Origin: Micromonospora sp. WMMA1947
GTDB lineage: Bacteria > Actinomycetota > Actinomycetes > Mycobacteriales > Micromonosporaceae
Length of the DNA: 64,000 nucleotides
Assembly: GCF_027497355.1 (NCBI RefSeq)
Contig: NZ_CP114909.1
Location: 5,413,001 to 5,477,000 of the forward strand
Reading direction: 5' to 3'
Below the pieces are notes generated by a model. The model ran no database searches. It had not been told where the DNA came from and saw only the letters and a list, made by a program, of their open reading frames with translations. A program made the position numbers and the translations under genes. Shown piece by piece: positions 1 through 64,000 of this stretch (positions are counted from its first letter, which is position 1; each line of letters begins with the position of its first letter).

Positions 1-330
1 CTCCGGTGTGAACGTGCCGATGTGCAGCTCGTACAGCACGCTGCCGGGCAGCTGCCGGCCGGTCCAGGCGGCGTCGGTCCAGCCGAACGCGGCGTGGTCG
101 TAGAGCCGACTGGGCCCGTGCACCCCCGCCGGCTGCCAGGCCGAGCGGGGGTCGGGCAGGGCCTGCTCGTCGTCGTCGAGCAGGAACGCGTAGTCGGTGC
201 CGGGCCCGGCGTCGGGCACCTCGACCCGCCACCAGCCGTCCGGCCCCTGACGCATCGCGTGGTCGGCGGCACCGGAAAGGCGCAGCCGCACCCGGGCGGC
301 CTCGGGCGCCCACACCGTGAACTCGGTCAT
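1..330 (-). CDS. treZ: Malto-oligosyltrehalose trehalohydrolase, N-terminal part only
   Basis: This is the first ~110 residues of a TreZ-type GH13 enzyme, which hydrolyses the terminal maltooligosyltrehalose bond to release trehalose in the cytoplasm. The visible part begins MTEFTVWAPEA and carries the N-terminal immunoglobulin-like domain typical of TreZ, followed by VLYELHIGTFTPE, the usual entry into the (beta/alpha)8 barrel. The catalytic residues lie beyond the window edge. Its ATG overlaps the TGA of treY, indicating translational coupling in a treX-treY-treZ operon. The position third in the operon supports TreZ over other GH13 enzymes. Confidence 0.9.
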   Translation of the reverse strand, partial: MTEFTVWAPEAARVRLRLSGAADHAMRQGPDGWWRVEVPDAGPGTDYAFLLDDDEQALPDPRSAWQPAGVHGPSRLYDHAAFGWTDAAWTGRQLPGSVLYELHIGTFTPE

Positions 331-2627
331 GCGGCGGCCTCCACTGAGTCGGTGGGTGCGAGGAGGGCGACGGGGTAGGTGCTCAGCAGATCATGAAGGA
401 GCAGCTCAGAACCACTGTAGACCCGCCCGGTGAACAAGTCGGTGCACTCGTGAACGGGAAGTGACAGCGCCGTGTCCCGCCAGCCGCCGGAACGGGCCAG
501 CCGCAACGGCAGCCGAGTCGCCACCGCGAAGGCGCCACCACGGTCGAAGGCCACCGCGTGCGCGGCGGCCGGGCCGCGCGCCGGCACCGGCCGGTAGCCG
601 CCGAACAGGTCCGGGCGGTCGCGACGCAGCCGCAGCGTCCGGGACACCACGAGCAGCTTGGCCGCGCCGTCGCCGGCCACCGCGGGCCGCCAGCCGGCGT
701 CGAGCCGGGCCAGCAGGTCCCGGCGTACGGCGAAGTCGACGGGCCGCCTGTTGTCCGGGTCGACGAGCGAGTTCTCCCACAGCTCGGTGCCCTGGTAGAC
801 GTCGGGCACGCCGGGCATGGCGAGCTGCACCAGCTTCTGCCCGAGCGCGTTCGACCAGCCGGGCGGGGTGATCTCGGCGGCGAACGCGGTGATCTGGGCG
901 TGCAGTTCCGGGTCGTCGTACATCCGGTCGACCAGGGCGTGCATCTCGTGCTCGAAGGCCGGGTCCGGGTCGGCCCAGCTGGTGGTGACCGACGCCTCCC
1001 GGGCGGCCTTCTCGGCGTACCCGTGCAGTCTCTCCCGTTCGATCGGCCACGCCCCGACGGCGGTCTGCCAGAGCAGGTGGGCCAGCGCCGGGTCGGCCAG
1101 GGGCGCGCGCGACATCCAGTCGGCGACCCGCTCGGCCCAGCGGCCGGGCAGCTCGGACAGCACCGCGAGGCGGGCGCGGACGTCCTCGCCGCGCTTGGTG
1201 TCGTGGGTGGACAGCGCGGTCATGCTCGCCGGCCAGCGCACGTGCCGGCTGGCGGCGAACCGGTGCAGCTCGGCCGGGGGCACCCCGAAGTGGGCCGGGC
1301 TGCCGCCGACCTCGTTGAGGGCGACGAACCGGCTCCACCGGTAGTACGCGGTGTCCTCCACGCCCTTGGCCATCACCGCGCCGGTCAGCTGCGGGAACCG
1401 GGCGGCCAGCTCGTGGCCGGGGTCGCGCAGCCGGGCGGTGACCTGGTCGAGCACGCCGGTCAGGTCGGGGCGGCGGCGGCCCGCCTCGCTGCGGGCGGCG
1501 GCCAGGTGCCGGGCACCTTCGGGCGGGTATCCGCGGTAGACCGGGAAGCACGCGGCCAGCTCGGCCAGGGCGGCGCGGACCTGCTCGCCCGGCAGCTCCG
1601 GCACGAGCGCGGCCAGGCGGGTCAGCTCGGCGGCGAGCAGCCGGGTGGCGGCCTCCAGCTTGGTGGCGTGCGTCAGGTCCTCCCAGGACGTGTGCCGCCC
1701 GGTGAGCCGGCCGTCGAGCGTGGTGAACTCCGGTTCGGCGTCCGGGTCGACGAACAACCCGGACACGGCGGCCAGCGCGTCGTAGCCGGTGGTGCCGTCG
1801 ACCGGCCAGTCCGGCAGGTCCTCGCCGTACTCCAGGATCTTCTCCACCACCAGCCAGCGTTCCGGCGCGGCGGCGCGCAACCGGGCCAGGTAGCCGGCCG
1901 GGTCGCGCAGCCCGTCCGGATGGTCGACGCGGATGCCGTCGACCTCCCCGGCGTCGACCCAGCGCAGGATCTCCGCGTGGGTGGCGTCGAACACCTCCGG
2001 TTCCTCCACCCGCAGGCCGGCCAGGTCGGAGACGGCGAAGAACCGGCGGTACGTCAGCTCGGCGTCGCCGCGCCGCCAGTTCACCAGCTCGTAGTGCTGC
2101 CGGTCGTGCACCTGGCGGGGCGTGCCGTCGCCGGTGCCGTCGGCGACCGGGAAGCGGTGCTCGTGGTAGCGCAGTTCCCCGTCGACGAGCTTCAGGTCGT
2201 CGAGCGCGTCGGCGGTGTCGGCGAGCACCGGCAGCAGCAGCCGCCCGCGGTCCCAGTCGATGTCGAACCAGCGCGCGTACGCCGATTCGCGTCCCCGCCG
2301 CAGCACGTCCCACCAGGCCGGGTTGGCGTCGGGGCGGGCCACCCCGGCGTGGTTGGGCACGATGTCCACGACCAGGCCCAGCCCGGCCGCGCGCAGCGCC
2401 CGGACCAGCCGCGCCCGGGCGGCCTCGCCGCCGAGCTGCGGGTTGACCTCGCGATGGTCGACGACGTCGTAGCCGTGCGTGGAGCCGGGGGTGGCGGTGA
2501 GCAGGGGCGCGGTGTAGAGGTGGGTGACGCCGAGCGCGGCGAGGTAACCCGCCAGCTCGGCCGAGGCGTCCAGGTCGAAGCCGGGACGCACCTGGACCCG
2601 GTAGGTCGAGCGGGGGGTGTCGGGCAT
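327..2627 (-). CDS. treY: Malto-oligosyltrehalose synthase
   Basis: TreY (766 aa) isomerises the reducing-end alpha-1,4 bond of maltodextrins to the alpha-1,1 bond of maltooligosyltrehalose. GH13 signatures are in order: DIVPNHAG near residue 90, GIRVDHPDGL near 236 with the nucleophile Asp, VVEKIL near 262 with the acid/base Glu, and STHDTKR near 474. The length matches the family. It lies 3 bp downstream of treX and overlaps treZ by 4 bp, so the three genes form one operon that converts glycogen to trehalose, a compatible solute. Nothing looks broken. Confidence 0.95.
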   Translation of the reverse strand: MPDTPRSTYRVQVRPGFDLDASAELAGYLAALGVTHLYTAPLLTATPGSTHGYDVVDHREVNPQLGGEAARARLVRALRAAGLGLVVDIVPNHAGVARPDANPAWWDVLRRGRESAYARWFDIDWDRGRLLLPVLADTADALDDLKLVDGELRYHEHRFPVADGTGDGTPRQVHDRQHYELVNWRRGDAELTYRRFFAVSDLAGLRVEEPEVFDATHAEILRWVDAGEVDGIRVDHPDGLRDPAGYLARLRAAAPERWLVVEKILEYGEDLPDWPVDGTTGYDALAAVSGLFVDPDAEPEFTTLDGRLTGRHTSWEDLTHATKLEAATRLLAAELTRLAALVPELPGEQVRAALAELAACFPVYRGYPPEGARHLAAARSEAGRRRPDLTGVLDQVTARLRDPGHELAARFPQLTGAVMAKGVEDTAYYRWSRFVALNEVGGSPAHFGVPPAELHRFAASRHVRWPASMTALSTHDTKRGEDVRARLAVLSELPGRWAERVADWMSRAPLADPALAHLLWQTAVGAWPIERERLHGYAEKAAREASVTTSWADPDPAFEHEMHALVDRMYDDPELHAQITAFAAEITPPGWSNALGQKLVQLAMPGVPDVYQGTELWENSLVDPDNRRPVDFAVRRDLLARLDAGWRPAVAGDGAAKLLVVSRTLRLRRDRPDLFGGYRPVPARGPAAAHAVAFDRGGAFAVATRLPLRLARSGGWRDTALSLPVHECTDLFTGRVYSGSELLLHDLLSTYPVALLAPTDSVEAAA

Positions 2628-2630
2628 CGG

Positions 2631-4751
<2,121 letters not shown>

Positions 4752-4994
4752 GTCGCTCCTTCGGCCCATGATCGTGAGCGCATCGGGCGGGGGCACCGCC
4801 GTTACGCACGCCGGTGATGCCCCGTCGTACCGCCCGTCAATCCACCCGTTCGGACGGTAACCGAAATCCGCCCTCGTGGGGCCGGGTGTCACGTTCGGGT
4901 GTCGCTGTCCCGATCCGCTCGCCCGTCCCGGCACTTTCCGTACCCGGACCGCAGAATAGGCAGGTCACTTCACAGTAGAGGGTCAGCCGCACCC

Positions 4995-5066
4995 ATTGAC
5001 GCCCCTCCCCTACTTTATCTCCTCGTTACATCGGCTTCCCGCGATCAGAAAGGGGGGCAATTGATG
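4995..5066 (+). promoter_or_regulatory. Upstream copy of a duplicated leader element
   Basis: ATTGACG, about 12 variable bases, CTTTATCTCC, one base, CGTTACATC (4995-5032), followed at 5041 by GATCAGAAAGGGGGGCAATT and an ATG. The same three blocks recur in the same order at 5181-5298 before the precursor gene. TTGACG resembles a -35 box, but no good -10 sits 16-18 bp downstream, so a regulator site or a non-housekeeping promoter is as likely. The stretch is visibly less GC-rich than its flanks. Confidence 0.5.
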
Positions 5067-5291
5067 CGGCAATTCATCGCCGGACCCCATCTGACCTGCG
5101 CATCTCGAATGGTGGAACCGGAACTACGCCGCGTCACCGCCCGGAATCTTTCTGTTCTCGACCGGCCTTCACCTGCGCGAATTGACGATTCCATCGTGCT
5201 TTATCTCCCCGTTACATCAGGGCGGCGTCAATCCCGTCAGGACCGGCCTACGCTTCATTCCACTGTCCACATCGATCCGAAAAGAGGATGA
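5064..5291 (+). CDS. Small ORF of unknown function behind the first leader copy
   Basis: A 75-aa ORF (MRQFIAGPHLTCASR...) with an AAGGGGGG ribosome-binding site 6 bases upstream. The protein resembles nothing I know and has neither the cysteine-rich tail nor the leader of the neighbouring precursor. Its 3' part overlaps the second copy of the leader element, so it may be a chance ORF or the remnant of a duplicated precursor gene whose body was lost. Only its leader and start region match the real precursor gene. Confidence 0.25.
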   Translation: MRQFIAGPHLTCASRMVEPELRRVTARNLSVLDRPSPARIDDSIVLYLPVTSGRRQSRQDRPTLHSTVHIDPKRG

Positions 5292-5298
5292 ATCGATG
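5181..5298 (+). promoter_or_regulatory. Leader element and RBS of the precursor gene
   Basis: Second copy of the element: ATTGACG at 5181, CTTTATCTCC at 5199, CGTTACATC at 5210-5218. It ends in GATCCGAAAAGAGGATGAAT before the ATG at 5296. AGAGG gives a normal ribosome-binding site. The distance from the CGTTACATC core to the ATG is longer than in the first copy. Probably the control region of the whole biosynthetic operon. Confidence 0.5.
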
Positions 5299-5514
5299 GG
5301 TGAAAGCAGGAACGTGTCGATCGACCTGTCCGACCTGGACACCACGGCGGTCTCCTGGTCGGGTGTCGGTGACGAGGCGTCGGCGGGGCTGTACGCCATG
5401 CCGACGGCCGGCGGGATCACCCTGACCGACCCGTCCGCCATGGGCAAGGGCTCCTGCGGCGGCGCCGCGTGCCAGGGCCGGCCGATCCAGTGGTGCTGCG
5501 TCAACTGCCACTGA
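5296..5514 (+). CDS. Azol(in)e-type RiPP precursor peptide
   Basis: A 72-aa peptide. The leader (about residues 1-40) is acidic, with DLSDLDTTAVSW and AMPTAGG, and recalls the DLSDLD...ALPE leaders of actinobacterial thiopeptide and TOMM precursors. The tail contains GKGSCGGAACQG and QWCCVNCH, with five cysteines at 54, 59, 67, 68 and 71, plus Ser/Thr at 42, 44, 47 and 53 that could be cyclised. Genes for an RRE/ThiF protein, a YcaO cyclodehydratase and a SagB dehydrogenase follow on the same strand, so Cys-to-thiazol(in)e conversion is expected. The GG at 39-40 could mark leader cleavage. The product is not one I recognise. No LanB-type dehydratase is present, which argues against a thiopeptide. 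Confidence 0.85.
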   Translation: MGESRNVSIDLSDLDTTAVSWSGVGDEASAGLYAMPTAGGITLTDPSAMGKGSCGGAACQGRPIQWCCVNCH

Positions 5515-5520
5515 TCATCG

Positions 5521-5550
5521 CGGAGCCGCCGGCGATCGCCGGCGGCTCCG
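5521..5550 (+). terminator. Perfect hairpin between precursor and biosynthetic genes
   Basis: A perfect 30-base palindrome with 15-base arms, starting CGGAGCCGCCGGCGA, lies 6 bases after the precursor stop. There is no T-tract, as is usual in high-GC actinomycetes. The position suggests a partial terminator or RNA-stabilising stem giving more precursor than enzyme mRNA, a common arrangement in RiPP operons. Confidence 0.7.
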
Positions 5551-5608
5551 TCCCACCGTCAGCACGGCCGGTGGTCCGGCTCGTGGGACAAGCGGAGAGG
5601 TACGTCAG

Positions 5609-6961
5609 ATGAGCGTTGAACCCGGTCGAGCCGTCGAGCTGAGCGTGGTGATCCCCACCCACGCGGACGCCCCCTGCCTGGAGCTCACGCTGCGGTCGCT
5701 GCGGCGCCAGACGCTGGACCCGGACCGCTTCGAGGTCATCGTGGTCCGCGACGGTGGGGACGGCAGCCAGTACTCCGGCATCGCCGACGCCGGCAAGGGA
5801 CTGCGCCTGCACTTCGTCGAACGGCCCGAGCGCGGCGGCCGGGCGGCGGCCCGCAACGAGGCCGCGCGCCGGGCGACCGCGCCGCTGCTGCTGTTCCTCG
5901 ACGCCGACTCGTACGCCACGCCGGACCTGCTGCGCCGCCACCTCGACCACCACCGCGACCCGTCCGCGCCCGCGGTGCTGATGGGCCGGCGCGACGAGAC
6001 CGGCATCGAGCACGTGCACGCGGCGCTGGCCGACCAGCCGACCATGCCCGTACCGCGGCTACGCGGACGCGGCGGCGGCGACATGCGGTTCGGGACCGAG
6101 GAGGGCCCGTCCGGCGACGACTGGCTGATGTCCGGCTGGCTGTTCTGCTTCACCCACAACGCGTCGGTACGCCGGGACGTGTTCGAGGCGGTCGGCGGCT
6201 TCGACGAGGGCTTCGGCCTGCGCTGGGGCCTGGAGGACATGGAGCTGTTCTACCGGGTGCACGCACACCTCGGCGTGCTCAACCGCAACTTCGCCTACGA
6301 CGACCTGGCCGCCGTCTACCACCTGCCGCACCACCGCAACGTCATCCAGAACTGGAACGACTTCATGGACAACCTGGATCGGGTCGCGTTGAAGTACCCG
6401 GTCGTGGAGTGGGAGTTCGCCGGGCCGGTGGACGTGGCCCGCGCGGCCGAGCGGGTGGTGCACTACCGCCGGGCCATGGACGACTGCGCACGCCGGTCCT
6501 GGTGCCGGATCGGTCCGGCGGTGCAGCGGCTCGCCGATCGCCTGCCCGGCGACCGGGTGCTGTGGGTCGGCACCGGCAGCGCCGAGGCCGGGCTGCCCGA
6601 CGGCGCGTTGACCTACGACTACGGGGCGCCGGCGGGTCCGGCCAACTTCCACCTGGTCGGGATCAGGCCACCGGTCGCCCCGAACAGCCTGGACGCCGTG
6701 GTCAGCGTCGACTTCTGGCGGTACCTCTACTGGGAGGACCTGTGCCAGTTCGTCAACGTCGCGGGTGCCCTCGCCGACGAGGTGCACCTGGTCTCCACCG
6801 GCGCGGAACTCTCCGCGCGGTTCGACCCGGATCCGGCGAGCCTGGGTTACCTCGGCCGGGTCATGGGCGCCGCCTTCGAGACCACCCTGACCGAGGTCGA
6901 CGGCCTCGGTTCGGTGCTGCGGCTGCGCCCGCACCACCGTGCCGCCGTCGCGGCCGGCTGA
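5609..6961 (+). CDS. GT2-family glycosyltransferase with methyltransferase-like C-terminal domain
   Basis: A 450-aa protein. Residues 10-230 are a GT-A fold: ELSVVIPTHAD start, VVRDGGDGS, RNEAAR, and the metal-binding LFLDADS with DAD at 98-100. GWGLEDMELFYR near 210 supplies the ED acceptor motif. Residues ~300-445 look like a shortened class I methyltransferase fold (VLWVGTGSAE, then LDAVVSVDFW). The acidic residue normally expected after motif I is not evident, so the domain may be non-catalytic. It is the first gene after the precursor, with GGAGAGG before its ATG. GT2 enzymes such as SunS S-glycosylate cysteines in glycocins, so modification of this peptide is the natural hypothesis. Making a sugar-containing envelope component is the alternative. 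Confidence 0.8.
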   Translation: MSVEPGRAVELSVVIPTHADAPCLELTLRSLRRQTLDPDRFEVIVVRDGGDGSQYSGIADAGKGLRLHFVERPERGGRAAARNEAARRATAPLLLFLDADSYATPDLLRRHLDHHRDPSAPAVLMGRRDETGIEHVHAALADQPTMPVPRLRGRGGGDMRFGTEEGPSGDDWLMSGWLFCFTHNASVRRDVFEAVGGFDEGFGLRWGLEDMELFYRVHAHLGVLNRNFAYDDLAAVYHLPHHRNVIQNWNDFMDNLDRVALKYPVVEWEFAGPVDVARAAERVVHYRRAMDDCARRSWCRIGPAVQRLADRLPGDRVLWVGTGSAEAGLPDGALTYDYGAPAGPANFHLVGIRPPVAPNSLDAVVSVDFWRYLYWEDLCQFVNVAGALADEVHLVSTGAELSARFDPDPASLGYLGRVMGAAFETTLTEVDGLGSVLRLRPHHRAAVAAG

Positions 6962-6979
6962 CCGGGATCGGCAGCACCG

Positions 6980-7987
6980 ATGCCCGTGATCGAGGCCAGT
7001 GGCCTGACCAAGCGGTTCCGGATCGCCGACAAGCAGCCGGGCCTGCGCGGCTCGCTGCGCCATCTCGTACGGCCACGGCACGTCGAGCACGTGGCGGTCG
7101 ACGGCATCGACCTGTCGATCACCTCCGGTGAGGCGGTCGCGTACGTCGGGCCCAACGGCGCCGGGAAGTCGACGACGGTCAAGCTGCTCACCGGCATCCT
7201 GCACCCCACCGCCGGGCGGGTACGCGTCTGCGGCCTCGACCCGCACCGCGACCGGCACGCCAACGCCCGCAACATCGGCGTGCTGTTCGGCCAGCGCAGC
7301 CAGCTCTGGTGGGACCTGCAGGTCCGCGACTCGCTGGCCCTGCTGCGCGACATCCACCGCATCCCCCGGGCCCGGTACGCGGCACGCCTGGAGGAGTTCG
7401 ACGCGCTGCTCGGGCTCGGCCGGCTGCTGCCGGTGGTCGCCCGGCAGCTCTCGCTCGGCCAGCGGATGCGGGCCGACCTGGCCGCCGCGCTGCTGCACTC
7501 ACCACCCGTGGTGTTCCTCGACGAGCCGACCATCGGGCTGGACATCGTCGCCCGGCAGGCGGTCCGGGACTTCCTGCGGGCCCAGCGCGCGAGCGGGACC
7601 ACGGTGCTGATGACCACGCACGACATCGGCGACATCGAGCAGGTCTGCCGCCGGCTCGTGATCATCGACGAGGGCCGGATCATCTTCGACGGCTCGATCG
7701 ACGCCGTCCGCCGGCTGGTCGCGGACCAGCGGACCGTGCACCTGACGCTCGGCGCCGACTGGCACGGCGACCTCGACGCCGACCTTCCGGGCGTCCGGCT
7801 GGCCGACGACGGGTCGGCGCGGCAGATCGCTGTCACGTTCGACCACGGCGCGTACGGCGCCGGCGAGATCGTCTCGGTGGTCGCCCGTCAGGCGCCGGTG
7901 GTGGACATCCGGATCGACGAGCCGTCCATCGAGGACGTGGTCCGCCGGGCGTACGCCGGCGAGCTGAGCCCGTCGGTGCCGGCATGA
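6980..7987 (+). CDS. ABC transporter ATP-binding protein
   Basis: A 335-aa ABC ATPase of the ABC-2 export type. Walker A GPNGAGKST near residue 55, Q-loop LFGQRSQLWWD, signature LSLGQRMRADL, Walker B VVFLDEPT, and H-loop TTHDIGD. A C-terminal extension of ~90 residues is typical of drug and lipid exporters of the DUF990-permease group. It overlaps the next permease gene by 4 bp. With the two permeases it forms one exporter, most likely for the mature peptide and possibly giving self-immunity. Confidence 0.92.
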   Translation: MPVIEASGLTKRFRIADKQPGLRGSLRHLVRPRHVEHVAVDGIDLSITSGEAVAYVGPNGAGKSTTVKLLTGILHPTAGRVRVCGLDPHRDRHANARNIGVLFGQRSQLWWDLQVRDSLALLRDIHRIPRARYAARLEEFDALLGLGRLLPVVARQLSLGQRMRADLAAALLHSPPVVFLDEPTIGLDIVARQAVRDFLRAQRASGTTVLMTTHDIGDIEQVCRRLVIIDEGRIIFDGSIDAVRRLVADQRTVHLTLGADWHGDLDADLPGVRLADDGSARQIAVTFDHGAYGAGEIVSVVARQAPVVDIRIDEPSIEDVVRRAYAGELSPSVPA

Positions 7988-8778
7988 GGGCGTACCTGAC
8001 GCTGGCCCGGATGTCCTGGTCGACGCTGCTGATCTACCGGGGCGAGTTCCTCCTCCAGCTCACCGGGGTCGTGGTGCAGACCGTGGCGCTGTTCGCGGTC
8101 TGGCAGGCCGTCTTCGCCGGCGCGGCCGGCGGCGAGGTGGGCGGGTTGTCCTGGGAGCAGATGAAGGGCTACCTGGTCGTGGCGTTTCTGACCGGGGCGC
8201 TGCTGTCGAGCTTCACCGACGCGCAGATCGCCGGTCCGGTGCTGCACGGCACGGTGGCGCTCGACCTGGTCCGGCCGATCGACTACCAGCTCTCGCGTTT
8301 CGCGCTGTCGCTCGGATACGTCGTCGGCGAGGTGCTGACGGTGGCGGTGATGGCGGCGACGCTGGTGTCGGCGTTCGGCGGCGCCGCGCTGCCCGCCGCC
8401 GGTCAGGCCGGACTGTTCCTGCTCAGCCTGCTGGCGGTGGTGCCGCTGAAGTTCGGCCTGGTCTACCTCGTCGGGCTGCTGTGCTTCTGGACCGGCAACT
8501 TCCACGGGCTGAGCCTGTCCCGGGTCGCGATCACCAACATCCTCTCCGGGGCGCTGGTGCCGATCGCGTTGTTCCCGGGCTGGCTTCAGGTCGTCTGCCA
8601 GCTGTCCCCGTTCCCCGGCATCGTCTCCACCCCGGCGCTGATCTACCTGGGGCAGGTACGCGGCGCCGAGGCGGTGACGCTGATCGGCGTACAGCTGCTC
8701 TGGGTCGTGGTGTTGTGGGGTGCGGCCCGGCTGCTGTGGTCCGCGGGCGTGCGGCGGCTCACCGCGCACGGCGGGTGA
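7984..8778 (+). CDS. ABC-2 family permease, first subunit
   Basis: A 264-aa membrane protein with about six hydrophobic segments, starting MRAYLTLARMSWSTLLIYRGEF. This N-terminal pattern and size fit the ABC-2 permease family formerly called DUF990, which works as a heterodimer with a second similar permease. The ATG overlaps the ATPase stop. The product acts in the cytoplasmic membrane. Substrate is inferred only from the cluster. Confidence 0.85.
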   Translation: MRAYLTLARMSWSTLLIYRGEFLLQLTGVVVQTVALFAVWQAVFAGAAGGEVGGLSWEQMKGYLVVAFLTGALLSSFTDAQIAGPVLHGTVALDLVRPIDYQLSRFALSLGYVVGEVLTVAVMAATLVSAFGGAALPAAGQAGLFLLSLLAVVPLKFGLVYLVGLLCFWTGNFHGLSLSRVAITNILSGALVPIALFPGWLQVVCQLSPFPGIVSTPALIYLGQVRGAEAVTLIGVQLLWVVVLWGAARLLWSAGVRRLTAHGG

Positions 8779-8785
8779 CCGGCCG

Positions 8786-9574
8786 ATGATGCACGAGGCA
8801 CGGATCTACCGCCGGCTGCTCGGCGCGCATCTGCGGGCGGTGCTCGAGTACCGGGCCGACGCGCTCCTGACGATCGGGGCGACAGTGCTCGGCCAGTTCG
8901 CCGGGCTGATCTTCGTGGTGATGGTGTTCCGGCAGGTGACGGCGCTCGGCGGGTGGACCCGCTGGGAGGTGCTGTACGTCTGCGCGATGGTGATGCTCGC
9001 CGAGGGCGTCGGCTCCCTGCTGTTCGAGGGGACCTGGCATCTCGGCGGCCTGGTCAACCTCGGCCTGCTGGACTACCTGCTGGTCCGGCCCTACCCGGTG
9101 GTGCTCCAGGTCACCGGCAACGCGGTCGGGTTCAACGGTCTCGGCAACGTCGGGTTCGGCGCGGCGCTGCTCGGCGCCGCGGCCGTCCACCTCGACCTGG
9201 CCTGGACGCCGCTGACGGTGCTCTGGGCGGTGGTGCTGCTCGCCAGCGGCGTGCTGGTCAAGCTGGCGGTCAACCTGGCCACCAACGCGGTCGTCTTCTG
9301 GCTGCTGAGCCCGTCCAGCTCACTCGCGGCGAGCGTGCACACCCTGGGCGACCTGGCCCGCTACCCGCTGACCCTGTACGGCACCGGCCTGCGCTCGCTG
9401 CTGACCCTCGTACCCGTCGCGTTCGTCGGCTACTTCCCGACGGCCGCGCTGCTGGACAAGGGTGCCTCGACCACGGCGGGCGCGCTCACCCCGGTCGTCG
9501 CGGCGGCCTGCGCGGCCGGGGCGTGGGCGGTCTTCCGGGCCGGGTTGCGCCGGTACGAGAGCGCGGGCAGCTGA
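8786..9574 (+). CDS. ABC-2 family permease, second subunit
   Basis: A 262-aa membrane protein (MMHEARIYRRLLGAHLRAVLEYRADALL) with about six membrane segments, the partner of the preceding permease. The motif LLDYLLVRPYPVVLQ mirrors the VALDLVRPIDYQLS segment of the first permease, as expected for DUF990-type pairs. Two adjacent ATG codons are possible; the first is used. It lies 7 bp after permease 1 and 1 bp before the dehydrogenase gene, so it is in the same operon. Confidence 0.85.
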   Translation: MMHEARIYRRLLGAHLRAVLEYRADALLTIGATVLGQFAGLIFVVMVFRQVTALGGWTRWEVLYVCAMVMLAEGVGSLLFEGTWHLGGLVNLGLLDYLLVRPYPVVLQVTGNAVGFNGLGNVGFGAALLGAAAVHLDLAWTPLTVLWAVVLLASGVLVKLAVNLATNAVVFWLLSPSSSLAASVHTLGDLARYPLTLYGTGLRSLLTLVPVAFVGYFPTAALLDKGASTTAGALTPVVAAACAAGAWAVFRAGLRRYESAGS

Positions 9575-9575
9575 G

Positions 9576-11117
9576 ATGGCGACCTCGGAGGCCGGCGTCA
9601 CCGGCCGGTACCTGGCGGCGGTGCGGGCCGGCACCGAGCAGCCGGCGGCGTACCTGCCGCCCCGCGGCAAGCGGTACCCCGGTGCGGCCCGCCGGCCGCT
9701 GCGGTGGCCCGGCCCGGGGTCCGTGCCGCTCGGCGACGGCCGCCTCGACCGGCTCAGCGCGATGCTTCTCGGGTACGCGCCACGCCGGGCGGAGACGATC
9801 ACGCTGGCCGGGCTGTCCGCGCTGACCGGCGCCCCGCTGGACACGCCCACGCCGTCGCGGCTGCTGCCCGGCTGGCACACGCTGCGCCGGTCGGTGCCCT
9901 CCGGCGGGGCGTTCCACCCCAACGAGATCTACCTCGCCTGGGCCGGCTCCCCCGACCTCGCGGCCGGCGTCTACCACTACGACCCGCCACACCACTGCCT
10001 GGAACTGCTGCGCCCGGGCAGCCCGGCCGCCCGGCTCGACCGGCTTCTCGGGGTCGCGGCGGCACCCCGGCACGCGCTGCTGCTGACCCACCGGCCGTGG
10101 AAGAACACCAGCAAGTACGGAGCGTTCGGCTACCGGCTGGGCATCGTCGACTCCGGTGTCCTGCTGGCCCAGTTGCTCACGTCGCCGGTGGACGCGACAC
10201 CGCGCCTGGACCTCGATCCGGCGCTCGCCGGTGAGCTGCTCGGACTCGACGCCGAGTTGGAGGCCACCTACGCGGCGATCGAGTTCCCCGCGGACGCGGA
10301 CGTCCCCTCCACACCGCTCGCATCCGGCGGGCCGCCCCCGGCGACCGGGCTGGACCACGACCGGCTCGGCCGCGACGCCGCCCACCCGAGCGCGGTGGCG
10401 CTGCACCGGGCGACGTACGGCCGGGGCGCCGACCGCGAGCCTCCTGCGCTCGACCGCGTCCCGGCCCAGCGCCTCCCGGCGGGCCGGCCGCTCGATCTGC
10501 CGCCGGCCCGGCCGCTCGACCTGGTCGCGGCCGCCGCCCGCCGCGCGTCCGCGGCGAACCTCGGCCCCGGGCTGACCGCCGGGCAGGTCGCCGACATCCT
10601 GGCCTGCGCCGCCGGGCGGGCCGGGTCGCCGGCGCTGGCGGCGCTGGCCCGGCAGCGGCTGTACCCGGAGATCTGGTGCCTCGCCCGGACCGTCGACGGC
10701 ATCCCGGCCGACGCGTACCGCTACCAGCCGCACCGGCACCGGCTGGTGCCGACCGGGCCGCCGGGAGCGGACGACGACGCGGCGGCGTACCCGCACCGGG
10801 TCGACCGCCGGATGGTCACCCGCGGCGCGACCCTCTACCTGGTCCACGCCGGAAGCCGGCCCGTCGACCAGCTCACCCCGGCCTCGTTCCACCGGCTGCA
10901 CCTGCTCGCCGGCGTGGCCCTTCACCTGGCCGGGCTCGCCGCCACCGCGACCGGCGCGGCGAGCCGGGCGCTGGGCGGCCTCGCCGCCGACGCGGTCGCC
11001 GCCCGGCTCGGCCTGCCGGACGGGGCGACGCCGCTGACGCAACTGCTGGTCGGCACGCCCGCGCCGCGTCCCGGGGTGCTGGCGGCCCATCTCACCGAAG
11101 GGAACCCTCATGGCTGA
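9576..11117 (+). CDS. SagB-type azoline dehydrogenase, two nitroreductase domains
   Basis: A 513-aa FMN-dependent nitroreductase-fold enzyme, expected to oxidise thiazolines and oxazolines to the aromatic azoles. The N-terminal half has RRSVPSGGAFHPNEIYLA (FMN/phosphate region), GVYHYDPPHH, and WKNTSKYGAFGYRLGI, matching the SagB Tyr-x-x-Tyr-Arg region with a catalytic-type Lys/Tyr. From residue ~310 a second, more divergent nitroreductase-like half follows (DLVAAAARRAS..., YRYQPHRHRL). Such tandem forms occur in actinobacterial SagB proteins. The ATG is 1 bp after the upstream stop. Its presence implies that the final product contains azoles and not only azolines. Confidence 0.87.
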   Translation: MATSEAGVTGRYLAAVRAGTEQPAAYLPPRGKRYPGAARRPLRWPGPGSVPLGDGRLDRLSAMLLGYAPRRAETITLAGLSALTGAPLDTPTPSRLLPGWHTLRRSVPSGGAFHPNEIYLAWAGSPDLAAGVYHYDPPHHCLELLRPGSPAARLDRLLGVAAAPRHALLLTHRPWKNTSKYGAFGYRLGIVDSGVLLAQLLTSPVDATPRLDLDPALAGELLGLDAELEATYAAIEFPADADVPSTPLASGGPPPATGLDHDRLGRDAAHPSAVALHRATYGRGADREPPALDRVPAQRLPAGRPLDLPPARPLDLVAAAARRASAANLGPGLTAGQVADILACAAGRAGSPALAALARQRLYPEIWCLARTVDGIPADAYRYQPHRHRLVPTGPPGADDDAAAYPHRVDRRMVTRGATLYLVHAGSRPVDQLTPASFHRLHLLAGVALHLAGLAATATGAASRALGGLAADAVAARLGLPDGATPLTQLLVGTPAPRPGVLAAHLTEGNPHG

Positions 11118-11991
11118 ACAGGACGTTCCGGCGCTCGTCGGCACCCCCACGCCGGACACGGTGCTCGCGGCGGTCGCCGAGCACGGCGCGGTGCTGCTGC
11201 GCGGCGGGTGGCGGCACGAGGACTACGTCGCGCTCGGCGACGCGCTGATGACCGCGTCGCCGTACCAGGGCGGGTTCCACGACGAGCGGGACGTGATCGG
11301 CGGTGACCCGACGACGACCACGGTCACGCGGGGAACGCAGGGCATGCCGCTGCACCGGGAGGCGTCGTACGCGCCGGGCGCGCCGGACCTGCTGATGTTC
11401 CGGTGCGAGCGGCCCGCCGCCGACGGCGGGGCCACCACGCTGTGCGACGGTCTCGCGCTGCTGGCCGGCCTGCCCGCCGCGGTCCGCGCCGCCTGCGAGG
11501 AGCTGACGCTGCGCTGGGAGAGCGCGCTGCCCACAACGGTGTGGCAGCAGATGTGCGGCACGACCGACCCGGCCGCGGCGGAGCGGATGCTGCGGCAGTG
11601 GGAGCCGTACCTGCGGCCGTGGGAGTCGATCCACATCGACGTGGACGAGGACGCGATGACTGTCGGCTTCGGCACCCGGTGCACGCCGCCGACCCTCTTC
11701 GAAGGCGTGCCGGCGTTCTGCAACTCGCTGTTCATCAGCCGCCCGCAGCCCGGCGAGTACCACGACCGGCGGCTGCGGGTGCGCTCCGGTACCGGCGCAC
11801 CGGTGCCCGAGGACCTCGTGGCCACCGCTGCGGACGTCGCCGCGCGGCTGACGGTGGCGGTGCCGTGGCGGTCCGGTGACGTGCTGGTCGTGGACAACTC
11901 CCGGTACCTGCACGGCCGGCAGGCGTTCACCGACGCCGGACGCGCGGTCGCGGTACGGATGGGCCACCTGCGGAAGGAGGCGGCCGCGTGA
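11110..11991 (+). CDS. TauD/TfdA-family Fe(II)/2-oxoglutarate oxygenase
   Basis: A 293-aa cupin-fold oxygenase. Metal ligands appear as LHREASY (His82, Glu84; the family has HxD/E) and the distal His in NSRYLHGRQAF. An Arg about 13 residues later (AVAVRMGH) would bind 2-oxoglutarate. The order and spacing fit the TauD/TfdA and clavaminate-synthase-like group. It overlaps the dehydrogenase gene by 8 bp and the next gene by 4 bp, so it is firmly part of the cluster. A hydroxylation or desaturation of the peptide (or of an attached sugar) is likely. The exact reaction cannot be read from sequence. Such an oxygenase is not a core LAP enzyme. Confidence 0.85.
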   Translation: MAEQDVPALVGTPTPDTVLAAVAEHGAVLLRGGWRHEDYVALGDALMTASPYQGGFHDERDVIGGDPTTTTVTRGTQGMPLHREASYAPGAPDLLMFRCERPAADGGATTLCDGLALLAGLPAAVRAACEELTLRWESALPTTVWQQMCGTTDPAAAERMLRQWEPYLRPWESIHIDVDEDAMTVGFGTRCTPPTLFEGVPAFCNSLFISRPQPGEYHDRRLRVRSGTGAPVPEDLVATAADVAARLTVAVPWRSGDVLVVDNSRYLHGRQAFTDAGRAVAVRMGHLRKEAAA

Positions 11992-13898
11992 GGGTCAAGC
12001 TCCGCGACGACCTGATGTACGTACCGGTCGACGACGGCGTGTACCTGGAGACGGGACTCGCCGGCACGCACGTGGCGGGCGCGTCGGCGTACAGCCTCGT
12101 GCAGCGGCTCGCCCCGCACCTGGACGGCACCCGCACGGTGGAGGCGCTGACCGCGGGTCTCCCCCCGGCGCAGCGGCAGCTCGTCACCGACCTGGTCCGG
12201 ATGCTGGTGCGGCGCGGCATCGCCCGCGACCTCGACAGCGAGCCGCCACACACGTTGCGGGACTGGGAACTCGACACCTACCGGGACTCGATCGCGTTCG
12301 CCGAGCACGTCACCGACGCGCCGCTGAGCCGCTTCGAGGCGTTCCGCGACGGACGGGTGCTGCTCGTCGGCGCCGGCGCCGGCATGCTCGCGCTCGTCCG
12401 GACGCTGTTCGAACTCGGGCTGCGTACGGCTTCGCTGGTCGAGACCGCCGAGACCGGCAACGAACGTGACGGCTTCCGGCGGATCGTCGAGCGGCGTCGT
12501 GCCCAGGACCCGACGACCGGGCTGACGCTGCTGGACGCGGCCGCCGCCCTCGACACCGACGAAGGGCTCACCGGCCTGCTGGCGGGGTACGACGCGGTGC
12601 TGCACTGCGCCGCGCGGCCGATGGCCGGGCGGGCGACGCGGCTGAACCGGGCGGCCCGGGCGATCGGGGTGCCCGTCCTGCACGCGGTGCCCGGCGGCGC
12701 GGAGGCGTGGATCGGCCCCACCGGCGGCGGCGTCACCGGCGGCTGCTGGGAGTGCGGCCTGCTCAGCCGGCAGGGCGCCGGGCTCCCCGCGGGTGACGGC
12801 GACGAGCCGGACACGACGTCCGAGTGGCTGTCGGCACCGGTCTGCGGCCTGATCGGCGCGGCGCTCGGGTTCGCGTACCTGCGCCACCGCCTGGGAGCGG
12901 AGACCACCGCCACGAACCGGCTGACCCGCGTGGACCTGGAAAGCGCTGTCACCAGCGAACATCTGCTCGACGTGCACCCCCGCTGCCGCTCCTGCCGGCC
13001 CTCGGCCCCGTACGCCGATCTCGCCGCGCACGTCGACGCGATGGCCGCCCGCACGCCGGTGGACGTCGAGGAGTTCGTCGCCCGGATGCCGTTCCTGGTC
13101 GACGCGCGGCTGGGCCCGCTGCTGGCCATCGACACCGGCGCCCACTCGCAGATCTCGGTCAGCTGCGTCGAGGCGACGGTCGTGGACCTGGCCGGCGGCG
13201 CCCCGCGGCTGCTCACCGCCGTCGGCGGCAGCCGGGAGCAGGCGTTGCTGCGCGCGGCCACGGCGGCACTGGAGACGCTCGCGGCGCGGGCCTGCGCCGA
13301 CGACGCCGCCACGGCGTGGTGGGACACCGCGCGTGGCGCTCTCGTCGACGCGCAGCCGGACGGCGAGGTGATCGCCGGCGGTCACACCTGGGCGGAGGCG
13401 CAGGGCCGGGCGATCCTGAAACTGCGACGCGCGGCCGCGACCCCGCCGGAGGCCACCACCGCCGACGGTGGGCCGCCCGGCGGCTGGCTCGACCCGGCGC
13501 GGTGGCCGGAGCCGACCCGCGTCATGGCCCACGAGCTGGCCCTCCTGGGCCACGAGCCGCGGGCGTGGCACGACGGATCGAGCACCCCGACCGTGTTCGT
13601 CGCCGCCGGCGACAGATGGGTCGCCCACAGCTGTGCCACCGACACGGACACCGCCCTGGCGAACGCGATGCAGGCGGCGGTCGCCGTCCTGACCGGACGC
13701 CGCCCGGACGGCGCCGAGATCGGACCGGACGTGGGCGGCTACGACTGGGACACGGCGCTGCCGCCGCTGCTGCGCGAGCTGGCACGCGACGGGCGGTCGC
13801 TGCTGGTACGGCCGGCCGACTCGCTGCCCGGGGCGCAGCGGGTGATGCCGTTCATGATCAGGGCGGCGTGGTCGCCACGAGCGGGGAGCAGCGCATGA
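11988..13898 (+). CDS. RRE/ThiF-like leader-binding partner of the cyclodehydratase (F protein type)
   Basis: A 636-aa protein starting at a GTG that overlaps the upstream TGA. Residues 1-85 (LRDDLMYVPVDDGVYLE...) are a PqqD-like winged-helix RRE that would bind the precursor leader. Residues ~120-260 are a ThiF/E1-like Rossmann domain (VLLVGAGAGMLALVRTL). Two Cys pairs, CWEC near 250 and CRSC near 335, look like a structural zinc site. Length and order match the ocin-ThiF-like family (for example HcaF of heterocycloanthracin clusters), which delivers leader to a fused C-D enzyme. No ATP-dependent adenylation is expected from this subunit. Confidence 0.85.
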   Translation: MRVKLRDDLMYVPVDDGVYLETGLAGTHVAGASAYSLVQRLAPHLDGTRTVEALTAGLPPAQRQLVTDLVRMLVRRGIARDLDSEPPHTLRDWELDTYRDSIAFAEHVTDAPLSRFEAFRDGRVLLVGAGAGMLALVRTLFELGLRTASLVETAETGNERDGFRRIVERRRAQDPTTGLTLLDAAAALDTDEGLTGLLAGYDAVLHCAARPMAGRATRLNRAARAIGVPVLHAVPGGAEAWIGPTGGGVTGGCWECGLLSRQGAGLPAGDGDEPDTTSEWLSAPVCGLIGAALGFAYLRHRLGAETTATNRLTRVDLESAVTSEHLLDVHPRCRSCRPSAPYADLAAHVDAMAARTPVDVEEFVARMPFLVDARLGPLLAIDTGAHSQISVSCVEATVVDLAGGAPRLLTAVGGSREQALLRAATAALETLAARACADDAATAWWDTARGALVDAQPDGEVIAGGHTWAEAQGRAILKLRRAAATPPEATTADGGPPGGWLDPARWPEPTRVMAHELALLGHEPRAWHDGSSTPTVFVAAGDRWVAHSCATDTDTALANAMQAAVAVLTGRRPDGAEIGPDVGGYDWDTALPPLLRELARDGRSLLVRPADSLPGAQRVMPFMIRAAWSPRAGSSA

Positions 13899-15844
13899 CC
13901 GACGTCACGACCACACCGGCCGTCCCCGCCTCGTCCGACGTGGCACCTCGTCCCGGCCTGCGGATCCTCGGCGCCGGCGCGCTGCGCCGGGAGGTGGAAC
14001 AGGCACTGCGCGCCGCCCCGGTCGCCGACGTCGACGTCTTCGTCGTCGACGGGCCGCCGGAGGACGTCGCCGTGGCCGCCCGGGCGGCTGCCGACGCCGG
14101 CCGTGCCTTCCTGCCGGTGTACACCACACCGCGCGGCGTACGGATCGGCCCGTACGTCACACCCGGGCGGCCGGGCTGCCACCACTGCGTCCAGGTGCGC
14201 GAACGCCGGGCGCGGACCACCGGGACACCGCACCGGTCCGCGCTGTGGCAGGCGCTCTACGACGGCAACGTGCCGCCCGCCCGGCCCGTCCTCGGCCCGC
14301 CGGTACGCGCCACGGTCGCCGCGCTCGTGGCCGACGAGCTGCGCCGGGTCGCCCAGGGCGGCGACGGCCGGTGCACGGAAGCGGTGCTGGAGGTCGCCAC
14401 GGCCTCGCTGACCGTCAAGCGGCACCGGTTCGTCCCCGAACCCGGCTGCCCGGTGTGCGACCCGTTGCCGGACGACAGCCCGGCCGCCGGCACCTTCACG
14501 CTGACGTCCCGGCCGAAGCGGGCACCCGGCGACTACCGGGCCCGCAGCCTCCCCGACGAGCACCTCGCCCTGCTGGCGGCGCTGCACGACGAGGAGACCG
14601 GGCTGCTGTCGTCGATCACCGTCCACCACAACCATCCGATGGTCCTCGCCGGCGCGATCGGCGGCCCGTTGTGCTGTGGTGAACTGGCCGGCTACGGCCG
14701 GACCTTCACCTACCCGGCGAGCGTGGCCGTCGCCGTTGCCGAGGCGCTGGAACGGCTCGGCGGCAACGTCCCGCGCGCCCGCCGTACCGTCACCCGCGCC
14801 TCGTTCCGCGAACTCGGGCCGCGGCGGGCCGTCGAGCCGACGGCGCTCGGGCTGCCGCCCGCGCCGCCCGACGACCACGCGGTCGCGTACGACCCGGACC
14901 GGCCCGTGGAATGGGTGTACGCCTACTCGTTCCGGCGCGACGGCCCGGTGCTGGTGCCGGAGACCTTCGCCTACTACGGCTCGCACGGCACGGGTTTCGG
15001 TCCGGAGTGCTCCAACGGCTGCGCGCTGGGCGCGAACCTCGAAGAGGCGATCCTGCACGGCATCTTCGAGGTCGCCGAACGGGACGCCTTCCTGTCCACC
15101 TGGTACGCCCGGCTACCCGTGCCGCGCGTGGACCCGATGACCTCCGCCGACCCGATGACCCGCGTGCTCGTCGACTGGATCCAGCGGACCACCGGCAGCC
15201 GCCTGGACGTCTTCGACATCACCATGCCCGAAGGCATCCCGGCGGTGTGGCTGATGCTCGTCGACGACGAGGTGCGGCCCGGACGTCCCCGGGCGTTCTG
15301 CGGTGCGGGGGCGCACCTGGACCCGGAGCGCGCCCTGTGGTCCGCGCTGGTGGAACTCGCCAGCGTCGCCGAGGCCACCCGGGAGATGGTCGCCGAGGAC
15401 ACCACGGCCGCCGGTCTCGTCGCCGACTCCGGCCTGGTCCGGACCATGGAGGACCACCTGCTGGCGGCGGCCAGTCCGGACGCCTGGCCACGCTTCGCGT
15501 TCCTGTACGAGCGCGACGAGATCCGGTCCATGGCGGAGGCCTTTCCGCCGGCGGCGCGCTACCGCCCGGCCACGGACCTGCTCGACGACCTGCGGCACGT
15601 GGCCGGACGCTACCTCGACGAGGGCCTGGACGTGGTGGTCGTCGACCAGACCGCCCGCGAGCAGGCGGCCGTCGGCCTCACCAGCGTGAAGGTGCTGATC
15701 CCGGGGCTGCTGCCGATGACGTTCGGTCACCGCAACCGGCGCGTCGACCTGCCCCGGCTGCGCGAGCTGCCGGTCCGGCTCGGACACCGGGCCGAACCGC
15801 TCGCTCCGGAGGAGATCAACCCGTATCCGCACCCGTTCCCGTGA
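13895..15844 (+). CDS. Fused C-YcaO thiazole/oxazole cyclodehydratase
   Basis: A 649-aa protein. Residues 1-210 form an E1-like C domain with a zinc site from CHHC and CPVC. Residues ~215-649 are the YcaO (SagD-type) domain that uses ATP to cyclise Cys/Ser/Thr. Supporting features are HGTGFGPECSNGCALG, EEAILHGIFEVAERDAF with the ATP/Mg-site glutamates, and the C-terminal Pro-rich end NPYPHPFP resembling the PxPxP tail required in azoline-forming YcaO proteins. It overlaps the F-protein gene by 4 bp and is the last gene of the operon. Together with the F protein it should install azolines on the precursor cysteines. Confidence 0.92.
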   Translation: MTDVTTTPAVPASSDVAPRPGLRILGAGALRREVEQALRAAPVADVDVFVVDGPPEDVAVAARAAADAGRAFLPVYTTPRGVRIGPYVTPGRPGCHHCVQVRERRARTTGTPHRSALWQALYDGNVPPARPVLGPPVRATVAALVADELRRVAQGGDGRCTEAVLEVATASLTVKRHRFVPEPGCPVCDPLPDDSPAAGTFTLTSRPKRAPGDYRARSLPDEHLALLAALHDEETGLLSSITVHHNHPMVLAGAIGGPLCCGELAGYGRTFTYPASVAVAVAEALERLGGNVPRARRTVTRASFRELGPRRAVEPTALGLPPAPPDDHAVAYDPDRPVEWVYAYSFRRDGPVLVPETFAYYGSHGTGFGPECSNGCALGANLEEAILHGIFEVAERDAFLSTWYARLPVPRVDPMTSADPMTRVLVDWIQRTTGSRLDVFDITMPEGIPAVWLMLVDDEVRPGRPRAFCGAGAHLDPERALWSALVELASVAEATREMVAEDTTAAGLVADSGLVRTMEDHLLAAASPDAWPRFAFLYERDEIRSMAEAFPPAARYRPATDLLDDLRHVAGRYLDEGLDVVVVDQTAREQAAVGLTSVKVLIPGLLPMTFGHRNRRVDLPRLRELPVRLGHRAEPLAPEEINPYPHPFP

Positions 15845-15927
15845 CCGTCCCATGTGCGCGGAGGCGTCGGAGAGTGATGAGGATCGCTCACCGCGCGCGA
15901 GAGGATCCGGCACAGTAGGTTGGCAGG

Positions 15928-16053
15928 GTGACTGGACGGTTCCGGTTGCCGATCGACGTCAGCACCTTCCCGGTGGCCCTCGATCGGTGTCCGGCCCAGG
16001 CCGTCGTCGGCGACCTGGTGCCGACGCCCGGCCGGCCATCCGGTCGCTCCTGA
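15928..16053 (+). CDS. Possible leaderless 41-aa ORF
   Basis: GTG ACT GGA CGG begins a 41-codon ORF (VTGRFRLPIDVSTFPVALDR...) ending at 16053. TAGGTT at 15916-15921 could be a -10 box placing transcription start at the GTG, the leaderless pattern frequent in actinomycetes. No -35 box is convincing and there is no ribosome-binding site. I do not recognise the peptide. The rest of the 15845-16113 gap shows nothing I can assign. Confidence 0.22.
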   Translation: MTGRFRLPIDVSTFPVALDRCPAQAVVGDLVPTPGRPSGRS

Positions 16054-16113
16054 CCACCGCTCGTCGCCGCCACCGATGCCGGCGTGCCTCACCATGCATG
16101 GACGGAGATCCAC

Positions 16114-17511
16114 GTGACCACTCTGCGGGTCGGCGCTCAGCCCGCCACCGCGACGGACCGGCTCCACCGGCCCACCCTCACCTCCCGGCCGGCGCCCCCG
16201 TCGCCGGCCGGGGCCGGGCCCCGGACCCGGCGCATCCTGATGCTGTCGTGGGAGTACCCGCCGGTGCTCGTCGGCGGCCTCGGCCGCCACGTCCACGCAC
16301 TCTCCGTGGCGCTGGCCGCCGCCGGGCACGAGGTCACCGTCGTCACCCGCCACGCCGAGGGCCCTCCCCTCGAGGAGTACGCCGACGGCGTCCGCATCGT
16401 CCGCGCCGCCGAGGACCCGGTCACCTTCCCCCTCGCCACCGGCTCGCTGCTCGCCTGGACGATGGCGTTCAACCACACCCTCACCCGGGCCGCGCTGCGC
16501 GCCGCCTCCGCCGGCACGTACGACGTGATCCACGCCCACGACTGGCTCGTCGCACACACCGCGATGACGCTGCGCGAGCACCTGGACGTGCCGCTGGTCA
16601 GCACCATCCACGCCACCGAGGCGGGCCGGCACCAGGGCTGGCTGCCGGAGGAGATGAACCGCACCATCCACGGCGTCGAGCACTGGCTCGCCGGCGAGTC
16701 CGGCCGGGTGATCGTCTGCTCCGGCTACATGCGCGACGAGGTGGGCGCACTGTTCGGCGTCGACGCCGCCCGCGTCGACGTGGTGCCCAACGGCGTCGAG
16801 CCGCACCGCTGGCGGGTGCCCGCGTCGGCGGTCGCCGCCGCCCGCGCCCGGTTCGCCGCCGACGGCCCGCTGGTCACGTTCGCCGGCCGCCTCGTGTACG
16901 AGAAGGGCGTGCAGCACCTGCTGGCCGGGCTGCCCCGGCTGCGCGAGCGGCACCCCGGGCTGCGCGCGGTGATCGTCGGCGACGGGCCGTACAAGGCGGA
17001 CCTGGAGGCCGAGGTGCACCGCCTCGGGCTGGGCGGCACCGTCAGCATGCCCGGGTTCCTCGGCGGCACCGACCTGCCCGCCGTGATGGCCGCCTCGGAC
17101 TGCTTCGCGGTGCCGAGCATCTACGAGCCGTTCGGCATGGTGGCGCTGGAGGGTGCCGCCGCGGGCGCGCCGCTCGCTGTCGCCCGTACCGGTGGGCTGG
17201 CCGAGATCGTCGAGCCGGGCGTCACCGGGATGACGTTCGCCCCGCACGACCCGGACGGCCTCGCCGAGGCGGTGCACACGCTGCTGTCGGACCGGGACCG
17301 GGCCCGTGCGCTCGCCCGGCGGGCCCGCGCCATGGTGCACGAGCAGTACGGCTGGGCGGCCATCGCGTCCCGTACGGCTGCCGCGTACGCCGCCGCCATC
17401 GCCGGCGACCCGGCGTTCACCGCCGCCCGCGCCCAGCACCGCATGGCACACGGCCAGCCCACGCCGCGCGTCCCCGAGGGCAACCTCCTCACCGCCGCCG
17501 GCCTCCGCTAG
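16114..17511 (+). CDS. GT4 alpha-glucan glycosyltransferase, Rv3032-like
   Basis: A 465-aa GT-B enzyme. The N-terminal ILMLSWEYPPVLVGGLGRHVH matches mycobacterial Rv3032, an alpha-1,4-glucosyltransferase that elongates methylglucose lipopolysaccharide and glycogen-type glucans. Further shared blocks are VIHAHDWLVAHTA, STIHATEAGRHQGW, FAGRLVYEKGVQ, and the nucleotide-sugar-binding SIYEPFGMVALEGAAAG with the E-x7-E motif. About 35 extra N-terminal residues are low-complexity. I use GTG at 16114 because GGAG lies 6 bases upstream; an ATG at 16084 has none. The usual DUF1957 branching-enzyme partner (Rv3031) is not next door. Confidence 0.8.
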   Translation: MTTLRVGAQPATATDRLHRPTLTSRPAPPSPAGAGPRTRRILMLSWEYPPVLVGGLGRHVHALSVALAAAGHEVTVVTRHAEGPPLEEYADGVRIVRAAEDPVTFPLATGSLLAWTMAFNHTLTRAALRAASAGTYDVIHAHDWLVAHTAMTLREHLDVPLVSTIHATEAGRHQGWLPEEMNRTIHGVEHWLAGESGRVIVCSGYMRDEVGALFGVDAARVDVVPNGVEPHRWRVPASAVAAARARFAADGPLVTFAGRLVYEKGVQHLLAGLPRLRERHPGLRAVIVGDGPYKADLEAEVHRLGLGGTVSMPGFLGGTDLPAVMAASDCFAVPSIYEPFGMVALEGAAAGAPLAVARTGGLAEIVEPGVTGMTFAPHDPDGLAEAVHTLLSDRDRARALARRARAMVHEQYGWAAIASRTAAAYAAAIAGDPAFTAARAQHRMAHGQPTPRVPEGNLLTAAGLR

Positions 17512-17536
17512 CGCGCCCTTCTCCCCCTCTCCCCCG

Positions 17537-17606
17537 CGATCTTGCACTTGGTGCCCCCAGGAGGGCCGCAATGCCCGGAAATGCCCGGGCACGGAGTGCA
17601 AGATCG
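17537..17606. repeat. GATC-headed palindromic repeat, copy A
   Basis: Left arm CGATCTTGCACTT (17537-17549) and right arm AGTGCAAGATCG (17595-17606) enclose a ~45-base loop between two convergent genes. A related copy lies at 49978-50043 beside the IS110 element. It could act as a bidirectional terminator. Confidence 0.65.
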
Positions 17607-17644
17607 GCGGGAGTGGGGCGGGGTGGGGTGGGGGCGCGTACGGG

Positions 17645-17683
17645 AAAGGCCGCCGGCCCCCGGGTGGGGGGGCGGCGGCCTTT
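17645..17683. terminator. Bidirectional hairpin between convergent genes
   Basis: AAAGGCCGCCG and CGGCGGCCTTT form a perfect 11-base stem with a G/C-rich loop, 13 bases beyond the citrate synthase stop and downstream of the GT4 gene. The A/T ends make it work in both directions. This is a well-placed intrinsic terminator for gltA. Confidence 0.75.
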
Positions 17684-17696
17684 CGCCGGGGTTGCG

Positions 17697-18980
<1,284 letters not shown>

Positions 18981-19156
18981 CTGTTCCTCGCTTCGCCGGC
19001 AAGATCTTCGTTGAATTGCCTTCGCTTCTACCGTAATCACGGCGCGGAGAACACCGCTCGTCATGGTTTGAGGGTGAGGTGTGCGTCACCTGTTTCCCGG
19101 CCAGCCGGTCCGGAAACCGGATGGGAGCGCGGCCATGGGCATGTTCGGGAGGTCCG

Positions 19157-21202
19157 TCACGACAGCGTGAGCCGCCGCAGCGCCCCGTCGTCGCCGACCC
19201 GGTAGAGGTCGAGCCGGTTGACTCCGGCGGCGAACAGCCGGTCGTCGGCGAGCAGCGCGGCGAAGCGCCGTCCACCGGGATCCGGCGGCACCACGGGCAC
19301 CACCGCGCCGACCGTTCCGTTGACCGCCACGGCGAGCCGGGTGCCGTCGGGCACGTCGTCCGGCACGGTGCCCCAGACCATCGCGGGCAGCCCGCCGCCG
19401 GCCGGGTCGACGGCGTCGAACGCGTCCCGGTTCGCCACCGTCGCGGACCCGCCCACCGGCACGTCACCGACCCGGGCGCCGACGAGCGGGTCGACGGGAA
19501 CCGGCGGGAGCGGGGCGGGCACGCCGCCGGTGACGGTGACCGGCTGGCCGGGGCGGTCGTAGAAGCGCTTGTCGGCCCGCTCGCGCGGCGCCGCCTTCGC
19601 CGACCGGCCGTCCATCCGCCAGGGCACCCGCATGTGTGTCTCGTCGGCGATCGTGGGCAGCAGGTCGACGTGCTCCCAGTTGCGGTCGTCGACCCGTCCG
19701 GTGCGCTGGCCGGGTTCCTTGACGAACATCGGCACCCAGGCCACCTCGTTCGCGGCGTGGTCGATGGCGTCCATCCCCCGGCCCTGCCAGTCCCGGCGGA
19801 AGCTGACGCCGTGGTCGGCGGTGACCACCACCAGCGCCTTGTCGTAGAGGCCGGTGGCGCGCAGCGTCCGCAGCGTCTCGCCGATCAGCCGGTCGGTGTA
19901 GCCGAGCTGGGCGAGGTGCCGGGCGCGGGCCAGGTCGACCCACCCGGCGCCGTCGTTCGGCAGGTCGTCCGGCGCGGCGTAGTGCGCCCCGGACGGCAGG
20001 TACGCCCACGGCGAGTGCGGCATCAGCAGGTGCAGGAAGTGCAGCGTGGGCCGGGTGTCGGGGCGCAGCCCGGCGAGGAACGAGGTGAACCGGGCGGGCT
20101 GGTTGTCGTCGAGGGTGTCCCAGCGGAACTTCGGGTCGTCCGGCACCGGCTCGGCGGCGTCCAGGCCGGCCTCGGCGGCGGTCCGCTCACGGTAGGAGTC
20201 CTCCGGGTCGATCCGGCTGTCCACCGGCGCGGCGATCCGGCCCATCAGCTTGCCGCTCTCCCGGACCAGCACCCCGAGCCCCTGTTCCGGGGTGGTGGCC
20301 TGCTCGCAGCGGCTCGGCGGGCAGAGCCGGGTGATGCTCTCCTCGGCCTTGATCCGGTAGAGGCCGCCGAGCGCGGTGAACAGGTTGTCCGGGTACTGCG
20401 AGTAGTGCGGCGCCGATCCCCGCTCCGGGTAGCGGCCGGTGAGCATCGCGGGCAGCGCGTAGGGCGTCCAGCCGCTGACACCGGTGGCGTTGCGGTACCA
20501 CGTCGACCCGCCGGCCAGCGCCGCGAAGTTCGGGTAGCGGGCGGCGTCGATCCGGCCGTCCGGCCCGAGCAGCGAGACGAGCGGCAGCTCGTCCAGCACG
20601 ATCATGACCACCGGCGGGTGCGCGCCCGCGCCGGCCACACCGGCCGCGCCACCCTCGCCGCGCGGCAGCACCACCGCCGAGGCCGGCGAGGCGAACAGGA
20701 ACAGCCCGACGAACACCAGCGGCCCGGCGGCGGCGACCCGCAGCACCCGCCGGGGCGCCCGCCACCGCCGGTGCGCGGCCGCTCCGGCGGCCCCGCCCAC
20801 ACCGGCGACAACGAGCAGGGGTACGCCCCGAAGCGGCGTCAGGTGCCGGCCGACCTGGACCGCCAGCGCGGCGAGCAGCAGGCCCACGAACGCGGTGTGC
20901 ACGACGGTCCGGGTGAGGCGTCCGGCGGGCAGCGCGAGCGCGCCCAGCAGCGCGAACACCACCGTCGGTGCGAGCGCGATCAGGGCGACCAGGAGCAGCA
21001 CGTCGGCCCGGGAGGCGCGGTGGAACAGGAAGAAGTCGGGGCTGCGGCCGAGCACGTCGAGCAGCGGCTGGGTGACCACCAGCCCGACCAGAGCCGTCAC
21101 CTCTGCCAGCCGTGCCGCCTCGGACCGCCACCAGGGCGGGCGTTCCCGCCGGTCCGGGCCGGCCGTGTGGTCCCGGGGTGGCGCGAGGGTGCGCTCAGCC
21201 AC
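19157..21202 (-). CDS. Membrane-anchored sulfatase/phosphoethanolamine-transferase-like hydrolase
   Basis: A 681-aa protein. Four or five hydrophobic segments occupy residues ~25-165. An alkaline-phosphatase-superfamily domain follows, with VVMIVLDELPL (metal Asp), the nucleophile region GWTPYALPAMLTG (a Thr where arylsulfatases have the formylglycine Cys), VVVTADHGVSF (metal DH) and a later His. The architecture fits sulfatase-like enzymes acting on extracellular polysaccharide or lipid-linked substrates. Because the nucleophile is Thr, a phospho- or phosphoglycerol-transferase is more likely than a sulfatase. The GTG start overlaps the stop of the upstream methyltransferase gene, giving a three-gene operon. 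Confidence 0.75.
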   Translation of the reverse strand: MAERTLAPPRDHTAGPDRRERPPWWRSEAARLAEVTALVGLVVTQPLLDVLGRSPDFFLFHRASRADVLLLVALIALAPTVVFALLGALALPAGRLTRTVVHTAFVGLLLAALAVQVGRHLTPLRGVPLLVVAGVGGAAGAAAHRRWRAPRRVLRVAAAGPLVFVGLFLFASPASAVVLPRGEGGAAGVAGAGAHPPVVMIVLDELPLVSLLGPDGRIDAARYPNFAALAGGSTWYRNATGVSGWTPYALPAMLTGRYPERGSAPHYSQYPDNLFTALGGLYRIKAEESITRLCPPSRCEQATTPEQGLGVLVRESGKLMGRIAAPVDSRIDPEDSYRERTAAEAGLDAAEPVPDDPKFRWDTLDDNQPARFTSFLAGLRPDTRPTLHFLHLLMPHSPWAYLPSGAHYAAPDDLPNDGAGWVDLARARHLAQLGYTDRLIGETLRTLRATGLYDKALVVVTADHGVSFRRDWQGRGMDAIDHAANEVAWVPMFVKEPGQRTGRVDDRNWEHVDLLPTIADETHMRVPWRMDGRSAKAAPRERADKRFYDRPGQPVTVTGGVPAPLPPVPVDPLVGARVGDVPVGGSATVANRDAFDAVDPAGGGLPAMVWGTVPDDVPDGTRLAVAVNGTVGAVVPVVPPDPGGRRFAALLADDRLFAAGVNRLDLYRVGDDGALRRLTLS

Positions 21203-22610
21203 CCACCACCACCTGGTAGAGCGTGCGGGTGCCGGACGGCAGCTCGGTGCGGGCGACCACTCGGCCCCGGCGGGCGAGCAGCGCCTCGAAGACGTCCCGC
21301 CGGTAGTCCGGGAACAGGCCGTCCGGCTTGTTCGCCAGCAGGCGGCGGGCCATCGGGTCGTCCGGGTGGACGAACTCCACCACCAGGCTGCCGCCGGTGG
21401 CGGTGAGCGCGGTGAGCTGGTCGAGCACCTCGGGCAGCGGGACGTTGCGCCCGATCGCGAGGTGGTGCACCACGGCCAGGGCCAGGACGGTGTCCGCGCG
21501 GGCCCGGTCGGTGAACGCGGCCCGCTCGACGCCACGCCAGCCGCCGCCCGGCGACGGGTCGGCCAGGTCCATCACCAGCGGCAGGATGCGTGTCTCACCC
21601 TCGTCGCGCAGCGCGCGGTAGAGCGTGTCGACCACCGCCGGGTCCTGCTCGACGGCGACGACGTGCGCGGCGTGCCGGGCGGCGATGCGGGCGTACCGGC
21701 CGTCGTTGGCGCCCAGGTCCAGCGCCGCGCCGCCTCCGACGGCGGCCACCGCCCGGTCGACGAACTCCTCCTTGGCCTGCCGGTCCGGCACCGAGTACGC
21801 GCAGGTGCGCTGGTAGTCCGACCAGTGGCTGTCGCCGGGCCGGTGGTCGAGGCGGCGGACCAGCTTCGTCAGCCCGCGTACCGTGGCCAGCGCCAGCTCC
21901 CGGGAGAACCCGGCGGCGCGCAGCTGGGCGCGGACGTCAGTGGTGCTGGCGGCGGAGTTGCGCGCCTGCATGGCGCCGTGCAGGTGCACGTGGGTGGGCA
22001 CGCCGGCCCGCCAGCGCCGGGTGCCGCCGAACAGCCGGCGCATCTGGTCCGGTTCGACGCCGTCGACGCGGGCGCGCAGGAACGGCTGGAAGTCCAGCCC
22101 CAGGTGGGCCTGGATCAGCAGCGGGTAGAGCAGCGTCTGGCAGAACTGCCGGTAGCCGGCCCACGGTTCGCCGTCGCGCAGCGCCTCGAACGAGCCGACG
22201 TCGATGAAGACCGGCCGGGCCCCACGCCACTGCACGTTGTACGCCGAGCCGTCCTTGGTGGTGAAGCCGGCCTCGAGGGCGGCCCGCAGCACGTCCAGGT
22301 GCAGCAGCGCGGCGTCGCGCAGCATCGCGGACGACCACTCGTAGGGGTGCGAGACGAACGGGATCCGCTCGTGCCGCAGCACCGCGGTCCAGGGCGCGTC
22401 GACGGGGGTCGGGGTCAGTTCCTCGGTGCCGACGATCTGCCCGGTGGTGACGGCCTGCCGGAAGAAGTCGGTGACGGACAGCGCCCGCCAGTCCCGGGCG
22501 GAGCGCTCGTCGAGCCCGCGCAGCACCTCCTCGCCCCGGTGGAACACCCGGTTGCCGGGGTCGCGGAAGGAGCCGGGTTCGACGCGGACGCCGGTGTCGG
22601 GGACCGTCAC
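21195..22610 (-). CDS. Class I SAM-dependent methyltransferase, NoeA-like
   Basis: A 471-aa protein. The N-terminal ~270 residues (FRDPGNRVFHRGEEVLRGL...) are a domain found ahead of the methyltransferase in nodulation protein NoeA-like enzymes. From ~275 the SAM-binding core appears: AALDLGANDGRYARIA (motif I), VVAVEQDPAVVD (motif II acidic), ADTVLALAVVHHLA (motif IV/V). It is translationally coupled to its neighbours on both sides. With the sulfatase-like protein and the small membrane protein it probably decorates an exported glycan. The substrate is unknown. Confidence 0.75.
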   Translation of the reverse strand: MTVPDTGVRVEPGSFRDPGNRVFHRGEEVLRGLDERSARDWRALSVTDFFRQAVTTGQIVGTEELTPTPVDAPWTAVLRHERIPFVSHPYEWSSAMLRDAALLHLDVLRAALEAGFTTKDGSAYNVQWRGARPVFIDVGSFEALRDGEPWAGYRQFCQTLLYPLLIQAHLGLDFQPFLRARVDGVEPDQMRRLFGGTRRWRAGVPTHVHLHGAMQARNSAASTTDVRAQLRAAGFSRELALATVRGLTKLVRRLDHRPGDSHWSDYQRTCAYSVPDRQAKEEFVDRAVAAVGGGAALDLGANDGRYARIAARHAAHVVAVEQDPAVVDTLYRALRDEGETRILPLVMDLADPSPGGGWRGVERAAFTDRARADTVLALAVVHHLAIGRNVPLPEVLDQLTALTATGGSLVVEFVHPDDPMARRLLANKPDGLFPDYRRDVFEALLARRGRVVARTELPSGTRTLYQVVVGG

Positions 22611-22765
22611 GCCGCCGGGCCCTGGTCGGTGGGCTGACGCCGGAACCGGGACACCAGGCGGCGCCAGTAGAGCTTGGCGGCAACGGCCACCCCGGCCACC
22701 CCGCCGACCACCGCCTGCACGATGAGACTGCCGGATCCCGCGTCCAGGTAGGCCAGATGCGTCAC
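22607..22765 (-). CDS. Small single-span membrane protein
   Basis: A 52-aa protein, THLAYLDAGSGSLIVQ then a hydrophobic Gly/Ala/Val span and the basic end LYWRRLVSRFRRQ. The YLD-GSGS...QA--GG-AG--V--KLYWRR pattern belongs to a widespread family of tiny membrane proteins often found upstream of polysaccharide sulfatase-type genes. GTG at 22765 is preferred because GGAAGGAAAA lies upstream; the ATG at 22789 has no site. Its stop overlaps the methyltransferase ATG. Confidence 0.65.
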   Translation of the reverse strand: MTHLAYLDAGSGSLIVQAVVGGVAGVAVAAKLYWRRLVSRFRRQPTDQGPAA

Positions 22766-22942
22766 GGCTGTTTTCCTTCCGTCGGTCATCGGAGCACGCC
22801 CGGTATGCGAGCTTTATTGCTCAGAGCCGGACTTGTCCCTCACCGTAACGTCTCGACGACCGGCCGCGCGGCCACACCGGCCACTCGTCCCCCGTCCGAT
22901 CCGTTCAAGACGGGCCGGGCCGGTCGCGCCTACGGTGGCCGC

Positions 22943-23344
22943 ATGACACCGCAGTTCGATCTGGTCGGGACCGTGGTCACCGACATGGCCCGCACGCTCG
23001 ACTTCTACCGGCGGCTGGGGCTGCCGATCCCGGCCGGCGCCGAGACCGAGGGGCACGTCGAGGTCACCCTGCCGAACGGCGTACGGCTGGCCTGGGACAC
23101 GGTCGAGGTGATCCGCAGTTTCCATCCCGAGTTCGACCCGTCCGGCGGCAACAACCGGATGAGCCTGGCCTTCCGGTGCGCCGACCCGGCCGAGGTGGAC
23201 CGGTGGTACGCCGAGCTGACCGGCGCCGGACACCACGGTGAGATGCCGCCGTGGGACGCGTTCTGGGGCCAGCGGTACGCGGTCCTGCACGACCCGGACG
23301 GCAACGGCGTGGACCTGTTCGCCCCGCTGCCCGCGGCCGACTAG
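22943..23344 (+). CDS. VOC-family (glyoxalase/bleomycin-resistance fold) protein
   Basis: A 133-aa protein of two beta-alpha-beta-beta-beta modules: FDLVGTVVTDMARTLDFYRRLG and RYAVLHDPDGNGVDLFAP, the usual VOC start and end. Family members range from glyoxalases and dioxygenases to antibiotic-binding proteins, and nothing here fixes the substrate. It stands alone, divergent from the small membrane protein and convergent with the AraC-type gene. Confidence 0.8.
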   Translation: MTPQFDLVGTVVTDMARTLDFYRRLGLPIPAGAETEGHVEVTLPNGVRLAWDTVEVIRSFHPEFDPSGGNNRMSLAFRCADPAEVDRWYAELTGAGHHGEMPPWDAFWGQRYAVLHDPDGNGVDLFAPLPAAD

Positions 23345-23386
23345 ACAGCCCCGGCGGCCGGCTCGGGTGCGGCCGGCCCCGACTGG

Positions 23387-24112
23387 TCAGCTCGCCTGCG
23401 GGCGGCCCGGGGCCGGGGCGAGCAGCCGGGTCGGCGGCACCCCGGCCAGGTCCCGCACCTCGCGGGTCGGGTGGGCCTGGTCGGCGTACCCGCTGCGCAC
23501 CGCCACCTCGGCGAGCGCCGCGCCGGTGCGGGCCAGGTCCAGCGCCCGACGCATCCGCAGGATGCGGGCGAGCGTCTTCGGGCCGTACCCGAACAGGGCC
23601 CGGCTGCGGCGGTGCAGGGCGCGCGGGCCGAGGCCGACCTCGACGGCGGTCGCGGCGACTGTTGCCCCGGCAGCCAGACGGGCGGCGACGTGCGCGCCGA
23701 GCGGGTCGGGGCCACCGGCGGCGCGCAGCCGGTCGCGGGCGACCCGGGTGAGCACCGCGGCGGCCCCGTCGCCCGGCGTGGCCATCGCCACCTCGACCCG
23801 CTCGGTCACCTCGGCGGCGGCGCGGCCCCACAGGTCCGCCAGCGGTACGCGGCGGTCCCGCAGTTCCTCTGCCGGCACCCCGAACACGGCCGGGCCGGTA
23901 CCCGGCGGCAGGCGCAGCCCGATCCACCGATCCCCCGGCGCGGACCGCGACAGATAAGCGGTGCGGTCCGGACCCGCGACCAGCAGCCCGGACCGGCTGG
24001 ACCAGAGCAGATCCAGGCACCCGTCCGGCAGCACGCGCGTCTCACTCCCGCCGGACACGCTGCTCCACAGCACCCCGCCGGGGATCCCCGCCGCCTCCCA
24101 CTCCCGGTACAC
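23387..24112 (-). CDS. AraC-family transcriptional regulator
   Basis: A 241-aa protein. The N-terminal half (WEAAGIPGG..., VLPDGCLDLLW, WIGLRLPPGTGPAVFGVPAEEL) is the ligand-domain type seen in DUF6597-like AraC proteins. The C-terminal ~100 residues are the double helix-turn-helix: GLGPRALHRRSRALFGYGPKTLARILRMRRAL and SGYADQAHPTREVRDLAGVPP. The start is a GTG at 24112 with only a weak upstream G-rich site. Effector and targets are unknown; the VOC gene next door is a candidate. Confidence 0.75.
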   Translation of the reverse strand: MYREWEAAGIPGGVLWSSVSGGSETRVLPDGCLDLLWSSRSGLLVAGPDRTAYLSRSAPGDRWIGLRLPPGTGPAVFGVPAEELRDRRVPLADLWGRAAAEVTERVEVAMATPGDGAAAVLTRVARDRLRAAGGPDPLGAHVAARLAAGATVAATAVEVGLGPRALHRRSRALFGYGPKTLARILRMRRALDLARTGAALAEVAVRSGYADQAHPTREVRDLAGVPPTRLLAPAPGRPQAS

Positions 24113-24131
24113 ACCCCAACCCTGCCACCCT

Positions 24132-24201
24132 CCCCGTCGATCGTGAAGTTGACGGCACCGGCGCTCGGCGTGTCGCGCCGCCAACCTCATGATCGACGGG
24201 G
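24132..24201. repeat. GATC-headed palindromic repeat, copy B
   Basis: CCCCGTCGATCGTGAAGTTG and CAACCTCATGATCGACGGGG form ~20-base imperfect arms around a 30-base loop between two genes on the minus strand. It resembles the other GATC palindromes of this window in size and layout but has a different arm sequence. Confidence 0.6.
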
Positions 24202-24216
24202 TGTTCGGGGGCCGGG

Positions 24217-25440
24217 TCAGGGGCGGTGGTGCATGGCCAGGCGGAGCAGGAGGAAGCGCAGCGCCGTCGCGGCCAGGTTGGCGGCCACCAGGACGGTCAG
24301 CTCCCATCCCCGGCTCGGGGGTGTGGCGGCGTGCAGCGCGGCCAGGGAACCGCTGGTCAGGGCCAGGCCGAGCGCGAACGCCAGCAGGCCCTGGAGGTGG
24401 TGCCGACCGGCGTGCCGGCGTCCGCTGACCCCGAACGTGAGCCGCCGGTTGGCCGCCGTGTTGGCGACCGCGGTGAGCAGCAGCGCCAGCAGGTTCGCCG
24501 GTTGCGCCCCGAGCGGGCCGCGGGCCAGCAGGAACAACAGCAGGTACGCGAGCGTGCTCGCCACCCCCACCGCGGCGAACCGCACGAGCTGGCGGGGCAG
24601 GCCGATCGGCACCTGCGCCGGCGGTGCCGGCAACGGCCCACGGCCGAGCTGGGCGCGCAGCTGCGCCAGTGGCAGCGCCCCGGTGACCAGCGCCCGGCCC
24701 AGCCGCCCGATACCCCGCAGGTCGGCCAGCGCGGTCGCGACGATGTCGACCCGGCTGTCCGGGTCGTCCACCCAGTCCACCGGCACCTCGTGGATACGCA
24801 GCCCGGCCCGCTGCGCCAGGACCAGCAGCTCGGTGTCGAAGAACCAACCCGTGTCGCGGACCAGCGGCAGCAGTTCGGCGGCGACGTCGGCGCGGATCGC
24901 CTTGAATCCGCACTGGGCGTCGGAGAAACGCGCCGCCAGCGCACCGCGCAGCAGCAGGTTGTAGCCGCGCGAGATGACCTCCCGCTTGGCACCCCGGACC
25001 ACCCGGCTGGTGCGGGCCAGCCGGGTGCCGATGGCCAGGTCCGAGTGCCCGGAGATCAGCGGCGCGACCAGCGGCAGCAGCGCGGCCAGGTCGGTGGACA
25101 GGTCCACGTCCATGTACGCGAGCACCGGCGCCGGCGACGCCGACCACGCGGCCCGCAGCGCCCGCCCGCGGCCCTTCTCGTCCAGGCGCAGCACCCCCAC
25201 CTCGGGCAGCTCGTCGGCGAGCGCCCGCGCCACCGCCGGCGTGCCGTCCACGCTGGCGTTGTCGGCCACCGTGATCCGGAACGGGTACGGGAAGTGCGCG
25301 GTCAGGTGCGCGTGCAGCCGCCGGACACAGGGGCCCAGGTCGGCCTCCTCGTTGTACACCGGGACCACCACGTCGAGCACCACGCTGCCGGCGGCGGGCC
25401 GGGCCTGCACGGCGGCCCGGGGCACGTACGTCTCCGTCAC
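24217..25440 (-). CDS. DPM1-like GT2 glycosyltransferase fused to a GtrA membrane domain
   Basis: A 407-aa protein. Residues 20-250 form a polyprenyl-phosphate sugar transferase domain: LDVVVPVYNEE, VADNASVDGT, YMDVDLSTDL as the DXD region, and SDAQCGFKA, a DPM1/DpgS hallmark. Residues ~285-405 contain four hydrophobic segments of the GtrA family (LVRFAAVGVASTLAYLLLF). It should make a polyprenyl-phosphate sugar and assist its flipping across the membrane. The next gene, 3 bp downstream in the operon order, encodes an ArnT-type transferase that would use that lipid-linked sugar outside. Confidence 0.85.
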   Translation of the reverse strand: MTETYVPRAAVQARPAAGSVVLDVVVPVYNEEADLGPCVRRLHAHLTAHFPYPFRITVADNASVDGTPAVARALADELPEVGVLRLDEKGRGRALRAAWSASPAPVLAYMDVDLSTDLAALLPLVAPLISGHSDLAIGTRLARTSRVVRGAKREVISRGYNLLLRGALAARFSDAQCGFKAIRADVAAELLPLVRDTGWFFDTELLVLAQRAGLRIHEVPVDWVDDPDSRVDIVATALADLRGIGRLGRALVTGALPLAQLRAQLGRGPLPAPPAQVPIGLPRQLVRFAAVGVASTLAYLLLFLLARGPLGAQPANLLALLLTAVANTAANRRLTFGVSGRRHAGRHHLQGLLAFALGLALTSGSLAALHAATPPSRGWELTVLVAANLAATALRFLLLRLAMHHRP

Positions 25441-25443
25441 GGC

Positions 25444-27828
25444 TCAGCCCTGCTTCCCGCTGCTCAGGTCGTACACGGTCACGCCGTCGACGGTGGTGGC
25501 GGTGAAGGTGTCGGCGACCCACGCGGCGATCTCGGACGAGGCGTTGCTGCCCCCGTTGGCGCGGAACCCGCCGCCGCCGAGGAAGTAGTGGATCCGCCCG
25601 TCGGCGACGTACCGCTGGAACTGGGCGAGCGTCGGCGACGGGTCGCTGCCGTTGAAGCCGCCGATCGGCATGACCGGCCGGCGCGTGGCCAGCTGGTAGC
25701 CGGAGGCGTTGTTCGAGCCGACAGTGGCGGCGACCCAGGTGTAGTCGTCGGCGTCGGCGGTGAGCAGCGCGGTCATCTCGGCGCTGGGCTCACGGGCGTC
25801 GAGCAGCCCGCCCATGCCACCGCCGCGCTGCCCCCGCCCCTCCGGCCCGGTCCCGCCGTCCTGACCGGGGAAGCCGCCCCGACCCGGGATGCCACCCGGC
25901 GCGGTGCCGCCGTCCTGACCGGTGCCGCCGTCCTGACCGGTGCCACCGGGCGCGCCCGGTGCCGCACCACCGCCCGGGAATCCGGGGAATCCACCGCCGT
26001 TCGGGCCGGCGCCGTTCGGGCCGCCCGGGAAGCCCGGGAACTGCCCGCCGCCCGGACCACCGGGGAACTGCCCGTTCGCGCCGCCCGGCATCCGGCCGCC
26101 CGGTCCACCGGGGCCGCCGAAGCCACCCGCTCCGGCCGGCCCGGCGCTCGGGATCGAGCCGGAGTGCGGGGTGGCGGCGGTCTGCATCGCGTACGCGGCC
26201 GGCCCGGCCAGCGCCACCGCGATCCCGGCGACAGCCACCACCGGCACGGCCCACCGCACAACCCGCCCGGCGAACCCGGCCCGGTGCCCCACCGTCGCCC
26301 CCGCCCCCGCCTCGGAGTTGACCAAGGAGTTCGCGTCTCCCTGAACGCCACTTCCGGACACAAACTCCTTGATCACCGGGGCGGGCGGGGAGGCGAGGGA
26401 GGGCGGGGAGGGCGGGGAGGGCGAGACGGTCCGGTGGGTGAGGAACGCCGAGGTGACCAGGAGGGCGGCCGCGGTCAGGCCGAGGGCCAGCACCGTGGGG
26501 CGCAGCCAGGGGTGCCAGTCGGGGGTACGGCCGAGCAGGTGCCAGGACCACCAGGCGGTGACCGCCAGCGCGCCGGCCAGCACCAGTGTGGCGGCGAGCC
26601 GGCGCCACCGGGCCGGTGCCGAGCCTGCCGGGGCCGGTGCCGCACCGGCCCGCCACAGCACGGTGACGCCGATGCCGGCCAGCGCGCCGACCGCCGGGGC
26701 CAGGGCGACCGTGTAGTACGCGTGGAAGATCCCGGACATGAAGCTGAAGATCAGTCCGGTGACCAGCAGCCAGCCGCCCCACAGCAGCAGACCGGCCCGG
26801 GTCCGGTCGGTACGCGGTGCCCGCCCGGCCAGCCACAGCCCGGCGACCAGCAGGATCAGCGCGGCCGGCAGCAGCCAGGAGATCTGCCCGCCGACCTCGG
26901 TGTCGAACATCCGCAGCAGCCCGGTCCGGCCGGAGAACGGGCCGCCGCCTCCCCCACCGGGCCGGCCGCCGCCGACGCTGCCCACCTCGTCGCCGGTGAG
27001 GCGGCCGAGGCCGTTGTAGCCGAGCGTCAGCTCCAGGATGCTGTTGTTCTGCGAGCCGCCGATGTAGGGGCGGGCGCTCGCCGGCACCAGCTCGACGACC
27101 GCCACCCACCAGCCGGCGGAGACGACGACGGCGAGCCCGGCGAGCAGGAGCTGGCGGATCCGCCGTCCGAGGCCGGTCGGCGCGGCCAGCAGGTAGACCA
27201 TGGCGAAGACCGGGATCACCAGGAACGCCTGGAGCATCTTGGTGAGGAAGCCGAAGCCGACGAGCACGCCGGTCAGGGCGATCCACCGGGTGCTCGCCGT
27301 CTCGACCGCGCGCACCGTCGTGTACGCGGCGGCGACGAGCAGGAACACCAGCAGCGCGTCCGGGTTGTTGAACCGGAACATCAGCGTCGCCACCGGGGTG
27401 AGCGCGAGCACCGCACCGGCGAGCAGGCCGGCGGCCGGGCCGTACCAGCGGCGGACGGTCGCGTACAGCACGCCGACCGAGGCGACGCCGAGCAGCGCCT
27501 GCGGCACCAGGATCGACCAGCCGCTGAGGCCGAAGACGCGCACGGACAGCGCCATCAGCCACAGCGAGGCGGGCGTCTTGTCCACGGTGATGGAGTTGGC
27601 CGCGTCGGACGAGCCGTAGAAGAACGCCGTCCAGCTCTGCGAGCCCGCCTGCACGGCGGCCGAGTAGAACGCGTTGGCCCAGCCGGAGGCGCCCAGGCCC
27701 CACAAGTAGAGCAGCGCGGTCACGGCCAGCAGGCCGAGCAGGGCCGGTCGGGCCCAGCGCGGGTCGCGGTCGGTGCGGGTCTTCCGGGGTACGGGCGCAG
27801 CGCCCGGCAGGCTCTCGGTTCGGTCCAT
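25444..27828 (-). CDS. ArnT/YkcB-type polyprenyl-phosphate-sugar transferase with Gly/Pro-rich insert
   Basis: A 794-aa GT-C integral membrane protein with about 12 hydrophobic segments. Near residue 70 DAANSITVDKTPASLWLM fits the first-loop DKTP motif of YkcB-like enzymes that take sugars from polyprenyl phosphate. Residues ~560-680 are an extracytoplasmic low-complexity region rich in GG, GFPG and TGQDGG. A ~110-aa globular tail (YTWVAATVGSNNASGYQLA...) resembles the conserved YkcB C-terminus. It forms a pair with the GT2/GtrA gene. A palindromic repeat lies inside the reading frame (26317-26379). Confidence 0.83.
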   Translation of the reverse strand: MDRTESLPGAAPVPRKTRTDRDPRWARPALLGLLAVTALLYLWGLGASGWANAFYSAAVQAGSQSWTAFFYGSSDAANSITVDKTPASLWLMALSVRVFGLSGWSILVPQALLGVASVGVLYATVRRWYGPAAGLLAGAVLALTPVATLMFRFNNPDALLVFLLVAAAYTTVRAVETASTRWIALTGVLVGFGFLTKMLQAFLVIPVFAMVYLLAAPTGLGRRIRQLLLAGLAVVVSAGWWVAVVELVPASARPYIGGSQNNSILELTLGYNGLGRLTGDEVGSVGGGRPGGGGGGPFSGRTGLLRMFDTEVGGQISWLLPAALILLVAGLWLAGRAPRTDRTRAGLLLWGGWLLVTGLIFSFMSGIFHAYYTVALAPAVGALAGIGVTVLWRAGAAPAPAGSAPARWRRLAATLVLAGALAVTAWWSWHLLGRTPDWHPWLRPTVLALGLTAAALLVTSAFLTHRTVSPSPPSPPSLASPPAPVIKEFVSGSGVQGDANSLVNSEAGAGATVGHRAGFAGRVVRWAVPVVAVAGIAVALAGPAAYAMQTAATPHSGSIPSAGPAGAGGFGGPGGPGGRMPGGANGQFPGGPGGGQFPGFPGGPNGAGPNGGGFPGFPGGGAAPGAPGGTGQDGGTGQDGGTAPGGIPGRGGFPGQDGGTGPEGRGQRGGGMGGLLDAREPSAEMTALLTADADDYTWVAATVGSNNASGYQLATRRPVMPIGGFNGSDPSPTLAQFQRYVADGRIHYFLGGGGFRANGGSNASSEIAAWVADTFTATTVDGVTVYDLSSGKQG
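26317..26379. repeat. GATC-type palindrome inside a coding sequence, copy C
   Basis: GTTGACCAAGGAGTTCGCGT (from 26317) and ACACAAACTCCTTGATCACC (to 26379) form imperfect 20-base arms. It lies in the ArnT-type gene and is translated as VIKEFVSGSGVQGDANSLVN, just before a membrane segment. The frame is kept, which suggests a tolerated in-frame insertion into a loop. Confidence 0.6.
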
Positions 27829-27873
27829 GCCGGCAAGCCTCGGAGGGCCCGCTGGCCCGCTCCCGTGTGTGGC

Positions 27874-29406
27874 CTATGCGTCTGCTGTGGATCCGGGCAG
27901 CCACACCGTGAACGCGGTGTGGCCGGGCCGGCTGACCACGTCGACCCGGCCGTGGTGCGCCTCCACCACGGCGGCGACGATGGCCAGGCCGAGCCCGGTG
28001 CTGCCCTGGGCCCGGGAGCGGGAGCTGTCGCCGCGGGCGAAGCGCTCGAAGACCTCCGGCTGCAACTGCTCCGGAATGCCGGGGCCGTCGTCGGTGACGC
28101 GCAGCTCGACGCCTCCGGCGGCGGGCGCGAGCCGGACGGTGACGGTAGTGCCGGCCGGGGTGTGCACCCGCGCGTTGGCGAGCAGGTTCGCCAGCACCTG
28201 GTGCAGCCGGTGGGCGTCGCCGGTGACGGTGAGCGGCTCGTCGGGCAGGTCGAGTTGCCAGCGGTGGTCGGGGCCGGCGACGTGCGCGTCGCTGACCGCG
28301 TTCACCGCCGTGGCGGTCAGGTCGACCGGCTCGGCGGCCAGCGGGCGGCCGGAGTCCAGCCGGGCCAGCAGCAGCAGGTCGTCGACGAGGCTGGTCATCC
28401 GGGTGCTCTCCGACTCGACCCGGCGCAGCGCGTGCGCCACGTCGGGCGGCACCTCCTGATGGCCCCGGCGGGCCACCTCGGCGTACCCGCGGATGGCGGC
28501 CAGGGGTGTGCGCAGCTCGTGGCTGGCGTCGGCGACGAACTGGCGTACCCGCGTCTCGCTGGCCTGCCGGGCGGAGAGCGCGGCGGCGACGTGGCCGAGC
28601 ATCCGGTTGAGCGCGCCGCCGACCTGACCGACCTCGGTGCGGGGATCGGTGTCGACGGCCGGGACCCGCACGGACAGGGCGACCTCACCGCGGTCCAGCG
28701 GCAGTTCGGTGACCCGGGCGGCGGTGGCGGCGACCCGGTTGAGCGGGCGCAGCGTGGCCCGGACGATGAGCGTGCCGAGGGCGCCGGCGATGACCAGGCC
28801 GGCGCCGATGACCCCGGCCTGCGCGACGATCATCCACATGACCGTGTCGTCCACCTGGGCCAGCGGGATCGCGAGGACCAGCACGTCGCCGTCGCCGCGC
28901 GGCGAACGCAGCGCGACCGTCCGGTAGTCGCCCCGGTCGCCGACGGCGACGGTGCGCGGGCGTTCGCCGACCGGTACGCCGGCCAGCGTCGTCAGGTCGC
29001 CGGCGGGCACCTCCTCGCTGCCACCGCTCTCGGACCGGATCCGGCCCACGGGTGCGGCGGCGGCGGGCACCCGGACCGCGATCGAGCCCGGTGGGAAGCC
29101 GCCGGGCGGGTCCGGCGCCACCTCGTCGTCGTCCGGTGGGAGGGGCCGCTGGTCCGGGCGCGGCGGGTCGATGCCACGGCGGGCCCAGCGTTCGAAGTCG
29201 GCGGGCCGCCGGTCGCCGAAGCTGAGCTGGTTGTCGATCTGGTCGATCAGGAAGTGCCGCAGCGCCACTGTGGTCAGGCCGCCGATGCCGACGCTGACCA
29301 GTGCCAGCAGCGCCACCACGGAGAGCACGAGCCGGCGGCGCAGCGACCAGCCGGCCAGGCGGCGGCGCAGCCGTCCGCGCCCGTCACTCGGCGGGTTTGA
29401 GGACAT
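27874..29406 (-). CDS. Membrane sensor histidine kinase
   Basis: A 510-aa kinase. A first membrane segment at ~30-52 and a second at ~165-190 flank an extracytoplasmic sensor region rich in Pro/Asp. HAMP follows, then HisKA VADASHELRTPLAAIRGY with the phospho-accepting His, and HATPase boxes NLLANARVHTP, DDGPGIPE and GSTGLGLAIV. It overlaps the upstream response-regulator gene by 23 bp, so the pair is co-transcribed. The signal is unknown. Location beside the GT2/ArnT pair suggests envelope sensing, which is only an inference. Confidence 0.92.
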   Translation of the reverse strand: MSSNPPSDGRGRLRRRLAGWSLRRRLVLSVVALLALVSVGIGGLTTVALRHFLIDQIDNQLSFGDRRPADFERWARRGIDPPRPDQRPLPPDDDEVAPDPPGGFPPGSIAVRVPAAAAPVGRIRSESGGSEEVPAGDLTTLAGVPVGERPRTVAVGDRGDYRTVALRSPRGDGDVLVLAIPLAQVDDTVMWMIVAQAGVIGAGLVIAGALGTLIVRATLRPLNRVAATAARVTELPLDRGEVALSVRVPAVDTDPRTEVGQVGGALNRMLGHVAAALSARQASETRVRQFVADASHELRTPLAAIRGYAEVARRGHQEVPPDVAHALRRVESESTRMTSLVDDLLLLARLDSGRPLAAEPVDLTATAVNAVSDAHVAGPDHRWQLDLPDEPLTVTGDAHRLHQVLANLLANARVHTPAGTTVTVRLAPAAGGVELRVTDDGPGIPEQLQPEVFERFARGDSSRSRAQGSTGLGLAIVAAVVEAHHGRVDVVSRPGHTAFTVWLPGSTADA

Positions 29407-30124
29407 AACCCGCCCCGCGCAGGGTGTGGATCATGGGCGCCCGGCCCGCGTCGATCTTCTTGCGCAGGTACGAGATGTACAGCTCGACCACGTTGGCCTG
29501 ACCGCCGAAGTCGTAGTTCCACACCCGGTCGAGGATCTGCGCCTTGCTGAGCACGCGGCGCGGGTTGCGCATGAGGTAGCGCAGCAGCTCGAACTCGGTG
29601 GCGGTGAGGGTGATCAGGTCGTCGCCGCGGCGTACCTCGTGGCTGTCCTCGTCGAGGGTGAGGTCGCCGACGGTGAGCACCGCCTCCTGGCGGGCGGCGA
29701 CCGCGAAGCCGGAGCGGCGCAGCAGCGCGCGCAGCCGGGCGATGACCTCCTCCAGGCTGAACGGCTTGGTCACGTAGTCGTCGCCGCCGACGGTGAGCCC
29801 GGCGACGCGCTCCTCCACCGCGTCGCGGGCGGTGAGGAACAGCACCGGCACGCTCGGGGACTCCTCGCGCAGGCGCCGCAGCACCTGGAAGCCGTCCAGG
29901 TCGGGCAGCATCACGTCGAGCACCACGGCGTCCGGGCGGAACTGGCGGGCGGTGCTGATCGCCGCCATCCCGCTGCCGGCGGTCGCGACCTGCCAGCCCT
30001 CGTACCGCAGGGCCATCGAGAGCAGGTCGGTGAGCGTCGGCTCGTCGTCCACGACGAGCACCCGCACCGGTTCGCCGTCCGGTCGGTGCAGCTCGATGCG
30101 GCCCTGCGCGGACTGCGCGTTCAT
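29384..30124 (-). CDS. OmpR/PhoB-family response regulator
   Basis: A 246-aa regulator. The receiver domain has the acidic pocket DDE near 24, the phospho-accepting Asp in VVLDVMLPD, and YVTKPF with the conserved Lys. The C-terminal winged helix (LTLTATEFELLRYLMRNPRRVLSKAQILDRVW... GAGYVLKPAE) binds DNA. Start at 30124 (MNAQSAQ) or the ATG 6 bases upstream are both possible; a run of G lies before them. Cognate kinase is the next gene. Confidence 0.92.
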   Translation of the reverse strand: MNAQSAQGRIELHRPDGEPVRVLVVDDEPTLTDLLSMALRYEGWQVATAGSGMAAISTARQFRPDAVVLDVMLPDLDGFQVLRRLREESPSVPVLFLTARDAVEERVAGLTVGGDDYVTKPFSLEEVIARLRALLRRSGFAVAARQEAVLTVGDLTLDEDSHEVRRGDDLITLTATEFELLRYLMRNPRRVLSKAQILDRVWNYDFGGQANVVELYISYLRKKIDAGRAPMIHTLRGAGYVLKPAE

Positions 30125-30266
30125 GACCATGCCCCCATCGTGGGCGGACCCGCTGTCGCCGGGCTGTCCCGATCCTGTGTACCAGCTGTGCGCGCCCTGC
30201 GGTGACGATCCGGGCAGGTCGGGCCGGGTCTTCCGTACCCGGGCTACCCGGTGGTAACTTCCCGGC

Positions 30267-31160
30267 ATGTCCATCGACGGTCGTTTTTCCGGCCGGCTGG
30301 CCGGCAAGGTGGTGCTGGTGACCGGCGCGGCCCGGGGCATCGGCGAGCACACCGCCCGCCTCGCCGCCGCCCGCGGCGCCCGGTTGTCCCTCGTCGGGCT
30401 GGAACCCGACCGGCTGGCCGCGCTCGCCGCCGAGCTGGGCCCGGGGCACGTCTGGTTCGCCGCCGACGTCACCGACCAGCAGGCGCTGGCCGAGGCGGCC
30501 GACGGCACCGTGGCGGCGCTGGGCGGGATCGACGCGGTGGTCGCCAACGCCGGAGTCGCCAACCGCGGCACGATCGCCGTCGGCGACGTCGAGGCGCTGG
30601 TGCGAACCGTCGAGGTCAACCTGATCGGGGTCGTGCGCACCGCCGCGGCGACGGTCCCGGCGCTGGTCGACCGGGGCGGCTACCTGCTGATCGTCTCCTC
30701 GGCCGCGGCGTTCGCCGCGCTGCCCGGCATGGCCGCCTACTGCGCCTCCAAGGCGGGCGTCGAGCAGTTCGGCAACGCGATCCGCCTCGAACTGGCGCAC
30801 CGGGGCGTGGCGGTCGGCACCGCCCACCCGTCGTGGGTGGACACCGACCTGGTCCGCGAGGCGCGCGCCGACCTGCCGGCCTTCTCCACGGCGCTGGCCA
30901 GGCTGCCGTGGCCGCTGCGGCGTACCACCACTGTGGCCGAGTGCGCCGAGGCGTTCGTCAGGGCCGTCGAGCGCCGCAGCCGCCGGGTGTACGTGCCGCG
31001 CGCCGTGGCCGGCGTGCAGGCCGTACGGTCGGTGCTGGTCAGCCCGCTGGCCGACCGCCTGGTGGGCCGCACCGCCCGGGCCACCGTGCCGCTGATCGAG
31101 GAGCAGTCCCGGGCACTGGGCCGGGGCTTCGGCGCCAGCACACCGCAGGGGCGGCCGTGA
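30267..31160 (+). CDS. Short-chain dehydrogenase/reductase
   Basis: A 297-aa classical SDR. Cofactor motif TGAARGIGEH near residue 20, NAG in VVANAGVANRG, and the active-site Ser...Tyr-x-x-x-Lys in SSAAAFAALPGMAAYCASKAG. The C-terminal ~60 residues extend past the usual SDR core and are basic/hydrophobic, as in mycobacterial-type SDRs acting on lipids. It overlaps the next gene (alpha/beta hydrolase) by 4 bp, so the two act together, possibly in lipid or ketone metabolism. Confidence 0.85.
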   Translation: MSIDGRFSGRLAGKVVLVTGAARGIGEHTARLAAARGARLSLVGLEPDRLAALAAELGPGHVWFAADVTDQQALAEAADGTVAALGGIDAVVANAGVANRGTIAVGDVEALVRTVEVNLIGVVRTAAATVPALVDRGGYLLIVSSAAAFAALPGMAAYCASKAGVEQFGNAIRLELAHRGVAVGTAHPSWVDTDLVREARADLPAFSTALARLPWPLRRTTTVAECAEAFVRAVERRSRRVYVPRAVAGVQAVRSVLVSPLADRLVGRTARATVPLIEEQSRALGRGFGASTPQGRP

Positions 31161-31948
31161 CCGCGCCGGTGGAGGTCGTCTACGAGCGCCGGGGCGCCGG
31201 GCCCGCGCTGGTGCTGCTGCACGGCATCGGTCACCACGGCGGCGCCTGGCGCCCGGTGCTGGACCGGCTCGCCGAGGCGCACGACGTGATCGCCGTCGAC
31301 CTGCCGGGCTTCGGCCGCTCCCCGATGCCCACCGCCGGGCTGCCCGCCGACATGCCCGGCCTCGTCGCCGCCGTGGCCGAACTGTTCGCCGCGTTCGGGC
31401 TGGAGCGCCCGCACGTCGCCGGGAACAGCCTCGGCGGGGCGATCGCGCTGGAGCTGGCCGCGCTCGGGGTGGTCTCGTCGGCCACCGCGCTGTCGCCGGC
31501 CGGCTTCTGCACCGCGCGTGAGCTGCGCTGGGCGCTGACCGTGCTCTCCCTGCACCGCAACGCGGCCCGGCTGCCCGAACCGGTGCTGCGCCGCCTGTTC
31601 GCCGCGCCCGCGCTGCGGATGCTGGCGATGGGCATGATCCTGGCCCGGCCCAACCGGATGGCACTGGACGACGCGCTCGCCGACGCCCGCGCGCTGCGCC
31701 AGGCGCGGGCGTTCCGCGCCGTCGCTCGCGCCGGGCGGGGGTACGCCTACGCGGGCGCGCCGACAGTGCCGGTGACGGTGGCCTGGGGTACGCGGGACCG
31801 GATCCTGCCCTACCGGCAGGCCGCGCTGGCGCGTACCCGGCTGCCCGCCGCGCGGCACCTGGACCTGCCCGGCTGCGGGCACGTGCCGATGCACGACGAC
31901 CCGGAGCTGGTCGCCTCGGTCATCCTGGGCACCACCCGGCCGGACTGA
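31157..31948 (+). CDS. Alpha/beta hydrolase
   Basis: A 263-aa hydrolase starting at a GTG that overlaps the SDR stop. Oxyanion region LLHGIGHHGGAW, nucleophile elbow AGNSLGGAIAL with the catalytic Ser, Asp in WGTRDRILPYR and His in GCGHVPMHDD complete the triad. No signal peptide. The substrate cannot be determined; the SDR partner suggests a hydrophobic ester or lactone. Confidence 0.85.
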   Translation: MTAPVEVVYERRGAGPALVLLHGIGHHGGAWRPVLDRLAEAHDVIAVDLPGFGRSPMPTAGLPADMPGLVAAVAELFAAFGLERPHVAGNSLGGAIALELAALGVVSSATALSPAGFCTARELRWALTVLSLHRNAARLPEPVLRRLFAAPALRMLAMGMILARPNRMALDDALADARALRQARAFRAVARAGRGYAYAGAPTVPVTVAWGTRDRILPYRQAALARTRLPAARHLDLPGCGHVPMHDDPELVASVILGTTRPD

Positions 31949-31951
31949 GCC

Positions 31952-32176
31952 TCACTCGGTCGCGCCGAACGGGAAGGTGTGCACGTACCGCATCGTCCAG
32001 CCGCCCGGCGACGCGTGGTAGTCGCGTTCGTAGAGGTGGTCGGCCACCCCTTCGGCCGGCTCCTCCGGATGGCGCAGCACCCATCGCGGCGGCGGTGCGC
32101 CGTCCGGTCCGGCGGGAAGGTCCCGGGTCAGCTCGTCGGCCGGTCCGCCGACGAACCGTACGCGCACCGCGGCCAC
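31952..32176 (-). CDS. Small hypothetical protein
   Basis: A 74-aa protein (VAAVRVRFVGGPADELTRDL...HLYERDYHASPGG). A GGAGGG site lies 5 bases before the GTG start, which supports translation. It looks like a compact soluble beta-type domain with a conserved-looking aromatic C-terminus (WTMRYVHTFPF). I do not recognise its function. It is convergent with the hydrolase gene and divergent from the kinase gene. Confidence 0.6.
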   Translation of the reverse strand: MAAVRVRFVGGPADELTRDLPAGPDGAPPPRWVLRHPEEPAEGVADHLYERDYHASPGGWTMRYVHTFPFGATE

Positions 32177-32241
32177 CGCTGCCCTCCGTCCGTCGACGCC
32201 CTCGCCGCGAAGCTACCCCGCCGCGGTGCGAACCCTCGGCG

Positions 32242-32267
32242 GTTTGCACAGCTCCGGGGCCGGGTAG
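32242..32267 (+). promoter_or_regulatory. SigB/SigF-type promoter of the Ser/Thr kinase gene
   Basis: GTTT (32242-32245), 16-base spacer, GGGTAG (32262-32267), about 38 bases before the kinase ATG. This fits the GTTT-N15/16-GGGTA class used by SigB/SigF-like stress sigma factors of actinobacteria. Confidence 0.55.
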
Positions 32268-32305
32268 CGGGACCGGAGGGCACCGGACGAGGCGAGGAGT
32301 GGGCG

Positions 32306-33256
32306 ATGCGGACGCTGGGCGGGCGGTACGAGCTCGAACAGCGAGCCGGCCTGGGTGGCATGTCGGAGGTGTGGCGCGCGCACGACCGCGTGCTGGACCG
32401 GACCGTGGCGGTGAAGCTCATCTCGCCCGCGCTGGACGGCGACGCCGTTTCGGTGGAGCGCATCCGGGCCGAGGCGCGGTCGGCGGCGCGGCTGGTGCAC
32501 CCGAACGTCGCCAGCGTGCACGACTTCGGCACCGCGACGCTGCCGGACGGGCGGCCGGTGCCGTACATCGTGATGGAGCTGGCCGAGGGCGAGACGCTCG
32601 CCGCGCACCTGCGGGGCGGTCCGCTGGACTGGCGCATCGCGGTGCGGGTCTGCGCCGAGGTGTGCGCCGCGCTGGCCGCCGCGCACGCGCACGGCATCGT
32701 GCACCGGGACGTGAAGCCGGCGAACGTGATTCTCACCCCGTCCGGGGTGAAGGTGCTCGACTTCGGCATCGCCACCCCGGCCGGGGCGCCGGACCACACA
32801 CCGGACGGCATCGTGGTGGGCACCCCGGCGTACCTGGCGCCGGAGCAGCTCGACCGGCAGCCGGCCACCCCGGCCGCCGACATGTACGCCCTCGGTGTGC
32901 TGCTCTACTACTGCCTGACCGCTGAGCTGCCGTACGAGGCGGGCAGCACCACCCAGCTGCTCGGGTCGCGCCGCCGCCGCCGGCCGCCCCGCCCGCTGCC
33001 CGAGGTTCCCGGCCTGCCCGCCGAGGTGGCCGAGCTGTGCGGGCGCTGCCTCGACGACGACCCGTGCGCCCGGCCGACCAGCCCGATGGCCGCGCTGCTG
33101 CTGGCCGAGGCCGTGGACGCCCGGGTCTACGTGCCGATGACCGCGATGCTGCCCCGGCAGCGCGTGCCGCAGGTGTCGCCGTGGACCAGCCGGGCCGCCG
33201 CCGAGGCCACCGAGGCGATGGCCGTCGACGCCGCGACCAGCGGCCGGATCCGCTGA
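32306..33256 (+). CDS. Soluble Ser/Thr protein kinase (Hanks type)
   Basis: A 316-aa kinase with a complete catalytic domain: glycine loop GLGGMSEVW, catalytic Lys37 in VAVKL, HRDVKPANV, DFG in VLDFGIATP, and activation segment GTPAYLAPEQ. The tail after the domain is only ~40 residues. No membrane segment, PASTA or other sensor domain is present, unlike PknB. GGCGAGGAG precedes the ATG and a stress-type promoter lies just upstream. Substrates are unknown; nearby STAS and PP2C proteins are plausible. Confidence 0.9.
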   Translation: MRTLGGRYELEQRAGLGGMSEVWRAHDRVLDRTVAVKLISPALDGDAVSVERIRAEARSAARLVHPNVASVHDFGTATLPDGRPVPYIVMELAEGETLAAHLRGGPLDWRIAVRVCAEVCAALAAAHAHGIVHRDVKPANVILTPSGVKVLDFGIATPAGAPDHTPDGIVVGTPAYLAPEQLDRQPATPAADMYALGVLLYYCLTAELPYEAGSTTQLLGSRRRRRPPRPLPEVPGLPAEVAELCGRCLDDDPCARPTSPMAALLLAEAVDARVYVPMTAMLPRQRVPQVSPWTSRAAAEATEAMAVDAATSGRIR

Positions 33257-33282
33257 GCACACGTACTGGCTGCTCGGGTGCG

Positions 33283-33307
33283 GTTTCGCCGCTCGGGGTC
33301 CGGGAAC
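33283..33307 (+). promoter_or_regulatory. Near-consensus stress-type promoter of the OsmC-like gene
   Basis: GTTT (33283-33286), 15-base spacer, GGGAAC (33302-33307), 29 bases before the ATG. It differs from the SigB/SigF -10 at one position (A for T). Weaker than the other examples. Confidence 0.35.
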
Positions 33308-33336
33308 GCGGTCCGGTGAGTGACGGGAGGAACGCG

Positions 33337-33765
33337 ATGCCGGATCCGAGTTCCTGGCTGGCCGAGACGGCCACGGCGACCGCGGCGGGCGGTCACGTAC
33401 GCACCGACGACGGCGGGCTCTCCTCCGCCCTGGCGTCCCCGCTGGCGCCGCACTGCACCGGTCTGACGCCGGAGCAGCTCCTGGCCGCGGCGTTCGCCTC
33501 CTGCCTGCACCACGCGGCGGTGGAGGCGGCCGGAGAGATCACCGACGAGGCGCACACCGTGCAGGTGACCGCCGAGGCGAAACTGGGCCGCGACGACGAC
33601 GGCCGCTACCGGGCCGACGTGCACGCCGAGATCTCCTCGGCGGGACTGACCCGCGACCAGCTGGCCGATCTGGTCGCGTACGCCGACCGGCTCTGGCCGT
33701 TCTCCAGCGGCGACCCGAGCCGGCACCGGCTCACCGTGACCCCGGCGGAGAACGGCCGGCACTGA
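33337..33765 (+). CDS. OsmC/Ohr-family protein lacking the second active-site cysteine
   Basis: A 142-aa OsmC-fold protein. The first reactive Cys is present (AAFASCLHHA, Cys56) in the usual helix. In true Ohr enzymes a second Cys (in a VCPYSNA-type motif) forms the redox pair. Here the aligned site reads RLWPFSSGDPSRH, with Trp120 in place of Cys. The only other Cys is Cys40 (APHCTG). The protein may therefore be a divergent OsmC member and not a competent peroxidase, or may use Cys40. GGGAGG precedes the ATG. Confidence 0.8.
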   Translation: MPDPSSWLAETATATAAGGHVRTDDGGLSSALASPLAPHCTGLTPEQLLAAAFASCLHHAAVEAAGEITDEAHTVQVTAEAKLGRDDDGRYRADVHAEISSAGLTRDQLADLVAYADRLWPFSSGDPSRHRLTVTPAENGRH

Positions 33766-33768
33766 GAT

Positions 33769-34695
33769 CTACCAGCGGAAGCCGGCGGTCACCGCCCGAT
33801 GGTCGCTGGCCGGGGTGCGCAGCACCCCGGCGGCGGTCGGCGTGAGTCCCCGGTAGAGGACGTGGTCCGGGCGGGTGACCGGTAGTTCCGCCGGCCAGGT
33901 GAAGCCGAATCCCTGCCCGGCCTCGGCCTGCGCGTCGCCGAGCAGCCGGGTCAGCGGGTCGAAGACCCGGTCGGTGGTGGCGGTGTTCAGGTCGCCGAGC
34001 ACCACGAGCCGGTCGGCCGGGTCGGCGCGTACGGCGTCGGCCAGCGCGGCGACGGTCTGGTCCCTGGTGGCGGTGTGCCCGGCCCGCGCGGAGCCGAGGT
34101 GGACCACGTACACGGCCAGGTCGCCCCGGGGCGCGGCCACGACGGCCCGCAGCGCGCGGTCCCAGCCCAGTCCGGTGTCCACGCCGTGCGCCTCGCGGAT
34201 CGGCCACCGGCTCCACAGCGCGACTGTCGACACGACCGCCCGGTGCGGGTAGCGCTCGGCCAGCACCGGCGCCACCCGGTCGCCGTCGGCGACCTCCTGC
34301 AGCCCGATGAGGTCGGGGGCGTCGCCGGTGAGCGCACCGACGGTGGCGGCCGGGTCGGGGTTGCCCACGCGCAGGTTCTGGCTGACCACCCGCACCGCGG
34401 CGCCGTCCGCGGCGGCGGCCGGGGGCAGCCAGGCGCGGCCGTAGAGCCCGGCCCAGACCAGGGCCGGCAGCAGCACCGCCAGCAGCGCCGGCCGGGAGCG
34501 GCGCAGCAGGGCGGCGAGCGCGAGCAGCGGTACGGCGATCCCGAGCAGCGGGGTGACGCTGTCCACCAGGCTGCCCAGGCCGTGGACGTTCGGCACCAGC
34601 CGGTGCCCGGCCAGCAGCAGCGTGAGCAGCACGGCGCAGACGACGACGATCGTGCCGCGCCGGCTGCGGGGGCCGGGCGGGCGCTCGTCGATCAT
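33769..34695 (-). CDS. Membrane-anchored endonuclease/exonuclease/phosphatase-family protein
   Basis: A 308-aa protein. Three N-terminal hydrophobic segments span residues ~15-100. An EEP domain follows: VSQNLRVGNPDP, GLQEVADGD with the metal-binding Glu, LVVLGDLNTATTD with DLN, RPDHVLYRG, and SDHRAVTAGF with the catalytic Asp-His. Such proteins (YafD-like) face outside and act on nucleic acids or phosphoesters. The start ATG at 34695 gives the membrane region; the frame remains open further upstream. Confidence 0.8.
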   Translation of the reverse strand: MIDERPPGPRSRRGTIVVVCAVLLTLLLAGHRLVPNVHGLGSLVDSVTPLLGIAVPLLALAALLRRSRPALLAVLLPALVWAGLYGRAWLPPAAAADGAAVRVVSQNLRVGNPDPAATVGALTGDAPDLIGLQEVADGDRVAPVLAERYPHRAVVSTVALWSRWPIREAHGVDTGLGWDRALRAVVAAPRGDLAVYVVHLGSARAGHTATRDQTVAALADAVRADPADRLVVLGDLNTATTDRVFDPLTRLLGDAQAEAGQGFGFTWPAELPVTRPDHVLYRGLTPTAAGVLRTPASDHRAVTAGFRW

Positions 34696-35058
34696 CGCTC
34701 CGTCACCGTCGGAATCGTATCGAGCGCCCGGGGCGCCGCGCGGTGGCCTCACCATGATCGGCGGCGGCCGGCCGGATCGCGGCGAGTCGATTCGGCGGGT
34801 CGGTGGACCGCCGCCGGAGGCAGGCCGCCCGACCAGGGCACCCTCGGCCGAACAGTGGAGCCGGGTGCACGCCGTCACCGGCTCGGCCCGACGTCCGCTT
34901 CGCACCGCCGAAACCGACATAGGCATTCTTTCGGGTACGCGAGGTTGGCGGTTTTCCTGATCCGCCACCCCTAATGCCACCCGCGAATCCGGCAGATTGT
35001 GGCGCATGCCACCAATCACCCCGATGGCAAAGGGCCGGAAGCTTTCTAGCCTCGGCGG
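34696..35058. other. Divergent intergenic region
   Basis: A ~360-base gap between divergent genes. No convincing ORF. TGGCGG and CCGCCA around a T/A-rich loop near 34945-34970 can form a small hairpin. The segment 34905-35050 is less GC-rich than its surroundings and probably holds the promoter of the downstream secreted protein. I searched by eye for a c-di-AMP (ydaO-type) riboswitch, common before actinobacterial wall hydrolases, and did not find it. Confidence 0.4.
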
Positions 35059-35892
35059 GTGCACCCCGACCACCCCGATCATCAGCCGCTGCCCGCCAAC
35101 CGCCCGGTTCGCCGAACGATTGACCCGGCATCAGCCGAACGGAGGGTGGGACGTCACCGCGCCCCGGAACCGCCACGGCGCGGCCCGGCCCGGTCCGTAT
35201 CCGGCCGGATCGCGGTGGCCACCGGCGTCACCTGTTGCCTCGGCCTGATCGGCGTGGCCGCCGTCGGCGAGACCGGCCCGGCGCACCTGGAGGTACGCGA
35301 GGCGGTCGCCGACCGGGCCGCCGCCGACCAGCGCGCCTCCCGCGACTTCACCCGGGTCGCGCCGCCGGCCGCCGCGGCCCTGCCACCACCGGCACCGACG
35401 CCCAGCGCGACACCGACGACGAAGAAGCCGCCGCGCAAGCCCGTACGTGCCCAGCGCCCCCGGCCGGTCGCCGGCCTCGACCAGCGGCAGATGGACAACG
35501 CCAAGGTCATCGTCGACGTGGGGCGGGACATGAAGATGCCCCGCCGGGCCCTGGTGGTCGCGCTGGCCACCGCCATGCAGGAGAGCAACCTCTACAACCT
35601 GGCCAGCGACGTGCTGCCGGAGTCCTTCGACCACCCGCACCAGGGCAGCGGCTCCGACCACGACTCGGTCGGGCTGTTCCAGCAGCGCCCCAGCAGCGGC
35701 TGGGGCACCGTCGCCCAGCTCATGCGGCCGGCGTACGCGGCCCGCGCCTTCTACGCCGCGCTGCGCGAGGTGCCCGGCTGGGCGGACATGAGCGTCACCG
35801 CCGCCGCCCAGGCGGTGCAGGTGTCCGCCTACCCCGACGCGTACGCCCGGCACGAGGACCGCGCCACGACGGTGGTGGCGGCTCTGATCTGA
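35059..35892 (+). CDS. Exported transglycosylase-like (lysozyme-fold) protein
   Basis: A protein of up to 277 aa. A hydrophobic segment (VATGVTCCLGLIGVAAVG) near residues 52-70 would be a signal anchor. A Pro/Ala/Thr-rich linker (~110-145) leads to a C-terminal domain at ~150-277 with MPRRALVVALATAMQESNL, in which the Glu after Q is the likely catalytic residue. SDHDSVGLFQQRPSSGWG and ALREVPGW...AAAQAVQVSAYP follow. This domain resembles soluble lytic transglycosylases often attached to actinobacterial wall proteins. The GTG at 35059 has a poor ribosome-binding site, so the true start is uncertain. Confidence 0.7.
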   Translation: MHPDHPDHQPLPANRPVRRTIDPASAERRVGRHRAPEPPRRGPARSVSGRIAVATGVTCCLGLIGVAAVGETGPAHLEVREAVADRAAADQRASRDFTRVAPPAAAALPPPAPTPSATPTTKKPPRKPVRAQRPRPVAGLDQRQMDNAKVIVDVGRDMKMPRRALVVALATAMQESNLYNLASDVLPESFDHPHQGSGSDHDSVGLFQQRPSSGWGTVAQLMRPAYAARAFYAALREVPGWADMSVTAAAQAVQVSAYPDAYARHEDRATTVVAALI

Positions 35893-35902
35893 CCCGCGCG
35901 GG

Positions 35903-36379
35903 TCAGGCGGCGCTGCGACCGGGGCGCACACCCGCCGCGGCGGTGGGGGTGTCCACCGGCACCCGCTCGCCCCGCGCCCCGGCCAGGATCTCGTCGACCC
36001 GGGACTCCCGCCGGCGGCGCGCCAGCAGGGCCGCCTCGAACTCGCGACGCGCCCGCACGGCCTCGGCGTACGCCTCCTCCCGCAACCGACGGGCCTCCTC
36101 GCGCGCGGCCTCCAGCTCGGCGCGGGCCTGCGCGAGCAGCTCGGCGGCCTCCCGTTCGGCTGCCGACGGGCGGGACGCGCCCGTCTCGACCGGGGCGGTA
36201 CGGCGATGCAGGAAGTCGCACAGGTGCAGGGCGTCCGACCGGATCTGGTCCCACTCCCGGCCGGCCCCGGCGGCACCCTCCGCACGCGCCGCCAGCCGCC
36301 TCAGGCGCAGGCTCAGCTCGTCCAGGCAGGCGTCCACCTGACGCCTGTCGTAGCCGGTCTCCACCACCGAGAACCTCAT
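35903..36379 (-). CDS. DivIVA-like coiled-coil protein
   Basis: A 158-aa protein. The N-terminus RFSVVETGYDRRQVDACLDEL matches the DivIVA/Wag31 lipid-binding start, with the GYD-x3-VD pattern. From ~65 to ~135 a long charged helix rich in Ala/Glu/Arg predicts a coiled coil. It is shorter than Wag31, so it is a paralogue and not the essential polar growth protein. A scaffolding role at membranes is likely. Confidence 0.7.
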   Translation of the reverse strand: MRFSVVETGYDRRQVDACLDELSLRLRRLAARAEGAAGAGREWDQIRSDALHLCDFLHRRTAPVETGASRPSAAEREAAELLAQARAELEAAREEARRLREEAYAEAVRARREFEAALLARRRRESRVDEILAGARGERVPVDTPTAAAGVRPGRSAA

Positions 36380-36497
36380 GCGTCGCCCCCCAGGCAGCCG
36401 GTCCGCGTCCCCACCAGCCGATCCTGCGGTCCGGGCACGGCCGGGCGCGGCCGTTCCCGCAAAATGTTCAGGATGCGGTGGCCCGGACTTCCGGCCC

Positions 36498-36944
36498 CTA
36501 CGGGTGCTTCGGGAGCACGACCACCCGTCCGAAGAACTCGTCGATGCGGCGTACCACGTCGTTGAAGTCGTCCAGGTCGATCGGCTTGGTCACGTACGCG
36601 TTGGCCTGCAGGGTGTAGCTGCTGACCACGTCGGTGTCGGCGTTGGAGGTGGTGAGCACGACGATCGGGATGGTCCGCAGGCTCTCGTCACCCTTGACCT
36701 CGCCGAGCACCTGCCGCCCGTCCATCCGGGGCATGTTCAGGTCGAGCAGGATCACGTCCGGGCGCTGCGCCTCGGTGTGCCGGCCCTCGCGGCGGAGGAA
36801 CTCCATCGCCTCCTGGCCGTCGGCGACCACGTCGATGACCTTGTCGACGTCCGAGTCGGCGAGCGCCTCCTCGATCATCAGGACGTCGCCCGGGTCGTCG
36901 TCCACCACCAGGATGCGAACGGGGCTGGGACTGTTCTGGCCCAT
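36498..36944 (-). CDS. Single-domain response regulator (CheY/Rcp1 type)
   Basis: A 148-aa receiver domain without output domain: VDDDPGD, phospho-accepting Asp in VILLDLNMPRMDG, Thr/Ser in IVVLTTSNAD and Lys in AYVTKPIDLDDF. The DLNMP form and ~145-aa size match the Rcp1 group, which often partners phytochrome-like or other sensor kinases. No kinase is adjacent, although STAS, B12-binding and PP2C genes follow on the same strand. It may feed that module. Confidence 0.88.
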   Translation of the reverse strand: MGQNSPSPVRILVVDDDPGDVLMIEEALADSDVDKVIDVVADGQEAMEFLRREGRHTEAQRPDVILLDLNMPRMDGRQVLGEVKGDESLRTIPIVVLTTSNADTDVVSSYTLQANAYVTKPIDLDDFNDVVRRIDEFFGRVVVLPKHP

Positions 36945-37015
36945 CGGGTTACCTGCTTCGTGGTGAGGAGGGCGTCCGGCCGCACGGCCGGCTGCTGGCG
37001 GGGAAATGTACCGGA

Positions 37016-37363
37016 TCAGGAGGCGGCCGACGCCGTCGGGTCGACCGTGTCGCGGTCGTGGTGGAGCACGTCCGCGAGCCCGGTCACCTGGAGCACCCGG
37101 GCGACCCGCCCGGTCGCCCCGGTGAGCCGCAGCCAGCCGCCGTCGGCGGCGGCGAGGTTGTCCCCCCGGACGAACGCCGCGATGCCGGTGGAGTCGCAGA
37201 ACGTCAGCTCGGTGAGGTCGAGCAGCAGCTCGCGGTGCCCCTCGGCGATCACCCGGTCGATCGTCGAGTTCAGCTCGCCGGCTGTGCCGAGGTCGAGCTC
37301 GCCCGCCAGCCGGAGGCGGACGCCGCCCCCGTCCCGCTGGGCGTACGTGACGGTGAACGTCAC
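37016..37363 (-). CDS. STAS-domain anti-sigma factor antagonist
   Basis: A 115-aa single STAS domain. LAGELDLGTAGEL and LTFCDSTGIAAFV contain the DST motif whose Ser is the phosphorylation site in SpoIIAA/RsbV. GTG start at 37363 with GAGAGGGG upstream. CTTGCA-GTGG-TGCAAG at 37398-37413, beside TATACT on the minus strand, may be the operator/promoter region. Works by binding an anti-sigma kinase when unphosphorylated; no such kinase gene is in the window. Confidence 0.85.
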   Translation of the reverse strand: MTFTVTYAQRDGGGVRLRLAGELDLGTAGELNSTIDRVIAEGHRELLLDLTELTFCDSTGIAAFVRGDNLAAADGGWLRLTGATGRVARVLQVTGLADVLHHDRDTVDPTASAAS

Positions 37364-37439
37364 CGTGGCCCCTCTCGCTCCCACCGCAGGCGAACCCTTG
37401 CAGTGGTGCAAGTATATGCGACGGCCCGTCGGGCGCCCG

Positions 37440-38486
37440 TCAGCGGCCCGCCGCCGCCAACCCGCCCACCAGGGCACGACCCCGCTCGATGAAGGCGGCC
37501 GCGCGCGGGAAGTCGCGCAGCTGCTGTCCATAGTGCTCCAGCGTCAGCCCGACCGCGCCGGCCGGCACCCCGCGGCTGACCAGGATCTCCACCAGCCACT
37601 CGACGAACCCGGTGAACAGCGTCGCGTCGTCCACGTAGAGCGCGGCGGCCAGGAAGTCCACGATGTAGCCGAGGTCGCTGATCGTGGAGTCGAGCTGCGC
37701 CGGCGTGTAGTCCGCCGTCGACGGCACCCGCTCCCGCAGGTCGGCCAGGGCGCTGTCGATCAGCTCGCCGCGCCGCTTGACCAGGCTGGCGTACTCGTCG
37801 TCGGCCAGGTGGTCCAGCCGCGCGGGCGGCGTCTCGCGCAGCGCCCGCTCGTCGGCCACCAGGTCCGCCGCGGACGGCGCGTCGGGCGCCCACGGCACAC
37901 CGAGCACACGCGCCCACCGGCCGTCGTCGCCGAAGCCCCGGCCACCGACCACCACCGGCACGTCGGAACGGCGGCACGCCTCCACCATCCGGTGCGCGTG
38001 CGGCAGCCGCATCGGCAGGGCGCAGGCGAGCGCCACCGCCTCCGCGTCGTAGCGGTGCAGGTAGGACACCAGGTGCGCGGCCGGCACACTGGCCCCGAGG
38101 AAGATGACCTGCCAGCCGCGCAGCCGCAGCACCTCGGCCACCAGCCGGGCCGGCAGCGCGTGCCACTCACCGTCCATGCACGCCATCACGATCCGCCCCC
38201 GGGTCGGCCGGGGGTCGGCGTACGCGGCCACCGCGGCCACCACCCGCTCGCTGATGTGGGTGGCGGCGTGCTCCTGGGCCACGCTCCACTCGTTGCGGGC
38301 CCAGCGTTCGCCCACCTCGGCCTGGGCCGGGGCGACCAGGTCCAGCAGCACCCGCTCGGCCGGCACCCCCGCCTCCAGCAGCCCGCGGGCCACCGCCACC
38401 GCGGCGGACTCGTCGGCGTCGGCCAGGCACTCCAGATAGCTGGTGAAGGCGTGGCCCGGGTCGGCCCCGACGGTCGGCACGGTCAC
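37440..38486 (-). CDS. CarH-like cobalamin-binding protein
   Basis: A 348-aa protein. Residues 10-90 are the helical B12 cap with the W-x9-EH signature of CarH photoreceptors (Trp62, Glu72, His73). Residues 95-225 are a Rossmann-type B12-binding domain with GEWHALPARLVAEVLRLRGW, His109 being the likely lower cobalt ligand, then FLGASVP. The MerR DNA-binding domain of CarH is absent. A ~110-aa helical C-terminal domain (STISDLGYIVDFLAAALY...) replaces it. It overlaps the PP2C phosphatase gene by 4 bp, suggesting that light or B12 state controls the phosphatase. Confidence 0.82.
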   Translation of the reverse strand: MTVPTVGADPGHAFTSYLECLADADESAAVAVARGLLEAGVPAERVLLDLVAPAQAEVGERWARNEWSVAQEHAATHISERVVAAVAAYADPRPTRGRIVMACMDGEWHALPARLVAEVLRLRGWQVIFLGASVPAAHLVSYLHRYDAEAVALACALPMRLPHAHRMVEACRRSDVPVVVGGRGFGDDGRWARVLGVPWAPDAPSAADLVADERALRETPPARLDHLADDEYASLVKRRGELIDSALADLRERVPSTADYTPAQLDSTISDLGYIVDFLAAALYVDDATLFTGFVEWLVEILVSRGVPAGAVGLTLEHYGQQLRDFPRAAAFIERGRALVGGLAAAGR

Positions 38487-40237
38487 GCGGACAACTCCCT
38501 CGTTCGTTCGGTCACGTCCGGCACCGCGTGCAGATGCCGTGGCGTCCGCCCGGCCGGGCCGGTGGCTCGCAGCGCCAGCACCGCGATGTCGTCGTGGTCG
38601 CCGTGCGCCAGCCAGTCGCAGGTCACCTGCTCGATCCGCTCGGCGAGCGCCGGCGCGGGCATCCGGTGGCAGCCGCTCACCGCGTTGAGCAGCCGCTCGG
38701 CACCGAACTGCTCGTCACCGCGCCGGCCGCCACGCGCCTCGGTCACCCCGTCGCTGTAGAACAGGCACGTCTCCCCCGGCGCCAGGTGCACAGTCACCTC
38801 ACCGATGCGGGGATCCGGCACCACGCCGATCAGCATGCCGCGCAGCGGCACCACCTCGACCTCGCCGGACTCCCGCAGCAGCAGCGGCGGGAGGTGCCCG
38901 CCGCCGGCCAGGGTCAGGGTCAGGCCGCCGTCGCGGTTCGGCCGGGCCACGCCGAGCACCATGGTGGCGAACCGGCCCTGCCCGTGCGCCTGCGTGGTCT
39001 CCAGCAACGCGTCGTTGAGCAGCTTCAGCAGCCGCCCCGGCTGGGTCTCGACCCGGTGCAACGCCTGCAGGCACTGACGCAGCTGGCCGGTGAACACGGC
39101 TGCCTCCACGCCCTTGCCCGACACGTCGCCGAGGAAGAACACCGAACCGCCGTCGGCGAGCCGGTGCGAGCCGTAGAAGTCGCCGCCGATGCGCAGACCG
39201 GCCTGCGCCGGCCGGTACGCGGTGCCCCACTGCACGCCGGTCGCGGCAACCGGCTCGACCGGCAGCAGGCTGGCCTGCAACGTGTCGGCGACCTCGGCCT
39301 GGTCGCGGTAGAGCATGGCGGTGGTCAGCGCCGCGCCGGCCCGGGCCGCGAACGCGCGGACCAGGTCCACGTCGGCCTCGTCGTACCAGCGGTCGGCGCG
39401 CCGGACCACCAGCAGCGCCCCGGCCGGTGCCTCCCGGCCGGGCAGCGGCACCACCCGCGCGGTGGCGCCGGAGGCGTCCAGGCCGGGCAGCCAGCCCGCC
39501 TCGGCCGCCTGCTCGACCAGCCAGTCCAGCTCGTGCGGCTCGGTGCCGGACAGGCCGGCCTCGATCGCGGCGGGCAGCGCCGGGGCGGGCAGCATCCCGC
39601 TGTCCACGACCGGCGCGCGGTCGTCCGCGCGTACCGCCCGCCACCAGCGGGCCCGGCCGGAGCGCGGGGCGAGCACCAGGACCGCCACGTCGGCCGCCGT
39701 GGGTACGGCCAGGCGCACCACCGCGGCGGCGGCCCGATCCGGGTGCAGCGGGTTGCCGAGCTTCTCGCCCACCACGGCGAGGAACGCCGATCGGGCACGT
39801 TCGGCCAGCAGCGCGTCGGCCCGGCTGACGCTCTCGGTGACGTCGTCGACGTACCAGCAGCGCCGGCGGTGGGACAGCGCGACCGGCCGGACGCGCAGCC
39901 GGCGCCCGTGGTGGGTGAACTCGGCCGGACCGTCGCCGCGCAGCGGGGCCGGGCCGGCGGCGGCCAGCAGCTCGCCGGGCGTCGCCTCGGGGATCAGCCG
40001 CTCCGCGACCGGGCTCACGTGCTGGACGACACCGTCGGCGTCGCAGACGACGAGGCCCTCGCGGAAGTGCTCGACCACCTCGGACCAGGTGGGGACGGTG
40101 CGGTCGCGGTCGGCTGCCAGCGGCGGCAGGGCGGACGGCACCGGCGCGGCGGCGGACCACGCCGGAGGCCGTGCGGCACTCGGCGTGGAGATCCGTCCGT
40201 CGCCCGGGTCGGCACCCCTGACGTCGGCAGCAGTCAC
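38483..40237 (-). CDS. PAS-GAF-PP2C phosphatase (RsbU/SpoIIE type)
   Basis: A 584-aa protein. A PAS-like domain at ~50-145 (HFREGLVVCDADGVVQHVS) and a GAF domain at ~165-320 (ADVAVLVLAPRSG..., LVRAFAARAGAAL) come before the PP2C domain. Metal-binding motifs of the latter are complete: GGDFYGSHRL, DVSGKGVEA, FYSDGVTEA and HDDIAVLAL. It should dephosphorylate STAS antagonists and so release a sigma factor. It precedes and overlaps the cobalamin-binding gene. Two STAS genes lie divergently upstream. Confidence 0.9.
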   Translation of the reverse strand: MTAADVRGADPGDGRISTPSAARPPAWSAAAPVPSALPPLAADRDRTVPTWSEVVEHFREGLVVCDADGVVQHVSPVAERLIPEATPGELLAAAGPAPLRGDGPAEFTHHGRRLRVRPVALSHRRRCWYVDDVTESVSRADALLAERARSAFLAVVGEKLGNPLHPDRAAAAVVRLAVPTAADVAVLVLAPRSGRARWWRAVRADDRAPVVDSGMLPAPALPAAIEAGLSGTEPHELDWLVEQAAEAGWLPGLDASGATARVVPLPGREAPAGALLVVRRADRWYDEADVDLVRAFAARAGAALTTAMLYRDQAEVADTLQASLLPVEPVAATGVQWGTAYRPAQAGLRIGGDFYGSHRLADGGSVFFLGDVSGKGVEAAVFTGQLRQCLQALHRVETQPGRLLKLLNDALLETTQAHGQGRFATMVLGVARPNRDGGLTLTLAGGGHLPPLLLRESGEVEVVPLRGMLIGVVPDPRIGEVTVHLAPGETCLFYSDGVTEARGGRRGDEQFGAERLLNAVSGCHRMPAPALAERIEQVTCDWLAHGDHDDIAVLALRATGPAGRTPRHLHAVPDVTERTRELSA

Positions 40238-40442
40238 CAGCTGAGCCCCACTCTCCTCGTCGGCACCCCGGGGCGCCGGACACGGCGCCTGTGGTCACGT
40301 CTCCTCGCCCACCCTACGCCGGTGTGCCGGGACCGCCACCCCACGGCGCTGCCGGCCCGCTCGCGCGTCCTGCGAGGTGACGGCGCTGTTGTTACGATTC
40401 TGTCATCCCGGCCCGACCGGCACCCCCGCGGAAAGGCGTGAC

Positions 40443-40835
40443 GTGGTTTCTCAACGGAGAAGGCCCGAGGCGAGCCCGCTGAGCATCTCCGTGGATCGAT
40501 CCGACCCGGCCGTCCCGGTGGTGGTGGTCGGCGGCGACCTGGCGTACGCCACGGCCGCCCCGCTGCGCGCCGAGATCGACAGGCTGCTCGCCGGGCGCCC
40601 GACGGCCCTGGTGTTCGACTTCGGCGACCTGCAGTTCATGGACAGCACCGGCCTGTCCGTGATCGTGCACGCCTGGCGGGAGGGCCAGCAGGCCGGCACC
40701 GCGATCGAGCTGCGCGCGGTGCCGCGGTTCCTGGAGACCATCCTCGACCTGACCGGCGTCACCGGTCTGCTCGACCGCTCGCCGGTCGACGACGCACCCG
40801 GCCACCTCGCGCCGGGTTCGGCCGCGTCCGCGTGA
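40443..40835 (+). CDS. STAS-domain protein
   Basis: A 130-aa STAS domain: VVVVGGDLAYATAAPL and LQFMDSTGLSVIVHA with the phosphorylatable Ser in DST. GTG start at 40443 is set by GGAAAGG nine bases upstream. It diverges from the PP2C phosphatase gene, and the 205-base gap between them should hold both promoters (TTGTTACGATTC near 40390 is AT-rich). Likely a substrate of that phosphatase. Confidence 0.85.
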   Translation: MVSQRRRPEASPLSISVDRSDPAVPVVVVGGDLAYATAAPLRAEIDRLLAGRPTALVFDFGDLQFMDSTGLSVIVHAWREGQQAGTAIELRAVPRFLETILDLTGVTGLLDRSPVDDAPGHLAPGSAASA

Positions 40836-40878
40836 CCCCGGGGGTTTCCCGCCGGTGCCCGGCTGGGAACATGGAAGC

Positions 40879-41226
40879 GTGCCCTCCCAGATGTTGACCA
40901 TCGAGGTGGACCGGCTCGCCGCCGGCTCCGCCCGGGTGCGGCTGGCCGGGGAGCTGGACTTCGACACCGCGCCGGAACTCGTCGACGCCGTCGCCCACCT
41001 GCGCCGCGACGGTCACCAGGAGCTGGAACTCGACTTCGCCGGGGTGGACCTCTGCGACTCCTCCGGGCTCAGCGCGCTCGTGGTCATCCACCGCGCGGGC
41101 ACCGGGGCGATCCGCCTGCTGAACCTGAACCCGCAGATCGAGCACCTGCTGGAGCGCACCGGCCTGGCCGAGCTGCTGGCCGCCCCGCCGCAGGACCTGA
41201 CCGACGGGGCCCGCGAGGCGGGCTGA
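40879..41226 (+). CDS. STAS-domain protein
   Basis: A 115-aa STAS domain with RLAGELDFDTAPELVDAV and VDLCDSSGLSALVVIH; the phospho-site is the first Ser of DSS. GTG at 40879 is used, with GGAA just upstream; ATG at 40891 is possible. It follows the preceding STAS gene by 43 bp on the same strand and ends before a strong hairpin. Three STAS genes within 4.3 kb suggest a branched partner-switching network. Confidence 0.8.
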   Translation: MPSQMLTIEVDRLAAGSARVRLAGELDFDTAPELVDAVAHLRRDGHQELELDFAGVDLCDSSGLSALVVIHRAGTGAIRLLNLNPQIEHLLERTGLAELLAAPPQDLTDGAREAG

Positions 41227-41274
41227 CCGCACCGGCCCGCCAGGCGGACCGGCAGCCGGTCCCCGGACAGGGGT

Positions 41275-41307
41275 GGCCCCCGACCCTGGGACCAGGGGCC
41301 GGGGGCC
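41275..41307. terminator. Strong hairpin between convergent genes
   Basis: GGCCCCCGACCCTGG pairs with CCAGGGGCCGGGGGCC around a very short loop, about 50 bases after the STAS stop and just before the end of the convergent small gene. It can serve both. Confidence 0.7.
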
Positions 41308-41318
41308 GGGAGGATGGC

Positions 41319-41633
41319 TCAGGCGGCGGGCGCGGCCTGCCGGTGCGGCGCGTCGTCGCGCGGACGCCCCGCGAGCGGAGGCTCGACGTCCTCCGGCGCT
41401 CCGGAATCGGGAGTCTGGAACAGATAACGGACGAAGTCCCCGCTCATGTCGTCGTCGTCCGCGCCGGGCCACTGCCCGACACAGTCGACGCCGACCACCT
41501 CACGTCCGCTGCCGTCGTGGTGCTCCAGCAGCGCCCAGAGGGTCACCGGGTAGGAGCGGGTGGCGTCCGGGCCGATCCGCCAGCGGGCGTACCAGCCGGG
41601 ACGGGCGGGGACGATCTCCACGATCCGTTTCAT
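41319..41633 (-). CDS. Small hypothetical protein
   Basis: A 104-aa protein (MKRIVEIVPARPGWYARWRI...). It has an N-terminal beta-rich part with RSYPVTLWALLEHHDG and an acidic ...GADDDDMSGDF stretch, ending in a Pro-rich tail. I do not recognise it. The gene stands alone, with a G-rich AGG site before the ATG. Confidence 0.6.
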   Translation of the reverse strand: MKRIVEIVPARPGWYARWRIGPDATRSYPVTLWALLEHHDGSGREVVGVDCVGQWPGADDDDMSGDFVRYLFQTPDSGAPEDVEPPLAGRPRDDAPHRQAAPAA

Positions 41634-41816
41634 GTCGACCTGCCCTTCCGCGTGCGTCGGAAGTTGTCCGGTCCGTCCGAGCCTGCCGCCCGCCGGGGTG
41701 AGCGCTCCTCACCCGCAGCGAATGAAGCCTCCGCCGGGCCGTCCGCCGTTACCTTCCCCGCAGCGCCGGGAACGCGGTCGGCGCAAGCGCAACCGACCCA
41801 GGAACGAGGTGCGACG

Positions 41817-42788
41817 ATGCGCAAGCAGATGGAGGGCGACAACCAGCGCCGCCGGGCCCTGGCCCGCGAGGCCCGTGAGCGAGGGCTGCGGCCGAGCCAG
41901 ACCGGCGCCAGCCTGAGCGCGTCCAAGCAGGTCACCTCGCTGGACCAGCACGACCGGTCCGGCCCGCCGCCGGCCGGACGGCACAAGCCGGACAGCACCC
42001 GGGGTGGCCCCGCGCCGCCGCCGGTCGCCGTCGCGGAGCAGCAGCGCCCGCTGCCGGACCCGGCACCGTCACCCGGTGTCTCGATGGGCTACCGGGAACT
42101 CGTCGACGACGTGAGCCGGCGCGCCGGGGTGGACTTCACCACGGCCAAGGTCGCCGCGGAGGGCACCGTGCTGGCCCTGGCACAGGCGCTGGACGAGGCG
42201 GAACGGGAGCGGCTGCTGGAGGCGGTGCCGCTGACCCTGCACGACGTGGTGCCGGTGTACGGCATGGAACCCCGCCGCGACCTGCCCGGCTTCCTGGCCG
42301 AGGTCGGCCGGTACAGCCGCCTCACCCCGGAGCAGGCGCGCTACCAGGCCGAGGCGACGCTCGCCGCGCTCGCCGAGGCCGACGCGGATCTGGTCGAGTC
42401 GCTGCGCGTACCCGACGAGTTGCGTGACCTGCTCGGGCCGACCGACTTCGGCGGCGGCCTGGTGGGCGCGTCCTCGGCCACCGCGCCGCTGACCGAGGCG
42501 GAGCTGCGCGACGCGCTCGCGACGCTCCCCTACTGGTCCAGCGACAGGCGCTCGCTGGTGCGCACGATCGAGCTGCCCGGCGGCAACCTGGACCGGGTGC
42601 TCGACCGGCTGGACCGGCTCAAGTCCGACGTCGGGCGGTCGCCGCAGATCGGGCGACCGGACCCGGACAACGCCGTGCTGACGGTCCGGACCCAGCAGGT
42701 CGACGGCGTGACGGCGGCGGACGTGGACCTCGCGCACCGGGTGGACGCGGCGATCGACGAGGCCGGCGCCGGAATGGCGGCCGGCTGA
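41817..42788 (+). CDS. DUF2267 protein with degenerate pterin-carbinolamine-dehydratase-like C-terminus
   Basis: A 323-aa protein. Residues 1-85 are a basic then Pro-rich disordered region. Residues ~90-215 are a DUF2267 domain (YRELVDDVSRRAGVDFTTAKVAAEGTVLALAQAL). The C-terminal ~95 residues resemble pterin-4a-carbinolamine dehydratase: LTEAELRDALATLPYWS...TIELP and DGVTAADVDLAHRVD. The catalytic His-His-Pro motif is replaced by GRSPQIGRPDP, so this part is probably binding-only. GAGGTGCGAC precedes the ATG. DUF2267 proteins are typically stress-associated; another lies at 57265. Confidence 0.72.
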   Translation: MRKQMEGDNQRRRALAREARERGLRPSQTGASLSASKQVTSLDQHDRSGPPPAGRHKPDSTRGGPAPPPVAVAEQQRPLPDPAPSPGVSMGYRELVDDVSRRAGVDFTTAKVAAEGTVLALAQALDEAERERLLEAVPLTLHDVVPVYGMEPRRDLPGFLAEVGRYSRLTPEQARYQAEATLAALAEADADLVESLRVPDELRDLLGPTDFGGGLVGASSATAPLTEAELRDALATLPYWSSDRRSLVRTIELPGGNLDRVLDRLDRLKSDVGRSPQIGRPDPDNAVLTVRTQQVDGVTAADVDLAHRVDAAIDEAGAGMAAG

Positions 42789-42859
42789 CCCGGCGGCGGA
42801 ACGGCCCCGGCCCCACGCGGGCCGGGGCCGCCCGTGGCCGCGCGGTACCGTGTCCCGCC

Positions 42860-43648
42860 GTGGATCACGACGACACCGAGACCCTGGAGATCGTGGTGGA
42901 CCCGGCCCGCCCGTCCGGGCGCACGCTGCTGGCCGACGGGGTCGAGCAGTCGTACGTGGACGTGGCCGACCCCCGGTACCTGCACTTCGAGTACGTGCGA
43001 CGGATCGCCGCCGCGATCGACCTGGCCGCCCCGCGGGGTACGGCGCTGACCGCGCTGCACCTCGGCGGGGGCGCGCTGACGCTGCCGCGCTGGCTCGCGC
43101 GTACCCGGCCCGGCTCTACGCAGCGGGTGATCGAGCGTCATCCGGGCGTGGTCGAGCTGGTCCGGCGGAAGCTGCCGCCGTTGCCGCCGGAAGTCGTGGT
43201 GGCGCTCGGCGACGCCCGGGAAGCGGTGGCCGAGGAGCCGCCCGGGGCGTACGACGTGGTGGTGGCCGACGTGTACCGGGCGGCCCGGATGCCGCCACAG
43301 GTGGCCGCCGTCGAGTTCGCGGCGCGGGTGGCCCGGGTGCTGCGCCCGGACGGCCTCTATCTGGTCAACCTCACCGACCTGCCGCCGCTGGCGCACACCC
43401 GGGCGCAGGTCGCCACGCTGCGGGCGGTCTTCGCCGACGTCTGCCTGGTCGCGGACCGGCGGATGCTGCGCGGCCGCCGCTACGGCAACGTGGTGCTGGC
43501 CGCCTCGCCCGCCGCCGACCGTCTTCCGGTACGCCGGCTCGCCGCCCGCGTCGCCGCCGACCCGGTGCCCGGCACGGTTCTGCACGCCGCGACGCTCGAC
43601 GCGTTCGCCGCCGGTGCTCTCCCGGTCACCGACGCCGACCTGGGCTGA
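42860..43648 (+). CDS. Spermidine-synthase-like methyltransferase-fold protein
   Basis: A 262-aa Rossmann protein. LHLGGGALTLPRWLA is motif I, VIERHPGVVEL motif II, and YDVVVADVYRAA the D-x-x-x-D region of the spermidine synthase/PMT superfamily. No polyamine partner gene is nearby and the gate residues cannot be judged by eye. Actinobacterial proteins of this type are often called fused-MFS/spermidine-synthase relatives of unknown substrate. GTG start at 42860. Confidence 0.7.
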   Translation: MDHDDTETLEIVVDPARPSGRTLLADGVEQSYVDVADPRYLHFEYVRRIAAAIDLAAPRGTALTALHLGGGALTLPRWLARTRPGSTQRVIERHPGVVELVRRKLPPLPPEVVVALGDAREAVAEEPPGAYDVVVADVYRAARMPPQVAAVEFAARVARVLRPDGLYLVNLTDLPPLAHTRAQVATLRAVFADVCLVADRRMLRGRRYGNVVLAASPAADRLPVRRLAARVAADPVPGTVLHAATLDAFAAGALPVTDADLG

Positions 43649-43652
43649 GCCG

Positions 43653-43677
43653 GTTTCCGCCACGGCGCGGCGGGTAG
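43653..43677 (+). promoter_or_regulatory. SigB/SigF-type promoter of the AI-2E-family transporter gene
   Basis: GTTT (43653-43656), 15-base spacer, GGGTAG (43672-43677), 9 bases before the GTG start. The match is exact to GTTT-N15-GGGTA, and the short leader implies a nearly leaderless transcript. Confidence 0.55.
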
Positions 43678-43686
43678 CCGCGCCGG

Positions 43687-44802
43687 GTGAGCACCGCCGA
43701 GGACCGGTCCACCGCGCGCCGGACGCTGATCGTGATCGGTCTGGTCCTCGCCACCGCGGCCGGGCTGGCCCTGGTCTGGGCCACCCGGCGGGTGCTGGTG
43801 TGGGGACTGGTGGCGGTGTTCTTCGCGGTCGCCCTCAAGCCGCTCGTGGACCGTCTGGAACGTCGGGTACGCCGCCGCGCGCTCGCCACGCTGCTGGTGT
43901 TCCTCGCCGCGTTCGCGCTGTTCGCCGCCGTGGGTGCGCTGATCGTGGTGCCGCTGGTGGACGAGGTGGGCCGCTTCGCCGACCGGGCGCCGGAACTGGT
44001 GCGCGAGGCGCAGGCCGGGCGGGGACCGCTCGGGCGGCTGCTGGAGCGCTTCCACCTGCTCCGGTACGCGGAGCCCGGCCAGCTGCGCCGCTACGGCGCC
44101 CGGCTCGGCGACCCGACGGTCGGGGTGGTCCGGAGCGTGGCCCAGGCGGTCGCCGCCCTGGTCACCGTGGTGGTGCTGGCGTACCTGATGGTCCTGGAGG
44201 CGCCGAAGATCGTGGCCGCCACGCTGCGGCTCACCGGCGACGGCCCGGCCGCGCGGCTGCGGCGCATCGGGCGGGACTCGTCCCGGATCGTCACCGGCTA
44301 CCTGAGCGGCAACCTGCTGATCAGCGTCATCTGTGGCGGTCTGACCTTCGTCGTGCTGTTCCTGCTCGGTGTGCCGTTCGCCGCGGTGATCGCGCTGGCG
44401 GTCGCCGTGTTCGACCTGATCCCGCTCGTCGGGGCCACACTCGGGGCGATCGCCGCGGCCGGCGCGGCGTTCCTGCACTCCCCCACCGCCGGGATCGTGG
44501 TGCTCGTCTTCTTCGTGGTCTACCAGCAGGTGGAGAACCATCTGCTGCAACCGGTCATCATGGCCCGCGCGGTCCGGTTGAATCCGCTGACGGTGCTGGT
44601 CAGCGTGCTGCTCTCGGTCGAGCTGGCCGGCCTGGTGGGGGCGCTGCTGGCGATCCCGGCGGCCGGTGTCGCGCAGGTGCTGCTGCGCGAGTTCGTGCCC
44701 GCCGGGCGGGCGGCCCTGCCGCGGCCCGCCGACGGCGACCAGGCGGACACCGGCCCGGCCGGCGGGTCGACCACGGCGGAACGGCCGCCGGCCGGCGGGT
44801 GA
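43687..44802 (+). CDS. AI-2E family transporter (PerM/YdiK type)
   Basis: A 371-aa membrane protein with about eight hydrophobic segments: two near the N-terminus (LIVIGLVLATAAGLALVW), a soluble region, then VICGGLTFVVLFLLGVPFAAV and the family hallmark VFDLIPLVGATLGAI. HLLQPVIMARAVRLNPL is also a conserved block. Members export small molecules or ions; the link to autoinducer 2 is only for some. The preceding promoter suggests stress induction. Confidence 0.85.
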   Translation: MSTAEDRSTARRTLIVIGLVLATAAGLALVWATRRVLVWGLVAVFFAVALKPLVDRLERRVRRRALATLLVFLAAFALFAAVGALIVVPLVDEVGRFADRAPELVREAQAGRGPLGRLLERFHLLRYAEPGQLRRYGARLGDPTVGVVRSVAQAVAALVTVVVLAYLMVLEAPKIVAATLRLTGDGPAARLRRIGRDSSRIVTGYLSGNLLISVICGGLTFVVLFLLGVPFAAVIALAVAVFDLIPLVGATLGAIAAAGAAFLHSPTAGIVVLVFFVVYQQVENHLLQPVIMARAVRLNPLTVLVSVLLSVELAGLVGALLAIPAAGVAQVLLREFVPAGRAALPRPADGDQADTGPAGGSTTAERPPAGG

Positions 44803-44829
44803 GGGCCGGCCGGCGGGTGCGCGTGCGGC

Positions 44830-46128
44830 TCAGCGACGGCGGGCCAGCTCCGGCGACTCGCTCTCCAGCGGCACCGCGTTCCCCGGGACCAGCCCGAGTT
44901 GCACGGCGGGCCGGGGCAGCGTCGCGTCCAGCGCCCAGTCCGCGGCGACCCGGGGCCGGTTGCCCGGCATGGCGAGCAGGTGGTAGCCGCGGGTGACGGC
45001 CTTGGCGGGCAGACCGGCCAGCGGCACCTTCAGCGGGTTCGCCGCCGCGTCCTTGCCGCCCAGGTCCACCACCCAGCCCAGGTCGTGGTGCTTGTACGAC
45101 TTGCGCACGCCCTGCCCGTAGGAGGCGGCGATGTTGTGCGCGGCCAGCTTGCCCTGCCGCTGGGCGTGCTGCGCGGTCATCGCGCACACCTGCCCGGGGC
45201 GGGTCGGGTCGGGCACGGCGGCGGCGTCGCCGCAGGCGAACACCTCCGGGTAGCCGGGGACGTTGAGGAACTCGTCGACCACCAGCCGGCCCTTCTCGGT
45301 GCGCAGCCCCAGGTCGGCCACGAACGGGTCGGGGCGTACGCCGACGCACCAGATGAGGCTACACGTCGGGACGTACTCGCCGTCGGTGAGCATCACCCCG
45401 TCCGGCGTGGCCTCGGCGACCGAGGTGCCCATCCGCACGTCCACACCGCGTTTGCGCAGCACCCGGTCGGCGGTGACCGACATCCGCCGGTCCAGTTCGG
45501 GCAGCACCCGGGGCGCCACGTCCAGCAGCATCCAGCGCGGCCGGACCTTCAGGTGCGGACGCTGGGCCATCAGCCGGTCGGTGAACAGCTGCCCGTGCGC
45601 GGCCACCTCGGTGCCGGTGTAGCCGGCGCCGACCACCACGAACGTGGAGCGGGCCCGCTGCTCGGCCGGGTCGTCGGTCAGCTCGGCCAGCTCCACCTGC
45701 CGGACCACGTGGTCGTGCAGGAACAGCGCCTCGGGCAGGCCGCGGAAGCCGTGGGCGTACTCGGTCACGCCGGGGATCGGCAGCAGCTTGTTGACGCTGC
45801 CGACGCTGAGCACGAGCCGGTCGTACGCGAGCTGACCGTGGTCGCCCTCGATCGAGCGGTAGCCGACCCACCGGTTCTGCAGGTCGACCCGGTCCGCCTC
45901 GCCGACCACCACGCGGACGCCGTCGAGCGTGCCGGCGAGCGGCACGGCGATCCGGGTCGGCTCCACCACTCCGGCCGCCACCTCGGGCAGCAGCGGCAGG
46001 TAGAGGAAGTAGTCGGTCGTGTTCAGCAGGACGATCTCGGCCCGGTCGCGGGCCAGCCGGCGCAACGTCTTGGCCGCGTGGTACCCGGCGAACCCGGCCC
46101 CCACGATCACCACACGTGGTTTCGTCAT
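44830..46128 (-). CDS. ndh: NAD(P)/FAD oxidoreductase, type II NADH dehydrogenase-like
   Basis: A 432-aa flavoprotein. FAD-binding VVIVGAGFAGYHAA at the N-terminus, the YDRLVLSVGS block, NAD-binding VVVGAGYTGTEVAA near 165, and VFACGDAAAV near 300. It lacks a long hydrophobic C-terminal anchor, and is close in size to NDH-2 enzymes that transfer electrons from NADH to menaquinone at the membrane. Start at 46128 (MTKPRVVIVG) is set by the dinucleotide-fold start and AGAAGG; the frame is open to 46182. Confidence 0.82.
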   Translation of the reverse strand: MTKPRVVIVGAGFAGYHAAKTLRRLARDRAEIVLLNTTDYFLYLPLLPEVAAGVVEPTRIAVPLAGTLDGVRVVVGEADRVDLQNRWVGYRSIEGDHGQLAYDRLVLSVGSVNKLLPIPGVTEYAHGFRGLPEALFLHDHVVRQVELAELTDDPAEQRARSTFVVVGAGYTGTEVAAHGQLFTDRLMAQRPHLKVRPRWMLLDVAPRVLPELDRRMSVTADRVLRKRGVDVRMGTSVAEATPDGVMLTDGEYVPTCSLIWCVGVRPDPFVADLGLRTEKGRLVVDEFLNVPGYPEVFACGDAAAVPDPTRPGQVCAMTAQHAQRQGKLAAHNIAASYGQGVRKSYKHHDLGWVVDLGGKDAAANPLKVPLAGLPAKAVTRGYHLLAMPGNRPRVAADWALDATLPRPAVQLGLVPGNAVPLESESPELARRR

Positions 46129-46228
46129 GCCTTCTGCCGTTCCCGGGCAGACCTGCGACAAACGTACCCATGATCCATCCATCGGCAGCTATATGGACAT
46201 TCCTCGTGATCGGCGCGAGGATGCCGGG

Positions 46229-47674
46229 ATGGGAAACCACGAGAACGCCGAGGGTCGACCCACGAGGTCCAGCCGGCGTACCTTCCTCACCGCCTCCGCC
46301 GCGGCCACCGCCGCCGCCGTCGCCACCCCGCTCACCGCCGCCCCGGCCGCCGCCGCGACCGGCGCTCCCCCGGGCCCCGGCCGTCCGGCCCGCCCACAGC
46401 GGCCCGACCGCGAGCTGACCGCGCTGCTGCGCGAGATCGACAGCCGCCGGATCGAGGCCGTCGTGCGCCGGCTCGCCGCGTTCGGCACCCGCCACACCCT
46501 GTCCAGCCAGACCGATCCGGTACGCGGCATCGGCGCCGCCCGCGACTGGATCCACGCCCAGCTCTCCGGGTACGCGGCCGCGTCCGGCGGCCGGATGACC
46601 GTCGAACTGCAGTCGTACGTGCAGCAGCCCGCCTCCCGCATCCCCGTCCCGACCACCATCACCAACGTGGTGGCGACAGTGCGCGGTGACGTCACGCCCG
46701 AGCGGGTGTACGTCATCACCGGCCACTACGACTCCCGGGCCACCGACGTGATGGACGCGGTCAGCGACGCGCCCGGCGCCGACGACGACGCCTCCGGCGT
46801 GGCGGTGGTGATGGAACTGGCCCGGGTGCTGTCCACCCGCCGCACCGAGGCCACCATCGTGCTCGCCGCCGTCGCGGCCGAGGAGCAGGGACTGTACGGC
46901 TCGGCCTACCTCGCGTCGCAGCTGAAGGCCGCCGGCGCCGACGTCCAGGCAATGTTCAGCAACGACATCGTCGGCAGCAGCACCGCCGACGACGGCACCC
47001 GCGACCCGCGTACCGTGCGGTTGTTCGCCGAGGGCGTGCCGACCGCCGAGACCCCGGCCGAGGCGAGCGTGCGGCAGTCCGTCGGCGGCGAGAACGACTC
47101 GCCGTCGCGGCAGCTCGCCCGGTTCGTCACCGACGTCGCCGAGAACTCCGCCACCGGCATGGACGTGCGCGTCATCTACCGGCGGGACCGCTACCTGCGC
47201 GGCAGCGACCACATCTCGTTCCTGCGCGAGGGCTGGCCGGCCGGCCGGTTCACCGAACCGAACGAGGACTTCGCCCACCAGCACCAGGACGTGCGGGTCG
47301 TCGACGGGGTGCAGTACGGCGACCTGCCCGAGTTCTGCGACTTCGGCTACATCACCCGGGTGGCCCGGGTGAACGCCGCGACGCTGTGGTCGCTGGCCCA
47401 GGCGCCCGGCACGCCCAAGGGCGTCACAGTGGTGACCACGAACCTGACGAACGACACCACGCTGCGGTGGCAGCGCGGGCCCGAGCCGGACCTGGCCGGC
47501 TACGAGGTGGTGTGGCGGGAGACCACCGCCGACCAGTGGCAGAAGGTGCTGCCGGTCGGCGACGTCACCGAGGTGACCGTCGACCTGTCCAAGGACAACG
47601 TGTTCTTCGGCGTACGGGCGGTGGACCGGGACGGGCACCGCAGCCCGGTCGCCTTCCCGAAGCCCGGCAGCTGA
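46229..47674 (+). CDS. Tat-exported M28-family metallopeptidase with fibronectin-III-like tail
   Basis: A 481-aa secreted zinc aminopeptidase-type protein. The signal SRRTFLTASAAATAAAV is a twin-arginine motif, with cleavage likely after APAAAA. The M28 zinc ligands are visible: ITGHYDSRATD (His), GADDDASGVAV (bridging Asp), AEEQGLYGS (catalytic Glu-Glu), FSNDIVGS (Asp), and a His in HQHQDVR. The last ~85 residues (NLTNDTTLRWQRGPEPDLAGYEV...) are a fibronectin type III-like domain. It is divergent from the flavoprotein gene. Confidence 0.88.
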   Translation: MGNHENAEGRPTRSSRRTFLTASAAATAAAVATPLTAAPAAAATGAPPGPGRPARPQRPDRELTALLREIDSRRIEAVVRRLAAFGTRHTLSSQTDPVRGIGAARDWIHAQLSGYAAASGGRMTVELQSYVQQPASRIPVPTTITNVVATVRGDVTPERVYVITGHYDSRATDVMDAVSDAPGADDDASGVAVVMELARVLSTRRTEATIVLAAVAAEEQGLYGSAYLASQLKAAGADVQAMFSNDIVGSSTADDGTRDPRTVRLFAEGVPTAETPAEASVRQSVGGENDSPSRQLARFVTDVAENSATGMDVRVIYRRDRYLRGSDHISFLREGWPAGRFTEPNEDFAHQHQDVRVVDGVQYGDLPEFCDFGYITRVARVNAATLWSLAQAPGTPKGVTVVTTNLTNDTTLRWQRGPEPDLAGYEVVWRETTADQWQKVLPVGDVTEVTVDLSKDNVFFGVRAVDRDGHRSPVAFPKPGS

Positions 47675-47684
47675 GGCCGGACGG

Positions 47685-48230
47685 TCACCGCCCCGGCGCC
47701 GGGTCCACCACGTCCGGGGCGGTGATCGCCCACCGTTCGTGGTCGCGCCACGCGCCGTCGATGAACAGGTAGTCCGGGGAGAACCCCTCCAGCCGGAAGC
47801 CGAGCCGGCGCGCCAGCCGCTTCGACGGCTCGTTGCCGGGCTGGATGTTCGCCTCCAGCCGGTGCAGACCGAGCGGCCCGAACGCGTACTCGATCACCAG
47901 TCGCACCCCGGCCGAGGCGTGCCCGGTGCCCGCGTACGGGCGGAACGCCGCGTACCCGAGGTATCCGCCGCGCAGCGCGCCCAGAACGATGCCGCTGATG
48001 TTCGCGTACCCGGCGATCTGCCCGGTGGCCCGGTCGCAGAACAGGAACCCGGAGCTGTCCCGCCCCCGGATCTTGCGCAGGTACGCCGCGTACCGCTCGG
48101 CGTCATCGGGCGCGGACAGCCACGGATGGTGCAGGTCCCGGCTGCGCCGGACGGCGGCCACGAACTCGGTCTCGTCGGCCGGACGGGGGCGGCGGATGGC
48201 GACGCGGCCGTCGCTGCGCAGGTATCGCAC
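47685..48230 (-). CDS. GNAT N-acetyltransferase (RimJ/RimL-like)
   Basis: A 181-aa acetyltransferase. The N-terminus VAIRRPRPADETEFV, YLGYAAFRPYAGTGHASAG as the acetyl-CoA-binding loop, and LHRLEANIQPGNEPSKRLARRLGF, the RimJ-type signature. GTG at 48230 fits both the domain start and a GGAGAG site. These enzymes acetylate protein N-termini or small amines; the substrate is unknown. Confidence 0.85.
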   Translation of the reverse strand: MRYLRSDGRVAIRRPRPADETEFVAAVRRSRDLHHPWLSAPDDAERYAAYLRKIRGRDSSGFLFCDRATGQIAGYANISGIVLGALRGGYLGYAAFRPYAGTGHASAGVRLVIEYAFGPLGLHRLEANIQPGNEPSKRLARRLGFRLEGFSPDYLFIDGAWRDHERWAITAPDVVDPAPGR

Positions 48231-48385
48231 AGCGCCACTCTCCGCCACCGCGTCCACCCCACCCCACCCGGGGTGCACGCACTCCCCGCCCGCCACCCGC
48301 CGCCGGAGCTCGTGTTCGCACCAGCGCCCACTTCCGGCACGACCTCCCCGCGCGACGCCGCTTCCGCCTCACCCCAAGGCGGCCC

Positions 48386-48439
48386 GGAGATCTTGGTAGG
48401 AAACGGCCCCCAGAGGGGCCCTTCCGCACCAAGATCTCC
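48386..48439. repeat. GATC-headed palindromic repeat, copy D
   Basis: GGAGATCTTGGT at 48386 pairs with ACCAAGATCTCC ending at 48439. The inner bases also pair (GGAAACGGCCCCC with AGAGGGGCCCTTCC), giving a near-complete 54-base palindrome. It lies ~110 bases left of the IS110 element. The bases on either side, 48231-48385 and 48440-48549, show no gene. Confidence 0.65.
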
Positions 48440-48573
48440 TCCGCTCCCATCATGTGGCCCACCGGTCTCATTTCGCGGAACGATGCCTGGTAGCCCAGCA
48501 GCCGGCATCCGTCGACTCCTGCGCCGCCAGCCGTGCCGGACCGATACCTGCGCGACGCTTCTATAGGTGGGCC

Positions 48574-48837
48574 GGTTCCGGGAGGGGTTGGTATCGGTAG
48601 GGTTCGACGTCGGTGATCGACGAGTGACTCATGCAAGATCTGGCCACCGCAGAAGGGTGTGCCGTGAAGCGCGACCTGTCCTCGTGGGTTGCCGGCGTCG
48701 GCCCGGCCCACCTTGCTGGCCTGATCAGAAGCCTGTCCGCGATTGGTGTCGCGTGACTCATCACAGATGTGCCGCCGGGTGATCGTCTCCCGGGCCGACG
48801 CCGTCCGAACGTCGTCCCGTGCAAGGGAGAACCGTCC
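48574..48837 (+). ncRNA. Candidate bridge RNA of the IS110 element
   Basis: The noncoding stretch between the predicted left end and the transposase. TGCAAGATCT at 48632-48641 is the exact reverse complement of AGATCTTGCA at 49976-49985, the DNA just outside the right end. TCACAGAT at 48761-48768 is identical in orientation to 49972-49979, the right end itself. In the published IS110 bridge-RNA model a right target guide pairs with the top strand to the right of the core, and a left donor guide matches the right terminus. Both sites are preceded by GTGACTCA. No secondary structure was computed. Confidence 0.5.
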
Positions 48838-49962
48838 GTGCCTTCCATCCTGGCAGATCGTCTGGCCGGCCGCGTTGACGCGGTCATCGGTGTGGATACC
48901 CATACCGATACGCACACCGCCGCGGTGACCACCCCGGTCGGGACAGTGCTGGCCGAGATCACCGTGCCGGCCACCGCCGACGGCGCCGCTGTTCTGCTGG
49001 CCTGGGCCGGGCGGCAGACGACCGGGCTGGGAACGGGCCGGCGGGCCTGGGCCCTGGACGGCGCCCGGTGTCACGGGGTCGGCCTGCTGCGTGTCCTGCG
49101 CGCCGCGGGTGAGGACGTCCTGGAAGCACCCAAACCCGCTGCCGGACGCCGTCGGCGAGGCGGCAAGTCCGACGCGTTGGACGCCGTGCACGCCGCTCGC
49201 GCGGTGCTGGCCGCCGACCACGTCGCCACGCCCCGCGCCGACGGCGACCGGGAAGCCCTGCGCCTGCTGCACGTCTGCCGCCGCCACTACAGCGACACCC
49301 GCACCGCCACCATCAACCTGTTCAAATCGCTGATCCTCACCGCCGACGACGATCTACGCACACAGATGCGCGGACTGAACACCCTGCGGCAGGTCCAACA
49401 CGCCACCACCCTCACCACCGGCACCGGCAGCGGCACCGGCAGCGGCACCGGCAGCGGCAGCGGCAGCGGCAGCGGCAGCGGCAGCGGCAGCGGACTTGAC
49501 CGACTGCGCCGCACTCAACTGGCAGCCCTGGCCGAGCAGATCCTGACCCTCGAGAAGCTCCTGAAAGCCAACCTCGCCGAGATCCGCACCCTGGTCGACA
49601 AGCTCTGCCCCACCCTGCTCGACCAACCCGGGATCGGCCCCGTCACCGCCGCGATCGCACTGACCGCCTGGTCACACCCCGGCCGGTTCCGCAACGAAGC
49701 CGCCTTCGCCTCACTCGCCGGCGCCAGCCCCGTCCCCGCCAACTCCGGACGCACCATCCGCCACCGCCTCAACCGAGGCGGCGACCGCACCCTCAACGCC
49801 GCCCTACACACCATCGCGAAAACCCGCCAACGATGCCACCAACCCACCAAGGACTACGTCGAACGCCGCACCACCGAAGGCCGCACCCCAGCCGAAATCA
49901 CCCGCAGCCTCAAACGCTACATAGCCCGCCAAATCTGGCGCACCCTCGAAACCAACGCTTGA
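48838..49962 (+). CDS. IS110-family transposase (DEDD recombinase)
   Basis: A 374-aa transposase. The N-terminal RuvC-like DEDD domain starts GVDTHTDTHTAAVTT and includes KSDALDAVHAARAV. The C-terminal domain has PGIGPVTAAIALTAW, FRNEAAFASLAGASPVPANSG and RGGDRTLNAALHTIA with the conserved Ser. GTG at 48838 follows AAGGGAGAA. A Gly/Ser/Thr repeat occupies the linker (residues ~195-220). No frameshift is seen, so the enzyme may be active. Confidence 0.92.
   Translation: MPSILADRLAGRVDAVIGVDTHTDTHTAAVTTPVGTVLAEITVPATADGAAVLLAWAGRQTTGLGTGRRAWALDGARCHGVGLLRVLRAAGEDVLEAPKPAAGRRRRGGKSDALDAVHAARAVLAADHVATPRADGDREALRLLHVCRRHYSDTRTATINLFKSLILTADDDLRTQMRGLNTLRQVQHATTLTTGTGSGTGSGTGSGSGSGSGSGSGSGLDRLRRTQLAALAEQILTLEKLLKANLAEIRTLVDKLCPTLLDQPGIGPVTAAIALTAWSHPGRFRNEAAFASLAGASPVPANSGRTIRHRLNRGGDRTLNAALHTIAKTRQRCHQPTKDYVERRTTEGRTPAEITRSLKRYIARQIWRTLETNA
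49420..49492. repeat. GGCACC/GGCAGC microsatellite in the transposase gene
   Basis: About a dozen tandem hexamers, GGCACCGGCAGC alternating at first and then GGCAGC only, encode a Gly-Ser/Gly-Thr run in the linker between the two transposase domains. The length is a multiple of 3 and the frame is kept. Replication slippage is the likely origin. Confidence 0.85.
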
Positions 49963-49977
49963 CAAACACCTTCACAG

Positions 49978-50043
49978 ATCTTGCACTTGCCGCCCCCCGG
50001 GTGCCCGCTTCGCGAGGTTCGCCGGGGCTCAAACTGCAAGATC
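49978..50043. repeat. GATC-headed palindromic repeat beside the IS right end, copy E
   Basis: GATCTTGCACTTG at 49978-49990 and CAAACTGCAAGATC ending at 50043 form the arms. It is a relative of copy A at 17537-17606 (same GATCTTGCACTT arm). It begins exactly at the estimated IS110 right end, so the palindrome may be the insertion target. The remaining DNA to 50267 shows no supported gene. Confidence 0.65.
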
Positions 50044-50267
50044 GCGTGGGCGGGCGGGTCCATCCGCGCCTCGGGCGGGAACGTCCGCGCCCGGTCGGGT
50101 GGTTCGGTGCGCGATGTCGGGTTCGCTGTGTCGGCCTGGCGAGGCTGTGGTCGGTGCCATCGTGAGGGTGGAATCGGTGGCGGGCGCGGGGCGTTGTACA
50201 TGGCTGACCGCCCAGGCACCAGGTCGAGCGCCGGACACCGGCCCGCCGAGGCGCCCGGATTGGTCAG

Positions 50268-50480
50268 GGAATCGGCCCGGCCCGGTCGTCGTTACATCCC
50301 CGAGCGACGGGCACCGCCGTCCCGGAATGACCCCGGCCCGCCGGCCGTTACATCCCCCCGGATCGAGCCGCGAGGCCACGCCACCGGACAGGCCCCGTCG
50401 GGTCGCACCGCCCCGACCGGGAGCCACGGTCGGCGGGAATGACCCCGGCCCGGTGGTCGTTACATCCCCGAGCCGCGCAG
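50268..50480. repeat. Tandem 56-bp-periodic repeat with CGTTACATC core
   Basis: Three good units share GGAATGACCCCGGCCCG, a short variable stretch and CGTTACATCCCC. GTTACATC starts at 50291, 50347 and 50459, spacings of 56 and 112. A degenerate fourth unit fits the gap at ~50403. It ends ~115 bases before the C39-like gene. The units abut, so this is not a CRISPR array. Likely a multi-site regulatory region. Confidence 0.65.
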
Positions 50481-50594
50481 AGCAGGCCCCTCCGGGTCGC
50501 CCGCGTGCCGCCCGTCCGACGGGCACCCCTCAAGACTTTTCCCCTTCGCGGCATCCCCCTGCCGCGTATCCCCCACTTCAGGGAGGCAACCATC

Positions 50595-51254
50595 ATGGCT
50601 ACCACTCTGCTGCGCAAGACCGTTCTGACCGCTGCCGGTGTCGTCGCCACCGCTGGTGGCATCGCCGGCCCCGCCATCGCCGCCCACGCCGCCCCCACCA
50701 CCGGCACCACGAGCGTGGTCGCCGACCGCAAGAGCGGTCATGGCGAGCGGGAGCTGGACGTGCGCTACGAAGCCCAGCCCAACTTCTACTTCTGCGGCCC
50801 CGCCGCCGCCCGCAACGCGCTGAGCGTGCAGGGCAAGAACATCGACGTGCACGCCATGGCCAAGGAGATGGGCACCACCGAGGCCGGCACCAACTCCATC
50901 AACGACATCACCCCCGTGCTGAACAAGGAGACCGGCGCGAAGGACGCCTACAAGTCGGTCGAGATCAGCACCCCCAAGGCCGACGACAAGCAGACCGACA
51001 AGCTTCGCGCCGACGTGGTCAAGACCGTCGACGCCGGCCGGGCCGTGGTCGCCAACATCGCCGGCACCGCCACCGACACCGACGGCACCACCCACTCCTT
51101 CGAAGGCGGCCACTACATCAGCGTCATCGGCTACCGCGACGACGGCCGCACCGTCACCATCGCCGACAGCGCCGACCCGAACACCGCCACCTACCGCATG
51201 AGCATCGACAACCTCGCCGACTGGATCGCCACCCGCGGCTACAGCACCAGCTGA
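50595..51254 (+). CDS. Secreted C39-like cysteine peptidase
   Basis: A 219-aa protein with an N-terminal Sec signal (MATTLLRKTVLTAAGVVATAG..., likely cut after IAAHA). The mature part has the papain-fold pattern of the C39-like group: catalytic Cys in FYFCGPAAARNAL, His in EGGHYISVIGY, and Asp in VTIADSADP. It has no transporter domains, unlike bacteriocin-processing PCATs. GGGAGG precedes the ATG. A tandem repeat lies upstream and a strong hairpin downstream. The substrate is unknown; C39 enzymes often cut after Gly-Gly. Confidence 0.8.
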   Translation: MATTLLRKTVLTAAGVVATAGGIAGPAIAAHAAPTTGTTSVVADRKSGHGERELDVRYEAQPNFYFCGPAAARNALSVQGKNIDVHAMAKEMGTTEAGTNSINDITPVLNKETGAKDAYKSVEISTPKADDKQTDKLRADVVKTVDAGRAVVANIAGTATDTDGTTHSFEGGHYISVIGYRDDGRTVTIADSADPNTATYRMSIDNLADWIATRGYSTS

Positions 51255-51310
51255 CCAACCGCACCACCCCGCCGCGCCCACGGCTGCAGAGCAAGAACAA
51301 GACGCACGCG

Positions 51311-51348
51311 GAAGGGCCCGACCCCCACCACGAGGGGCCGGGCCCTTC
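51311..51348 (+). terminator. Terminator hairpin after the C39-like gene
   Basis: GAAGGGCCCG and CGGGCCCTTC form a perfect 10-base stem around an 18-base loop, 56 bases after the stop. Confidence 0.75.
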
Positions 51349-51467
51349 GGCGTGTCCAACGGCTGCCTGCCGGTCACCTCGCCGTCACGCCGGTGTCGTC
51401 ACCCGGACGGCTCGCTCCACCACGCTGGGTCGCACCGGATCGTACGGGCGACCGCGAAGGAGCAGCA

Positions 51468-53450
51468 GTGGCAGCAGCCGAGGAGGCGGCGAGCCGCCCC
51501 GACGTGAGCGTGGTCGTGCCTGTCTACAACACGCTGCGGTACCTGCGGTCGTGCCTCGACTCGGTGCTGCGGCAGACGATCGGCCCGGACCGGATGGAGA
51601 TCGTGGCGGTGGACGACGGGTCCACCGACGGCAGCGGCCGCCTGCTGGACCGGTACGCCGCGAAGCACCCCGGCACGGTGCGGGTGGTTCACCAGCCCAA
51701 CTCGGGTGGCCCCGCCTCGCCCTGCAACCGGGGACTGGACCTGGCCACCGGCCGGTACGTCTTCTTCCTCGGCTCGGACGACCGGCTCGGCCCGGAGGCC
51801 CTCGAACGTCTGGTCGCCGCCGCCGACCGGTACGGCTCGGACGTGGTGCTCGGCAGGGTGGTGGGGGTCAACGGCCGGCACGTCTTCTCCGACGTGTTCG
51901 CCGAGGGCAACGCGGTCGACGTGAGCCTGTTCGACTCGGCGCTGCCGTGGTCGCTGGCGAACACGAAGCTGTTCCGGCGCGACCTCGTGGACCGGCTCGG
52001 GCTGCGGTTCCCGGAGGACATGCCGGTGCTCAGCGACCAGCCGTTCACGCTCGCCGCCTGCTACCACGCGCGGCGGGTCTCGGTGCTCGCCGACTACGAC
52101 TACTACCACGCGGTACGTCGGCTGGACGCCCGCAACATCACCTACCACAGCCGGGTGGAGCAGCGCCTGGTCAGCGTGGAGCGGCTGTTCGCGTACGTGG
52201 CCGGCCTGATCCCCGCCGAGGAGCGCCGGGACGCGGTGCTGCACCGCCACGTGGGCCTGGAGCTGGCGAACCTGGTCGGCGACGACTTCCGGCACCTGGA
52301 CCGGGCCACGCAGGAGCGGGTGCACGCGACGGTGGCGCGGCTGGTGCGGCGGCACGTCACCGGTTGCCTGCGGGACCGGCTCGGCATCGAGGCCCGGCTG
52401 CGCCTGGGCGCGGTGACGGCGGGAGGCGTCGACGACCTGCTGGCGGTCATCGAGCAGGACAGCGACCGGGGCGTACCGGCGACGGTGTTCGCCGGCGACC
52501 GGTGGCACGCGGGCTACCCGGGCGCTCCGGCGCCGTGGACCGACGTGACCGACGTGCGCGCCGACTGGCTGGCGCGACTGGACACGGTCGACGTGAGCTG
52601 GGCCGACGGGCACACGCTGACGGTGACCACGCGCAGCCCGTACCCCCGGTTCGCGACCGAGGCCGGGCCGGTGCGGATGCTGGCCGGCCCGGTCGTGGGC
52701 GCCACCCGGATGGACGCCGGGGACCCGACCGGCCGCACGCTGCGCACGGACTTCGCGCTCGACCGGCTCCTGGCCACCGGCGGGCAGCGCCATCCGGTCC
52801 GCGCGGAGGTGGACGGCGGGCACGGGCGCGGTGGGGCCGCGGTGCGCGCCCCACGGCTCGCCGCCGGACGGCCCCGGCTGCTGCGGCACGGCGCCCGGCT
52901 GTACGGCGTCGCGGCGACCGTCGACCCGCGCAACGGTCAGCTCGTGCTGTCGGTGGTGCCGGTGACGGTGGGGCAGCTCGTCGGGCGGCTACGCCGGCGC
53001 GGGCGGCGCGGACCGGAAGCGGCGCGGACGCCGGCGCGCGGCGTGACCGGGGCGCGGGTGTCGGGGCGCCGCCCGGCCGCGGCGCAGACGTCAGGGCGCG
53101 GCGCGGAAGCCCGGCTCGGCCGGCATGGGCACCTGGAGGTACGTGGTGCCGCGCAGGTCCAGCCAGGCCCGCTGCGGCGCGCGGACCAGCCGCACCATCA
53201 CCCCGGAGCAGGCGGGGCAGCGCCCGACCAGGCCCGGGGCGTGCGAGTAGACGTGCAGCCCGGCCATCGGGCCGGTCGTCCCGCAGGTGTCGCACCGCCC
53301 GGTGGTGGCGCTCAGGTCGACGGCGAACAGCTCACGCAACGGCCCGTCGAGCATGTTGCCGTCCAGGTACGACAGGTCGGTCATACGCCCTCCTCGGGTT
53401 CTCAGCCGGTCGGGCCGAACCGTTCGGTCCGCACGCGCCGGGTCGGGTGA
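51468..53450 (+). CDS. GT2 glycosyltransferase with an open frame through the opposing gene
   Basis: Up to 660 aa. Residues ~10-230 are a GT-A domain: VSVVVPVYNTLRYLR, VDDGSTDGSGRLLD, FFLGSDDRL (DXD-like) and LSDQPFTL. A helical region and a beta-rich C-terminal part follow, to about residue 540. The frame then continues without a stop through the whole DUF6510 gene on the other strand to 53450. That last ~130-residue section is low-complexity Arg/Gly/Ala and looks antisense-derived. The GTG at 51468 has GAAGGAG upstream. A teichoic-acid or polysaccharide role is typical for this architecture. The true C-terminus is doubtful. Confidence 0.72.
   Translation: MAAAEEAASRPDVSVVVPVYNTLRYLRSCLDSVLRQTIGPDRMEIVAVDDGSTDGSGRLLDRYAAKHPGTVRVVHQPNSGGPASPCNRGLDLATGRYVFFLGSDDRLGPEALERLVAAADRYGSDVVLGRVVGVNGRHVFSDVFAEGNAVDVSLFDSALPWSLANTKLFRRDLVDRLGLRFPEDMPVLSDQPFTLAACYHARRVSVLADYDYYHAVRRLDARNITYHSRVEQRLVSVERLFAYVAGLIPAEERRDAVLHRHVGLELANLVGDDFRHLDRATQERVHATVARLVRRHVTGCLRDRLGIEARLRLGAVTAGGVDDLLAVIEQDSDRGVPATVFAGDRWHAGYPGAPAPWTDVTDVRADWLARLDTVDVSWADGHTLTVTTRSPYPRFATEAGPVRMLAGPVVGATRMDAGDPTGRTLRTDFALDRLLATGGQRHPVRAEVDGGHGRGGAAVRAPRLAAGRPRLLRHGARLYGVAATVDPRNGQLVLSVVPVTVGQLVGRLRRRGRRGPEAARTPARGVTGARVSGRRPAAAQTSGRGAEARLGRHGHLEVRGAAQVQPGPLRRADQPHHHPGAGGAAPDQARGVRVDVQPGHRAGRPAGVAPPGGGAQVDGEQLTQRPVEHVAVQVRQVGHTPSSGSQPVGPNRSVRTRRVG
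53091..53384 (-). CDS. DUF6510-type zinc-ribbon protein
   Basis: A 97-aa protein, MTDLSYLDGNMLDGPLREL..., with CDTCGTTGP and CPACSG, a four-Cys zinc ribbon. This small family is found next to ferredoxin-reductase and molybdopterin oxidoreductase genes, as here. GAGGAGGG precedes the ATG. It lies 17 bp downstream of the reductase gene and is probably the last gene of that operon. Function is unknown; an electron-transfer or assembly role is suggested by context. Confidence 0.75.
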   Translation of the reverse strand: MTDLSYLDGNMLDGPLRELFAVDLSATTGRCDTCGTTGPMAGLHVYSHAPGLVGRCPACSGVMVRLVRAPQRAWLDLRGTTYLQVPMPAEPGFRAAP

Positions 53451-54160
53451 CCCAGCCCCACCAGCAGGTCGGCCACGGTTTCCACGAATCCGGTGGGACC
53501 GCACACGTAGCACAGCGGCTCCAGGTCGGGCGGCCAGCCGTGACTGTTCACGTCGGCGAGGCCGATCCGGTGCGGCTCGCCGCGCCAGCCCTCGGGCGCG
53601 GACCGGGTGTAGACGTACGCCACGTCCAGGCCCTGGTCGTCGCGGGCGCGGCGGCGCAGCTCGTCGGCGTAGATGACGTCGTCCGGGGTGCGCACCGAGT
53701 AGACGAGCCGGAACGGTGTGCGGCTGCCCGCGGCGCGGCGCGCGCGGATCATCGCCATCAGCGGCACCACGCCCGACCCGCCGCCGACCAGCAGCACCGG
53801 CGCGGTGTCGTCGGTACGCCAGACGAACCAGCCGCCGACCGGGCCGCGGACCTCCAGCGGGTCGCCCTCGGCGTAGGTGTCGGTCAGGTACGGCGACACC
53901 TCGCCGTCGGGCACCCGCTGCACGGTGACCTCGATCCGCTCGCCGTCGGCGGGGCCGGCCAGCGAGTACGACCGGGCGGCCTGGTAGCCGTCCTCGGCGG
54001 TCAGGCGCAGGTCGACGTGCTGCCCGGGCAGGTGTCCGGGCCAGCCGGGCACGTCCAGCACCAACGTCTGCGCGGTGGGCGTCTCGATCCGCCGCTCGAC
54101 CAGGCGGGCCACCCGCCACATCAGCGGGGCGACGCGGCGCCCTTCGGCCGGTGCCGCCAC
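53402..54160 (-). CDS. Ferredoxin-NADP reductase-type flavoprotein
   Basis: A 252-aa reductase. FAD-binding ARSYSLAGPADG (R-x-Y-S) near 75, NAD(P) site LLVGGGSGVVPLMAM near 125, and the C-terminal LCYVCGPTGFVETVADLL. It has no ferredoxin domain of its own. GTG at 54160 almost abuts the upstream stop (54162), giving coupling to the molybdopterin enzyme, to which it probably passes electrons. An internal ATG at MWRVARLVE is an alternative start. Confidence 0.85.
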   Translation of the reverse strand: MAAPAEGRRVAPLMWRVARLVERRIETPTAQTLVLDVPGWPGHLPGQHVDLRLTAEDGYQAARSYSLAGPADGERIEVTVQRVPDGEVSPYLTDTYAEGDPLEVRGPVGGWFVWRTDDTAPVLLVGGGSGVVPLMAMIRARRAAGSRTPFRLVYSVRTPDDVIYADELRRRARDDQGLDVAYVYTRSAPEGWRGEPHRIGLADVNSHGWPPDLEPLCYVCGPTGFVETVADLLVGLGHPTRRVRTERFGPTG

Positions 54161-54161
54161 C

Positions 54162-54761
54162 TCAGTCGCCCTGGTAGCGCTGCTCGCGCCACGGGTCGCC
54201 GTAGTCGTGGTAGCCGGCGGTCTCCCAGAAGCCGGGCCGGTCGTCGACGAGCAGCCGGATGCCGTGCACCCACTTCGCCGACTTCCACAGGTACAGGTGC
54301 GGTACGAGCAGCCGCGCCGGGCCGCCGTGCTCGGCCGGCAGCGGCCCTCCGTCGTACGTGTGCACCACCCACGCCCGCCCGCCGCGCAGGTCGTCCAGCG
54401 GCAGGTTCGTGGTGTAGCCGCCGTAGGAGTGCGCCAGGGCGTACCGGGCGCCGGTGTCGACGCCGTCGAGCAGCGTGTCCAGGGAGACGCCCTGCCAGGT
54501 GGTGCCGAGCTTGGACCAGCGGGTGACACAGTGCAGGTCCACCGTCGGGGTGTCCTGCGGCAGGCCCATCAGCTCGTCCCAGGACCAGCGGTACTCCGCG
54601 CCGGTCTCGCTGGTGAGCACGAACTCCCAGGTGTCGAGGGAGACGCGCGGCGTCGGGCCGGCGGAGAGCACGGGGAAGTCCTCAGTGAGGTACTGCCCCG
54701 GCGGCAGGTCGGTCGCGGACGAACGGGGCCGGCCCTGGAAGCCCGGCGAGACGATTCCCAC
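54162..54761 (-). CDS. Sulfite-oxidase-fold molybdopterin oxidoreductase
   Basis: A 199-aa molybdopterin-binding domain of the SuoX/YedY family. VDLHCVTRWSKLGTTWQGV contains the Cys that ligates molybdenum. GGPARLLVPHLYLWKSAKWVHGI and GYHDYGDPWREQRY follow as in YedY-like proteins. There is no signal peptide and no dimerisation domain, so it is a cytoplasmic minimal form. It heads an operon with the flavoprotein and the zinc-ribbon protein. Substrate unknown; YedY relatives reduce methionine sulfoxide. Confidence 0.85.
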   Translation of the reverse strand: MGIVSPGFQGRPRSSATDLPPGQYLTEDFPVLSAGPTPRVSLDTWEFVLTSETGAEYRWSWDELMGLPQDTPTVDLHCVTRWSKLGTTWQGVSLDTLLDGVDTGARYALAHSYGGYTTNLPLDDLRGGRAWVVHTYDGGPLPAEHGGPARLLVPHLYLWKSAKWVHGIRLLVDDRPGFWETAGYHDYGDPWREQRYQGD

Positions 54762-54811
54762 CCGTCAGTCGTACCACCGCCGGCCGTGCCGGGGCAGGAG
54801 TTCCCACCGAG

Positions 54812-55846
54812 TCAGGCCCCGCCTCCGCCCGACACCTCGTGCACGACCGTGCGCTTGCCGTCGCCGCTGTCACGGGTGGCCCGCAGGCTGGTGATGGTGA
54901 CGATCACCAGGACGCCGATGATCACGCCGAGCGAGGCCACCGTCGGGATCTCCGGCACGCCCTCCCAGATGCCGTGCGCCCAGTGCAGGCCCAGCTTGAG
55001 ACCGATGAACGCGAGGATGACGGCCAGGCCGTAGCTGAGGTGCACCAGCCGGCTCAGCGCGGCGTGCAGCACGAAGTAGAGCGCCCGCAGGCCCAGCAGC
55101 GCGAACGCGTTCGTGGCGAAGACCAGGTACGGGTCCTCGGTGATGCCATAGACGGCGGGCACCGAGTCGACAGCGAACACGATGTCGGTGGCCAGCACGG
55201 CGACGACGACGAGCGCGAAGGGGGTGAGCGCCCGGCGGCCGTTCTGCCGGATGGTCATCCGGGTGCCGTGGTACTCGTCGACCACCGGCATGACCTTGCG
55301 CAGCAGCCGCACCGACCGCATCTTGTTGATGTCGACCTCCTGCTCGTGCCCGCTGAGGGCGTCGCGCAGCAGCTTCACCGCGGTGGCGATGAGGATGAGC
55401 GCGAAGAGCAGGAAGGCGAAGTCGAGCGTCTTGAGCGCGGCGGCGCCGAGCGCGATGAACACGCCGCGCAGCACCAGTGCGCCCGCGATGCCGTAGAGCA
55501 GCACCCGCTGGGCCAGTACCGACGGCACCGCGAACGCGGCGAGCAGCAGCATGAAGACGAACAGGTTGTCGACCGACAGCGACTTCTCGACCAGGTAACC
55601 GGTGAGGTACTCGATGCCCTGCTGGCCGCCCCAGCGGGACCAGACCCAGGCGCCGAAGGCCAGGGGCAGGGCGATGTAGAAGGCCGACCAGCCCAGGGCC
55701 TCGCGGATGGAGACCTCGTGCGGCTTCCTGGTGACCAGGAAGTCGAGCACCAGCAGGACGAGCACGCCGACGATCGTCACCGCCCACAGCGTGGGCGTCC
55801 CGATCGACGACAGCTCGGACGCAGCCAGGGGGGACAATTCGGGCAT
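54812..55846 (-). CDS. TerC-family membrane protein (Alx/MeeF type Mn2+ exporter)
   Basis: A 344-aa membrane protein with about nine hydrophobic segments. Family blocks: EKSLSVDNLFVFMLL and VVAVLATDIVFAVDSVPAVYGI, each with the acidic residues thought to bind metal. FATNAFALLGLRALYFVL is also conserved. TerC proteins of the Alx/MeeF group export Mn2+ or supply it to secreted enzymes. A yybP-ykoY-like riboswitch lies directly upstream, which supports manganese control. Confidence 0.9.
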   Translation of the reverse strand: MPELSPLAASELSSIGTPTLWAVTIVGVLVLLVLDFLVTRKPHEVSIREALGWSAFYIALPLAFGAWVWSRWGGQQGIEYLTGYLVEKSLSVDNLFVFMLLLAAFAVPSVLAQRVLLYGIAGALVLRGVFIALGAAALKTLDFAFLLFALILIATAVKLLRDALSGHEQEVDINKMRSVRLLRKVMPVVDEYHGTRMTIRQNGRRALTPFALVVVAVLATDIVFAVDSVPAVYGITEDPYLVFATNAFALLGLRALYFVLHAALSRLVHLSYGLAVILAFIGLKLGLHWAHGIWEGVPEIPTVASLGVIIGVLVIVTITSLRATRDSGDGKRTVVHEVSGGGGA

Positions 55847-55874
55847 GGAACCTCCTCGAACACCGTGTCATGTT

Positions 55875-55985
55875 CGAGGTCTCCTTCACCCACGTTTTCG
55901 TGGGCAACCACCCGGGGCTCGCCTCTGGGGCTCGCCGTACTGACCGGAATGATTCGTGGGAAGTACTCCCCTCGCCTGCACAAGG
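55875..55985 (-). promoter_or_regulatory. Probable yybP-ykoY (Mn2+) riboswitch upstream of terC
   Basis: On the minus strand GGGGAGTAC (55971-55963) is followed by CCCCGGGTGGTTGCCCACG, AAAACGTGGG and GAAGGAGACC (ending near 55878). The GGGGAGUA box, a paired arm and the AGGAGACC closing segment match the yybP-ykoY layout, which binds Mn2+ and commonly precedes TerC/Alx genes. The 30 bases before the ATG are outside the aptamer. Confidence 0.7.
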
Positions 55986-56100
55986 CTAGGTCACCGCCGG
56001 ACCGGACGCCAAGTCGGGACACGCATGCTTGCCCTGGTCAACCGCTGAGCCGCGGTGGAGGGCATGGCGCCAGGTCATCGCGGCCCCTAGGGTGACGCGG

Positions 56101-57252
56101 GTGACCAATCAGGGACCGTTGACCGGCATCCGAGTGATCGAGCTGGCCGGGATCGGCCCCGCGCCGTTCGCGGCGATGATGCTGGGCGATCTCGGCGCGG
56201 ACGTGGTGCGGGTCGACCGGCTCGGTGGCGGCGGCTTCGGCGCCTTCCCGGGCGACCTGCTCAACCGCAACCGCCGCTCGGTCGCGGTGGACCTGAAGCG
56301 GCCCGAGGGCCGAGACCTGGTCCTGGCGCTCGTCTGCGAGGCGGACGCGCTGGTGGAGGGCTTCCGACCGGGAGTGGCCGAGCGACTCGGCATCGGCCCG
56401 ACCGACTGTTTCGCCGTCAACCCCAAGCTGGTGTACGGGCGGATGACCGGCTGGGGGCAGGGCGGCCCGCTCGCCCACAGCGCCGGGCACGACATCGACT
56501 ACCTGGCGCTGACCGGCGCGCTGCACGGTGTCGGGCGGGCCGGTGAGCGTCCGGTGCCGCCGATGAACCTGCTCGGCGACTTCGGCGGCGGCGGCATGAT
56601 GCTGGCCCTCGGCGTGGTCGCGGCGCTGCACGCGGTGTGCAACGACGGGCCCGGCCAGGTGGTCGACGCGGCGATCGTGGACGGCGTGTCGGTGCTGGCC
56701 ACCCAGATCCACGCGCTGCGCGGCATCGGGCTGTGGCAGGACCCGCGCGGGGTGAACCTGCTCGACGGCGGCGCGCCCTTCTACGACACGTACGAGTGCG
56801 CCGACGGGCGGTACGTGGCGGTGGGCGCGCTGGAGCCGCAGTTCTACGCCGAACTGGTCCGGCTCAGCGGGTTCCCGCTGGACGGCGACGACGCGCCGGA
56901 CCGGGACGACCCGGCGAACTGGCCGGCGTTGCGGGCGGCCTGGGCGCGACTGTTCCGCACCCGTACCCGGGACGAGTGGACGGAGCTGCTGGCCGGCACG
57001 GACGCCTGCGTGGCGCCGGTGCTCGACTGGGCCGAGGCGCCGGAGCACCCGCACCTGCGCGACCGGGAGGTCTTCGTGGCGCCGGACGGCGTCACCCAGC
57101 CGGCCCCCGCGCCGCGCTTCTCGGCCACCCCCACCGCCGTGCGGCGCCCGCCGCCGTCGCCCGGCGAGCACACCGACGAGGTGCTCGCCGAGGCCGCCGG
57201 GATGGATCCCGCCCGGATCGCCGCGCTGCGCGCCGCCGGTGTGATCGGCTGA
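56101..57252 (+). CDS. CaiB/BaiF CoA-transferase family protein, alpha-methylacyl-CoA racemase-like
   Basis: A 383-aa family III protein. The N-terminus GIRVIELAGIGPAPFAAMMLGDLGADVV is typical. AGHDIDYLALTGALH places the racemase His, and NLLGDFGGGGMMLALG the Asp, matching the catalytic pair of alpha-methylacyl-CoA racemase. ADALVEGFRPGVAERLGIG also fits. It should epimerise 2-methyl-branched acyl-CoA esters for beta-oxidation. GTG start at 56101. It stands alone. Confidence 0.87.
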   Translation: MTNQGPLTGIRVIELAGIGPAPFAAMMLGDLGADVVRVDRLGGGGFGAFPGDLLNRNRRSVAVDLKRPEGRDLVLALVCEADALVEGFRPGVAERLGIGPTDCFAVNPKLVYGRMTGWGQGGPLAHSAGHDIDYLALTGALHGVGRAGERPVPPMNLLGDFGGGGMMLALGVVAALHAVCNDGPGQVVDAAIVDGVSVLATQIHALRGIGLWQDPRGVNLLDGGAPFYDTYECADGRYVAVGALEPQFYAELVRLSGFPLDGDDAPDRDDPANWPALRAAWARLFRTRTRDEWTELLAGTDACVAPVLDWAEAPEHPHLRDREVFVAPDGVTQPAPAPRFSATPTAVRRPPPSPGEHTDEVLAEAAGMDPARIAALRAAGVIG

Positions 57253-57264
57253 CCTGCCGCCGGT

Positions 57265-57672
57265 TCAGCGGCGGTTCGCGGAGGCCGGGGCGAGGGCCGG
57301 TTCCACCATGTCCCGGTAGTCGCGGGGGAACTGCACCACGACGTCCTGGAACTCGCCGCCCCGGATCGCCTCGCGCATCGTGACGAACACCGCGCGTACG
57401 GCGTCCCGGGCGGTGTTCTCGTCGCAGTCGGCCCGGCGGGCGACGCGGGCGGCGAACTCCGCCGCGCCGAACCGTTCGGCCGCCTCGTCGCGTGGATACG
57501 GGCTGAGCAGCCCCTGCAGCGGCTTGGGCAGCTGCGCGGCGAGGTCCAGCACCTCGCCGCCGGTCAGCCGCTCGGCGAGTGTCTCCAGCGTGGCCCCGGT
57601 GAGCGTGGCCGCCCGGTCCTCGCTGGTGCCGGTGAGCCGGGCGACCCGGCTCACGAAGGTGAGGTAGTGCAT
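57265..57672 (-). CDS. DUF2267 protein
   Basis: A 135-aa single DUF2267 domain: FVSRVARLTGTSEDRAATLTGATLETLAERL and a second helical half with LSPYPRDEAAERFGAAEFAARVA. GGGGGTACC precedes the ATG at 57672. A SigB/SigF-type promoter lies ~33 bases upstream. The family is of unknown biochemical function and frequently sits among stress proteins. Confidence 0.8.
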   Translation of the reverse strand: MHYLTFVSRVARLTGTSEDRAATLTGATLETLAERLTGGEVLDLAAQLPKPLQGLLSPYPRDEAAERFGAAEFAARVARRADCDENTARDAVRAVFVTMREAIRGGEFQDVVVQFPRDYRDMVEPALAPASANRR

Positions 57673-57704
57673 CCGTGGTACCCCCTTCGGTGCGCCCACC
57701 GCGC

Positions 57705-57729
57705 CTACCCGCGACGACACGCCGGAAAC
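57705..57729 (-). promoter_or_regulatory. SigB/SigF-type promoter of the DUF2267 gene
   Basis: Read on the minus strand: GTTT (57729-57726), 15-base spacer, GGGTAG (57710-57705), 32 bases before the ATG. Confidence 0.55.
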
Positions 57730-57839
57730 GGCGCCGGGCACGCGCGCCGAGAACTTCGCGCTCCCGGGCGTGAGCGGCGGCGCGACGGGTAACCGCCGCC
57801 CGGTCATGACCCCGACTACTGCCACGAGGAGCCCGACCC

Positions 57840-58109
57840 ATGGCGAGTTACACGGATGTCCTGGAGTACCTGTCCGCGCTGGACTACCCGGCCGGCAAGG
57901 ACGACGTCATCCGCGAGGCGGAACGGGAGGGCGCGCCGCCGGACGTGTTGCAGGCGCTGCGCGCACTGCCCCCGGTGGACTACGCCAACGGCACCGAGGT
58001 GGCCCGGTCGGCCGGCATCGACGCGGCTCCGGAGGTGAGCCGGTCGCAGCGCGCGGCGCAGGCCCGGGACAACCACCCGCGCGTCTCGCAGCACCTGCGC
58101 GGCATCTGA
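57840..58109 (+). CDS. DUF2795-family small protein
   Basis: An 89-aa protein. SYTDVLEYLSALDYPAGKDDVIREAEREGAPPDVLQALRALP is the DUF2795 helical domain (about residues 3-50), followed by a charged tail. GAGGAGCCCGACCC before the ATG contains a suitable site. It is divergent from the DUF2267 gene and shares its 170-base upstream region, so joint stress control is plausible. GGGTAA at 57787 has no clear GTTT partner. Confidence 0.75.
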   Translation: MASYTDVLEYLSALDYPAGKDDVIREAEREGAPPDVLQALRALPPVDYANGTEVARSAGIDAAPEVSRSQRAAQARDNHPRVSQHLRGI

Positions 58110-58434
58110 ACACGGCGACGGGCCGGCGGGCGACACGGCCGCCGGCCTCGGCGCGTGCCCGGGCGCAGGCACGCGCGCGACGGGGGACGGTCGAGGGCGG
58201 GCGCTCTCCTGTGGATCGTGCGCCCCTGGACAGGCGAGCGCCCCGGGTCACGAACCGCGACCTGGGGCGCCACGCAGCACCTGTCCTGCGCGGTTCACGC
58301 CCGAACCGGGTCGCGACCGCGTAGCGGTGAGATGTTCGCCCGAACCGGGCGGGCATCGCTGCCACGATCATCATACGACGCGACATCAGCCGAACGGGTG
58401 AGAATCGCGGAAATGTGGCCGGGCGCACGTGCGC
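58110..58434. other. Intergenic region between convergent genes
   Basis: A ~325-base gap between convergent genes. CGCCCGAACCGGG occurs twice (near 58299 and 58337). No ORF or clear terminator hairpin is convincing. Confidence 0.4.
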
Positions 58435-59103
58435 TCAGGCGGTCACCTCGGCGTACCGCCGCTCCAGGTCCACTCTCGCCAGCGCTCCGACCAGCCACGA
58501 CAGTTGCTCCGACTCGCCGCTGCCGGTCAGTCCGGCGAGGTCGCGCGCGGTGCGGCCCAGCCCGAGCCGCCGGGCCGCCGCGAGCGCCCGCCGGTCGGCC
58601 ACCGGCGCCGCCTCGCGCCACAGCGCCTGCGCCTCGCGCAGGAACAGGTCGCACACCTCGTCGTCCACTCCGGGCAGCGCGGTCAGCAGCCGGCGCTCCT
58701 CGCGCAGGTCCCGGTGCGCGGCCGTCCGCAACCGGCGCAGGTCACTCCGGTACGTCTCGACGAGCGTGCGGGCCAGGTCGCCGAGGGTATCGGCGATCCC
58801 GGCCAGGTCACCGCGCAGCCCGGCGGCGCGCAGCACGCGTACCCGGTCCTCGTGCCGGGAGCGGGCCATCCGGGCCGCGGTGTCCCAGCCGGCGTCGCGC
58901 AGCGCGCCGGCCGCGTCGACCGCCCGGTGGAAGTCACCCCGGCGGGCCAGCAGGACGGCCAGGTACAGCACCTGGAACAACTGGGCCGGGTTGTTCGTCA
59001 CCCGGAACCCGAAGCACTCGGCGAACCCGCGGCCGTCTCCGGCGAGCCGGCGGGCGAGCCGCTTCCGGTCCGCGACGTCGCGCGGTGCGGTGGTTGTCGG
59101 CAT
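58435..59103 (-). CDS. Helical protein resembling a HhH-GPD glycosylase fold
   Basis: A 222-aa all-helical protein. FRVTNNPAQLFQVLYLAVLLARR followed by LLTALPGVDDEVCDLFLREAQ and ADRRALAAARRLGLG recall the endonuclease III/HhH-GPD arrangement (LPGVG-x-K-x-A-D... then V-x-R-x-x-x-RLGL). The catalytic Lys and Asp are not evident, nor is an iron-sulfur cluster motif. It is best called a probable non-catalytic relative, possibly DNA-binding. It stands alone. Confidence 0.55.
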   Translation of the reverse strand: MPTTTAPRDVADRKRLARRLAGDGRGFAECFGFRVTNNPAQLFQVLYLAVLLARRGDFHRAVDAAGALRDAGWDTAARMARSRHEDRVRVLRAAGLRGDLAGIADTLGDLARTLVETYRSDLRRLRTAAHRDLREERRLLTALPGVDDEVCDLFLREAQALWREAAPVADRRALAAARRLGLGRTARDLAGLTGSGESEQLSWLVGALARVDLERRYAEVTA

Positions 59104-59158
59104 CCCGCCGACTACCCCGGCGACGGCGCGGCATGCGGCGGCGGGGCACGGGCCGGGG

Positions 59159-60130
59159 TCAGCCGGGTACGCCGCCGCTGCGGTCGCGGGCCTTGAGCCG
59201 GGTGGTGGGCAGCGCGGGCGCGGGCAGCGGCGGCGCCGCGTCGTCGGCGACCACGCCGAAGCGTCGGCCGGCCATCCAGTCCTCCCGGGCGGCCACCACC
59301 TCCTCGTGCGAGCGGCCGACGAAGTTCCACCACATCACCAGCGGATCCTCGAACGGGATGCCGCCGAGCAGCAGCAGCCGGGTGCCCGGTTCGGCGCGCA
59401 GCGTCAGCGCGCTCCGGCCGAGGCCCAGGTAGAGCAGCGCGCCGGGGGCCAGCGCCACGCCCTCGCACTCGGCGGTGCCGGACATGGCCAGCAGCCCGTA
59501 CTCGAAGTCCCGGCGCAGCGGCAGCGTGGCCGGCGCCGGGCCGCGGACCTCGATCTGCGCGCCGACCAGCGGGGTGTGCACGAGCGCGGGCGAGCGTTCC
59601 CCGCCGAGGTCGCCGACGAGCAGCGTGACGTCCAGGTCGCCGTCGCGGAAGCGCGGCAGGTCGGCGTGGTGCGCGAAGGCCGGGTCACCGGCGCGGGCCG
59701 GGTCGGGCAGCGCCACCCACAGCTGCACGCCGTGCATCACCGGCGGGTGCACCAGCGGCGAGCGCTCCGAGTGCGCGATGCCGCGCCCGGAGGTCATCAC
59801 GTTGAGCTGCCCCGGGCGGATGGGCTGGACGTTGCCGAGGCTGTCGCGGTGCAGGATCTCCCCGTCGAGCAGCCAGGTGACCGTCTGCAGCCCGGTGTGC
59901 GGGTGCGGCGGCACCTCCATGCCGGGCCGGTCGGCCACGTCGTCGGGCCCGAAGTGGTCGACGAAGCACCAGGCGCCGACCATCCGGCGCTGCCGCTGCG
60001 GCAGCAGCCGGCGCACCGTGGTGTAGCGGCCGAGCGGGACGTCGTGGCCGGGCAGCAGCACACTGCCCGGATCGGTCGGGCCGACGCCGGGCGGGAGTGT
60101 CTGCGCGGGCAGGGATTCGGTGCGGTCCAC
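59159..60130 (-). CDS. Pirin-family bicupin protein
   Basis: A 323-aa pirin. The N-terminal cupin has VDHFGPDD, PPHPHTGLQTVTWLLDGEILHRDSLG and GRGIAHSER, giving the 3-His/1-Glu metal site. The C-terminal cupin (GLLAMSGTAECEGVALAPGALLYLG) is followed by GGIPFEDPLVMWWNFVGRS, the usual end. Members are quercetinases or redox-sensitive regulators; activity here is not decided. Confidence 0.9.
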   Translation of the reverse strand: MDRTESLPAQTLPPGVGPTDPGSVLLPGHDVPLGRYTTVRRLLPQRQRRMVGAWCFVDHFGPDDVADRPGMEVPPHPHTGLQTVTWLLDGEILHRDSLGNVQPIRPGQLNVMTSGRGIAHSERSPLVHPPVMHGVQLWVALPDPARAGDPAFAHHADLPRFRDGDLDVTLLVGDLGGERSPALVHTPLVGAQIEVRGPAPATLPLRRDFEYGLLAMSGTAECEGVALAPGALLYLGLGRSALTLRAEPGTRLLLLGGIPFEDPLVMWWNFVGRSHEEVVAAREDWMAGRRFGVVADDAAPPLPAPALPTTRLKARDRSGGVPG

Positions 60131-60146
60131 CGCCCCGACTGTACGC

Positions 60147-60977
60147 TCACTCCGCGGTGACGCTCACCGCGTTGACGCCCCCCACCAGGTCGAGGTAGAG
60201 CCGGTCGGCAGCCCGGTCCCAGCCCGGCGAGCTGACCAGGTCACCGGCGGCGATCCCACCACGGCGCTCGTCGTACAGGGTCAGGGAGCCGGCACCGGCG
60301 GCCACCCGCACCCGGGCCGGCGGCGCGCCCGGCACGGTGACGGTGAGTTCGCTGGCCCCGCCGGTCATCCGGACGGTGAGCGAGCCGTCGAGCCGGGGCA
60401 GCAGCAGCCGGGTACGCGACGCGCCGCCGACCAGGTCGATCCCGGCGAGCCGGGCCTCGCCCAGGTCGAGCCGCTGCTCGCTGACCCCGCCGATGAGTCG
60501 CAGCCGCCAGGTGACCCGCGAGTTGAGCACCACCTCGACGGCGGCCGGGCCGGGACGGCCGTTCTCCTCGATCCGCAGCCGGACCCGGTCGCCCACCATC
60601 TGCGGGCGCGGTGTCACACCGGAGCCGTCCGGCGCGCCGATCCGATACAGGTCGTCGCCGAGGTCGGCGGCCCGCAGGGTGAACCGGGTCAGCCCGTCGG
60701 CCAGCTCGAACTGGGCGAGCCGCCGGTCACCCCGGGGCGCGGTGAGGGTCTGCGCGCCGGCCACCTCGGCGGGGCCCGCCCCGCCGGAGCCGCCGCGCCC
60801 GGGCGACGGCGGCGCGCCGCCGGAGAAGACCACGCCGAGGCGGGCCGGGTTGGACAGGGTCACCGCCACCGCCACCGCGCCGAGCACCACCACCAGCACG
60901 GCCGCCGCCGCCAGCAGCCGGGCTCCGCCGGACCAGCGGGATCGGGTCCGGCCGGGGTCGTCCTCGGATGCGGTCAT
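60147..60977 (-). CDS. Single-span membrane protein with exported beta-rich domain
   Basis: A 276-aa protein. One membrane segment (LLAAAAVLVVVLGAVAVAVTL) near residues 21-41, a Gly/Pro-rich linker, and a C-terminal ~200-residue beta-rich domain with repeated glycine turns (RLIGGVSEQRLDLG, IDLVGGASRTRLLLP, VRMTGGASELTVTVP). The repeated xxGGxS turns recall beta-helix or LiaF-type envelope domains. The domain would lie outside the membrane. Function unknown. Confidence 0.65.
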   Translation of the reverse strand: MTASEDDPGRTRSRWSGGARLLAAAAVLVVVLGAVAVAVTLSNPARLGVVFSGGAPPSPGRGGSGGAGPAEVAGAQTLTAPRGDRRLAQFELADGLTRFTLRAADLGDDLYRIGAPDGSGVTPRPQMVGDRVRLRIEENGRPGPAAVEVVLNSRVTWRLRLIGGVSEQRLDLGEARLAGIDLVGGASRTRLLLPRLDGSLTVRMTGGASELTVTVPGAPPARVRVAAGAGSLTLYDERRGGIAAGDLVSSPGWDRAADRLYLDLVGGVNAVSVTAE

Positions 60978-61007
60978 GGTCGTCCCCTCTCGCCGGTCCC
61001 CATGGGG

Positions 61008-62773
<1,766 letters not shown>

Positions 62774-62815
62774 GCGGACGGCGGGACGGAGACTGTCGGT
62801 TCGGTCAGTCAGTGA

Positions 62816-62844
62816 TTGACAGCTCTCGACGCCCGGCCTAGGTT
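62816..62844 (+). promoter_or_regulatory. Housekeeping-type promoter of the secreted hydrolase gene
   Basis: TTGACA (62816-62821), 17-base spacer, TAGGTT (62839-62844), 81 bases before the ATG. A perfect -35 and good -10 with ideal spacing. The inverted ACCGGCCGGT-like sequence just downstream (near 62852) could be an operator. Confidence 0.65.
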
Positions 62845-62925
62845 CAGGGCGCTACCGGCCGGTAGGCATCCGTCCCGCGTCGTCACCCCCGTTCCCGGGG
62901 TGGCACCGTCCCCCGGGGAGCAGCG

Positions 62926-64000
62926 ATGCAGCCCTCACCCGTCCGCCGCCGGCTGCTCGCCGTCGGCGCTGCCCTCGCGTTGACGCTCGGCCTCGCCGGC
63001 GCGGCCCCCGCCGCCGCCACCGGCCGCGACGACGGCAGCGGCCCGCTGCCCGGCTACACCATCGTCAACCCGCCGCTGCCGCCACTGGTCGTCGGCGGTG
63101 CCGCCACCACCGTGCGGCAGGGCGTGCACGCGAACGCCGGGTACGTCATCGAGATCCCCGAGCGCTGGAACGGCGAGCTGGTGATGTGGGCGCACGGCTA
63201 CCGCGGCCAGGGCACCGAGCTGTCGCCCGAGCCGCCCGCCTACGACCTGCGGCAGCGCCTGGTGGCGCAGGGGTACGCGTGGGCGTCGTCGTCGTACGAC
63301 CGCAACGGCTACGACGTGCGCTCCGGCGTGCGCAGCACCAAGGCGCTGGCCGACCTGTTCAGCCGTACCGTCCGGCGCCCGCACCGGGTGCTGATCGCCG
63401 GGGTGTCGATGGGCGGCCACGTCATCGGCCGGTCGCTGGAGCAGTACCCGGGCTTCTACGCCGGTGCGCTGCCGATGTGCGGGGTGCTCGGCGACCAGGA
63501 ACTGTTCGACTTCTTCCTGGACTACAACCTGGTGGCGCAGGCGCTGGCCGGGGTGCGCGCGTACCCGACGCCGCCCGACTACCTGACCTCGGCGGTGCCC
63601 CGGATCCAGGTCACGCTCGGCCTGGCCGGGCTGACCCCGGGCGGCCCGGACACCACGAACGCGCTCGGCAAGCAGCTGCGCGCGGTCACCGTGGAGCGCT
63701 CCGGCGGGCCGCGCCCGGGCGCCGACGCCGCGTTCGCGGTGTGGAAGGACTTCCTGTTCGGCATCGCGGTCAGCGAGGCGGACGGCTCCCCCGCCCGGCG
63801 GCCCGGTCAGCTCGCCACGAACCTGTTCACCAGGTACGCGCCGAACCAGCCGGTGAACCTCAACGCGACGGTGCAGCGGGTCGCGCCGGAGAACCTGCGC
63901 CAGCGGCTCTCGCCAAGCCTGACCGAGGTGCCCCGGATCGCCGGGCGGCCCACCGCGCCGGTGCTCAGCCTGCACGGGCTCGGTGACCTTTTCGTGCCGT
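62926..64000 (+). CDS. Secreted alpha/beta hydrolase, 3' end outside the window
   Basis: The first ~358 residues of an exported hydrolase. The Sec signal RRRLLAVGAALALTLGLAGAAPAAA is followed by VVGGAATTVRQGVHANAG..., oxyanion region VMWAHGYRGQG, and the nucleophile elbow LIAGVSMGGHVIG with the catalytic Ser. Near the edge LSLHGLGDLFVP probably carries the catalytic Asp; the His lies beyond. Long forms of this type occur as tannase/feruloyl-esterase-like or PHB-depolymerase-like enzymes. The substrate cannot be told. Confidence 0.85.
   Translation, partial: MQPSPVRRRLLAVGAALALTLGLAGAAPAAATGRDDGSGPLPGYTIVNPPLPPLVVGGAATTVRQGVHANAGYVIEIPERWNGELVMWAHGYRGQGTELSPEPPAYDLRQRLVAQGYAWASSSYDRNGYDVRSGVRSTKALADLFSRTVRRPHRVLIAGVSMGGHVIGRSLEQYPGFYAGALPMCGVLGDQELFDFFLDYNLVAQALAGVRAYPTPPDYLTSAVPRIQVTLGLAGLTPGGPDTTNALGKQLRAVTVERSGGPRPGADAAFAVWKDFLFGIAVSEADGSPARRPGQLATNLFTRYAPNQPVNLNATVQRVAPENLRQRLSPSLTEVPRIAGRPTAPVLSLHGLGDLFVP

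What the first reader, a model, noticed from the sequence alone, without database searches (positions are those of the whole stretch)
5296..15844. Azole-type RiPP cluster with a GT2 glycosyltransferase and a 2-oxoglutarate oxygenase
Seen: precursor with five C-terminal Cys, GT2 enzyme, ABC exporter, SagB dehydrogenase, TauD-like oxygenase, F-type RRE/ThiF protein and C-YcaO fusion, all overlapping or closely spaced on one strand. Known: F protein plus C-YcaO plus SagB makes azoles (heterocycloanthracin type), and GT2 enzymes S-glycosylate cysteines in glycocins. Inference: the product may be a glycosylated, oxidised azole peptide, a combination I do not know as a described class.
Basis: partly seen in the sequence, partly recalled or inferred. 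Interest (0 to 1): 0.92.

Follow-up and report, generated by a model that had tools for sequence, protein, structure and literature searches.

The report
Sugar-decorated thiazole peptide gene cluster
A Micromonospora-type bacterium carries a compact gene set that probably makes a small ring-hardened peptide and then adds oxygen and a sugar to it, a combination that would be an unusual kind of natural peptide if chemistry confirms it.

Summary
Window 5296-15844 is a nine-gene, one-strand operon: 72-aa precursor with five C-terminal Cys, GT2, three ABC genes, SagB, TauD oxygenase, F protein (PbtF-like RRE), C-YcaO. It fills an insertion of about 11.1 kb between glgX and a GT4 gene; three relatives have 65-93 bp there. 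In 354 genomes of the family, GT2 and C-YcaO lie together in 7, which own the eight best C-YcaO hits and form one clade. TauD is in 6 of the 7. One member adds a PIG-L-type protein and a second GT2-like one; another a sugar-methyltransferase-like protein. Best reading: an F-dependent linear azole peptide, related by leader and heterocyclase to thiopeptides but without their dehydratase or pyridine synthase, tailored by a 2OG oxygenase and a GT-A glycosyltransferase. Azoles are likely; the sugar is supported genetically but unproven, its acceptor unknown. Against: 61 of the 68 genomes with this GT2 have it away from any detected C-YcaO, and cluster-linked GT2s are not one clade. New variant of a known kind.

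The parts
4916..16025 (.). inserted island of about 11.1 kb holding the whole cluster, between glgX (2631-4934, -; its start lies at the left edge) and a GT4 gene (16084-17511, +)
   Evidence: homology to G123 stops at 4915 and resumes at 16026; to G045 and G291 at 4866 and 16028; 65, 93 and 93 bp lie between the two in those genomes
5013..5032 (+). 20-bp upstream direct repeat, copy 1
   Evidence: two copies in the genome at up to 2 mismatches, both here; G274 also has two, with 1 and 2 mismatches, 187 bp apart (186 here); none in G227, G123, G037, G194
5199..5218 (+). 20-bp upstream direct repeat, copy 2, ending 77 bp before the precursor start
   Evidence: role (promoter or regulator site) inferred
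5296..5514 (+). precursor peptide, 72 aa, core ending CGGAACQGRPIQWCCVNCH
5521..5550 (+). 30-base palindrome, strong hairpin between precursor and GT2, without a T-run
   Evidence: fold z -3.58; hairpins also in L091 -4.90, L031 -3.07, L034 -4.71, weak in L033 -1.18; no T-run terminator found
5609..6961 (+). GT2 (GT-A) glycosyltransferase, 450 aa, with an extra C-terminal domain of alternating strands and helices
   Evidence: C-terminal part: no Pfam hit in the window's protein, weak methyltransferase-type hits in two homologs
6980..7987 (+). ABC exporter ATPase (DrrA-like; best NCBIfam hit below its cut-off)
7984..8778 (+). ABC-2 permease 1
8786..9574 (+). ABC-2 permease 2
9576..11117 (+). 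SagB-type FMN azoline dehydrogenase
   Evidence: TIGR03605 above cut-off; start corrected
11110..11991 (+). TauD-family Fe(II)/2-oxoglutarate oxygenase; H82, E84, H268 invariant in 5 of 5 aligned rows
11988..13898 (+). F protein (ocin-ThiF-like) with N-terminal RRE, residues 2-80 like PbtF
13895..15844 (+). fused C-YcaO cyclodehydratase ending PYPHPFP

Best explanation
It is the biosynthetic operon of a linear poly-azole RiPP that is tailored by oxidation and glycosylation. Likely steps: (1) the F protein's RRE binds the leader at DLSDLDTTAV (inferred from homology); (2) the C-YcaO cyclises core Cys to thiazolines and SagB oxidises them to thiazoles (inferred from well-known families); (3) TauD hydroxylates a core residue and GT2 transfers a sugar from an NDP-sugar to the core, either onto that hydroxyl or onto a side chain left uncyclised (inferred; order and site unknown); (4) an unlinked protease removes the leader and the ABC exporter exports the product or protects the host (inferred). 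Shown here: gene content, island boundaries, co-inheritance, leader motif, conserved putative metal and sugar-site residues. Not shown: any chemistry.
Against: GT2 relatives occur in 68 of 354 genomes, 61 of them without a detected C-YcaO nearby; cluster-linked GT2s need 5 changes on the tree (4 forced by starred branches) and are hardly more clustered than shuffled labels (58 of 500 as low), so the family as a whole is not peptide-specific. G005 has no detected TauD (69% complete, 17-kb contig). In G037 the permease 1 and F hits are each split over two frames, so that copy may be broken or misread. No sugar-nucleotide gene and no leader protease among the nine genes. F protein is far below the TIGR03693 cut-off. 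The precursor profile did not find the G120 precursor; it was picked by a motif regex. No Ser/Thr acceptor is conserved; the G194 core has no Ser or Thr.
Confidence: 0.6

Rival explanations
1. Azole peptide without a sugar in the final product: GT2 and/or TauD are passengers, or the GT2 acts on another molecule (wall polymer, self-protection).
For: 61 of 68 genomes with this GT2 have it away from any detected C-YcaO; the tree mixes linked and unlinked GT2s; some unlinked ones sit beside EryCIII-like glycosyltransferases and ACP genes.
Against: GT2 in 7 of 7 clusters and directly next to the precursor gene in six of them, inside a sharply bounded island; further sugar-type enzymes in G120 and G005.
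Confidence: 0.22
2. A sub-case of the best explanation: glycocin-like S-glycosylation, the sugar sitting on a Cys thiol that escapes heterocyclisation.
For: Cys-rich core; the G194 core lacks Ser/Thr although GT2 is present; the second-best distinct PDB relative by sequence is AvpGT, which I recall, unchecked, as a glycocin-type enzyme.
Against: Tool results give no acceptor; a TauD-made hydroxyl would serve equally well in G194; no peptidase domain found on the ABC proteins.
Confidence: 0.25
3. A thiopeptide cluster with the dehydratase and pyridine synthase encoded elsewhere.
For: The sister heterocyclase clade includes a locus with a thiopeptide-like precursor, L037; PbtF-like RRE and leader motif.
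Against: No dehydratase or pyridine-synthase hit in the nine proteins; PF14028 in the genome only about 370 kb away; core has one Ser and no Thr, none of either in G194.
Confidence: 0.04

Closest known systems
Actinobacterial thiopeptides of the PbtA/TbtA type (GE2270, thiomuracin)
   Same: F protein with PbtF-like RRE, fused C-YcaO, SagB, leader motif at the position of Lx4F, Cys-rich core
   Different: no LanB-type dehydratase or pyridine synthase hit in the island; hardly any Ser/Thr in the window's core; GT2 and TauD added
Heterocycloanthracins (F-dependent LAPs)
   Same: F protein + fused C-YcaO + SagB (Cox 2015, PMC4603692, passages)
   Different: no CXX repeat core; precursor in the operon; GT2 and TauD
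YcaO-TfuA (thioamide) clusters with glycosyltransferases
   Same: glycosyltransferases are reported as the most abundant extra enzymes near them (PMC8120280, passages)
   Different: TfuA thioamide type, not F-dependent azole type; no product shown in the passages
RRE-glycosyltransferase (PF00535) fusions from RRE-Finder
   Same: GT2 enzymes proposed to act on RiPP precursors (PMC7470986 and PMC12710340, passages)
   Different: there the RRE is fused to the GT; here it is on the F protein
Glycocins (sublancin, thurandacin type)
   Same: GT2-fold enzyme beside a Cys-rich precursor
   Different: azole machinery instead of disulfides (recalled); no peptidase domain on the ABC proteins; GT2 has an extra C-terminal domain
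Glycosylated thiopeptides such as nocathiacin (recalled, no call)
   Same: sugar on an azole-containing RiPP, there on a hydroxylated residue
   Different: those are thiopeptides with other glycosyltransferase families

Membership tests
[quoted passage not shown]
   17 precursors compared, no Cys before the core in 17 of 17
[quoted passage not shown]
   TIGR03604 and TIGR03605 above cut-off; ends PYPHPFP
[quoted passage not shown]
   needs mass spectrometry
Heterocycloanthracin | F protein that carries the leader-binding RRE | tested here: met
   residues 2-80 like PbtF RRE; TIGR03693 match below its cut-off
Heterocycloanthracin | fused cyclodehydratase lacking about 100 N-terminal residues | tested here: inconclusive
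   TIGR03882 starts at residue 72 and no N-terminal RRE was reported; no direct length comparison was made
Heterocycloanthracin | core with repeated Cys-Xaa-Xaa | tested here: not met
   window core read
Thiopeptide | LanB-type dehydratase and pyridine synthase in the cluster | tested here: not met
   no such hit in the nine proteins; PF14028 only about 370 kb away
Thiopeptide | Ser/Thr-rich core for dehydroalanines | tested here: not met
   window core has 1 Ser/Thr, G194 core 0; other members up to 8
Glycocin | GT2-family peptide glycosyltransferase | tested here: inconclusive
   GT-A fold clear, acceptor unknown
Glycocin | peptidase-containing ABC exporter | tested here: not met
   no peptidase hit; ABC_tran and ABC2_membrane_6 families
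Glycocin | S- or O-linked sugar on the mature peptide | not testable with these tools
   needs product

The most novel reading that the evidence does not exclude
A previously undescribed RiPP subclass, so far seen only in Micromonosporaceae: F-dependent linear poly-thiazole peptides whose core is hydroxylated by a dedicated TauD oxygenase and glycosylated by a two-domain GT2 enzyme, the sugar being further edited (de-N-acetylation, methylation) in some members.
Probability: 0.55. Interest if true: 0.75.

Novelty: new variant of a known kind. Interest (0 to 1): 0.62.

Why it matters
Glycosylated RiPPs are called rare in two genome-mining papers of which I saw passages (PMC8120280; PMC10783134). 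A compact, bounded nine-gene operon with conserved relatives would give a tractable system that joins azole formation, 2OG oxidation and GT2 glycosylation on one peptide, with a family of 17 precursor sequences for structure-activity work, and a GT2 whose C-terminal domain has no Pfam hit in the window's protein.

Tried and rejected
Thiopeptide reading rejected (no dehydratase or pyridine-synthase hit; almost no Ser/Thr in the window's core). A second precursor copy in the genome: only a marginal hit, E 0.056. Precursor-like ORFs beside unlinked GT2 genes: none convincing in the 18 unlinked loci scanned within 1.5 kb (the same scan also missed the precursor of the linked locus L036, which lies farther off), and no profile hit up to E 0.1 in G273, G308, G271, G321, G332. 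T-run terminator and sigma-70-like promoter in 4900-5620: none. Plasmid relatives of C-YcaO at E 1e-80 or better: 3 records, all under 60% identity. SunS does not appear among the PDB matches listed for the GT2 by sequence or in the 50 fold rows shown; this excludes nothing. The oxygenase first seemed absent from G120 because the first 20-kb stretch was too short; one search corrected this.

Limits: the genome search scored only the best 3-4 candidates per genome, so lower hits may be missed. Of 85 GT2 places (the window's own included) have stretches of 8-20 kb or more read here; the other 59 were judged only by distance to C-YcaO hits, by eye from the lists. The C-YcaO tree has 32 rows of the 97 places listed. 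The GT2 tree has 29 rows. The C-terminal GT2 domain was not folded alone. The class-wide search gave 3 of 394 genomes, all in the same genus. MIBiG was not available. Ten paper searches showed no described cluster of this make-up in their listings; of the papers listed I saw passages of six (PMC4603692, PMC10783134, PMC10868606, PMC12710340, PMC7470986, PMC8120280). Most subscription papers are not in that library.

Full report
What is there. ORF listing and profile searches confirm a nine-gene operon at 5296-15844, + strand: precursor, GT2, ABC ATPase, two ABC-2 permeases, SagB, TauD, F protein, C-YcaO. Several genes overlap by a few bases. The F protein's residues 2-80 match the PbtF RRE (8t19, 2e-14), although its TIGR03693 score is far below that model's cut-off. 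TauD keeps H82-x-E84 and H268 in 5 of 5 aligned rows; that these are the iron ligands is family knowledge.

Boundaries. Of 41 genomes of the genus searched, glgX was found in 39 and the GT4 gene in 39, and in the listed coordinates they are usually close neighbours. Alignment of the window with G123, G045 and G291 shows homology ending at 4915 or 4866 and resuming at 16026 or 16028, with 65-93 bp between in those genomes; G274 aligns through the insert. So the nine genes fill an inserted island; no protease or sugar-nucleotide gene is among them.

Relatives. The C-YcaO search of the 354 held genomes of the family (80 with a match) and the GT2 search of the same 354 (68 with a match) place the two within 25 kb in 7 genomes: G000, G274, G037, G227, G194, G005, G120. 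These own the 8 best C-YcaO hits (E 1.8e-158 or better; the next is 1.8e-133). In a tree of 32 C-YcaO rows the 7 linked ones plus a lone extra copy in G227 form one clade (99/97; 0 of 500 shuffles as low). tblastn found no GT2 or TauD in 14 more distant C-YcaO neighbourhoods (L037-L050). Five clusters, the window's included, share the nine-gene order; in G037 the permease 1 and F hits are split over two frames. G120 and G005 have a different layout with a class III aminotransferase; G120 also has TauD, a PIG-L-like protein, a second GT2-like protein and a precursor; G005 has a sugar O-methyltransferase-like protein after its precursor, below that model's cut-off.

Precursors. Fifteen proteins were found, one of them the window's own; with those of G227 and G120 seventeen were compared. 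All fit D-L-[ST]-x-L-x4-[VILF] (17 of 17); the pattern was written after reading them, and the G120 one was itself picked by a regex of similar form. PMC12710340 (passages) reports that the PbtF RRE reads PbtA through an Lx4F motif. Cores hold 2-8 Cys and 0-8 Ser/Thr; 15 of 17 end in His. Interchange of Cys with Ser/Thr is what azole sites would show, and a G194 core without Ser or Thr would limit the sugar there to Cys, a nitrogen, or an enzyme-made hydroxyl (inference). Outside the clusters, eight database contigs appear to carry GT2 and TauD together and three of these also the precursor, judged by equal contig length.

Evidence against. The GT2 family is wider than the cluster: 68 of 354 genomes, 61 without a detected C-YcaO nearby; the tree of 29 rows needs 5 changes of the linked label, and 58 of 500 shuffles do as well. 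Some unlinked copies sit near EryCIII-like glycosyltransferases, ACPs and ketosynthase or adenylation genes, which fits natural-product glycosylation in general but shows the enzyme family is not tied to peptides. Glycosyltransferases near YcaO genes have been reported for thioamide-type clusters (PMC8120280, passages). No product, donor or acceptor is known.

Regulation. A 20-bp repeat (5013, 5199) occurs twice in the genome at up to 2 mismatches, both here, and twice at the matching place in G274. A strong hairpin follows the precursor stop in 4 of 5 loci folded, plausibly limiting read-through or protecting the precursor message (inference).

Verdict. A real, conserved, sharply bounded azole RiPP operon with a coupled oxygenase and glycosyltransferase; a new variant of F-dependent azole peptides, with the sugar on the product as a well-motivated but untested inference.

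Noticed in passing
L032:2570-4465 (-), genome G227: A second, lone C-YcaO, 70% identical to the window's and inside the same clade, lies convergent to G227's complete cluster, as if left from an older or replaced cluster.
   Followed up: partly
L031:10789-11579 and L031:5553-7513 (-), genome G037: The permease 1 and F protein matches are each split over two reading frames, by real breakage or by sequencing error.
   Followed up: no
G000:C1:5799274-5802140: Two PF14028 (Lant_dehydr_C) stretches about 370 kb from the cluster, probably another RiPP locus.
   Followed up: no
L055:3163-11330; L110:4232-12393: Relatives of this two-domain GT2 sit beside EryCIII-like glycosyltransferases, ACPs and, in L055, adenylating and VinK-like genes, suggesting a wider natural-product glycosyltransferase family.
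   Followed up: partly
window 15928-16053 (+): A 41-codon ORF after C-YcaO, with a counterpart in G274, that runs across the right edge of the insertion.
   Followed up: no
L041:10867-11914 (+), genome G075: Four neighbouring short ORFs with thiopeptide-like leaders and poly-Cys tails ahead of an F/C-YcaO pair.
   Followed up: no
L036:10874-12220 and L035:10519-11934: Class III aminotransferase in the two divergent members; role unknown (a daptide-type aminotransferase model matches below its cut-off).
   Followed up: partly
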